Source of the DNA: Methanosarcinales archaeon
Lineage (GTDB): Archaea; Halobacteriota; Methanosarcinia; Methanosarcinales; Methanocomedenaceae
DNA: 46,196 bases
NCBI GenBank assembly: GCA_021108405.1
Contig: JAIOQW010000146.1
Coordinates: forward strand, 1 to 46,196
Direction: 5' to 3'
The notes below the pieces were generated by a model. It did no database searches. It saw only the letters and a program-made list of their open reading frames with translations, and was not told the DNA's origin. Below, piece after piece: positions 1 to 46,196 of the stretch; position 1 is the first letter of the stretch; every line of letters starts with the position of its first letter. The position numbers and the translations under genes are program-made.

Positions 1-126
1 GAAGAATGTAGTGACTTATATTCACTTAATAGTGGCAGACCTGTAACAAACACGCTTGAAAGGATGTTTCGTTCAGCAATGGGTAAATTATTATTTGTGA
101 GTTGCCTTATACTTGGTATACTATGA
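1..126 (+). CDS. possible 3' end of a truncated hypothetical CDS (...RPVTNTLERMFRSAMGKLLFVSCLILGIL*)
   Basis: Open frame 1 from window edge to TGA at 124-126; no recognisable domain, hydrophobic end. Confidence 0.2.
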   Translation, partial: EECSDLYSLNSGRPVTNTLERMFRSAMGKLLFVSCLILGIL

Positions 127-182
127 AAAAGTATATAATTTTTCGTAATATATAAATAAATGCGTTTATACTTTCCTATACG

Positions 183-1111
183 TTAAAAAAAATGGCATGC
201 TACAAAATGTCCCTCTTCAACCTCAACCATTTCCGGCTCCTCAACCTTACATCTCTCTTCCATACGTGAACACCGCGGGTGAAATCTGCACCCGGTGGGT
301 ATATCCATCGGATTCGGTGTATCTCCTTCTAAAATTATTCGCTCGCTCTTTTCTTTTATAGTAAGCCCCACCGTAGCTGCAGAGGCAGATAGTAGTCCCT
401 GTGTATATGGATGCTTTGCGTTATTGAATATACAAGTATCCTACCTAAATACATGACCCCTATGCTATCAGCTATGCTCTTCACAACATCAAGGTCATGT
501 GAAATGAACAAATATGTTTGGTCATACTTCTTCTGCAGGTCCTTCATCATATTCAATATCTGTGCCTGAACCGAAACATCCAGAGCAGATGTTGGTTCAT
601 CAGCAATGATGAAATCCGGATTTACTGCGATGATCCTTGCCAGTATGACACGCTGGTTCTGACCGCCACTGAGCTGGTATGGATATCGGTTGATGTGTTC
701 AGGAAGTAGTTCGACTATTTCCATCAACTCCAGGATCCTCTGCTCAATTTCTTTCTTTGGTAGCTTGCGTAATTTAAGTGGTTCTGATATACTATCTTTT
801 ATCTTCATTCTGGGATTAAGCGAAGATTCAGGATCCTGGAAGATCATCTGCATTCTTGATCTGATCTTACGTAGTTCTTCTCTTTTTAATGCAAACAGAT
901 CAACACCATCAAATAATACCTTTCCGCCAGTTGGTTTGATCAATCTTAAAATCAATCTGCTAACTGTTGTCTTTCCACATCCGCTCTCACCAACGAGTCC
1001 CAGTGTCTCCCCCTTTTTTATTATAAGTGATACACCATCAACTGCCTTAACATATCGTTTATGTATCACTCCGGATGAATAATATTTTGTTAAACCTTCA
1101 ACTTCGAGCAT
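183..1111 (-). pseudogene. oligopeptide/dipeptide ABC transporter ATP-binding protein (OppF/DppF-like), frameshifted near ~420-440
   Basis: ORF 356-1111 has Walker A (GESGCGKTT), signature LSGGQNQR, Walker B (FIIADEP). The C-terminal oligopeptide-transporter domain (NAKHPYTQGLL...DTPNPMDIPTGCRFHPRC) continues in another frame (ORF 183-371). Confidence 0.8.
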
Positions 1112-2036
1112 TAAAGCACCTCACAAAATGTTCACATTCTATCCTGAACATATCAGGATGATGATGTATACATTCTTCATTCACGTATTCACATCTGGGA
1201 GAAAATCTGCATCCATCCGGATAATTAATCAGTGATGGACTCATACCCTGTATCGGTGTAAGCCCTCTATGCGGTAGTGAATTTAAAAACCCTCTGGTAT
1301 AGGGGTGCATTGGTTTCTCGAACAGATCCAAAGGAGTGGCACATTCCACGATCTCCCCTGCATACATTAGTGCAATACGATCACACATAGCAGCCGCAAC
1401 ACCAAGATCATGGGTTATAAGCAACATTGTTTTATGTTCTGTCATCTCTTTCATCAGATCAACGATCTGTACTTTTATGGTAACATCAAGTCCTTTAGTG
1501 GGTTCGTCAGCTATGATAAAAAAAGGATCACAGGCAAGTCCAATTGCGATCATAACACGCTGTTTCATTCCACCGCTGAACTCATGTGGATACTGCTGGG
1601 CCCGTTTGGATGGTGATGGTACTTTGACCGCATCAAGCATTTCAATAGCTTTTTCTTTTGCCTCCTTCTTATTTAGTCCCTGATGCAACCTGATAGCTTC
1701 TGCGATCTGTTCACCGATCTTAACGACCGGATTTAAAGAAGTGGTCGGGTTTTGGAGTATATTGGTAATTTCTCCTCCTCTGATCTTTCTTATATCATCC
1801 TCACTAACAGTCAACAGATTTCTTCCCTTGTAGATGATCTTTCCCTCTACTATTGCAGTCGGAGGCAGAAGGCGTGTGATCGAAAGTCCAAGTACTGATT
1901 TTCCACTACCGGTCTCACCAATCAATCCAAGTGTCTCTGTATCCTCTATATTCAGATCGATCCTGTCAACTGCTTTAACAATTCCATCATGGGTAGGGAA
2001 GTGGGCACTTAGACCGATAATTTCAACCAGGCTCAT
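1098..2036 (-). CDS. oligopeptide/dipeptide ABC transporter ATP-binding protein (OppD/DppD-like)
   Basis: GETGSGKS, FSGGMKQR, IIADEPTKGLD, C-terminal GCRFSPRC motif. Confidence 0.9.
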   Translation of the reverse strand: MSLVEIIGLSAHFPTHDGIVKAVDRIDLNIEDTETLGLIGETGSGKSVLGLSITRLLPPTAIVEGKIIYKGRNLLTVSEDDIRKIRGGEITNILQNPTTSLNPVVKIGEQIAEAIRLHQGLNKKEAKEKAIEMLDAVKVPSPSKRAQQYPHEFSGGMKQRVMIAIGLACDPFFIIADEPTKGLDVTIKVQIVDLMKEMTEHKTMLLITHDLGVAAAMCDRIALMYAGEIVECATPLDLFEKPMHPYTRGFLNSLPHRGLTPIQGMSPSLINYPDGCRFSPRCEYVNEECIHHHPDMFRIECEHFVRCFNARS

Positions 2037-2890
2037 TCAATTATCTCCCGTTTCGGATCCAGTATATCCCTGAGCCCGTCTCCTAGTAGATTGAACCCCA
2101 GTACCAGTATCATTATTGCCAATCCCGGGAAGATCATGAGATGTGGGTCTGTTTGCATAAATGGGCGTCCGGCATTCAGCATTGCACCCCATTCAGGTGT
2201 AGGGGGTTGGGGACCAAAACCAAGAAAACTCAGGGATGCCAGTGATAATATTGCATCAGCCATACCAAGTGTAGCCACTATGATTATTGGAGTAATGATG
2301 TTAGGAAATATATGACGGAACATGATATAACGGTCATGTACACCCAGTGATCTTGCAGATTCTACAAATTCCTTCTCTTTTAATGATAATACCGAACCTC
2401 GTCCAACCCTTGAATACTTTGTCCATCCTACTACTATTAAAGCAATTATCACACTGACAAGACCAGGTTTAAGTACACCTGCGATCACTATAGCTAAAAA
2501 GACACTCGGAAATGTTAAAAAAGCGTCAACCAGCCGCATGATCGTAGAATCGGTGAGCCCACCGTAAAATCCTGCGAAAATTCCAAGTATAACTCCGATC
2601 AAAGCAGATATGCCAACCACAACTATTCCGACAGTTAGTGAGATCCTTGCACCGTATAATAACCTGCTATAAACATCTCTGCCAAGGTGATCCGTTCCAA
2701 GGGGATGTTCAATACAGGGCTTCATTAATCTATCTTCTACATTCGTTTCTATAGGATCATATGGTGCCAATATGGGTGCAAAGATAGCAGCAAGAATAAG
2801 CAGTAGGATAATAATAGTACCAAGAGTGGCAGATCTACTTCTTTTAATATGCCCTACAATGTTATTGAAACGTGAATTATTCATTTTCAT
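2033..2890 (-). CDS. ABC transporter permease (OppC/DppC-like)
   Basis: N-terminal 'HPLGTDHLGRDVYSRLLYGARISL' typical of DppC; multiple TM segments. Confidence 0.9.
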   Translation of the reverse strand: MKMNNSRFNNIVGHIKRSRSATLGTIIILLLILAAIFAPILAPYDPIETNVEDRLMKPCIEHPLGTDHLGRDVYSRLLYGARISLTVGIVVVGISALIGVILGIFAGFYGGLTDSTIMRLVDAFLTFPSVFLAIVIAGVLKPGLVSVIIALIVVGWTKYSRVGRGSVLSLKEKEFVESARSLGVHDRYIMFRHIFPNIITPIIIVATLGMADAILSLASLSFLGFGPQPPTPEWGAMLNAGRPFMQTDPHLMIFPGLAIMILVLGFNLLGDGLRDILDPKREIIE

Positions 2891-3821
2891 AACTTATCCT
2901 TGGATCAAGAAACTTATATGAAATGTCAACGACCAGATTGACTGCAATAAAAAGCAGGGCTATAAATATCATACACCCCTGGACTACCATATGATCCCTC
3001 ATCTCCATTGAGCGGACTGTCAATTCCCCGAGACCTGGCCAGCAAAAAATAGTTTCAACTACTGGTGAACCATTAAGTAAAAAACCAAAGTTCAGGCCAA
3101 TCATGGTTACAACCGGAATGAGGGCATTTTTCATGGCATGTTTTAAAGTGATCGTTCTCTCGGATACGCCTTTTGCACGGGCGGTCAATATATAATCTTG
3201 TGAGAGTGATTCAACCATACTTGATCTCATCAATCTTGCAGTGATTGCAGCCGAGCTGACTCCGAGTGTTATAGCAGGTAGTATGATGTGTTCAAGATCA
3301 CCACCATCTCCGTAACCGGCTGCCGGGAGCCAATTTATGGAAACTGCGAAGATCAGCATAAGTAAGCATCCTAACCAGAAATTTGGCATGGAAACTCCGA
3401 GTGTTGCACCGATCATACAAAAGGTATCTGTAAGGGAATTTTGTTTGATCGCAGAGATGATCCCAAGAGGGATCGAAATGATCAATGAAATGACCAGACT
3501 CACTATTGCGAGTTTTAATGTAGCATGAAATGCAGACAATACAATATCCCAAACAGGCTGCTGGGTTTTATAGGAGTATCCAAAATCACCGTGTAGAACA
3601 TTTTTTAACCATGTGAAGTATTGAACATAAAGGGGTTGGTCCAGCCCATATTTTTTCGTGAATTCCTCTACATATTCAGGATCCACCTGACCATCCGGTC
3701 CGGCACACAATGTCATTGCCGGATCTCCGGGTGCTATATAGATTATCGAGAAACTTATTATCGAAACCAGCAGTAATACAGGGATTATTTGAATTAATCG
3801 TTTAATTAAATAATCGAGCAT
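2877..3821 (-). CDS. ABC transporter permease (OppB/DppB-like)
   Basis: N-terminal 'YLIKRLIQIIPVLLLVSIISFSIIYIAPGDP'; 'TARAKGVSERTITLKHAMKNALIPVVT' EAA-like loop. Confidence 0.9.
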   Translation of the reverse strand: MLDYLIKRLIQIIPVLLLVSIISFSIIYIAPGDPAMTLCAGPDGQVDPEYVEEFTKKYGLDQPLYVQYFTWLKNVLHGDFGYSYKTQQPVWDIVLSAFHATLKLAIVSLVISLIISIPLGIISAIKQNSLTDTFCMIGATLGVSMPNFWLGCLLMLIFAVSINWLPAAGYGDGGDLEHIILPAITLGVSSAAITARLMRSSMVESLSQDYILTARAKGVSERTITLKHAMKNALIPVVTMIGLNFGFLLNGSPVVETIFCWPGLGELTVRSMEMRDHMVVQGCMIFIALLFIAVNLVVDISYKFLDPRISYENE

Positions 3822-3824
3822 GAA

Positions 3825-5561
3825 TTATCCTTTATACATTTCTTTAGTAAGGAAGGTAATCTCATTCGGATAAAGCACATAACCTATCACATCAACATGT
3901 TGTCCTACAAGTTGTTTCTCATGAAAGATGAACATTTCAGGGGATTGTTCTACAATGATTGCCTGTACCTGGTCGTAGTAGCCTTTTCTCTCACTTTGAT
4001 CCATGGCTATCTTTGCATCTACCAGTAACGAATTTACTGTATCATTTGAATACTGTATCCATCCATTTTCCATAAAACCGGCTGTTGAGTCAAAGTGTTT
4101 GGTCAGGAAGCTGTCCGGGTCACCAACTGGCGCTGAATTATATGAATAGAATGCCAGATCAAAGTTACCACTTACCATATCTTCCTTTATAGCGGCTGAT
4201 TCAAGAAGCTGGAGTTCTACATCGATACCGATATCTTCCAGTTGTATTTCTATCATCTCTGCACCGGGCTGCATGGTAGCCCGAGAGGTGTATAATTTAA
4301 TAGTAAGCTGGAAATCCTCTCCATTATATTCCAGTATACCGTCGTTATCGGTATCGGAAATTCCTGCTTCTTCCAGCAATGACAGGGCCTTATCCTTATC
4401 ATACGGATATCCGGTAAGATCATCATTTGTCCATGGGAAGACCGATGGGAACATCCCGATGGCTGATACGCCACCAATACCTTCCAGCGCCGCATCAACG
4501 ATCTGCTCACGATTAATGGCATAGTTGATCGCCTGTCTTACCCTTATGTCATCAAGAGGCGCTTTAGCATTATTCACAAATATAAAGTAGAGGCGTAGTG
4601 TCTCGTCAGTAACAATTCTTAGATCCGAATCACTCTCGATCTTGCTGACCACTGGTAACGGAAGACCTATCGTTATATCAACATCTCCACTCTGGAGCAT
4701 AATCGACCTTGTCTCGCCTTCACTAAGGTAATAAATCTTTGCACTTTCAAGTTTAGCTTTACCATCCCGGTAATTTTCATTCCTTACAACTGATAGACTA
4801 ACTGAAGGCTCGTGACTTTTATACTTAAACGGACCGGTACATACCGGAGTTGTATTGAGAAGACCGGCCTCACCTGCCGCAGGACTCACCATGGAAACGA
4901 GCGGATCAGTCAGGGTTGCTATTGTGAGTGCATATGGCTCGGTCGTGGTGATCTTTACAGTATGTTCATCTTCTGCGACAATAGATTCGATATGTTTATA
5001 CTCATTGTGTCTTGAATTTAATTCATCTGTAACTCGTTCGATGGAATATACTACTGCATCTGCATTGAATGGAGTTCCATCATGGAAGGTTACATCTTCT
5101 CTGAGATGTATCTGCCACTGCGTATCACTTAACTGTGTATACCCCGTAGCAAGTTCGGGTGTAAGTTCAAGGTCTTCGTTATAACAAAATAATGTTTCTG
5201 CGATGCCAGCTTGCCTCATATACCACCCGGTCCATTTTACCCCGGGATCAAGTGTATGTGACGGACCGAATATCATCCCTATGTTCATGTGTCCGCCCGG
5301 GAATCCTACCCGATCAAGAATGATCGATCCGGTGTAGGTCACATCTTCTGTATTGATACTGCCATCTTGATTTGCATCGGCTAACGGACTCTCCTTATCG
5401 TTTGTAAGGATCATCCGCTCGATCATGGTTACATCGAGTGTATTAATCTGTTTATCTCCGTTTGCATCTCCAAAAAGCTCAGCACTTACACATGGCATTG
5501 ATACCAGGAGTACCACACTTATGATCAAAACAGTAATTCCAAATCTAATATCTCTCATCAT
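3825..5561 (-). CDS. dockerin-containing solute-binding protein, SBP_bac_5 family (peptide/nickel ABC transporter)
   Basis: Signal peptide (…PCVSA), duplicated dockerin Ca-binding repeats 'GDANGDKQINTLDVTMIERMIL' and 'ADANQDGSINTEDVTYTGSIIL', then SBP_5 sequence ('LRDEVTFHDGTPFNADAVVYSIER'-like). Confidence 0.9.
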   Translation of the reverse strand: MMRDIRFGITVLIISVVLLVSMPCVSAELFGDANGDKQINTLDVTMIERMILTNDKESPLADANQDGSINTEDVTYTGSIILDRVGFPGGHMNIGMIFGPSHTLDPGVKWTGWYMRQAGIAETLFCYNEDLELTPELATGYTQLSDTQWQIHLREDVTFHDGTPFNADAVVYSIERVTDELNSRHNEYKHIESIVAEDEHTVKITTTEPYALTIATLTDPLVSMVSPAAGEAGLLNTTPVCTGPFKYKSHEPSVSLSVVRNENYRDGKAKLESAKIYYLSEGETRSIMLQSGDVDITIGLPLPVVSKIESDSDLRIVTDETLRLYFIFVNNAKAPLDDIRVRQAINYAINREQIVDAALEGIGGVSAIGMFPSVFPWTNDDLTGYPYDKDKALSLLEEAGISDTDNDGILEYNGEDFQLTIKLYTSRATMQPGAEMIEIQLEDIGIDVELQLLESAAIKEDMVSGNFDLAFYSYNSAPVGDPDSFLTKHFDSTAGFMENGWIQYSNDTVNSLLVDAKIAMDQSERKGYYDQVQAIIVEQSPEMFIFHEKQLVGQHVDVIGYVLYPNEITFLTKEMYKG

Positions 5562-6154
5562 GCATTACCTCCTTTTACCCGAAGAACGAGATATGCTACA
5601 ACAAATAGCACTATCACAAATTGTATTTGAAATCCTGGTGTTTCAGTTTTATCCGTTTTTGTCGGTTCAGTTGCAGAACCGGATGTATTTTCAATATTAT
5701 TTTGATTTGTTGGTATTTCCTGGGCCATAGTATCAACGAGTAAAACATTAGATATTTCCATAACACAATCTCCTGGTACTATTGTTTCAAAATGTATCGT
5801 TGCCAGGGATCCGGATCCGGATATCCCTTCAATTCCAGGAAGATTGAAAAGCACCCTGATGGTGTTTGCGCTAAGCGCCTGACTGTCTGCAGGTATGGTT
5901 TTTCCATTAATAGTTCCGTTACTAATGCCTATAACCTTCACTGCTGCAGGATCGAAATATATATCGAACTGCCCAGAATCAAGATCATTGACATTTTCCA
6001 TATCAATTGTAACATTAAAGTTGCCATCAACCATATCAGGAGCATTGAGATTGATATTTATTTGATCAGCTACGGCGGGAGTTATAAACATAGTATATAA
6101 TAATATTATTATCGATAAAGATAATATGGGATAACTTATTTTTTTAAATATCAT
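5558..6154 (-). CDS. membrane-anchored cohesin-domain protein with C-terminal PGF-like TM tail
   Basis: Signal peptide; cohesin-like 'FNVTIDMENVNDLDSGQFDIYFDPAAVKVIGISNGTI…GSGSLATIHFE'; tail 'ETPGFQIQFVIVLFVVAYLVLRVKGG'. Stop overlaps the next gene's start (GCATGATG). Confidence 0.85.
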   Translation of the reverse strand: MIFKKISYPILSLSIIILLYTMFITPAVADQININLNAPDMVDGNFNVTIDMENVNDLDSGQFDIYFDPAAVKVIGISNGTINGKTIPADSQALSANTIRVLFNLPGIEGISGSGSLATIHFETIVPGDCVMEISNVLLVDTMAQEIPTNQNNIENTSGSATEPTKTDKTETPGFQIQFVIVLFVVAYLVLRVKGGNA

Positions 6155-6250
6155 ATGAGTTTATTTGAAATAAATTATACTTAATAAATCTTGTGATTTT
6201 AATTTTTAATAATATACTACTCCGCAAGTGTCATTTGGAACTATATATAG

Positions 6251-6324
6251 CTGCCACAGAGGTCACAGAGAGCACAAAGATAGGAGTTGGGGACGGAAAA
6301 GGCATCTCTGTGCTCTTGTGGCAG
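6251..6324. repeat. imperfect inverted repeat built of CACAGAG/CTCTGTG words
   Basis: CTGCCACAGAGGTCACAGAGAGCAC … CTCTGTGCTCTTGTGGCAG (CTGCCAC/GTGGCAG and AGAGCAC/GTGCTCT arms). Confidence 0.7.
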
Positions 6325-6388
6325 AATGTTACAAAAAACAGATACGGTTTGGTATATATCAAGTATATTGATATATCGAAAATGTTTC

Positions 6389-6533
6389 ACATTTTCTAAT
6401 CTTCGGCTCTTTTAAGAGCTTCAGGTGAAGATTCTACGAATCTTCTAATCCTCCATTCCTCTGGAATGTCAAACGAAGATTTTGCGAATCTTCTAATCTT
6501 CAGCTTCTTCGAAGCTTCAGTCAAGAAAATCCG
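6389..6533. repeat. mosaic of short palindromic modules (copy A)
   Basis: Successive hairpin words: GGCTCTTTTAAGAGCTT, GAAGATTCTACGAATCTTC, CATTCCTCTGGAATG, GAAGATTTTGCGAATCTTC, AGCTTCTTCGAAGCTT; shares ends with the inverted copy at ~8650-8759. Confidence 0.8.
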
Positions 6534-6908
6534 ACCATATGGAAGAAATTGTTCTTCGTTCATATATCTCATTTCCATACAATATGACTTTATGTTCACA
6601 TGTCGTGTTAATAAAATCGAAAAATTTATTACACATGACACCTTCCAAAATTCATTGCAGATATAAGCACCTTGTTATTTTGTTCACATATAGAAAAGTA
6701 TATACTTTTTTATAGACTTAGAAAAAGCGAACAAGTGAGGATTTTTTCAAGGAATAAATTCAGTCAATTAAGAGAAATAATTCATCCACTTTTTTTTATT
6801 GGATTTATATCTGCTCCCTGCGAAATAAAACGTGAAGGGCCTCACCTCTGCTCTTTACGTTTTATAATATATCTCTAGAAAATCAGAGCGCTATAGAGGA
6901 TTTTGTTC

Positions 6909-7412
6909 TTAAATGATCTCTATAAGACCTATCCCGGTAACAGTAAGAACAGTTACAATAATCCCTGATATAAGCACACCGATAAATATAGCCAAAAGGG
7001 CATGACTGGTCTTTATACCAAATACAAAGGCTGCGGCACATCCTGTCCATGCCCCGGTAATAGGCAACGGGATGGCGACAAATATAGTAAGTGCTAATGT
7101 TCCATATTTTTCGAACCGTTCATTATGGTTATGATAGGTCTTTGAAAACAGCCAGGTAAAAAAGATATCCCATACCCTCCAGCGCCTGAGAAAATCAGAT
7201 ACAGGTTCAAGGTATAGAAGCAGTGGTATCACCGGGATCATATTACCGATAACTGCTAAAAAATAAGCTTCCGGGATTGACATTTCATAAATAGTAAGAG
7301 CTACGGGTATAGCACCCCTTAGTTCTGATACTGGCAGCATGCCTATGACAATGGTAGCTATCCAGTGAGGTATTGATGATAAAAATTCAGCTAATGCAAT
7401 ACTAAGAGTCAT
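6909..7412 (-). CDS. small multidrug export protein family (COG2426/PF06695-like) membrane protein
   Basis: '[49 protein letters not shown]'; start set at internal Met ([10 protein letters not shown]); ORF track runs to 7442. Confidence 0.75.
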
Positions 7413-8358
7413 TTTCTTTTCCGATAAGTATAAAATATGCAAGTAATGCTTCTAACTGTATCCTTTCATTAGCACCCTCGGTCAATCTGAAATCTATCTC
7501 ACCTATCCGGTCCATCAACTTCACTTTCATGGTGTTGGGGATACTTTTATCAAACATGGTCCTGTGTATCTGAATGATGATATCCTCTCCTGATAGGCCC
7601 TGGTTAAGTAGCAGACTGTCAAGTTTTTCTCTGGCACCTATAAAATTCCCATCCAGAGCAAGGCTGATAAGTTCTCCGATCTCTTCTGGTCTGGCTGTAG
7701 CTGTTATCTGGTAGATAGCTTCCATACTAATTTCTTTATTTAACAGTCCGGCTGCTTGCAGGGCATTAATGGCTTTTCTCATATCACCCTGGGATACATA
7801 TATAATAGCATCTACCCCATCGTCTGTGATGGTAAGGTCTTCAAGTTGAGCAATATGGATAATACGTTCCTTTACAGCGTCATGGGAAATGGGAGCGAAC
7901 CTGTATACTGCACATCTGGACTGGATCGGATCGATGATCTTGGATGAGTAGTTGCATGAAAGAATAAACCTGCAGTTACTGGTATATTTTTCCATGGTCC
8001 TGCGTAGTGCACTCTGTGCATCCTGGGTCAGAGCATCTGCCTCATCTAAGAAAATTATTTTAAAATCGGCATCTCCTAACGGAGAGGTACGGGCAAAGTT
8101 CTTGATCTTATGACGTACTACATCAATGCCGCGTTCATCACTGGCATTTAATTCTGTGAAGTTATTGGTCCATGTATCACCGTACAGCTCTCTGGCAATT
8201 GACACTGTTGATGCTGTCTTTCCAACGCCGGGGGGACCAGTGAATAATAAATGTGGCATATTACCGGATTTTACATAAGACTGGAGTCGTTTAATGATCT
8301 CATCCTGTCCTACTATATCTTTTAGCATCCTCGGGCGATATTTTTCGATCCAGATCAC
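7402..8358 (-). CDS. rfcS: replication factor C small subunit
   Basis: '[46 protein letters not shown]', '[23 protein letters not shown]', SRC motif '[10 protein letters not shown]'. Confidence 0.97.
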
Positions 8359-8642
8359 TTCTTTAATTATTAAGACCTCCTTGTTTGGAATAAAATACTA
8401 GAGATTATATTGAGTTTAGATAGTATAAGTTTTCGTATTTATTATCTGGGTTTTATTGATTTTAAACGATTTGAAGTTCCATTCCATATGGGAGGGGATA
8501 GGAAAAACTCTATATATCGTCTGCTGAGTATACCCAAAAACGATATGGAAAGATGTATATACAAATAAAATATCATAAATTTTATATCAGATAAAGTTAA
8601 GAATATTGGTCTGGTAAGATGTTGACCTAGAACAAAATCCTC

Positions 8643-8759
8643 GCTAACGCTCGGATTTTCTTGACTGAGACTCTTAAAAGAGCCGAAGATTCGTAGAATC
8701 TTCGTCCGACATTCCAGAGGAATGGAAGATTAGAAAATGTGAACGGAGTGAGCATTTTA
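8643..8759. repeat. mosaic of short palindromic modules (copy B, inverted relative to copy A)
   Basis: Reverse complement reads …CACATTTTCTAATCTTC-CATTCCTCTGGAATG-TCGGAC-GAAGATTCTACGAATCTTC-GGCTCTTTTAAGAG-TCTCAGTCAAGAAAATCCGA, the same modules as copy A in a different order. Confidence 0.8.
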
Positions 8760-8769
8760 CTTAAGAGGT

Positions 8770-9522
8770 ATGCAAATGAACATAAATGCATTTACTGTTG
8801 ATAATATCCCGATGATAACAAAAGGTGATGATATTGCTGAGATTATATGCCAGCGAACCCTATTAGAAGAATATGATATTATAGCAATTGCATCTACTAT
8901 CATTTCAAAAGCGCAAGACCATATTATTGATCCATTAAAAATAGTTCCTACACAGCAGGCATTAAATATCTCTAAAAAGAATGGGATGAATGCTGAATTT
9001 GTTCAGGCTGTCCTGGATGAAAGTAATGAAGTGATCCTTGAATCACCAATATTTTTAGTACGGCATCATTGTGGTAATATTTGTATCAATGCCGGTATCG
9101 ACCAGTCTAATGTGGCAGACGGACTGTTATTACTCCCTGTTGATCCAGACGGTAGTGCTAAAAAAATTAAAGATGACCTGTTCAGGCTTACAGGAAAAAA
9201 AGTCAGTGTGGTTATTACTGATACGAACGGACGTGCATTTAGGGAAGGTCAAACAGGTTTTGCCATAGGAGCAGCAGGTATCATGACACATCATGACTGG
9301 AGGGGGAGTACGGACTTGTTTGATAACGTACTCGAAGTAGCTAATGAAGCAGTAGTAGATGAAGTCGCCGGGTTTGCGAATTGTCTGATGGGGGAAGGAA
9401 ATTGGGGTATGCCGGTAGTGGTGATAAGAGGACTTGATTTATACTCAAGGAATGATGGAGTTGGTGCTGTGTATCGATCGGATGATATTGATATTATTAA
9501 AAAGGCATTGAAGAATTTTTGA
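8770..9522 (+). CDS. cofE: coenzyme F420-0:L-glutamate ligase
   Basis: 'VVITDTNGRAFREGQTGFAIGAAGI', 'HDWRGSTDLFDNVLEVANEAVVDEVAGFANCLMGE' typical of CofE. Confidence 0.93.
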   Translation: MQMNINAFTVDNIPMITKGDDIAEIICQRTLLEEYDIIAIASTIISKAQDHIIDPLKIVPTQQALNISKKNGMNAEFVQAVLDESNEVILESPIFLVRHHCGNICINAGIDQSNVADGLLLLPVDPDGSAKKIKDDLFRLTGKKVSVVITDTNGRAFREGQTGFAIGAAGIMTHHDWRGSTDLFDNVLEVANEAVVDEVAGFANCLMGEGNWGMPVVVIRGLDLYSRNDGVGAVYRSDDIDIIKKALKNF

Positions 9523-9544
9523 CAGGTATTGAGGAACTCTATAA

Positions 9545-10147
9545 ATGAAAGAAAGAAACATATTGATATCAGAACTACACTCAATCGCAATAAATAATGG
9601 TGCAAATGACCTGCGTCCTATCTCTACTGACATTATACAAACCGCCACCTGGGTTCGGTTCAAATGCAAATACGGCTGTAAAGCGTATGGAAAACATCTC
9701 TCATGTCCGCCGTATTCTCCCACTCCGGAAGAGACAGGGAAGTTACTGAATGAATATGAACACGCTGTACTTGTTGAATTTATAGGCCTCCCTAAAGAAA
9801 CATCTGTAGACCCCAGGCATATCCATCATCATCTGTGGGACCTTATCCTGATAGTACAGGATGTGATCTTTAAACTGGAGCAGCATGCATTTCTTAGCGG
9901 ATACTATAAAGTATTCGGATTTGGTGCATATCCATGCTCACTGTGTGAGACATGCCTGCCAGAGGAAGGTGATATTGATCTGAATACTGTTAAGCGGCTG
10001 TGTAGACATCCTGATATGATGCGGCCTTCCATGGAAGCCAGCGGTATTGATGTATATGCTACTGTTCGTGCCGGTGGATTTGATCTTCAGGTAGTTACTT
10101 CATTTGAGCAGATTATTAAAACATATGGACTGGTGCTGCTTATATAG
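9545..10147 (+). CDS. DUF2284 family metal-binding protein
   Basis: Cys-rich 'CKYGCKAYGKHLSCPPYSPTPEET' and 'GAYPCSLCETCLPEE' motifs. Confidence 0.8.
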   Translation: MKERNILISELHSIAINNGANDLRPISTDIIQTATWVRFKCKYGCKAYGKHLSCPPYSPTPEETGKLLNEYEHAVLVEFIGLPKETSVDPRHIHHHLWDLILIVQDVIFKLEQHAFLSGYYKVFGFGAYPCSLCETCLPEEGDIDLNTVKRLCRHPDMMRPSMEASGIDVYATVRAGGFDLQVVTSFEQIIKTYGLVLLI

Positions 10148-10338
10148 AAATAAGTATGTTTGCAATTACAAACATGGGAATAAATAGAAAATAATATATC
10201 CATGAACGCTAGTTTATAATAATAATTAAATAAAATTTTAACCATTAGATAGCAAAAAATTCTGGATTAAAACAGACATTGTACCAAAGTTGTGATGTTT
10301 GTGATTGAAGAACATGGGTTAAAACGCGAAAAAAAGAG

Positions 10339-11355
10339 ATGGCTAAAATGAAAAAACTATTAATAATATGCCTTGTTTTTTGCATTGCGATGTATATTAC
10401 AGCTGCTTATGCAAGAGATTTATCTAACTCCGGTAGTGGGACATGGGAGTATGAAAAAGAGCTAACGATACATGAAAATTCTGGTAAATCCTTGGCTGAT
10501 TATCAGGTTCTTGTGGAATTATCAGGTAGCGACTTTCCCACAGAAGCACAGTCTAATGGAAATGATATTAGATTTACCGATATAGATGGAATAGAATTGA
10601 GCTACTGGATCGAGAAATACGATTACTCTGGCAAACATGCAATAATTTGGATGAAAGTTCCATATATCCCTGCAAGCGGTACTGTAACGATATATTTGCA
10701 CTACGGCAATCCGAGTGCGGAAGGTGTGAGTAATGGAGATGAGGTCTTTGAGTTCTTTGATGATTTTTTAGGAGAGAGTCCGGATATGGATAAATGGCAG
10801 ATAAATGCAAATGATTATTCTGTCTTACATAGTAAATTGAGAATTAATGTTGGAGCAATTTCGATAGCTGATTCTCTCGCTCTTAATTTAAATGACGGCT
10901 ATGTTCTAGAAGGAAAGATAATGTATCATCACATTAATTCTGGATATAGTGGAAGCCTCTCGGCCCAGTCCTCACACTATACCCTGAATCACAATGATGG
11001 AGCTGATGCCACTAATTTGTATATGAGGGACTGGAACTCAAGGGATCTTCTTCGGTTGACTGCAAGCGGATCAAGTATTAACTACAATTGTGGTGGTACT
11101 ATGAATGTCTTTACATCAGAAGATAATGTATGGTATATCCTGGGAGCAAAATTCCACCCGGGTGGAGTAAGCCTCACTGAGAACAGAACGCAAGAATGGG
11201 TATACAATTGTAAATGGGTTAAAAACATTAATTACATCTCTCTTGGAGCATTCCATGGACCGGAAAGTTATGACATTCAAGATACAAGCTATGATTGGAT
11301 TTTAATTCGCAAGTATATTTCTTTAGAACCAACAGTAAGCACTCCAACATCCTAA
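10339..11355 (+). CDS. secreted DUF2341-domain surface protein, truncated before its sorting tail
   Basis: Signal peptide, 'WEYEKELTIHENSGKSLADYQVLVELSGSDFP…DIRFTDIDGIELSYWIEKYDYSGKHAIIWMKVPYIPASGTVTIYLHYGNP' typical of DUF2341; TAA at 11353-11355. Confidence 0.85.
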   Translation: MAKMKKLLIICLVFCIAMYITAAYARDLSNSGSGTWEYEKELTIHENSGKSLADYQVLVELSGSDFPTEAQSNGNDIRFTDIDGIELSYWIEKYDYSGKHAIIWMKVPYIPASGTVTIYLHYGNPSAEGVSNGDEVFEFFDDFLGESPDMDKWQINANDYSVLHSKLRINVGAISIADSLALNLNDGYVLEGKIMYHHINSGYSGSLSAQSSHYTLNHNDGADATNLYMRDWNSRDLLRLTASGSSINYNCGGTMNVFTSEDNVWYILGAKFHPGGVSLTENRTQEWVYNCKWVKNINYISLGAFHGPESYDIQDTSYDWILIRKYISLEPTVSTPTS

Positions 11356-11490
11356 ATTTCAATACCTGATATTCCAGTACAAACAGAAATACCAATCACT
11401 ACACCTGTTCAAAAACAAGCAGGTTTTGAAGGTATTTTTGCATTTATAGGATTAATAGCAGTAGTATATCTTTTAAGGAGAGAAAAATAA
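11356..11490 (+). pseudogene. in-frame continuation of the preceding CDS encoding a PGF-CTERM-like tail
   Basis: Same frame directly after TAA: ISIPDIPVQTEIPITTPVQKQAGFEGIFAFIGLIAVVYLLRREK* (stop 11488-11490). Confidence 0.8.
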
Positions 11491-11812
11491 ATAATTACCA
11501 GAAACTAATAATGTGATGGAGCAAATTTTCTCTTTAATATCTGATATCATCACTCAAGCTAGATCTTTTAAAAATAATGATGGCTTTTCTAATTTTTGTT
11601 ATAACTTGTTTATATTTTTCAACAAAAGTTGTTTTAATACAGGTGAATGGAAAGGCTTTTCTCCTTTAAATCGGGCTAAATTCAATTTTGGTTAATACTT
11701 TATATTCTCTTGAACATAATACCCTAGTGACAACACTCTGAAAAATTCCAAATGTCATAATTTTTATTCTGAATTATTGATTCTTACAAGAGATTGAATC
11801 ACAACATTTGAA

Positions 11813-12124
11813 ATAATCTTTGATAAAATCGTTGAGCGATTAGATTCGATAGATGTGACGCATGAGGATATTGTTTTGGTTATCGACAAGGGCTGTAATT
11901 CGAAGATAAATATTGACAAGGTTATTTCAAAAATGCATATCGTTGGTTCAGTGAAGAAAAATCAAGCTGAAGAATTATATGACGTTTCACTTGATGAGTT
12001 CGATCTACTGTACGAAACCAAGAAAAAACACAAGGTGTTGGGTTATCGAATAAAAAAAGAAGTGTTTGGAACTGAATTCACATTAGTGGTGAGATACCAT
12101 TCCGGAAGCTACAAAAAACGATAG
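11813..12124 (+). pseudogene. remnant of an IS1634/IS4-type transposase
   Basis: 'FEIIFDKIVERLDSIDVTHEDIVLVIDKGCNSKINIDKVISKMHIVGSVKKNQAEELYDVSLDEF…VVRYHSGSYKKR*' resembles the central part of IS1634 transposases; N- and C-termini missing. Confidence 0.65.
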
Positions 12125-12173
12125 TGGATGGGCTTGTTTTTTGGGATCTTTCAAAGTCAGGTTATTAATTCTT

Positions 12174-13868
12174 CTAAACAATTATATCTTTTTTAATAGG
12201 TATTGTAAAAATAAAGGTACTTCCCCTATCCGGGTCACTTTCAATCCAGACCCTACCACCGTGCATTTCCACAAATCGCTTAACAAGGGCAAGACCCAGT
12301 CCAGTTCCACCGAATTCCCGTGAAGTAGAAGCATCAGCCTGCATGAACGGTTCAAATAATTTATCCTGGTCCTCTTTCGATATCCCAATCCCTGTATCTG
12401 AAACTGCGATTCGTACCATATCTCCCACACACCGTGCATCTACAGTAACCGATCCACCTTTTGGTGTAAACTTAATGGCATTGCTCATGAGATTGTAGAG
12501 TATCTGTTTGAATTTGCCTAAATCAGCATGAACTATAGTAAGTTCCTGCCCGACTGAAGTACTCAGCACTATATTCTTCTTTGATGCAATGGATGATAAC
12601 AGCATCATTGTCTCATCGACTACAGCAGAAACTTCAAAATCCTCGCAGACCAATTCCATTTTTCCTGATTCAACCTTGGCAAGATCGAGTATACCATTGA
12701 TAAGTTCCAGGAGATGCTTTCCGCTTATAAGCACATTACTTAAGTATTTTGACTGCTTTTCATTAACAGGACCAAAAGTTTCATCATGTAGGACCTCTGA
12801 GAAACCTATAATGGAATTCAACGGAGTCCTTAGTTCATGGCTCATGTTAGCCAGAAACTCGGATTTTGTTTTGCTGGCTACCTCAAGTTCCATGGACCGT
12901 ATTTCAAGTTTCTCATCTGCTTGCTTTTGTTCTAACATTATCTGCCTGGAAAAAACCATCGTAATAGCAAATGTGATCACAAAGATCATTATACTAACCG
13001 ACAGCAGCCACCTGGTCATTTTATTAGTTTCTGCCAGTACTACATGCTTTGGAGCTCCTACTACTACTCCCCAACCATTTGATTCCAGTGTAGAAAAGGC
13101 GCCATAATACGCAACATTGCCGTGATAATGCTCATAAAAACCGCTCTTCTCCCCTTTCATGATGTCCTGCACCAGCGAGCTATTACAACCATCCAGCGAG
13201 AGCGGACCTTCTTCCAGCGAGAATACATCGATCTTCGAATGAGCAATTACTGTACCTTCCCTGTCTACCAGATAAGCTATGGTCTCATTATCAAGCGGGT
13301 AATTTGCAATATTCTCAATAATTCCATTCAACCTCATCCCGGCTAATAAAACGCCAATTCTCTCACCTGTTTCTGACTTGATGGGTACGCTTATCGAAGT
13401 GGCCATAAGCTCTGATCGAGAATAAAATTGCGGAGGACCGAAATAGACTTCATCCTGCTCAAAAGGAACGAAAAAGTAAGGTTTATCAGCATAGCTGCAG
13501 GTTGTATAAACCGAGATATTATCAAGATTGCCGGAAATGAACCAGCCTTTATCATCCAGCACGAAAAGGGATGAAATGAGCAGTGAGATATCTTCATGCT
13601 GGACCATGATACTATGCTGGTTATCAATGTCCATATTATAAAATTCAGGGAGCTTCGCGATTCTTTTAAGCCTGTCCTCTATCCTGAACAGATCAATATC
13701 TACTTCCCGGGCTATATGATAAGATATCTCTTCTTGCTTGGCTATTGTCATTTCAACTTCACGATCCTGGAAGTTCGGGATAATATAAAACAACTGGAAC
13801 AGTAGTAATGCACCAAGTACCAGTGTAAAAAGTGCCAGCAATTTTGTTCTCCAGCTTAGCCTGCTCAT
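12174..13868 (-). CDS. sensor histidine kinase with extracytoplasmic Cache-type domain
   Basis: Two TM segments flanking a dCache-like region, HisKA 'SEFLANMSHELRTPLNSIIGFSEVL', HATPase 'DTGIGISKEDQDKLFEPFMQADASTSREFGGTGLGLALVKRF'. Confidence 0.93.
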   Translation of the reverse strand: MSRLSWRTKLLALFTLVLGALLLFQLFYIIPNFQDREVEMTIAKQEEISYHIAREVDIDLFRIEDRLKRIAKLPEFYNMDIDNQHSIMVQHEDISLLISSLFVLDDKGWFISGNLDNISVYTTCSYADKPYFFVPFEQDEVYFGPPQFYSRSELMATSISVPIKSETGERIGVLLAGMRLNGIIENIANYPLDNETIAYLVDREGTVIAHSKIDVFSLEEGPLSLDGCNSSLVQDIMKGEKSGFYEHYHGNVAYYGAFSTLESNGWGVVVGAPKHVVLAETNKMTRWLLSVSIMIFVITFAITMVFSRQIMLEQKQADEKLEIRSMELEVASKTKSEFLANMSHELRTPLNSIIGFSEVLHDETFGPVNEKQSKYLSNVLISGKHLLELINGILDLAKVESGKMELVCEDFEVSAVVDETMMLLSSIASKKNIVLSTSVGQELTIVHADLGKFKQILYNLMSNAIKFTPKGGSVTVDARCVGDMVRIAVSDTGIGISKEDQDKLFEPFMQADASTSREFGGTGLGLALVKRFVEMHGGRVWIESDPDRGSTFIFTIPIKKDIIV

Positions 13869-13912
13869 GTGTACTTCTCCATATTCAACAGCCTGGCATT
13901 ACAAAACAATAT

Positions 13913-14008
13913 CTACAATATTGTTTCCTCGTGTCCGTATAATTCCAGTAGATCAACAGCTAGTTTCATGTTCATTGGATTATCTTCAACAACTAAGATG
14001 TGGGCCAT
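13913..14008 (-). pseudogene. truncated response-regulator receiver domain (31 codons)
   Basis: Reverse strand translates MAHILVVEDNPMNMKLAVDLLELYGHEETIL*, the N-terminus of a CheY-like receiver, directly upstream of the kinase. Confidence 0.8.
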
Positions 14009-14136
14009 TTTATTCAACTCCCCATTAGGCCGAACAATTTCTCATATTATAATTATCGATTCTTATATAATAAATATTTCTTTTTATAGTATATCGGCAC
14101 TATCCTAAAAACCAGTTATTTCAATAGAGGATTACA

Positions 14137-14162
14137 AGAAAATGCTCACTTCGTTCGCATTT
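14137..14162. repeat. single palindromic module AAAATGCTCACTTCGTTCGCATTT
   Basis: Near-identical to the end module of copy B (reverse complement AAAATGCTCACTCCGTTCACATTTT at ~8733-8758). Confidence 0.6.
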
Positions 14163-14213
14163 ACTTGAGATATATTTTTATAAAATATATACAGTTAAAA
14201 TCGATAATTTCAT

Positions 14214-14385
14214 AGACACGGATACACCCACCTCCTACGGAGTTGAGTGCCTGCTACGCCTGAAGGGCGTGCAGGTTACACGGATTTAAGGTTGTTGTGG
14301 TCGATATCATAGGATTCCATTAAGTTTGTGATAGAAGGTATTTGATCAAAATCAAATCGGTGTTAATCCGTGTAAATCCGTGTCT
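14214..14385. repeat. 172-bp element bounded by perfect 10-bp inverted repeats AGACACGGAT/ATCCGTGTCT, with nested hairpins
   Basis: Second 11-bp pair TTACACGGATT (14276-14286)/AATCCGTGTAA (14365-14375); internal CCTGCTACGCC-TGAAG-GGCGTGCAGG hairpin. Confidence 0.75.
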
Positions 14386-14684
14386 GAAAAATAACTGGAA
14401 AATGGTACAGTGCCTAGTATATCAAGTATAACTTAATATAAAGGCTGTCCTTTATTTAAAACAACGAACTGATACGAACTCAGGTTGATGTTATTATCTG
14501 CAAATTGAAGTTATGCAATGTTCAAATCCAGAGTCAGAATGGCAGGGATATTTAAAGCTGAATATAATATCTTTATGCAAGAATTCCCACATGCGATCCC
14601 ATAATGAGAATTGACGATATTATTATCGGTATTGATGAGATTTCCAAAATCTTTATAATACATATCAGTATTAATATAGATATG

Positions 14685-16247
14685 TATTATCCACTAGAGG
14701 CCTTCTATCCACCTAGCGAGAAGGACATATTTGTAGATAGAGAGCATGAACTCGGTAGAATGGAGTTTATGCTGGAAGAAGCTAACAAAGGTAATAAAGA
14801 GGATATCGCCATTCTCGGACTGAGAAGAATAGGTAAGACCATTCTTATAAAGGAGTTCATGAGAAGAAACCATACAAAGTGTATTCCAGTTTACATAAAT
14901 GTGCAGCGTATAATGGGCGAACCCAGGGATTTTTCTCTGCATTTCATTCTTGCTACTCTTTTCTGGGCATATCACAGGGATTCGGAAGAAAAGTATCTGA
15001 CACGGACGTCGCTGCTCAACCAGAAACTCTACAATCCCGGGCTTTATCCGCTGATGGAAGACATTTTCAACGAGTATGAGAAGCGCAGTGTGGATTATCA
15101 GACATTCATTGAATATTGCTTTTTGTTACTTAGAAGGATTTCTGAACTAGAGAACAAGCCCGTACTCGTTTTTCTCGATGAGTTTCAGGACATCATGTTT
15201 CTCAACAGGTTCAAGGCCATGGGTAATGTTTTGGCAATTTTAAGGGAACACCTGAAAGATGAAAATATGATATTCTGCATAAGTGGCTCAGCAGTCAGGA
15301 TGATGGAAAACATCCTGAATAATGCAGATAGCCCACTTTTCGCTCAATTTTCAAAGATTTACGTGAGATATCTGGATAAAGAATCCTCAAATGAACTGGT
15401 AAGGAAAATAGACGATTTTGATAATTCTGTAGTTGAAGCCATCTATAGATATACTTATGGACACCCGGAATATATCAGGCATGTCTCTTTCGGACTTAAA
15501 GAAAAGACGGTTTTGCTTGACGTTAAGCCGAGCAGAATGCTCCTGCAGGAAGTGCTTATGGAGGATGTACTTGGAGTAGGGGGGCGGATAAATGACCTGT
15601 GTAACTACATATATACAACATCCCTTGAACGGGCAAGATATAAGGCGCCCCTGAAATCGGTGCTGCGTATACTTGCAGATGAACCTTTTTTAACCCAGTC
15701 GAGAATTGCTGAAATGCTTGGAAAATCTCAGGGCGAGACGCGAAATTATCTCTCGGCGCTGGAAGAGATAGACCTTGTAGCAAATGAAGATGGAGAATAT
15801 TTTATTGTGGATCCACTTCTCGGACTCTGGATCATAGGTAAAGAATTTGGGATAGAGCGGCTAACCTTCTCAAGAAGCGTTACGAAACGGTACCTTAAGC
15901 ATCTGGAGGAGAAGTATCTTAAGGCGAGGACTGAACTGGGGGTAGCAAAAGAGTATGAATTCAAATACAAGATGGAGAAGAAGTTTGACATAGTGCTTAA
16001 TAATTATAATAAACATGACATAGAATTTGATTTGATTGGTAAGAAAGATAATATAATGTATATCTTTGAGATAAAGTGGAGGAATAGAGCTACAGGATAT
16101 AAGGAGGTGGAAAAGTTCATGAAAAAAGTTGAATTATCCGAGTTCAGTTCCTGTGATAAAAAGTTATTCTTAATCTCCAGAGGGGGTTTTACGAAAAGTG
16201 TTGAGAAGCTTGCCTCAGAGGGAAAGATAGAGCTGTTGAAAGCTTAA
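14685..16247 (+). CDS. archaeal ATPase (PF01637-type) with C-terminal DUF234-like nuclease-fold region
   Basis: 'ILGLRRIGKTILIKEFM' Walker A, 'PVLVFLDEFQD' Walker B, C-terminal 'EFDLIGKKDNIMYIFEIKWRNRATGYKEVEKF'; start chosen at MYYPLEAFYPPSEKDIFVDRE; ORF track starts at 14604. Confidence 0.85.
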   Translation, partial: YYPLEAFYPPSEKDIFVDREHELGRMEFMLEEANKGNKEDIAILGLRRIGKTILIKEFMRRNHTKCIPVYINVQRIMGEPRDFSLHFILATLFWAYHRDSEEKYLTRTSLLNQKLYNPGLYPLMEDIFNEYEKRSVDYQTFIEYCFLLLRRISELENKPVLVFLDEFQDIMFLNRFKAMGNVLAILREHLKDENMIFCISGSAVRMMENILNNADSPLFAQFSKIYVRYLDKESSNELVRKIDDFDNSVVEAIYRYTYGHPEYIRHVSFGLKEKTVLLDVKPSRMLLQEVLMEDVLGVGGRINDLCNYIYTTSLERARYKAPLKSVLRILADEPFLTQSRIAEMLGKSQGETRNYLSALEEIDLVANEDGEYFIVDPLLGLWIIGKEFGIERLTFSRSVTKRYLKHLEEKYLKARTELGVAKEYEFKYKMEKKFDIVLNNYNKHDIEFDLIGKKDNIMYIFEIKWRNRATGYKEVEKFMKKVELSEFSSCDKKLFLISRGGFTKSVEKLASEGKIELLKA

Positions 16248-16349
16248 AAAAGGATTAAACTTATACATTATTAAAATATAACTATATATGGCATCTACTA
16301 TTGATATTGAAAATACAGGATACATATCTTCAATTACTATTGCAGTCCA

Positions 16350-16913
16350 ATGATAAAAGAACCAATCACTTACAAAATATCAAACACTGTTCTTTACCTT
16401 GTATTAGATGATATTACAGACCAAAATACAGATGCTATTGTTAATGCAGCCAACTCAACCCTCATGGGTGGGGGAGGTGTAGACGGCGCAATTCATTACC
16501 ACGGCGGTCCGGAAATTCTAAAGGAATGCAAGAAGATACGTCGTCTCCAGTGGCCTGACGGTCTGCCTACTTCAAAAACCGTTATCACTACAGGCGGCAA
16601 CCTAAAAGCATGCTATGTGATCCATACAGTAGGTCCGATATGGAACCAGGGATCTGATAATGAACCTGAACTGCTCAGGGAAGCCTACATCAATTCCCTC
16701 GACCTGGCTGTTGAAAATGGCATACAAAGCATTTCATTTCCTTCTATAAGTACTGGAGCATATGGCTATCCTATACATAAAGCTGCTAGAGTAGTACTAC
16801 AGGTAATGAAAAATTATTTACCAAAGGTACCACTGATCACTGAAGTCAGACTTGTACTGTTCAAATTATCTGATCTGGGAGTTTACCAGCACGCTGCTGA
16901 GCAAATACTGTAG
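16350..16913 (+). CDS. macrodomain protein (O-acetyl-ADP-ribose deacetylase-like)
   Basis: 'DAIVNAANSTLMGGGGVDGAIHYHGGPEIL', 'GNLKACYVIHTVGPIW', 'SISFPSISTGAYGYPIHKAA'. Confidence 0.93.
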   Translation: MIKEPITYKISNTVLYLVLDDITDQNTDAIVNAANSTLMGGGGVDGAIHYHGGPEILKECKKIRRLQWPDGLPTSKTVITTGGNLKACYVIHTVGPIWNQGSDNEPELLREAYINSLDLAVENGIQSISFPSISTGAYGYPIHKAARVVLQVMKNYLPKVPLITEVRLVLFKLSDLGVYQHAAEQIL

Positions 16914-16984
16914 GTATTGTTTTAAATAATGTATTGCATATAGAATAATAAGAAAAATTAATTGAATATTTTAGTGGTTTTAAT

Positions 16985-17344
16985 ATGAATGAAAAGGTTG
17001 AGATATCCAGAATAGGAAGCACTATCGAGCTTGATAATTACAGGATTGATGAAGTACTGGATACAGGACAATGCACCTTCATTTCTCCAATGTTCTACAA
17101 TAAAGGTGTACATAGGGTTAAGAACAATCAAAATGAACATTTAGAAGACTTTGCAATTAATATTGATAAAATCGAAGCAGCTACATACCAGGGCCTTGTG
17201 GACGATTTAGGAGAAGACTGTGTTGATTCCCATCTATGGGATAAGGTTCCTGAAGGCTCTATTATATTCTTCTATTTAGTCAAACTGGAAAAGGACCTGG
17301 TTGATCAGCAACCCGGAAGAAAGACCGAATACTACGAAGCGTGA
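16985..17344 (+). CDS. hypothetical protein
   Basis: 119-aa ORF with no internal overlap, codirectional with the macrodomain gene. Confidence 0.5.
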   Translation: MNEKVEISRIGSTIELDNYRIDEVLDTGQCTFISPMFYNKGVHRVKNNQNEHLEDFAINIDKIEAATYQGLVDDLGEDCVDSHLWDKVPEGSIIFFYLVKLEKDLVDQQPGRKTEYYEA

Positions 17345-17352
17345 ACAATCGC

Positions 17353-18120
17353 TTACTCTATGGCCTTTTTTATTTCAGTACCAAGTGAGGACAGTAATTT
17401 TTCTCTGGCAATATTAGCTTCAACGCTTGTCCTGTCTCTGGGCCGTTTCAGGTCGATGTCAAAGATTTCTTTAATTCTGCCTGGTCTGGCAGTAAATACC
17501 ACTACTCTATCTGCGAGAAATACTGCTTCATCTACACTGTGTGTAATAAATAATACTGTTTTTTTATCCCGTTCCCATATCTTCAACAGTTCCTGCTGAA
17601 GCCTGTTACGCGTCTGGGCATCCACTGCTCCGAAAGGTTCGTCCATTAACAGTACCCTGGGATCATTGACAAGTGCCCTGGCGATGGCAACTCGCTGCTT
17701 CATACCACCGCTTAATTCATTAGGATAGCTCTTTGCGAATTTTGATAATCCCACAAGTTCCAGATATGACATTGCAATATGACGTGCTTCTTTCTTGTTA
17801 GTACCACAGATCTCAAGTCCGAAAGTAACATTATCAATAACTGACCTCCACGGGAACAGTGAGTATTCCTGGAATACCATTCCCCTTTTGGGACCCGGAC
17901 CTTTAATAGGTACATCATCAAGGGTAATAGTACCTGAAGTAGGAAAATCAAGTCCGGCCAGTATGCGTAAAAAAGTGGTCTTTCCGCAGCCAGACGGACC
18001 TATGATGCAGATAAACTCACGGTTTTGTACATCAAGACTGACATTATCCAGTGCATGGACTGTTGTACCATCTTCTTTGGTAAATATTCGTGAAACATTG
18101 GTTATTGTCACTTTACCCAT
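17353..18120 (-). CDS. NitT/TauT-family ABC transporter ATP-binding protein
   Basis: 'GPSGCGKTTFLRILAGLDFPTSGTITLDD', 'LSGGMKQRVAIARALVNDPRVLLMDEPFGAVDAQTR'. Confidence 0.93.
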   Translation of the reverse strand: MGKVTITNVSRIFTKEDGTTVHALDNVSLDVQNREFICIIGPSGCGKTTFLRILAGLDFPTSGTITLDDVPIKGPGPKRGMVFQEYSLFPWRSVIDNVTFGLEICGTNKKEARHIAMSYLELVGLSKFAKSYPNELSGGMKQRVAIARALVNDPRVLLMDEPFGAVDAQTRNRLQQELLKIWERDKKTVLFITHSVDEAVFLADRVVVFTARPGRIKEIFDIDLKRPRDRTSVEANIAREKLLSSLGTEIKKAIE

Positions 18121-18912
18121 TCACAACACTACTCCTGAGCGCCATTTCAGGAGGCGTCTATCAATATAATATCTAAATAACCTATCAATGATAAGTCCTA
18201 TAAAACCAAGCAGTAGCATATATACTATTACAAAATTCATCTCATGGATACCGTAATGAAACCATAGTTTATATCCGATTCCATTCGAACTGACCCCGAA
18301 ATATTCAGCAGCTACCAGACACATCCATCCAACGCCCATTGCAATGCGTATTCCGGCTGCGATAGATGGCATTGCCGATGGAAGAGCAACATACCATATC
18401 AGGTCACGATCACGTATGCATCCCAATACTTTTCCGGCTTCAACATACACCAGCGGTACTCCTTTAAATCCAGTGAAAGTATTGATGATGATCGGGAAAA
18501 CAGCTCCTATGAATATGATAAATCCGGCAGATAAGTGTGTAAATCCTAACCAAATGATCGCAATTGGGATCCATGCAAGTGGAGGGATCGGACGCAGTAT
18601 TTCGATCAATGGATCAACCATACGGTTTACAGCCTTGAACCATCCCATAATAATACCAACCGGGATGCCAATTATTAATGCAAAAAAAAGTCCGATCGAA
18701 AAATGCATCAGGCTGGTCGACAGATCCTTAAAAAAAGCAGATATGTCGGTAATCACTTCAAAAAAAGAAAAAAGCACATCGGTAAAAGGTGGAAGAAATA
18801 TATCATTCTTAACTATCACAACTGCAATAAACTGCCAGATCACAGCTACAGCCAATAGTGAGAATACTTCCAGTCCTTTACGATGTATTATTGGAGTACG
18901 CTTGACTACCAT
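18121..18912 (-). CDS. NitT/TauT-family ABC transporter permease
   Basis: Six-TM permease, 'EILRPIPPLAWIPIAIIWLG' motif. Confidence 0.93.
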   Translation of the reverse strand: MVVKRTPIIHRKGLEVFSLLAVAVIWQFIAVVIVKNDIFLPPFTDVLFSFFEVITDISAFFKDLSTSLMHFSIGLFFALIIGIPVGIIMGWFKAVNRMVDPLIEILRPIPPLAWIPIAIIWLGFTHLSAGFIIFIGAVFPIIINTFTGFKGVPLVYVEAGKVLGCIRDRDLIWYVALPSAMPSIAAGIRIAMGVGWMCLVAAEYFGVSSNGIGYKLWFHYGIHEMNFVIVYMLLLGFIGLIIDRLFRYYIDRRLLKWRSGVVL

Positions 18913-18920
18913 TTATCTTC

Positions 18921-19976
18921 CTATTCTTTTACTGCTTCATAGAAACTTGTATCAAATATGTCCTCTTGTGTAAGTGGATTGTCGATATATCCAAGCTCAT
19001 GTTGTACCTGGGTATAATTGACTGTTGATCCTATGATCGGGTTCGGGTCGCAAATCCATGCACCATCCCATTCAGCCAGGGATTTGTCCACTTTTTCAAC
19101 ATCCCAGCCTGTTATGTCTGCAAAGATCTTCGATGCTTCATCTATGTGGGCTAAATTATAATCAGTTGCTTTGATATGGGTTTGTATGATCTGGCTAACA
19201 AGTTCAGGTTCTTCTCGAATTAGATCGCCACTGACCACAAGCACACAACATGCATGGTCTGGCATCATTTCACCTGATGCAACTACTGAGCGGCCGTTCC
19301 CCTCACTTTCGATGATCGCAGGTGCGGGATGTGGCAGGAATACACCATCAACCTGTTTGGCTGAAATGGCAGTTATTGCCTCTCCGGGACCCATGCCACG
19401 TATCTCAACATCATTACCAGGGTCGATCCCGTTTTTCTTTAACCAGTCCCTAAGAAGTGTATCCTGTATAGTGCCGGCCGGAAATGTAGCAAGTTCAAGA
19501 CCTTTTAAGTCTTCAGGCCCTTCATATGTTATTTCAGGGCGGAGTACAAGATTTGAGCCCTGTGTCTGTACGGCTGCAACGATCTTTGCATCAAGACCTT
19601 TATCAAGTGCTGATATCACGGGTGCTGCACCAACATAAGCCACATCAATGTGTCCGGAAAGCATAGCCTGCATCTCAGGTGCACCGGTAGGAAATTCAAT
19701 ATCATCGATCTTGGTGATCCCGAATGGAGCCAGATCTTCCAGCCACCAGCCTTTTACATCTGCTGTCATATATGCAATTTGATGTGTACTTGGTTGGTAA
19801 CCGAATGTCAGTTCTGTCAAACCAGTATGTTTCTCGCCGTTTGATGACGTCTCATTGTCAGTGGTCGTTTTATTGTCAATGGATGTATCACCATTGTCAG
19901 GGCTTACACACCCTGATAATACAATAAGTCCTACTGTGATCGCAATAATTATTATGTTTAACTGTCCTTTTTTCAT
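18921..19976 (-). CDS. NitT/TauT-family ABC transporter substrate-binding lipoprotein
   Basis: Lipobox 'VLSGC'; 'LTELTFGYQPSTHQIAYMTADVKGWW…AMLSGHIDVAYVGAAPVISALDKG'. Confidence 0.92.
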   Translation of the reverse strand: MKKGQLNIIIIAITVGLIVLSGCVSPDNGDTSIDNKTTTDNETSSNGEKHTGLTELTFGYQPSTHQIAYMTADVKGWWLEDLAPFGITKIDDIEFPTGAPEMQAMLSGHIDVAYVGAAPVISALDKGLDAKIVAAVQTQGSNLVLRPEITYEGPEDLKGLELATFPAGTIQDTLLRDWLKKNGIDPGNDVEIRGMGPGEAITAISAKQVDGVFLPHPAPAIIESEGNGRSVVASGEMMPDHACCVLVVSGDLIREEPELVSQIIQTHIKATDYNLAHIDEASKIFADITGWDVEKVDKSLAEWDGAWICDPNPIIGSTVNYTQVQHELGYIDNPLTQEDIFDTSFYEAVKE

Positions 19977-20128
19977 TTTAATACCTCAGGCAATTAATAT
20001 TATGTGATAATTCTTAAATAAATATATATAATTGTTTCCAAATATTCCATATATTATACCCAAATGTATTATATTACTTGTTTAATTACATTATTGTGAC
20101 AAAAAAATACCGATCATCAGGCGATAGA

Positions 20129-20647
20129 ATGAACTCAGTGGAAATAGTTATAAAAGCGGCTTTTGAATCAGATGAATGCTTTCAGGAAACCCTATCCAGA
20201 GTGATCAAGAATGACTTACGAATGAGCGCAGTTGAATTTAGTGATGTATCAGGAATACCGATCAGTACACTATATAAGATCCTCTCAGGTCACAGGGATC
20301 CTAACATGAAGACAGTCAGGGAGATTGTAAAGACCATCAAACGGATCGAAGGTGTCAAAGATGAATTCATAGCAGTTATTGCAGCACGGCCGGTACTTGA
20401 TAATATCATAGAAAAAAAAATGCAGATAGATGGTCGTCTTATAACCATACGTGAATATTCGGCTGTCTCGATGGAAGATGCTATAGTAGCAGCTATTAAA
20501 GCAGAAAAGGATGGAGCTACCGGACTTGTGTGTGCTCCTATCGTTAGTACGACAGTAGAAAAAGTACTCAATATCCCTATAGCTACAATAATGCCGCGAG
20601 ACAGCTTGATTACCGCAATCAAGCTGGTCGCAAGAAAAACAGAATGA
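20129..20647 (+). CDS. HTH transcriptional regulator, likely for the divergent ABC operon
   Basis: XRE-like HTH 'MSAVEFSDVSGIPISTLYKILSGHRDPNMKTVREIVKTI' plus C-terminal sensor-like region; divergent from 18921-19976; start set at Met 20129. Confidence 0.75.
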   Translation: MNSVEIVIKAAFESDECFQETLSRVIKNDLRMSAVEFSDVSGIPISTLYKILSGHRDPNMKTVREIVKTIKRIEGVKDEFIAVIAARPVLDNIIEKKMQIDGRLITIREYSAVSMEDAIVAAIKAEKDGATGLVCAPIVSTTVEKVLNIPIATIMPRDSLITAIKLVARKTE

Positions 20648-21373
20648 TTACTCCACGCTTTTGATCAGTGTAAGGATATCCTGGTATTCTTCATACTCAT
20701 CAATGGTAATAATGAGTTCAGTAGGACTGCCTGTTTGAGTCGGAACTTCATAGGAAAAGTCCTCGGCAGGTATTACACCTACGACTATAGTTGTGGTTCC
20801 GTCTCCGGACCATGATGCAATGATTCCACGCACCTTAAGTTTGATATCCTGATCACTATCTCCTTCAATGTATCCTTCATAGGACCTGGCTTTAACTGTT
20901 GATCCTGTGCTTACGATAATTGTCTCTTCACCGGATTCGTTGAAATTCTTAATACCGTTCTCCTGTGCCACCTCTTGTATGAGAGTATCTACAGTTCCAA
21001 GAAGTATGGACTCAGGGATGGATATTCCGCCCGGGAGGGCCAGACGCATTGTTATAAATTGGGATGAGAACATATTTTGATCCTGTGAATTTGTGGAACT
21101 GATTGGTATTTTCGATTTTTCTTCAAACTGGTTGTTAATATCATCTAAAAGGGCCTGATCGTAATAGGAAACTATTGCAGTATTTATTACAATATCCATA
21201 TCACCAACTTGATGGACCTGACTGTCTTCTTGGGCATACCCTGATTGCTCCCATCCTAGAGTATTAATTGTTACTTGATCAACAAAGGCAGGTTCGGCTT
21301 CTTTTGTCTCCAGGCACCCGGAGAAAACTGCACCGAGGGTGATGATTAATAGTAGTAGTAATATTTTTTTCAT
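20648..21373 (-). CDS. hypothetical lipoprotein
   Basis: Signal peptide with lipobox 'AVFSGC'. Confidence 0.7.
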   Translation of the reverse strand: MKKILLLLLIITLGAVFSGCLETKEAEPAFVDQVTINTLGWEQSGYAQEDSQVHQVGDMDIVINTAIVSYYDQALLDDINNQFEEKSKIPISSTNSQDQNMFSSQFITMRLALPGGISIPESILLGTVDTLIQEVAQENGIKNFNESGEETIIVSTGSTVKARSYEGYIEGDSDQDIKLKVRGIIASWSGDGTTTIVVGVIPAEDFSYEVPTQTGSPTELIITIDEYEEYQDILTLIKSVE

Positions 21374-21599
21374 GAAAACACCGGTTTAAAATAGGATATT
21401 TAGTATATTATATTAATTTAAATTATATTAGTATATATTATAATAATAGATATATATGCCTTTCGGTGGATTCGGTATGTCAGAACAATAAAATCTATTT
21501 TCAATAAAGGATTATATGGTTATAAATCAAAATGTTAGACTTGTTATAAAGTATAAAGGTTTAAATACAATCAAGTAATTTCAACTTTTGTGAATAAAA

Positions 21600-21989
21600 A
21601 TGAAAATTAGAGTAGTAAGCTCAAAGGATGAAATTGATTCCTTAAATATAAATGAAGAAATGGTTCACCTGACCTTCAGACCATCAAACAAGGATATTAT
21701 GATTCTGGTGAACAAGTGTCCTAACCTGAAGGCTATACACGTAGCAAGTTCTTTCATGAAAACAATCTCAGAATCTACCAAGATGTTTTTGAAAATGCAG
21801 GATATAGACCTGCTGGAAGGAGACGTATGGGGACATAGGAAAGATATCAATGAATACTATGAGATCAATCCAGCCTTCTTTGAGAAAGTCCTAAGCCTTA
21901 AATCAGAAGGACTATCTGACAACGATATAATTAGCAGACTGGAACGGGAAAGTAGACTGGATAAAGACCTGATAAAATTCCTGATTTGA
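21600..21989 (+). CDS. DUF1699 family protein
   Basis: 'MKIRVVSSKDEIDSLNINEEMVHLTFRPSNKDIMILVNKCPNLKAIHVASSFMKTISESTKMFLKMQ' resembles the methanogen DUF1699 family. Confidence 0.8.
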   Translation: MKIRVVSSKDEIDSLNINEEMVHLTFRPSNKDIMILVNKCPNLKAIHVASSFMKTISESTKMFLKMQDIDLLEGDVWGHRKDINEYYEINPAFFEKVLSLKSEGLSDNDIISRLERESRLDKDLIKFLI

Positions 21990-22011
21990 AAACAACGATT
22001 TATTATTTTTA

Positions 22012-22308
22012 TTAAGGGAGATTACCTTCACCGCTTAGCTCATGCTGGCGTTCTATACTCATTTTTATAAGTATTTTAAAAATATTTTTCACTTCACCTG
22101 CATCAAGTCCGCATTCCGTAGATATATTGGCAACTCTTTCCATGACCTCTTGATTTCGGTTTTCATCATTAATAGGCATCTTATTTAGTTTTTTGGCTTC
22201 GAGGACATCTTTGGCCAGTTCAGTTCTTTTTGCGATCAATCTGATAATCTCTTGATCAATGGTCTCTATTTCGGCTCTTACATCTTCTAGTTTTTTCATA
22301 CTAATCAT
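22012..22308 (-). CDS. chorismate mutase, AroQ class
   Basis: 'LEDVRAEIETIDQEIIRLIAKRTELAKDVLEAKK' typical of CM_2. Confidence 0.9.
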   Translation of the reverse strand: MISMKKLEDVRAEIETIDQEIIRLIAKRTELAKDVLEAKKLNKMPINDENRNQEVMERVANISTECGLDAGEVKNIFKILIKMSIERQHELSGEGNLP

Positions 22309-23159
22309 TACCTTCCTGTTTGAGCACCTGTATTATTGATTTTTGTCCTAATGACCTTTCCGTCCAAAGATGACCAGGTATCCACCAATCTATCACCTTT
22401 TTCTCCCTCTACCAGTGCAGTATATGCAGGTCCTGTACCAGAGAGACTAACACCATCAATTCCCAACTCAAGCGCCATCAACATGGGTTCGCTATTGAAT
22501 CCAAGAGCACTGCTATATAAAAAACCATTTAGTGTCATAGCTTTCTTATATTCACCCCGGATTGCCAGTTCATATGCCATATCTACCCACGGGGCTATCA
22601 GACGAGACCTGCCCACGTCTGTCCGTGAGGTATATGCTTTTATATTCGGTGAATAGATGATCACTTCCGATTCTATCTCTTCCCTGCTTATTAGTGTATG
22701 CGACCTGTTATCGGTGATCACTACACCCCCCAGTATTGAGGCGGCTGCATCATCAAACGCTCCGGTGATAGTAACATTAGCATCAAGTGCCGCCTGAACT
22801 CCTATATGGGCTGCCTCTAACGGCTCCATGCTCTTACCCAGGATATCAAGAGCTGCCAGTGTGGCAGCATTAGCAGCAGCACTACTGCTCTTTAGCCCGG
22901 ATGCAACAGGGATATCACTTGAAGTTGTAACAGCGGCACCGCCTTGATAATTGAATTTTTTAAATACCAACTCCACACACCTTTCAATAAGATATGGATT
23001 GCCTCCGCCTTTAATAGTTCCACTGATCTTATTATTGTTTGTGAACCTTACATTTGCCCTGGTCTTCAGATCAATTCCAAAAGCTGAACCTTTCCACGTA
23101 GCAATGGCATTGATTATAGTACCTGCACCTGGAGCGGTTGCATAACCTGTATTTGTCAT
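22308..23159 (-). CDS. archaeal (GHMP-family) shikimate kinase
   Basis: 'DIPVASGLKSSSAAANAATLAALDILG' GHMP motif, 'GVSLSGTGPAYTALVE'; next to chorismate mutase. Confidence 0.9.
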   Translation of the reverse strand: MTNTGYATAPGAGTIINAIATWKGSAFGIDLKTRANVRFTNNNKISGTIKGGGNPYLIERCVELVFKKFNYQGGAAVTTSSDIPVASGLKSSSAAANAATLAALDILGKSMEPLEAAHIGVQAALDANVTITGAFDDAAASILGGVVITDNRSHTLISREEIESEVIIYSPNIKAYTSRTDVGRSRLIAPWVDMAYELAIRGEYKKAMTLNGFLYSSALGFNSEPMLMALELGIDGVSLSGTGPAYTALVEGEKGDRLVDTWSSLDGKVIRTKINNTGAQTGR

Positions 23160-23175
23160 TGGTTAATAATTATTA

Positions 23176-23352
23176 CTAGCTGCAGGCACAGCCTTCCATA
23201 TTGGCAAATTTCTCAAAGATCGGGCAGTTGATATAATTACTATCATTACTACAGTACTTATCCAGTTCATCTTGTTTTGGTTTATAGAATTTAGGATCCA
23301 GTTTGCACCAGATACCTGAAATGTGGGGACATCCTTGCGTCAAATTGCTCAC
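23176..23352 (-). CDS. 58-aa cysteine-rich small protein (GTG start, absent from ORF track)
   Basis: VSNLTQGCPHISGIWCKLDPKFYKPKQDELDKYCSNDSNYINCPIFEKFANMEGCACS*; six Cys; 16 bp upstream of shikimate kinase on the same strand. Confidence 0.65.
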   Translation of the reverse strand: MSNLTQGCPHISGIWCKLDPKFYKPKQDELDKYCSNDSNYINCPIFEKFANMEGCACS

Positions 23353-23511
23353 CTTATGTTATATATGTAAGATAAGCTATGCAATTACTTTTATTGTATA
23401 TAGAAGCTGTCCTACTATGCAATACTACCAAAAAATTATTTAGTTGCATAGTCAGGTAAAATCTGGTATATCGAAAATGCGAACATATCCACTACAAATC
23501 AGAGGCTAAAA

Positions 23512-24132
23512 ATGATCATCCCTGAACACGAGCGTTCAAACGAACCTCTTACCGGCGAGAACGTGATCAACCACCCTGACATGATCAGGGCAGTCGAATG
23601 GGTTCTTAATGAATATGAACCACCGAAAAGAGATATAGGTATTTTCGTTCCGTGTTCAAATACAAAGCCCTACCACGAAAGCCCATCACACAAGGTATTT
23701 GACAAGGTAATATTTAGCCGCTTAAAGGAGGAACAGGTACATATAGTGGTCTTTGGTACGTGTGGTATCACTCCAAGGGAACTGGACACTGAATATCCAT
23801 TCATGGACTATAAGTTCATGCTTGGACGTTCTGATAACCCAAAGATCAAACAAGAATTTGTTAACATCGAGAGCGTGCGACTGGCACGGTATCTCAAGAA
23901 GACTAACAATCACTACTCATACAGGATTGCTTACTGTTTAGGAGATTTCCGATCAGCTATGGAAAAGGCTGTAGACCTTAGTGGTATTGATGTGGATATC
24001 ATACCAAAAGCCGGGACAATGGAGCGTTTATATCGGCCCGATCTAAAATTCGGATATGGAAGTCTACACCAAAAGGAGTATCTAAATGATCTGGAAGATG
24101 CTATCGATAAGGCAATAATGAGTTGTAACCCA

Positions 24133-24147
<15 letters not shown>
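23512..24147 (+). CDS. DUF5591 / archaeosine-synthase-like domain protein
   Basis: 'DIGIFVPCSNTKPYHESPSHKVFDKVI', 'GTCGITPRELDTEYPFMDYKFMLG'. Confidence 0.8.
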
Positions 24148-24963
<816 letters not shown>

Positions 24964-24979
24964 AAATAACCTCGAATAT

Positions 24980-25711
24980 CTAAAGTCCGGCCCGGATGGC
25001 TTCACTTAAGGATATCCGTCCGGTATACAGAGCACTTCCGATAACCGCTCCAGCTGCGTTAGTCTGCTTAATAGCCTTAACATCAGCCACAGTAGTAACG
25101 CCGCCTGCTGCAATAACAGGGATATTCACTGCTTCAACAAGCTCGGTTGTGGGGGCAGGGTTCACTCCCTCCAGCAATCCCTCAGTATCAATATTAGTAA
25201 AAAGTATGCTTCCCGTTCCTGCCTTTTCAAGTCGCAAACCCAGCTCAGGAGGTGTGAAAACAGATGATTTTGCCCACCCATGTGTGGTTACTTTTCCATT
25301 CTTAGCATCCAGGGATACCATGATATGTCCCTTCCCGTGCATATCAGACATCTCTGTTACAAAATCAGGGTTATTAACAGCCGCAGTGCCTATGATCACT
25401 CTATCCACACCCAGCCTGATAAGATCGTCTACATCCGAAGATGTCCGGTTACCTCCGCCTACTTCAATAATTACATCCGCAGCATCCAGGATATCTTCGA
25501 TCACATGAGCATTTATCCTCTCTCCTTTAATTGCACCGTCCAGGTCAATAAGGTGCAGGGTCGTTGCTCCCTGGTCAATCCACTTAAGCGCTTGCGCTAT
25601 AGGGTTATCTAATGAGACCATCTCTGTTCCGGGAATACCCTGGACCAGTTGAACACAACGACCTCCTTTAAGATCAACTGCAGGTATGACTTCAAATTTC
25701 ATAATTTTCAC
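24980..25711 (-). CDS. hisA: phosphoribosylformimino-5-aminoimidazole carboxamide ribotide isomerase
   Basis: 'FEVIPAVDLKGGRCVQLVQG', 'LHLIDLDGAIKGERINAHVIEDI', 'EVGGGNRT'. Confidence 0.93.
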   Translation of the reverse strand: MKIMKFEVIPAVDLKGGRCVQLVQGIPGTEMVSLDNPIAQALKWIDQGATTLHLIDLDGAIKGERINAHVIEDILDAADVIIEVGGGNRTSSDVDDLIRLGVDRVIIGTAAVNNPDFVTEMSDMHGKGHIMVSLDAKNGKVTTHGWAKSSVFTPPELGLRLEKAGTGSILFTNIDTEGLLEGVNPAPTTELVEAVNIPVIAAGGVTTVADVKAIKQTNAAGAVIGSALYTGRISLSEAIRAGL

Positions 25712-25743
25712 ATATTAAAGCTCTTTATGTATATATTACAGTG

Positions 25744-26649
25744 TCATACATAACGCTTTTCGTTAAATTCATTAAGTTCGGCCCAGTGCTCATTAACAAG
25801 AGATTGAAGCTTAATTACTCCATCAGGCGGAAGCTGTTTGTACCGTCCCTGAAGCTGCAGGTACTCATCAACCGGTTTGAGCTCTTTAAATTCTTTATTC
25901 AAGCTCAGTTTTCTATCATCTATCTCATATAACGGCCACATTCCACAGCGTACAGCAAGCCTGGATATCTTAATAGTATATCTCGGATCAAAGTTCCACC
26001 CGGTAGCACAGGTCCCGAGCAGTTCAATATATGAAAAACCATCCCTCTCTTTTGCCTTATTGATCTTATTCAAGAAATCTACCGGATATGCTAAAGACGC
26101 AGTGGCGCAATATACCCTGTGCACACCCATGAGCTTGAGCATATCCTTATGGATAGTAGTATTACCTATAGGATTCTCTTTTCCGCGAGGTGTGGTCTTT
26201 GTATCGCTACCATAAGGAGTAGCTGTAGTACATTGGAATCCCGTATTGCCGTAAGCCTGGTTATTGTAACATATGTAGATTACCCGTTCATTCTTAATAG
26301 CAGTTGCAGAAAGTGATGCAAACCCTATATCATAGGTAGCACCGTCCCCTGCATAGACTACTACATTCATATCTTTGATCCCAAGTGCGTCTAAGCCATG
26401 CCTGGCACCCGCAGCAGTGGTTGCTGCATTCTCAATAGCATTATGTATCCAGCTTACCTTCAGGGGCGTATTGGGGAATAGCGGAAGCAGTGTCATACAT
26501 CCGGCAGAATTGATTATGATAGTCTTCGGACCGAGGACTTTTAATGCCAGCTTCAATCCCATAGACGGACCACATCCTGCACATACTGAAGACCCACCTG
26601 TAAGCAGGTCGAACTCAGGTATGTCCTTAATATTCTTGATTGGTTGCAT
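25744..26649 (-). CDS. porB: pyruvate:ferredoxin oxidoreductase (pyruvate synthase) beta subunit
   Basis: 'SSVCAGCGPSMGLKLALKVLG', TPP motif 'YAGDGATYDIGFASLSATAIKNERVIYICYNNQAYGNTGFQ'. Confidence 0.88.
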   Translation of the reverse strand: MQPIKNIKDIPEFDLLTGGSSVCAGCGPSMGLKLALKVLGPKTIIINSAGCMTLLPLFPNTPLKVSWIHNAIENAATTAAGARHGLDALGIKDMNVVVYAGDGATYDIGFASLSATAIKNERVIYICYNNQAYGNTGFQCTTATPYGSDTKTTPRGKENPIGNTTIHKDMLKLMGVHRVYCATASLAYPVDFLNKINKAKERDGFSYIELLGTCATGWNFDPRYTIKISRLAVRCGMWPLYEIDDRKLSLNKEFKELKPVDEYLQLQGRYKQLPPDGVIKLQSLVNEHWAELNEFNEKRYV

Positions 26650-27818
26650 TACGATACCTCCACGTCATTCCATTCAATTCGGGGTCTGCCTGATGCAAGA
26701 TCGTTGGCAAGTTTGTGGGTGATCTCTTTGATCTTTGCCTCTGTTTGTGGTTTGCCTCCCAGTCCAACAATGAAACCTGATACTAAAGGCCTATTGATTG
26801 AATGATAGAGTGACTCTACGATCTCTGGGAGCATAATTCCACCTTTTCCCGGTGCTATATTGCGGTCGATCACAGCTATTGCTTTTACATTCTGTAGAGC
26901 TTTACAGATAATCTCACCTGGCCACGGACGTATCACACGAAGCCGCAGCAGTCCGACCTTGATCCCTTCTTCCCGCATTTCCAGTATAGCGGCTTTAGCT
27001 GTTGTACTCATAGAGCCCTGGGTGATAAGCACCAGTTCCGCATCATCCAGCATGAATTCATCTACTGTGTGATATCTTCTACCGAATATCTTTTCAAAAT
27101 CGTTCTGTACCTCGTCAAGTACTGTTAGGGCATTACGGGATGCCAGGTGCATCTGGGCTTTATAGTCAGTATATTCATCCATGACCGGCGGACCCACTGT
27201 TACCGGACGATCAGAAGTTATAGTATGCTGCGGATCATATGCAGGCAGGAACTGTTTGACATCTTCGTAAGATGGGATGATCACAGGTTCATCGGTAAAT
27301 GAGAGTACATAACCGTCCATATTGACCATTACAGGAAGTAATACTCGTGGGTCTTCAGCTATTCTGTAGCCCTGTAATACCATATCAAGTACTTCCTGGT
27401 TATTTTCAGCATGGAACATGATCCATCCGCTGTCTCTCTGGTCAAGGAAATCATTATGGTCAGACCATAGTGTAACAGGTGCTGAAAGACCTCTTGAAAT
27501 ATTGACCATAACAATAGGAAGACGCATCCCTGATGCAATATAGAGCACTTCATGCATCAACATCAGTCCCTGGGACGAAGTAGCAGTGAATACACGAACG
27601 CCCACAGCGGCGGCTCCTATTGCCGCACTCATGACAGAATGTTCAGATTCCATCCTTTCAAAATCAGTATCAGGCAGATCTCCTTCTACCTTCCAGCGTG
27701 CCAGGGTCTCAATACATTCTGTTTGTGGAGTGATAGGAAATGTTGGAATAAAGTGCGGTTTAATTAGTCTGGCACCCCATGCAGCAGCTTCATTGCCAGT
27801 AATAAGGAGATGTTTCAT
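26649..27818 (-). CDS. porA: pyruvate:ferredoxin oxidoreductase alpha subunit
   Basis: 'PTFPITPQTECIETLARW', 'MESEHSVMSAAIGAAAVGVRVFTATSSQGLMLMHEVLYIASGMRLPIVMVNISR'. Confidence 0.9.
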   Translation of the reverse strand: MKHLLITGNEAAAWGARLIKPHFIPTFPITPQTECIETLARWKVEGDLPDTDFERMESEHSVMSAAIGAAAVGVRVFTATSSQGLMLMHEVLYIASGMRLPIVMVNISRGLSAPVTLWSDHNDFLDQRDSGWIMFHAENNQEVLDMVLQGYRIAEDPRVLLPVMVNMDGYVLSFTDEPVIIPSYEDVKQFLPAYDPQHTITSDRPVTVGPPVMDEYTDYKAQMHLASRNALTVLDEVQNDFEKIFGRRYHTVDEFMLDDAELVLITQGSMSTTAKAAILEMREEGIKVGLLRLRVIRPWPGEIICKALQNVKAIAVIDRNIAPGKGGIMLPEIVESLYHSINRPLVSGFIVGLGGKPQTEAKIKEITHKLANDLASGRPRIEWNDVEVS

Positions 27819-28099
27819 GATGATTCCTTCTCCTGCGTCATTGCATTAGTCGGGCATTCTTCCACACATATCATACATCCTTTACAGGATGTGAGGTTTA
27901 TTACCGGACCTTCCTTTGTCCAGGCAATTGCACTATCAGGACAGTAGGTATAACATATCTTGCACATGGTACATTTATCTTTATTGTAAACAGGTCTAAC
28001 AAGCCTCCATGAACTTCTATCAACTCTGGCAGCATTTCCAGGTTCCAGGATGACGGGGATGCCATGTATGCCTTTATATGATAATTCTTCCTCCCTCAT
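27815..28099 (-). CDS. porD: pyruvate:ferredoxin oxidoreductase delta (2x[4Fe-4S]) subunit
   Basis: 'CTMCKICYTYCPDSAI' and 'CKGCMICVEECPTNAM'. Confidence 0.9.
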   Translation of the reverse strand: MREEELSYKGIHGIPVILEPGNAARVDRSSWRLVRPVYNKDKCTMCKICYTYCPDSAIAWTKEGPVINLTSCKGCMICVEECPTNAMTQEKESS

Positions 28100-28632
28100 T
28101 ACGCCACCTCATAGCATTTTTTCACAGCGTCTTTGTTGGCTTTGATAATTTTATCCGGATATTTTGAGAGTTCTTCTTCTACAGCTCTATCGAGTGCATC
28201 CTTAGAAATGATGTTAGTGAATTTTGCCAGAGCACCCAGCATTATAGTATTGAAGATAGGCTTTCCGATTATCTCTAAGGCAATGGTAGTGGCATCTACG
28301 TGTTTAACCATAGCAGGAGTATCCAGTACAGGTTCTTGTTCTGAATTTATGATCAATAACCCGTTCTCATCCAGACCGGCTGATACATTGACAATCTCAA
28401 GCAGTGCCTTATCAAGTACTATGACTACATCAGGATCATCAATATATCCACGCTCCAGTATGGGGTTATCATCGATCCTTACAAAACTCATAACAGGTGC
28501 ACCCCGGCGTTCAGCACCGTATAGGGCAAAATCCTGTACCTGTTTTCCCATATCAAATGCAGCCTGTCCAATGATCTTGGCTGCCTTTTTGGCTCCCTGA
28601 CCGCCTCTGCCATGAATACGGATTTTATACAT
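28099..28632 (-). CDS. porC: pyruvate:ferredoxin oxidoreductase gamma subunit
   Basis: 'YKIRIHGRGGQGAKKAAKIIGQAAFDMGKQVQDFALYGAERRGAPVMSFVRID'. Confidence 0.9.
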   Translation of the reverse strand: MYKIRIHGRGGQGAKKAAKIIGQAAFDMGKQVQDFALYGAERRGAPVMSFVRIDDNPILERGYIDDPDVVIVLDKALLEIVNVSAGLDENGLLIINSEQEPVLDTPAMVKHVDATTIALEIIGKPIFNTIMLGALAKFTNIISKDALDRAVEEELSKYPDKIIKANKDAVKKCYEVA

Positions 28633-28718
28633 TTAAATAATAATAGTGGAACTAGTATGATATTAATTTACCCATTTTTCGGTAATTATAAAATCTTTCA
28701 CGGTGTTATATACCAATT

Positions 28719-29366
28719 ATGATAGACTTTCATACACATTCCATATTCAGTGACGGAGAACTGCTTCCCAGTGAGCTTGTACGAAGAGCAGTGGTAAATG
28801 GTTACTCGGCCATAGCTATTACTGATCATGTGGACTTCTCTAATATCGAATATGTATTAAATGGAATAAAAAAGACTGCTTATCTTGAAGAGGTATGGGA
28901 TATACAGGTACTTCCCGGTGTAGAGATCACACATGTACCGCCCCAAAAGATCTTAAAACTGGTCAATAAGGCAAGAGAACTTGGTGCAAAGATGGTTTTA
29001 GTACATGGAGAGACACTTACTGAGCCGGTGATACCAGGTACGAACCGGGCTGCTATTGAAGCGGGTGTTGATATCCTGGCACATCCGGGATTGATATCAA
29101 AGGATGATGCAATACTTGCTTCCCAATCGGGAGTATATCTTGAGATCAGTTCACGCTGTGGACATAACAGGGCAAATGGTCATGTTGCCAGAATAGCAGA
29201 GGAAGTGGGTGCTGATCTGGTTATAGGGAGCGATTCTCATTCACCGGATGATCTGTTGACCGATGAAATTGCAAGAAATGTAGCATTAGGTGCAGGGTTA
29301 AGTGAAAAACGTGTTTATGAAGCATTAGTCACAAAGCCTTTAACGATAGTAGGTTACACTAAATAA
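28719..29366 (+). CDS. PHP-domain phosphatase (histidinol phosphate phosphatase-like)
   Basis: 'MIDFHTHSIFSDGELLPSELVRRAVVNGYSAIAITDHVDF', 'ILAHPGLI', 'IGSDSHSPDDL'. Confidence 0.85.
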   Translation: MIDFHTHSIFSDGELLPSELVRRAVVNGYSAIAITDHVDFSNIEYVLNGIKKTAYLEEVWDIQVLPGVEITHVPPQKILKLVNKARELGAKMVLVHGETLTEPVIPGTNRAAIEAGVDILAHPGLISKDDAILASQSGVYLEISSRCGHNRANGHVARIAEEVGADLVIGSDSHSPDDLLTDEIARNVALGAGLSEKRVYEALVTKPLTIVGYTK

Positions 29367-29380
29367 ATTGTTTGCGATAC

Positions 29381-29393
29381 CTTTAAATACTAT
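29381..29393 (+). promoter_or_regulatory. candidate archaeal TATA box for gar1-tfb
   Basis: CCTTTAAATACTA about 45 bp upstream of the gar1 start. Confidence 0.4.
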
Positions 29394-29431
29394 AAATTCA
29401 ATAAAGTAAATACTTTCGTAGAGGTGCATAG

Positions 29432-29695
29432 TTGAAAATATTAGGAACTGTACAACATATTACCAGTCATAGAAATATAATCGTTAGTGGGGATGAAAAA
29501 AAGGATATCAATAAAAAAAGTTTGAAATTACCTGTAATAAATAGTATCGTTTTTGATCGAAAAATGAACAGGATAGGGAAAGTAAATGATATTTTAGGAC
29601 CTGTAACCAATCCTTATTTTTCAGTCAGGATATCAAAAAATATCGCAGATGAGAATCTTAGAGAGTTAAAAGACAGTCATGTTTATGTTAAATAA
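29432..29695 (+). CDS. gar1: H/ACA RNP component Gar1 family protein (TTG start)
   Basis: '[39 protein letters not shown]'; immediately upstream of TFB. Confidence 0.85.
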
Positions 29696-29724
29696 TATTA
29701 GAAACATTGAGGGGATATGAACAG

Positions 29725-30738
29725 ATGATAGAAATAGAGAAAGAGAAAGAAGTTGAAGTATCCGAGAGGACTAAGATACGTGAAAGCATACGCCTTAGAA
29801 AAGAAAAAGAAAAGGTAGGGGCATTCGAAAAACCTAAGTTAGATTGCCCGGAATGCGGCAGTCGAAACCTGGTTCATGATTATGAGAGGGCAGAGTTGGT
29901 CTGTAATGAATGCGGTCTTGTAGTTGATTCGGATTTTATTGACCAGGGACCTGAATGGAGGGCATTTGACCATGACCAGCGTATGAAGAGGAGCAGGGTA
30001 GGCGCACCCATGACCTATACTATCCATGATAAAGGTCTGTCTACCATGATCGACTGGCGTAATCGTGATTCTTATGGTAAATCTATTTCATCAAAGAGCA
30101 GGGCACAATTATATAGACTGCGAAAATGGCAGCGCAGGATCAGGGTCAGTAATGCTACTGAACGAAACCTGGCATTTGCACTTTCGGAACTGGACAGGAT
30201 GGCAAGTGCACTGGGTCTTTCCAGGAATGTCAGGGAAACAGCGGCTGTTGTCTACAGGAAGGCTGTTGATATGAACCTTATCAGGGGTCGTAGTATTGAA
30301 GGCGTAGCTGCTTCTGCATTATATGCTGCATGCCGGCAGTGCAATGTACCGCGTACATTGGATGAAATAGCTGAGGTATCCAGGGTCAGCAGGAAGGAGA
30401 TCGGACGTACATACCGGTTTATTTCAAGAGAACTGGGGCTTAAACTTATGCCTACGTCGCCTATTGATTATATACCAAGGTTCTGTTCAGGGCTTAATTT
30501 ACATGGTGAGGTACAGTCCAAGGGTGTTGAGATATTAAGGCAGGCTGCTGAGAAGGAGCTTACTTCAGGGCGCGGACCTACTGGTGTGGCTGCTGCGGCT
30601 ATTTATATTTCCAGTATCTTGTGTGGAGATCGCAGGACACAGAGGGAAGTTGCTGAGGTTGCAGGAGTTACTGAAGTGACTATACGGAATAGGTATAAGG
30701 AACTGGCTGAGCAACTGGATATTGAGATAATATTGTGA
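29725..30738 (+). CDS. tfb: transcription initiation factor IIB
   Basis: Zn ribbon '[41 protein letters not shown]' and two cyclin-like repeats; start set at MIEIEKEKE. Confidence 0.96.
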
Positions 30739-30773
30739 TGAGGGTAATTTTTAGATTTTGTTGAATTATTTGA

Positions 30774-30840
30774 AATAACGCTCTTAAGAGATATGGGGAA
30801 TATTTAATCCGGGCGTTATTAGGTTTTTTTTATTTTTTTG
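30774..30840 (+). terminator. candidate terminator/stem-loop after tfb
   Basis: AATAACGC (30774-30781) / GCGTTATT (30813-30820) inverted repeat followed by T-rich tract. Confidence 0.4.
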
Positions 30841-30963
30841 GAAGATTGATCTGGGTTTTTGGATGTGAATTTTTATTTCAATAGAATCAAAGAACGCAAA
30901 GTGATCAAATGATAAGTAGTGAATATTATGTCCAATCAAATTCAACAGAGTACAACTCCCTTA

Positions 30964-31380
30964 TCACGCTGCAAGTTCATGCAGAATAATCTCCATCACG
31001 GGCTTGAAATCCAGATATTTATTCCACGTCCTCTCAACAAAACAAAACCGCACTTCCTCATTACGGCTGAATATGACCTCTCCTCGTGTAACTTCATAGC
31101 AAAAGGAGTTGGGGGCATGGTTCAGCACCCTGACATCCACCGGTAACCTGATCCTCCGCTCCAGCATCGAGGCGATGGACAGCTCGCATTCGAGTGGGTC
31201 CACATGTTCTGTTCTGGTCAGATATACAGCCACATCGATATCATGGAATCCCCAATCTTCCGGAAAACTTCCATAGATATAGGCGAATTCCACTACTCTG
31301 ATAGTAGCAATTACCTCTTTTAGTATCCCACGTATCCTATTTTTTTCCCTATTACCGGGTTTGAATCTCTTATCCTTCAT
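30964..31380 (-). CDS. mntA: MntA-type minimal nucleotidyltransferase antitoxin
   Basis: 'YGSFPEDWGFHDIDVAVYL' nucleotidyltransferase motif; paired with HepT-like gene. Confidence 0.8.
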   Translation of the reverse strand: MKDKRFKPGNREKNRIRGILKEVIATIRVVEFAYIYGSFPEDWGFHDIDVAVYLTRTEHVDPLECELSIASMLERRIRLPVDVRVLNHAPNSFCYEVTRGEVIFSRNEEVRFCFVERTWNKYLDFKPVMEIILHELAA

Positions 31381-31382
31381 AT

Positions 31383-31811
31383 CTATTCCAGAAAGTGCAC
31401 GATTTCCTTAATATAATTCTCAAAATCAACAAGATCCGAAGTCAGTATATCAAATATTTTTTCATTATCGATCTCCCAGTAAATATGCACAAGCATGTTG
31501 CGAAATCTTGCCATATTCCCCAATCTTTCAGTAAGCTCTGCCGATATCACATCATATTCATGCAGGATTGTAAAACAATCTGAATAACTTTCAGGCACTC
31601 GTTTAAATTTTCTTGCAATGATATGGTTGCATATCGATATGGATGCTTCGATCGCTGTGATCAACCTGTATTTGGCAGAGTCTATCAAATCCGGATCACT
31701 TAAAAAAACATCCCTGCCTTTTGAGGAGATGCCATTTAATCTTTCCAATGACTGCTGGATCTCACTGATCTTTGCTGCAACAAGATTTGGATTTATAGCA
31801 TCACCGTTCAT
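31383..31811 (-). CDS. hepT: HepT-type (DUF86) HEPN toxin
   Basis: HEPN RX4HXY motif 'RNMLVHIY' and adjacent MNT partner. Confidence 0.85.
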   Translation of the reverse strand: MNGDAINPNLVAAKISEIQQSLERLNGISSKGRDVFLSDPDLIDSAKYRLITAIEASISICNHIIARKFKRVPESYSDCFTILHEYDVISAELTERLGNMARFRNMLVHIYWEIDNEKIFDILTSDLVDFENYIKEIVHFLE

Positions 31812-31943
31812 AACCTTTCACAATTCTATTACTTATTTCTCATTGTACATAAAATATTACTCTGAATTTACCAATATGCAAGAGATGCAAACACTTTTCC
31901 ATTGGTTTCCATTGCTGTTAGTGTATAAACATCACCACATTCA

Positions 31944-32672
31944 TCAGGATCTATTAGATCTTGATTCCGTAAACTGCTTTGATAGAGACTCTACAGGATT
32001 TTTCATTATATACATTACTGCCATGGCACAAGTAGTACTTGCTATAAGATATGCAATGGCTGCGCCTTCTATTCCTATTGATCTAATAAGTAGTATTGCG
32101 AGGACAAGCGTGATTACTGCTAATGCAAAGATTTCCGCTGCTGGAAGATTCTGCTAGTAGAGAACTTGAAATAGCATTAGAAATCCCATGAAGCAGACCG
32201 GTTACTGTCATTGCTATATAGAAATAGGCAGTAAATTCGGTAGAAATATTATTAGTGATCATTATCTGAAGTGCAAGACGGGGAAGACTATAAAAAATTG
32301 CTGCCAGTTAATTGCCAGCTGAGTATCCGGCCATATTCCTAATTTTAACGGTGGTGCCCAGATGTCAATTCCTGCTATGAATATAAATGAAAATAAAAAA
32401 GAGGCAATAATGGCGGCAGTCAAACACGAATTGATGATACGTTTGGTATTTTTTGGCTCTCTGGGTAGATAATATAAGAATAAGATGGGAAATCCCAGTC
32501 AGCTGATCATTGATATCAAGAACATGGCTGATATTAAAGCTGAGACAGTTCCTACTTCTTCAGGAGAATAGTAGCGTGCTGTTATCACCCAAAAAAAGAA
32601 TCCTAACACCAGGTTCAGAAGATTTGTAGACATTAGATAGAGTGCGTTTTTTATTAAAGAATCATTATACAT
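31944..32672 (-). pseudogene. decayed polysaccharide flippase (Wzx/MATE-like)
   Basis: N-term MYNDSLIKNALYLMSTNLLNLVLGFFFWVITARYYSPEEVGTVSALISAMFLISMIS* and C-term ALAVITLVLAILLIRSIGIEGAAIAYLIASTTCAMAVMYIMKNP; internal stop/frameshifts; paralogue at 42956-44230. Confidence 0.8.
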
Positions 32673-32816
32673 ATTTTAAAAAAAATGCATGTTTTCTTAT
32701 AAGTAACGGAACAATAAAAAGACTTCGGAGGGTTGGGTGCAGTATTATGAATTTTTTTTTAAATGTAGGTTTTATTTATAATAATTACTATTATTAAACA
32801 GGAGAAAAAAAAATTC

Positions 32817-33641
32817 ATGACTAATAGGCAGTATCTTCTTATTTTTGCAGTTGTTCTATTTTTATTTTTCTTTAAGACCATTGTCTGGCTCGTTGAATCC
32901 TGGATATATAATCCATATTATTCTCATGGGTTCTTAATACCTTTAATTTCAATATTTTTAATCCGGAGTAAAAAGGATGAAATATCATTTCAAGAAAAAA
33001 GAGATACTTCAGACACTGGTTTTTATATGTTGATCACAGGTCTTGTTTTTTATGTAATAAGTTTTTTCTGGACTATCAGGTTTCTCTCAGGAGTCGCATT
33101 AGTAATAACAATTGCCGGAGTGATCTTTTTCTTATATGGAAAGGAAGTATTAAAAGAGCTGGCTTTTCCGGTATGTTTCTTGGTATTCATGGTTCCTCTG
33201 CCACTTAACGATTACCTTGCTCCTTTTTTCCAGTATATCTCAACTGTCTGTTCTACACAATTTATAAATATGATAGGCATTTCTGCATATTATACTGGTT
33301 ATAATATCCATCTTTCCAGGGGCATTTTTGAGGTTGCTCTTCCCTGCAGCGGGCTTAATTCAATCATTTCTTTAATGGCAATTTCAGCTCTTTTTTGTTA
33401 TATGATAGAGGGGTCGGTTAAAGCAAAAGTAATTATATTTATTTCATCCATTCCAATGGCTCTTATGGGTAATATCTTAAGAATAACTGCTGTATTATTT
33501 ATTGCAGATAGGTATGGAAGCGAAGTAGCATTAAGTTTCTTTCATAGTTTTTCAAGTCTACTTCTTTTTAGTGTTTCACTTATCGGATTATTCCTGGTAG
33601 GGAGGTGTTTCGGACGGCTGAGATTCAAAAAGATCCTATAG
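32817..33641 (+). CDS. archaeosortase/exosortase family transpeptidase-like membrane protein
   Basis: 'NPYYSHGFLIPLISIFLI', catalytic-type motifs 'ALPCSGLNSIISLMAISALF' (Cys), 'MALMGNILRITAVLFIA' (Arg), 'FFHSFSSLLLF' (His). Confidence 0.93.
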   Translation: MTNRQYLLIFAVVLFLFFFKTIVWLVESWIYNPYYSHGFLIPLISIFLIRSKKDEISFQEKRDTSDTGFYMLITGLVFYVISFFWTIRFLSGVALVITIAGVIFFLYGKEVLKELAFPVCFLVFMVPLPLNDYLAPFFQYISTVCSTQFINMIGISAYYTGYNIHLSRGIFEVALPCSGLNSIISLMAISALFCYMIEGSVKAKVIIFISSIPMALMGNILRITAVLFIADRYGSEVALSFFHSFSSLLLFSVSLIGLFLVGRCFGRLRFKKIL

Positions 33642-34399
33642 CCCTTATAGGTATCATACTTCTGGCATATGTATTGCTCTTTCTTTTTGCACCACATGAT
33701 ATCATGGATTTTACTGTTGTTGATACTGAATACTGGCATGAGACCGAAAACCGGATGATTGTTAAGTCAGCATATGATTATAATAATAAGGAAAGTATAG
33801 AGCAGTTTCCTGCAACCCTGGATGATTGGAGCAGTTTTGATTATAAGTATTCTGATGTGGTTTATGATAATCTAAATGCAGAAGCTGTCTTAACCAGGGG
33901 ATATAAGAATGAGAATGATCTGGTATGGATGGATATTATCCACAGCAAGGTTGGAGAAAGTTTTCATAAACAGAAGATCTGTGTGGAAGGAGGAGGCTGG
34001 ACTGTAGTAAATGAGTCTGTAGTGCGAATCGATATAGGTGCATCGAAATACAATCCCTATACCTTCTTATGTGCTAACAGACTGGATATTGAAAAGGATG
34101 GTAGAAAACAGGTTATGATGTACTGGTTTTTATTCAAGAAGTTCGGATCAAGTAATGCTGTAACAATGATACGCCTCTCATCGCCTGTATCAAATGATTA
34201 TTCAGAGACTTTTGATACTATGAGCCAGTTTGTAAGAGATCAGCTTTTTGAAGAAATGTATGAAAATGTAGGCAAGACGCCTACTGTAATAGAAATGCTT
34301 TTTTATGGTAATAAGATATTAGCTGCTGTTGTCATATTCCTTGCTTTATTTATTCCTTTAGGATTGATTTTTAACAGGAAGATCTTGAAGAAAAGGTAA
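33605..34399 (+). CDS. EpsI-like exosortase-associated protein (GTG start, overlaps archaeosortase gene by 37 bp)
   Basis: N- and C-terminal TM; 'YENVGKTPTVIEML' tail; soluble DUF3485/EpsI-like region; position directly after the sortase. Confidence 0.65.
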   Translation: MFRTAEIQKDPIALIGIILLAYVLLFLFAPHDIMDFTVVDTEYWHETENRMIVKSAYDYNNKESIEQFPATLDDWSSFDYKYSDVVYDNLNAEAVLTRGYKNENDLVWMDIIHSKVGESFHKQKICVEGGGWTVVNESVVRIDIGASKYNPYTFLCANRLDIEKDGRKQVMMYWFLFKKFGSSNAVTMIRLSSPVSNDYSETFDTMSQFVRDQLFEEMYENVGKTPTVIEMLFYGNKILAAVVIFLALFIPLGLIFNRKILKKR

Positions 34400-34468
34400 C
34401 CGAGATCAACGGAAAAGAGTTTATTCCGAGAAATTTGAAATTCTGGAATAAATACAGGATGATAAAAT

Positions 34469-34618
34469 AAACTAATTATTGAAATAAAAACAGTCAAAGA
34501 GTTTGATTCTATTCATTTAGCACAATGTTTGAATTATCTTAAGATCACTGGCCTTAGACTGTGCCTGCTTATCAATTTCAGTAAACCGAAGGTAGAGATA
34601 AAAGGGATCGTGAATTAA
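34469..34618 (+). pseudogene. C-terminal fragment of a GxxExxY (PDDEXK_3-like) protein
   Basis: Translates KLIIEIKTVKEFDSIHLAQCLNYLKITGLRLCLLINFSKPKVEIKGIVN*, matching the conserved end of the family; no N-terminus upstream. Confidence 0.75.
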
Positions 34619-34660
34619 TCAAAATAGTAACCATTAACCTTATTAAGCATTATATTTATA

Positions 34661-34693
34661 TTTGTGTTCTTGTGTTCATCCGCGGTTAATTAT
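34661..34693. repeat. short-word repeat remnant (GTGTTCTTGTGTTCATCCGCGGTTAA)
   Basis: Same style of direct-repeat word as the 14.2-14.4 kb and 6.25 kb elements. Confidence 0.4.
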
Positions 34694-34805
34694 ATTAACT
34701 CACAGGAAAACAATAAAATGTATCTTTTATTAATAAAAAACATTTAAATAAGATACATATATATATATCAACAAAAATTTTATTTGGTAATTTCAAGGTT
34801 AAAAA

Positions 34806-35042
34806 ATGTTCACTGTAATCACAACGTTATCTAATATTCATATGCAGATCTCACCGGAAATACTTGAGAGCGGTGGAGCGCTGGCTACTGTATCTTTAAT
34901 ATTAACCAGTTTAATGGCTCTTTTACTGGTGGATTCGAAATACTGGAATAAATGGACATCCAGTACAACTGATATGTGTACTTATCCTTTACTGGTAGTT
35001 TTTGCTGCAATTGTTATATTTAAAATCATGATGGTCCTATAA
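34806..35042 (+). CDS. small membrane protein (78 aa)
   Basis: Two hydrophobic segments; convergent with CPBP gene, 6-bp 3' overlap. Confidence 0.5.
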   Translation: MFTVITTLSNIHMQISPEILESGGALATVSLILTSLMALLLVDSKYWNKWTSSTTDMCTYPLLVVFAAIVIFKIMMVL

Positions 35043-35822
35043 CAGTAAAGGGAATATTCCAAAGACAAATACATTAATAGTACCGTGGATCACTACAATA
35101 AAAGGGAGGCATCTTGTTTTCTGGAAAATAAAACCGATCAACAGTCCGGCAAAACATGCAAAGAGGATCTCTCCTCCCAGGCCGTATCCCGAATGCATAA
35201 TTCCAAAAAGTATGCTTGTCATCAATAGACCGCGGTTCATTTCTAAAAGTTTCTCAAACCTGCATTGTAATATGGATCTGAAGATCAACTCTTCTACTAT
35301 TGGGATAATAATAAACATGATCAGGATTAAATTTATTATATTAGGTACTGAAGAATTATCGATAATCGGTTCCGGATGAATGATGTAAAATTCTATCCAA
35401 GATAATAAAAATCCAATAAATAAAGCGGCTGGTATGTATAATAGTGGATTAAGTTGCATTTTATCACAATTCAATCCTACTTCCTTTTGTGTAAATCCCT
35501 GGTGCTTTAATAGCAAATATATAGGGATAAACATTATACCATAAATAATAGAGATCCAGTAGATGCTGGGAACAAAGAATATGGGAACAGCCATATTAAC
35601 GATCCTTAATAAAAGCAGAAGAATGATGGATTGCAGAAGGGGTTTGATATTCTGATCCTCAAAGGTATGGGCAATATTTTTATCAGTTACGATTAGAATA
35701 GTAATAGCCTGAAGATTTATTATATGTACTACCATACCAGCCAGGGGATTACCTGTATATATTAGAATTTCTCCTATAATTAATGCCGTTACTGTTAAAA
35801 ATGATAGTAAAATAGATCTCAT
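35037..35822 (-). CDS. CPBP (CAAX/ABI) family intramembrane metalloprotease
   Basis: 'IPIVEELIFRSILQCRFEKLL' (EExxxR) and 'LFGIMHSGYG' / 'IVVIHGTINV' motifs. Confidence 0.9.
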   Translation of the reverse strand: MRSILLSFLTVTALIIGEILIYTGNPLAGMVVHIINLQAITILIVTDKNIAHTFEDQNIKPLLQSIILLLLLRIVNMAVPIFFVPSIYWISIIYGIMFIPIYLLLKHQGFTQKEVGLNCDKMQLNPLLYIPAALFIGFLLSWIEFYIIHPEPIIDNSSVPNIINLILIMFIIIPIVEELIFRSILQCRFEKLLEMNRGLLMTSILFGIMHSGYGLGGEILFACFAGLLIGFIFQKTRCLPFIVVIHGTINVFVFGIFPLLL

Positions 35823-36013
35823 GATTCTGCAACATTTATCCAGAGGTGCAGTGACTTGTAAGGTTCACTAAAGTTATTTTCTTTAAATAATAGAAATTTT
35901 ATTTTCATATCAGTTCCTGTTTTAATTCCAGTTATATGCGTATGTGGATCATTAATAACATATTCACACTTATATGAACACTTTACGATAGCCATTTTAT
36001 TGCGCCATTCCAA
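35819..36013 (-). CDS. small CxxxC...HxH protein, translationally coupled to the CPBP protease
   Basis: 64-aa ORF, ATGA overlap with 35822; 'CSYKCEYVINDPHTHITG'. Confidence 0.45.
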   Translation of the reverse strand: MEWRNKMAIVKCSYKCEYVINDPHTHITGIKTGTDMKIKFLLFKENNFSEPYKSLHLWINVAES

Positions 36014-36123
36014 TTATAGATTCTCATTAGCATGATGAGATTACAAAGTAAAAAATTATATATAGCATAATGGTATTAAACTACATAGTAATATTTTTTA
36101 CTACGTAAGAAGGAGGTAGTGTT

Positions 36124-36819
36124 TTGGGTATTGTAAATAAACGTGGAGAAGAAAAAAGTGTAAGTATAGTGATACCTACATTAAATGAGGCATCAAATAT
36201 AAAGCATGTTTTTTCGAATCTCCCTGATTTCATTGATGAAATCGTGGTCGTGGATGGAAATTCCACAGACGGGACCATAGATGAGATCAGGAAATTGCGA
36301 AGTGATGTCAGGATCATAGTGGAAGAGCCCGGTGGAAAAGGTGCTGCCATGAAAACCGGATTCTTAAGGGCCACCGGTGATCTGATAATCATGATGGACG
36401 CTGACGGCAGCCATGACCCCCGGGAAATTCCAGGACTTATTGAACCCATTTTAAATGGATATGATGTCTCAAAAGGATCGCGTATGATGCAGGGCGGAGG
36501 TTCGGCAGATATTACTCCTTTCAGGTCAATGGGAAATAAGATATTCGTTACTATGGTAAATACATTGTATGGGGCGAATTATACTGATCTATGCTATGGA
36601 TACAGGGGCTTTAAGAAAGAAACCCTTGCGAAGATAGACTGTACTGCCAATGGTTTTGAGATTGAGACCGAACAGTCCATACAGTTTACAAAAGCCGGAC
36701 TCAGGGTTAAGGAAGTGCCGAGCTTTGAGGCAAAAAGGATGAATGGTAATTCTAATTTGAATTCGTTCAGGGACGGGTGGAGGATATTAAATACGATAGT
36801 TAGGGAATATATTAATTGA
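36124..36819 (+). CDS. glycosyltransferase family 2 (dolichol-phosphate mannosyl/glucosyltransferase-like)
   Basis: 'VSIVIPTLNEASNIKHVFSNLPDFIDEIVVVDGNSTDGT', 'DLIIMMDADGSHDPREIPGLIEPI'; RBS AAGGAGG upstream. Confidence 0.92.
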   Translation: MGIVNKRGEEKSVSIVIPTLNEASNIKHVFSNLPDFIDEIVVVDGNSTDGTIDEIRKLRSDVRIIVEEPGGKGAAMKTGFLRATGDLIIMMDADGSHDPREIPGLIEPILNGYDVSKGSRMMQGGGSADITPFRSMGNKIFVTMVNTLYGANYTDLCYGYRGFKKETLAKIDCTANGFEIETEQSIQFTKAGLRVKEVPSFEAKRMNGNSNLNSFRDGWRILNTIVREYIN

Positions 36820-36851
36820 TTATTTTAAAAAATATTGAAGGTGAATTAACA

Positions 36852-37355
36852 ATGAATAAAATAAATAAAAGTTTTATAATATTAGTATGTTTGATGTCAA
36901 CATTGATTATAGCGAGTGGATCTGCCGATCTGGATATTGATCCTTTTGGGGTACAAGATGTACCAAAGGGTTCTACCTTTATTTACAATGTAACACTTAA
37001 CGGCACTGATAGCACTGATATTCTACATTGGTATTCAAATGACTCCAATCTTACTGTGAGGATGCGAGAGATACCAAGTGGATTATGGACAGACTATAAC
37101 CAATCAGGAAACATTAGTTTTACTTACTCTGGTGGAAATATTCCCAAGTATTTTGAACTAGAGACTTTTCCGGATGTAAATATGCCAAATAAGCGTGTTG
37201 ATATTACTGTATGGGGATATGAAACCCCTATGGGAATTGCAAAAGCAGCGGTTACCGGGTCTGTAAATGTGACGCCTGAACTTAGTACTATAGCTCTTAT
37301 GTCAGCTGGTCTGTTAGGTCTGATTGGATTAATAAGGTGGCAGAGAAAGCATTAA
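36852..37355 (+). CDS. secreted protein with PEF/PEP-CTERM-like sorting signal
   Basis: Signal peptide; tail 'VTPELSTIALMSAGLLGLIGLIRWQRKH'; start set at Met 36852 behind GAAGGTG. Confidence 0.85.
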   Translation: MNKINKSFIILVCLMSTLIIASGSADLDIDPFGVQDVPKGSTFIYNVTLNGTDSTDILHWYSNDSNLTVRMREIPSGLWTDYNQSGNISFTYSGGNIPKYFELETFPDVNMPNKRVDITVWGYETPMGIAKAAVTGSVNVTPELSTIALMSAGLLGLIGLIRWQRKH

Positions 37356-37443
37356 TTATTAGCATATCAGGGCTGAAAAGGCGGGAGGTGTTTGAGCAGG
37401 CCGGGATGTTTGGGACGATGGGGATGTCTGGAATAATGAGGAA

Positions 37444-38364
37444 GTGAGTCTTATTAAAGTCTCGATCATCGTCTGCACATACAGCAAAGAGTTATTTCTC
37501 GATACTATTGAGTGCATACGATCATTATCCAGCCAGGATTATCCTGATAAAGAAATACTGCTGGTGATGGACAAGAATGAGGAACTATGCCAGATGTACC
37601 ATGAGTCTCTCCCGGCATCAGTAGATCTGATTATCAATCCCATCCCAGGCCTCTCAACAGCTCGCAATTGCGGGATACGGCATGCAACCGGTGATATCAT
37701 TGTGTTCATTGATGATGATGCTACTGCAGGACCTGACTACCTGGCCAAGCTGTTCAGGAATTACGAGGATGAGACGGTAATCGGCGTAGTGGGCAAGATC
37801 CTGCCCTGGCGGACACCTGGTTATCCTGAGGAGCTGTACTGGGTAGGCGGGTTTACATATAAGGGATTTCCAGAGGAGCGGTGTGAGGTAAGGAATGTGC
37901 ATGGGTGCAATATGTCCTTTAGGAAGGGGGCGTTTGAGCGGGCCGGGCTTTTTGATGTGAGTCTGGGCCGGGTGGGGCGCAAGCTGGTGACTGCTGAGGA
38001 GACTGAGTTCAGCATAAGGGCGCTTGGTACTTTTCCTGGGTCGAGGATTATGTACGATCCTGAGGCTGTGGTGTACCATAAGGTGCATGAGTACAGGGAG
38101 AGGTTCTGGTATCTGATTAAGCGGGGGTATTATGAGGGGATGTCCAAGGCGCATATTGAGAAGTTGTACAAAGGTGTTAATGGGGGGGCGCTGAAGACTG
38201 AGGATGCATATCTGAAGTTTTTGTTGGGGAGGGCTGTGCCGGGGAGAATGAAAAATATTTGTATGGTGAGGGATGTTATGAGGAATGCGAAAGAAGCGGT
38301 GTCGTTGATGGCTGTGATTGGAAGTGTAGGTTTTGGGTATTGTGTTGGTAGAATTAAAATTTAG
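37444..38364 (+). CDS. glycosyltransferase family 2 (GTG start)
   Basis: 'VSIIVCTYSKELFLDTIECIRSLSSQDYPDKEILLVMD', 'GLSTARNCGIRHATGDIIVFIDDDATAGPDYL', 'FRKGAFERAGLFD'. Confidence 0.92.
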   Translation: MSLIKVSIIVCTYSKELFLDTIECIRSLSSQDYPDKEILLVMDKNEELCQMYHESLPASVDLIINPIPGLSTARNCGIRHATGDIIVFIDDDATAGPDYLAKLFRNYEDETVIGVVGKILPWRTPGYPEELYWVGGFTYKGFPEERCEVRNVHGCNMSFRKGAFERAGLFDVSLGRVGRKLVTAEETEFSIRALGTFPGSRIMYDPEAVVYHKVHEYRERFWYLIKRGYYEGMSKAHIEKLYKGVNGGALKTEDAYLKFLLGRAVPGRMKNICMVRDVMRNAKEAVSLMAVIGSVGFGYCVGRIKI

Positions 38365-38436
38365 AGAAGGTATAATAAAGAGGTAATTTAAAATAACTAA
38401 AAATTTTAAATATAATGGTCATAAAATTTTGATAAC

Positions 38437-39672
38437 TTGAAGATAATAATGAATGTTATACAAATTTCTGATGGATATGTCAAGATACCACCTGAGAAAG
38501 GAGGACCTATTGAGTCTGTAATTTTCAACATATCAAAGAAAATGGTAGAACAGGGGCATAAAGTAACAATATTTGAGAGAAAACAATCAGAAAAAGATTC
38601 TATCGAAGAATATATTGATGGGATAAAAATAATACGCCTTAATACTAGAAAAATAGATAACAAATCTGGTTTAATTTCTATCGCTTTAAGTTCAATAGAT
38701 TTTGCATTCAAATTTAATGAATATATTAGAAAAACTAAGTTTGATGTTATACATGTTCATCTACCTCTTTCGGCGCTTTTTTTAATTTATATAAATAAAG
38801 GGATTAAAAGCAAATTAATTTACACATTTCATGGGGATGCATACCGATTAAATCTTAATGATAAATTTAAACTGCCCCTTTATTTAAAATTTTTTTCTCC
38901 AGACCTACATTTGATGAATAAAACGAAAATATTGGTGGTTTTGAACAATTCATTGAGAGATAAATTAATAGCTTATAAAAAATTTAAATGTAAAAACATT
39001 TTTGTAGTAAATAATGGTGTTGATATTGATATTTTCAATACTAAAACTGATATTTTTGACATAAGAAATAGATATTTGATAAATAATAAAATTGTTATTT
39101 TATTTGTTGGCGGATTAACACAACGCAAAGGTATAGACTATATTATAAAATCAGCTGAGATTCTCATACAAAAATTAAAATATAGAAATATAATTTTTTT
39201 ATTAGTTGGTCCTATTAAGGAATATGGAATGGGGGGAAGTCAATCCTCAAGTTATTATTTACATATTACTAAACTAATTACGGATTTCAAACTTGAAGAA
39301 TTTGTTAGAATTACTGATATAATTTCCTTCAATGATTTGAAAAAATTATATGTGGCTAGTGATATATTTATTTTGCCTTCTATAGAAGAAGGTTTTGGAC
39401 TAGTTTTAACAGAAGCTATGGCCTCTGGTAAACCAGTAATAGGTACAAATGTTGGTGGGATTTCAATGCAAATAGAAAATAATTGTAATGGATTTTTAAT
39501 AGAACCTGCAAATGAAAAACAATTAGCTGAAAAAATCAAATATCTAATAGATAATCCAGAGGAGCGAGTAAGAATGGGTGAAAACAGTAGAAAAATAGCT
39601 GAAAATAAATTTAATTGGGAAAAAATAGCTGAAAATTATTTGAGTATATATGAATATTTAATTAATTCTTAA
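38437..39672 (+). CDS. glycosyltransferase family 4
   Basis: 'PEKGGPIESVIFNISKKMVEQGHKVTIFE', 'VVNNGVDIDIFNTKTD', 'ADIFILPSIEEGFGLVLTEAMASGKPVIGTNVGGI'-like C-domain. Confidence 0.93.
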   Translation: MKIIMNVIQISDGYVKIPPEKGGPIESVIFNISKKMVEQGHKVTIFERKQSEKDSIEEYIDGIKIIRLNTRKIDNKSGLISIALSSIDFAFKFNEYIRKTKFDVIHVHLPLSALFLIYINKGIKSKLIYTFHGDAYRLNLNDKFKLPLYLKFFSPDLHLMNKTKILVVLNNSLRDKLIAYKKFKCKNIFVVNNGVDIDIFNTKTDIFDIRNRYLINNKIVILFVGGLTQRKGIDYIIKSAEILIQKLKYRNIIFLLVGPIKEYGMGGSQSSSYYLHITKLITDFKLEEFVRITDIISFNDLKKLYVASDIFILPSIEEGFGLVLTEAMASGKPVIGTNVGGISMQIENNCNGFLIEPANEKQLAEKIKYLIDNPEERVRMGENSRKIAENKFNWEKIAENYLSIYEYLINS

Positions 39673-39760
39673 TATTATATTTTCAACAATTTGATAATAT
39701 GTAATAAATTATAAATTATTTATATGAAAACTGGAATAAATTACATGATAAATTATTTAT

Positions 39761-41473
39761 GTGAATGATAAGGTGAAAATGAAAATAATTCATAATAGAT
39801 TAATAAATTACAGGTTTTCTATCATATTAGCTTTAAGTGCTTTTACAATTTGGTTATTTTCAATTCAACAAGCAAGAATTAATTTAATTGAAGAAGATAT
39901 AGGTGATATGGGAATTATTACAATACTTCCTCTTACTTATTTTATAGCATTTATAGTTCTAACAATTTCATTCTTTCTTAGTTTAAGATTTGAGAATAAA
40001 AATGAAAAGGTTTTGTTTTCCCATGTTATTGTGTTAATTTTATTTTTGTACCTGAGTCCTATATTAATTGAAGGTTCTAGATTACGTTTTGCTTATTCAG
40101 CCTTAAAACCTTCAGATTATATTATTCAACATGGTTTTATTGATCCATCAATAGTTATTTACCATAATTGGCCAGGTTTCCATATACTTGTTACCTTCAT
40201 CATTAAAATAAGCAATATCAGTACAACTTTATTGACAAATTCTGGCCCTGCATTGCCTGGATTATTTGTTTTAATTTTATTATATATATTATATGGCATT
40301 TTATTCAATGAAGATGTAGAAAAAAAATGGATTGCTATATGGACTTTTTTTCTTATACAATGGGTTAATCGAGATTTTTTTTCATCTCAAACTATAGGTT
40401 ATCTTTTATTTTTTTTAATATTTATTTTATTATTTTATATACTGATAAACAATTTGAATGATACAAAATATTATCTTAATTCATCACACCGCGCATTGAT
40501 AATTATTCTTTTTTCTGGATTAGTTATAACCCATTTTCTTACAGCAATTTTTATTTTTATTGTTATACTAATGTATTATCTTTTTAAATATTTAAAATAT
40601 CATCAACTAGTATTTTTGACAGCTCTCATTCTTATTTCATGGGCCATATATGGAGCTTCAACATATTTTAATTCAAATATTTCAGATTTCATCATGCGAG
40701 CAATGAATCTTGACCTCATTTTTAATGAAAACTTAACAGAACGTATTGTAGGTACACCAGGTAGATTACTATTACAATGGGTTAGAATATTTTATGCAAT
40801 AATGGTTTTTTCATTTGTAATTACCGGGATTATGATTTCTTTGAAAACTAAAACAAATATAATAAATGATAAAAAAATCTTGGTGGGATTATTTGGACTT
40901 AGTTTTTCAGTCATTTTAATGACATATGGTGGAGAGTTATTTATGCGTGTTTGGTGGTTTTGTTCGGTATTGTTTGCATATTTCATCTCAAAAAATATGG
41001 AATTTAAAAAATTTTCCACAATTTTAATTTTGTTTTTATTAATTGCTGCGCCTCCATTAACAATTATTAGTCGATATGGTGGAGAAATATATGATTACAT
41101 ACCTTTGAGCGAAAAAAAAGGTGTGGATTTTTTTTATAATAAAATCTCTTATGGATATGTGATTGGTACAACTAATCTACAATTCAAAAATAGTTACGAT
41201 AAATACATTTCCATAAATGTAAATTATTTAAATAATACAATTACCGATAAAAGACTATTTACTGCAACATATAAATCTCTAATAAACAACAAACAAATGA
41301 ATAAAGAATGGCCTTTATATCTACAATTAGATCGTGGCATTTGGACATTTTACAGTAGATTGTATGATACAAATCTCAATGATCTGCAAAAAAAAATTGA
41401 TGAATCTTCAAAATATGATAAAATTTATACAAATCCAAATTTTGACTTATACAAATATTGTGGGAACTTATAA
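39761..41473 (+). CDS. large multi-pass membrane protein, likely surface-glycan related
   Basis: 570 aa with ~12 hydrophobic segments, inside glycan cluster. Confidence 0.65.
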   Translation: MNDKVKMKIIHNRLINYRFSIILALSAFTIWLFSIQQARINLIEEDIGDMGIITILPLTYFIAFIVLTISFFLSLRFENKNEKVLFSHVIVLILFLYLSPILIEGSRLRFAYSALKPSDYIIQHGFIDPSIVIYHNWPGFHILVTFIIKISNISTTLLTNSGPALPGLFVLILLYILYGILFNEDVEKKWIAIWTFFLIQWVNRDFFSSQTIGYLLFFLIFILLFYILINNLNDTKYYLNSSHRALIIILFSGLVITHFLTAIFIFIVILMYYLFKYLKYHQLVFLTALILISWAIYGASTYFNSNISDFIMRAMNLDLIFNENLTERIVGTPGRLLLQWVRIFYAIMVFSFVITGIMISLKTKTNIINDKKILVGLFGLSFSVILMTYGGELFMRVWWFCSVLFAYFISKNMEFKKFSTILILFLLIAAPPLTIISRYGGEIYDYIPLSEKKGVDFFYNKISYGYVIGTTNLQFKNSYDKYISINVNYLNNTITDKRLFTATYKSLINNKQMNKEWPLYLQLDRGIWTFYSRLYDTNLNDLQKKIDESSKYDKIYTNPNFDLYKYCGNL

Positions 41474-41536
41474 TATATGAACATACTTCAATTAAAGGCA
41501 GGGATTTGGACTTGTGATGTTGAGAGTACAGCATTA

Positions 41537-41570
41537 AAATCTGTGTCTAAAAAAATAACTGGAAAATTGG
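41537..41570. repeat. second copy of the 'AAATCYGTGTCTRAAAAAATAACTGGAAAATTGG' sequence
   Basis: Near-match to 14374-14405. Confidence 0.6.
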
Positions 41571-41604
41571 ATAGTTCCATAATTAGGTAAATAGAGGTTA
41601 AAGT

Positions 41605-42867
41605 ATGAAAATGATAATTATCGATGAATTTAACTCGTTGAACAACGGTGAGATGGCTCGAGTTATTAGTGCGATTGAAGGAATAAAAAATTACATTCCA
41701 AATGTAAATTTCACAATATTTTCATCTGATCCAGAAATTGATAAAGAGCGATATAAAAAATTTGATATTAAAGTTATTAAAAGACCTTGGTATTTACAAT
41801 CTAAAATATTTATTATTTCATTAATTTTATCAATGTTGCTGGCGTTTATCACAATAATCAACTGTTTATTTTCAAGATTTTTTAAAAAAGGGAAATTTCA
41901 ACAATATGATATTTTCATCCATCTTCTTGGAGATGTTTTTAATGATTATGGCATAATTCCACTTTTTTATCATTTATTTCATATTTCTATAGGATTAATT
42001 ATCGGAAAACCAGTTATAATTTATGGAGAATCAATTGGGCCTTTTAAAAACCATCAACTGAAATTTTTAACTAAGGTTGTATTGAATAGAGTTAGTCTTA
42101 TCCTGGTAAGAGAAGAAATTAGTTTTAAATATCTATCAGAAATGGGAGTAAATAAATCTAAAATTCGATTAACTAACGACCCAGCATTTGCTCTTATACC
42201 AGCATCTCAAGAAAGGATAGAAATAATTTTAAGTCAGGAGAATATTAAAAAAGGAAATAAACCATTTATTGGCATCTCACCTGTTCAAGGAATTCGTCCT
42301 GACATTTTTCCTCAGATAATTGGATTCGAAAAAAAATATGAGGAATATATAGAATTTATAGCGAATATCACCGACTATATTCAGGAAAAATTAGATGCCA
42401 ATATAGTATTTGTTCCACATGTATTAAGACATGATGATGATGATAGGATAATATGTGAAAAAATTATGCAGAAGATTGAAAATAAAAAAAATGTTGTAAT
42501 ACTTAAGGGAATGTACACGGCTGATGAGCTAAAAGGTATTATTTCTCAATTTGACATTTTCTTAGGTTCAAGAATGCATGCAACTATTGCTTCTACTTCT
42601 ATGTATGTCCCTACAATAGCATTAGCACACAGCCATAAGTTCATAGGAATTATTGGCGGGATTTTAGACCAAAATGATTTTGTAATTGATTTAAGAAAAT
42701 CAAATACTGAAGATCTTTTAAATGAAACTAAAAGTAAAATAGATTATTCATGGAAAAATCGAGATATAATCAGGGAAAAGTTATATGAAAGCATGAAAAA
42801 AGCACGAGAAAAAGCTTTCCTAAATGGAAAATATGTCAAAGAACTCTGTGAATCTATAAATCAATAA
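41605..42867 (+). CDS. polysaccharide pyruvyl transferase family protein
   Basis: 'VIIYGESIGPFKNHQLKFLTKVVLNRVSLILVREEIS', 'LTNDPAFAL', 'FLGSRMHATIASTSMYVPTIALAHSHKFIGI'. Confidence 0.9.
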   Translation: MKMIIIDEFNSLNNGEMARVISAIEGIKNYIPNVNFTIFSSDPEIDKERYKKFDIKVIKRPWYLQSKIFIISLILSMLLAFITIINCLFSRFFKKGKFQQYDIFIHLLGDVFNDYGIIPLFYHLFHISIGLIIGKPVIIYGESIGPFKNHQLKFLTKVVLNRVSLILVREEISFKYLSEMGVNKSKIRLTNDPAFALIPASQERIEIILSQENIKKGNKPFIGISPVQGIRPDIFPQIIGFEKKYEEYIEFIANITDYIQEKLDANIVFVPHVLRHDDDDRIICEKIMQKIENKKNVVILKGMYTADELKGIISQFDIFLGSRMHATIASTSMYVPTIALAHSHKFIGIIGGILDQNDFVIDLRKSNTEDLLNETKSKIDYSWKNRDIIREKLYESMKKAREKAFLNGKYVKELCESINQ

Positions 42868-42955
42868 AATATTTAAAAAAAATTCAATTATTTTCGTTTC
42901 AAATAAAACTATACCCTTACTTACTCTCCAAAATCTCTTTTTTGACATAAGCATT

Positions 42956-44230
42956 CTATTTAAAAATAGAATGTTTATATTCGATTATCATTATCAGAGG
43001 AATCGTAATTAAATTTCCAGTAAGCCATGATATTCCAATTCCGTTCAATCCAAAGTTATTAATTAATGAAATATAGCTGCCTACTAAAGTTATAATCATA
43101 ATTATCCCATTAATTATTACAACAATAATGACCTGTTTACTAATATTTTTTATTGTGATATACACAGTATTTATGGCAAATGGTAAACTGGATATTGCCA
43201 ATATTTTAACAATATAGCTCCCTTCTTCTAGGTATTCATTTCCGAATAAAAGTAAAATTTGATCACCAAATAATAAAATGAACAGTAGTGATGGAATTAA
43301 AATTAAAAATATATATATAAATGATCTCTTGACATCTCCAATAATTTTTGCATTTGAATTGGACCCTTCTGCAAATAAAGATTGTGAAATACTTATTGAA
43401 ACCGCAAATAACAGTCCTGCAATATTCCATGAAATCCAAAAATATGCATTAATTTCCGGAGATAATATTATTGTTATCATAAGAGGCAATATTAATCCGA
43501 TAGACATACTGAGAAAATTTGCTATATAATTCATAAATGAAAACTTAAACATATTTTTAATAATATCAAATTTGATAAATATTTCTGTTGTATAGTCTGG
43601 AATTATTTTTAAAACTAACCAAATTCCTACAATAAAGGCAATTATAATTCCTACACCCCATGATAAGTATATACCAAATGCTTCAAGTGGGACTAAAAAT
43701 ATTAATATGGAAAGTCTAAAAATTCCAAAAACCGAAATTTTAAAAAGTGTATATTTTGATTTTCTTAGTGAAATTAATATACTATTCATTTGAGCAGAAA
43801 TTGTACTAACACATGTTAATATAATAAAAAAAACTGCGAAATATATGTTATTTTGCAAAAATAAGAGTTTTGGCATCCATAACTTTAATCCGAATAAAAA
43901 ACAAATCGAAACAATTGATGATACAAATAAACTTAGTGTAAGACAAGAATTTATCATATTTTTTTTTTCATTTGAATTTGGAAGAAACCGAATTAAAGAA
44001 ACATTGAATCCGAGCATTGATATCATAGAAATTAAAATCATTGCAGAAATTGTGGCTGATCCTAACCCAACATCTGTTGAAGAATAGTATCTTGCTGCTA
44101 ATATCCAAAATACAAAACCAGATGCGCTAATTATCAGATTTGTAAATATTAAATAAATTGCATTTTTTAAAAGAGAGTTAATAAATTGACTCTTCATATG
44201 ATTAAAATTCATTTTAATTCCCACATACAA
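42956..44230 (-). CDS. polysaccharide flippase (Wzx-like, MATE superfamily)
   Basis: 'LLKNAIYLIFTNLIISASGFVFWILAARYYSSTDVGLGSATISAMILISMISMLGFNVSLIRFLP'. Confidence 0.92.
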   Translation of the reverse strand: MYVGIKMNFNHMKSQFINSLLKNAIYLIFTNLIISASGFVFWILAARYYSSTDVGLGSATISAMILISMISMLGFNVSLIRFLPNSNEKKNMINSCLTLSLFVSSIVSICFLFGLKLWMPKLLFLQNNIYFAVFFIILTCVSTISAQMNSILISLRKSKYTLFKISVFGIFRLSILIFLVPLEAFGIYLSWGVGIIIAFIVGIWLVLKIIPDYTTEIFIKFDIIKNMFKFSFMNYIANFLSMSIGLILPLMITIILSPEINAYFWISWNIAGLLFAVSISISQSLFAEGSNSNAKIIGDVKRSFIYIFLILIPSLLFILLFGDQILLLFGNEYLEEGSYIVKILAISSLPFAINTVYITIKNISKQVIIVVIINGIIMIITLVGSYISLINNFGLNGIGISWLTGNLITIPLIMIIEYKHSIFK

Positions 44231-44400
44231 CTTACTTTTCGCTTATCTCAAAACCGATTTAATCGTATTTAAATTAAACCTATTTCCCAGATGTGGAACA
44301 AAATAAACTGATTATTCTTTTACAATAATGACCTATGCTCGCCAATCCCTGTATTTCTTAGGTGCGTCAATTATTATAGAGTTACAGCCTTGGGATAAAA

Positions 44401-44555
44401 TTACTCAATCTGTAGTCCCATAATTTCGCAGTCTTCTTCAGTGAACTCAACCAACGGACTTAATACTCGGCAGAAAATCGCTCTAAGGAATCCATAATCC
44501 GCTCCTTATCCTTATCTTGAATGACAAATACCCTACGTATGAGCTTACAATAGGG
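44401..44555 (-). pseudogene. unidentified decayed gene remnant
   Basis: Reverse strand frames join as PYCKLIRRVFVIQDKDKERIMDSLERFSAE[frameshift]VLSPLVEFTEEDCEIMGLQIE*. Confidence 0.4.
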
Positions 44556-44689
44556 GGTATCATCTTAAAGCCTTTTGGGTACTTAGAAGCAGACTATTGT
44601 CAAATCTGAGTGCCATTAGCTTTTATTTCATCACTTTGATCAGCTGATATTTTATCAGCCCATTTCCAGTTTGACAATGGTTCAGTTTT

Positions 44690-46196
44690 TTATATTTCAG
44701 CTTCATATATGGAACCATCAAGGATAATACTTTTAATTAGCTCTACATCTTCATTTAAGTATTCTATTAAAACATTGGCATTAAAAGTATAAAATATTAC
44801 TTTATCTTCTCTATTTTCATTTTTTCGGATTGTAATATTATTAACCCATCGTTCATCTGATTTTTGATTTGAATAAGTACCAAACACATAGTCAAATTCT
44901 TCGTCTATTTCATTATTTTCTAAAATAATGGTACTATTTGAAAAATTTGAAATATATATCCCAAAATGCCTTTCATTATCCGAAATCAAATTATTCTTAA
45001 TAATATAATCTTCTCCACCTCTTTCAATTACAATACCTGTTTTATAGTTTGAATTAAAAGAATTATTTTGAATAATTATATTTTTGGAATTCCAAATCGT
45101 CATTCCATGCCCATACCCCCAACCATTTTCAAATGAGTTACTTTTTTCAACTGTAATATTTTCAGCATTCCAGATAAAAAAACCATCGTAATAAGAATTT
45201 GTTACGGTGTTATTAACAAATAGTAGATGATGAACTTTATTTCCATCTCCACCTTCAATATCAAAGCCTTCTTTGTTTGTATGATTTATATAATTATTTT
45301 CAAAATTACTGTAACTTATGCTGTTAAGAATAGCCATTCCTTCAAGACCTGCATTTAAAATTATATTATTTTTTATATTATGATTAGATGGGATGCCATT
45401 AGTATTGTAAATATTAAAAATTAACCCATGAGATGTTGAATTAATTATAATTGAATCAGTAATGCTACTGTTAGTAACATTACCATCAAAACTAATTCCA
45501 TTTAAAAGCGGATGTTGTACAGTAACATTCGAAATTTTAACATTTGAAGTATATGGTGAACATCCACGGATTGAAATTTCACCAATCCTATTGAAATTTG
45601 ATTGTTTTATCTCACCTCTTAAAACATTCAGATAGACAATTCCCCTTTCTTTTGGTCTTTTATGATAATTATTTTTTGAAGTTAGTCCTATATTAGATAT
45701 ATTGCTGTTCGATACCTTTAAATCAGATTTGTGACCTTCTGCAACTATAAATCCTCTTTGTTTGGCTTCGTCATCAGCTGGTGCTTTTTTGATAGTATCC
45801 CACGAAGAAAGATTGATTCCATTTATTTCAGCCTTTCCAAATATTTGAATATATGCCACTGTTGAGTCATCTATTGATAACAGCCGTAGTTCTTCTGTAT
45901 CACTATTATTTATGAATAAAGTGCCATTTTCATTCACAATAATAGGAACCTTAAGCAACCAAACTTTAGAATTTATCTCTTCGAGCAAGGAATTATTGCT
46001 TAGAATGTAATGAACTTTTGATAAATTGCAGCTATTGTGCACATAAATTATATTATTTTTAAGAGTTATTATAGAAGGGGGGGTGGGAGTAGGTTCAACA
46101 GTCGGCTCAACAGTCGGTTCAACAGTCGGTTCAACAGTCGGCTCAACAGTAGGTTCAACAGTAGGTTCAACAGTAGGTTCAACAGTAGGTTCAACA
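44690..46196 (-). CDS. right-handed beta-helix surface protein with VEPT-repeat linker; 5' end beyond window
   Basis: Frame stays open upstream of the track's GTG at 46042: (VEPT)n-PTPPSIITLKNNIIYVHNSCNL…; many NxFxxN/SxxNxxxNN NosD-like repeats. Confidence 0.85.
   Translation of the reverse strand, partial: VEPTVEPTVEPTVEPTVEPTVEPTVEPTVEPTVEPTPTPPSIITLKNNIIYVHNSCNLSKVHYILSNNSLLEEINSKVWLLKVPIIVNENGTLFINNSDTEELRLLSIDDSTVAYIQIFGKAEINGINLSSWDTIKKAPADDEAKQRGFIVAEGHKSDLKVSNSNISNIGLTSKNNYHKRPKERGIVYLNVLRGEIKQSNFNRIGEISIRGCSPYTSNVKISNVTVQHPLLNGISFDGNVTNSSITDSIIINSTSHGLIFNIYNTNGIPSNHNIKNNIILNAGLEGMAILNSISYSNFENNYINHTNKEGFDIEGGDGNKVHHLLFVNNTVTNSYYDGFFIWNAENITVEKSNSFENGWGYGHGMTIWNSKNIIIQNNSFNSNYKTGIVIERGGEDYIIKNNLISDNERHFGIYISNFSNSTIILENNEIDEEFDYVFGTYSNQKSDERWVNNITIRKNENREDKVIFYTFNANVLIEYLNEDVELIKSIILDGSIYEAEI
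46091..46196. repeat. 12-bp tandem repeat (GGTTCAACAGTMG) encoding VEPT, 8.8 copies visible
   Basis: Units differ at the Pro codon (CCG or CCT) and Glu codon (GAG or GAA). Confidence 0.9.

Follow-up and report, generated by a model that had tools for sequence, protein, structure and literature searches.

Exosortases are membrane enzymes that cut tagged surface proteins. The bacterial PEP-CTERM/EpsH system (exosortase A type; Haft 2006, PMC1569441) combines a multi-helix exosortase carrying Cys, Arg, and His with an EpsI gene directly downstream, a tripartite tail on the target protein, and a glycan gene cluster. In the exosortase and archaeosortase biology set out in PMC1569441 and PMC11980579, a protein is exported, held back by its tail, cut close to the motif, and transferred to an anchor. 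Archaeal C-terminal sorting is represented by ArtC/PEF-CTERM and ArtA/PGF-CTERM, and EpsH-type domains in ANME genomes have been tallied in a table (PMC5244752). Proteases of the CPBP type are connected with sorting in two further settings: exosortase-CAAX protease fusions (XrtE/VPEID; fusions in PMC1569441) and TIGR03008 link an exosortase to such a protease, and the myxosortases MrtX and MrtJ (PMC11980579) are CPBP glutamic proteases tied to C-terminally tagged surface proteins.

Here we describe a locus in a 46,196-nt stretch of DNA (the window) from a Methanosarcinales archaeon. It shares the four features of PEP-CTERM/EpsH listed above and is a variant of the PEP-CTERM/exosortase system, not a new kind. 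Our preferred reading, to which we give a probability of about 0.7, is that the locus encodes an archaeal PEL-CTERM/exosortase system serving a single substrate and that the neighboring CPBP protease and small membrane protein (SMP), in some loci joined by a DUF1616 protein, are more likely a shared accessory.

Gene content of the locus

The genome is 3.67 Mb in size and 99% complete and encodes methyl-coenzyme M reductase; its relatives in the same order include Methanoperedenaceae, Methanogasteraceae, and Argoarchaeum. By elimination, and judged by its dockerin and cohesin content, it probably belongs to an ANME-2a/b-type organism. All seven ORFs named in the first-pass annotation of the window were present at the positions it gave, and, as the gene set is conserved in relatives, an accidental grouping of ORFs is ruled out. 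The genes are as follows:

32817-33641 (+): EpsH/XrtA-like exosortase (XRT), 274 aa (PF09721, TIGR02602, conserved residues, AlphaFold)
33605-34399 (+): EpsI/DUF3485-like protein (PF11984, adjacency to XRT, alignment)
34806-35042 (+): SMP, 78 aa, two predicted membrane helices, no family model (alignment)
35037-35822 (-): CPBP (Rce1-like) glutamic intramembrane protease (PF02517, EExxxR and HxxxN motifs)
35819-36013 (-): C-terminal remnant of a DUF1616 protein (PF07760, end of the profile only)
36124-36819 (+): AglJ-like GT2 of the dolichyl-phosphate sugar transferase type (TIGR04182, PF00535)
36852-37355 (+): candidate substrate with signal peptide, predicted beta-sandwich, and PEL-CTERM tail PELSTIALMSAGLLGLIGLIRWQRKH
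37444-38364 (+): second GT2, AglG-like (NF041394, 234 bits, below the cutoff of 440)

The second GT2 gene starts 89 bp past the substrate gene and opens a glycan cluster that extends from 37444 to an intact flippase-like gene at 42956-44230 (-). A right-handed beta-helix (NosD-like) protein encoded at 44690-46042 (-) closes the cluster. On the other side of the locus, positions 32083-32672 (-) hold fragments, among them the beginning of a polysaccharide flippase (28.1 bits) in what looks like a decayed copy, and positions 30964-31811 (-) hold an MNT nucleotidyltransferase/HepT-like ribonuclease pair in a typical toxin-antitoxin arrangement.

XRT is an EpsH/XrtA-like exosortase

XRT scored 185.5 bits against PF09721 (cutoff 25.7; E = 1.5e-54) and 154 bits against TIGR02602, above the cutoff of 105.55. 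Against the XrtA model TIGR03109 it reached 178.6 bits, short of the cutoff of 208, and against the ArtC model TIGR03762 it reached 23 bits, the cutoff being 100. The label "archaeosortase," under which the gene had first been described, is thus replaced by EpsH/XrtA-like exosortase, and the model scores rule out an archaeosortase A, B, or C identity. The predicted catalytic residues are Cys177 (in PCSG), Arg222 (NILRI), and His243 (FFH); when aligned across 13 relatives, Cys177 and Arg222 were invariant and His243 was nearly invariant. The AlphaFold model was confident (pLDDT 87), and searches of the PDB by sequence and by fold returned no solved relative.

Phylogenetically, XRT was sister to Methanoperedenaceae enzymes (support 99/95), within a group that also includes Methanogasteraceae enzymes. 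An exosortase was absent from 15 of the 16 sampled genomes of the window's own family, and the remaining genome (G001) had a divergent, partial match. The exosortases of ANME-1 and Altiarchaeota scored best on XrtA/XrtW-type models, all below the cutoffs. Since the window's genome also encodes a true ArtC at another locus (280.5 bits against the cutoff of 100) and an ArtA at a separate locus, three C-terminal sorting enzymes coexist in it.

The start of the EpsI gene overlaps XRT by 37 bp, and an EpsI gene directly followed XRT in nearly every locus examined. The first description of the protein as EpsI-like held for the Pfam DUF3485/EpsI family (PF11984, 59.3 bits against 26.1; E = 5e-16) but not for NCBIfam TIGR02914, where 33.0 bits fell below the cutoff of 42.8; alignment revealed a conserved FHxxKIC motif. 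Unlike PEP-CTERM/EpsH, the window system is archaeal, lies below both the XrtA and the EpsI equivalog cutoffs, and showed no Prs genes beside the locus.

A PEL-CTERM tail co-occurs with the exosortase

The tail of the window protein had been called PEF/PEP-CTERM-like, a description that the curated models did not bear out. We observed no match to PEF-CTERM (TIGR03024) at E ≤ 1 and none to the PEP-CTERM models (TIGR02595/PF07589), which scored PEL tails below cutoff (10.8 against 16 for the homologue in locus L020). A profile built on tails of proteins encoded close to archaeal exosortases had the consensus PxPELSTxxLxSxGLLxLxGYV...RR; the window tail scored 57 bits against this profile, which includes that tail. 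The profile picked up such a tail close to most of the archaeal exosortases in the set; PEL-CTERM recurs beside these enzymes. Archaeal loci carried PEL, occasionally PEA, tails; bacterial loci in the same set carried PEP.

The window protein was the single PEL match in its own genome (E = 1e-14), the runner-up having E = 0.19. Among 60 genomes (this one and 59 relatives), 11 had both XRT and a PEL tail, 3 had XRT only, 3 had a tail only, and 43 had neither (odds ratio 53, p = 3e-7), and removal of the genomes used for the profile left 5/3/3/43 (odds ratio 24, p = 8e-4), p-values that overstate independence because the genomes are related. The exceptions were G041 (97% complete) and G058 (78%), which had several PEL tails and CPBP-SMP with no XRT detected; G044, which had XRT and no strong PEL tail; and G034 (61% complete), G036, and G001. 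With PEF-CTERM, XRT had no association (odds ratio 1.04), and a genome-wide search found four PEF proteins at other loci, served by the separate ArtC. The PEF-CTERM identity of the tail was rejected by model and by co-occurrence alike, and this sets the window system apart from ArtC/PEF-CTERM. That a 99%-complete genome has a single PEL tail, together with the co-occurrence across 60 genomes, supports the first-pass proposal that the system is dedicated to one surface protein; PEP-CTERM/EpsH differs on this point as well. The PEL tag was not described in the literature that we searched, the 2012 archaeosortase paper being outside the search. Since curated models miss the tag, PEL-tagged surface proteins of anaerobic methane oxidizers go unannotated.

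The substrate is a 167-aa protein whose most likely start is the ATG at 36852. Short secreted homologues are encoded upstream of XRT in two loci of Methanoperedenaceae type, L020 (6156-6644) and L037 (4035-4529), and in L177 and L179 a related protein adjoins SMP/CPBP. The predicted structure of the substrate has a beta-sandwich and then a single helix, at moderate confidence (pLDDT 75; 54-63 for the other four models). The fold matches were generic beta-sandwiches, with TM-scores mostly 0.5 or less (normalized to the query), and we read no function from them.

By analogy with the described systems, Sec would export the substrate, and its C-terminal helix and RWQRKH end would retain it in the membrane. 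On the outer face, the exosortase, acting through Cys177, Arg222, and His243, would cut near the PEL motif together with EpsI, and it would probably attach the newly formed C-terminus to a lipid or a glycan. CPBP-SMP(-DUF1616), which would not be the sorting enzyme, could for example clear or further process the membrane-embedded tail. A natural pair of one enzyme and one substrate is a clean test case for attachment by an archaeal exosortase and for the role of EpsI.

The CPBP-SMP-DUF1616 module occurs with several sorting systems

The protease scored 59.6 bits against PF02517 (cutoff 22.4; E = 3.8e-16), and E177, E178, R182, H246, and N250 were invariant in the alignment. With its EExxxR and HxxxN motifs intact, its original description as a CPBP intramembrane protease is confirmed as CPBP/Rce1-like; it had no significant match in the PDB by sequence. 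Tail-to-tail with its gene lies that of SMP, called a small membrane protein at the outset: it belongs to a two-helix family (by prediction) that has no model in Pfam or NCBIfam yet is conserved in relatives. The supposed small CxxxC/HxH protein is instead the truncated C-terminal end of a DUF1616 protein, relatives of which are full length (~287 aa) in L018, L019, and L020. Because the letters CSYKC and HTH fall outside the homologous part, the motif is not meaningful, and we rejected a metal-binding CxxxC/HxH protein.

Co-occurrence of the flanking genes with the sortase in other genomes, which the first-pass annotation had proposed to check, was found. XRT-EpsI-SMP-CPBP is conserved in Methanoperedenaceae and in Methanogasteraceae/ANME-2c, and in several Methanoperedenaceae a full-length DUF1616 gene adjoins that of CPBP. 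ANME-1 and Altiarchaeota have XRT-EpsI with CPBP nearby, in Altiarchaeota also with DUF1616. Most archaeal XRT loci have a CPBP gene; 760 kb of control DNA had none at E ≤ 1e-20. In two Methanoperedenaceae loci (L018, 19-1179; L020, 7491-9035), proteins with DUF1616-like and S-layer domains are encoded directly upstream of the exosortase.

The module also extends well beyond the exosortase. The SMP profile matched 31 of the 60 genomes, far above the number with XRT. SMP with a convergent CPBP gene, often with DUF1616, was present without XRT in Methanosarcinaceae-type genomes, in the window's family, and in other Methanoperedens; these XRT-less modules adjoin TIGR04279/PGF-pre-PGF proteins with a PGF-CTERM tail (L170) or a VPXXXP-CTERM tail (L171), or else PEL-tagged proteins (L177, L179). 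The window's genome itself has a second GT2-SMP-CPBP module without an exosortase (L174, contig C79, 3829-5971). Conversely, three genomes of the Argoarchaeum group (G022, G026, and G038) had XRT and PEL tails with no SMP match. In a heuristic scan, tail-anchored proteins near the module were only modestly enriched (odds ratio 2.7, EpsI and glycosyltransferases removed).

Because the module turns up in PGF, VPXXXP, and PEL contexts, a role restricted to this sortase is disfavored, and the view that CPBP belongs to this enzyme alone was not sustained. CPBP-SMP(-DUF1616) probably assists archaeal C-terminal sorting in general. More tentatively, and with odds that we put at well under even, it could be a companion common to exosortase/PEL, ArtA/PGF, and ArtB/VPXXXP in which SMP partners the protease and the shared task is to process the membrane-embedded tail once the sorting cut is made; tail clearance may be the simplest task common to the modules. 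Exosortase-CAAX fusions and TIGR03008 offer a likeness. The window genes are separate, however; its CPBP scored 18 bits against 81 on TIGR03008, and the module adds SMP and DUF1616 and also occurs without an exosortase. A link of CPBP-SMP-DUF1616 to sorting was not described in the literature searched (again with the 2012 archaeosortase paper outside it), and this shared module is a more novel lead than the exosortase/PEL pair. Methanosarcinaceae include genetically tractable methanogens; as the module also occurs there, its role in surface-protein maturation is directly testable.

Glycosylation and alternative roles for the neighboring genes

The first-pass annotation had proposed that the GT2 glycosylates the substrate and that CPBP targets its signal or prepeptide, both as dedicated parts. 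An AglJ-like GT2 is indeed encoded (155 bits against TIGR04182, equivalog cutoff 325; PF00535, E = 7.5e-28), with 32 bp between its gene and the downstream substrate gene, and the mature substrate region (116 residues, assuming the signal-peptide cut) contains six N-glycosylation sequons against 1.7 expected (p = 0.0014). AglJ-like GT2s also lay within 5 kb of 15 of the 31 CPBP-SMP modules, compared with 2 in the 760 kb of control DNA, a figure that is only indicative because some of those neighbors went into the GT2 model. These neighbors are not the same orthologue as the window GT2, which is missing beside most XRT loci, so the GT2 is no fixed partner and was rejected as an obligate one. 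The substrate homologues have only 1 and 0 sequons, and the CPBP module is common to other sorting systems. We therefore consider dedicated roles for both proteins unlikely. Glycosylation of the substrate is in itself plausible from gene order and composition, since a sequon-rich substrate sits between two glycosyltransferase genes; as these lie on the same strand, co-transcription with the glycan genes is also plausible.

Alternatively, CPBP with SMP could itself be the PEL-CTERM sorting enzyme, much like a myxosortase, with the exosortase acting elsewhere or in a second step. CPBP-type sorting is known experimentally for MYXO-CTERM (PMC11980579), G041 and G058 have the tails and CPBP-SMP with no XRT detected, and genes for PEL-tagged proteins directly adjoin SMP/CPBP in L177 and L179. 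Yet the window CPBP fell under every myxosortase cutoff (MrtJ, 39.8 against 75), and the Cys that is invariant in MYXO/JDVT tails is missing from the PEL tail, on which grounds we rejected a myxosortase identity; unlike myxosortases, it also has an exosortase alongside. Many genomes that lack PEL tails have the module, G022, G026, and G038 keep XRT and PEL tails with no SMP match, and one Methanoperedens nitroreducens locus (L036, 11500-16000) keeps XRT-EpsI-SMP but only about 23 residues from the C-terminus of CPBP. That CPBP is itself the PEL sorting enzyme is accordingly distinctly improbable.

Least probable, and in our estimate very unlikely, is that these are independent neighbors in a cell-surface island and that the substrate, merely tail-anchored, belongs to the glycan operon: the opposite-strand CPBP gene does separate XRT-EpsI from the GT2 and substrate genes, GT2-substrate-GT2 are co-directional and closely spaced, and the island is low in GC and contains remnants of a flippase, but gene order is kept across several families, PEL tails track XRT, and CPBP marks most archaeal XRT loci and not the control DNA.

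Other surface proteins in the window

At 3825-6154 (-), the window encodes a solute-binding protein of the peptide type that carries a dockerin domain at its N-terminus, and its gene is overlapped by that of a secreted protein that has a cohesin domain and ends in a PGF-like helix. This cohesin-dockerin pair would apparently tether a transporter's binding protein. In dockerin and cohesin content, the genome resembles that reported for ANME-2a (PMC9012536).
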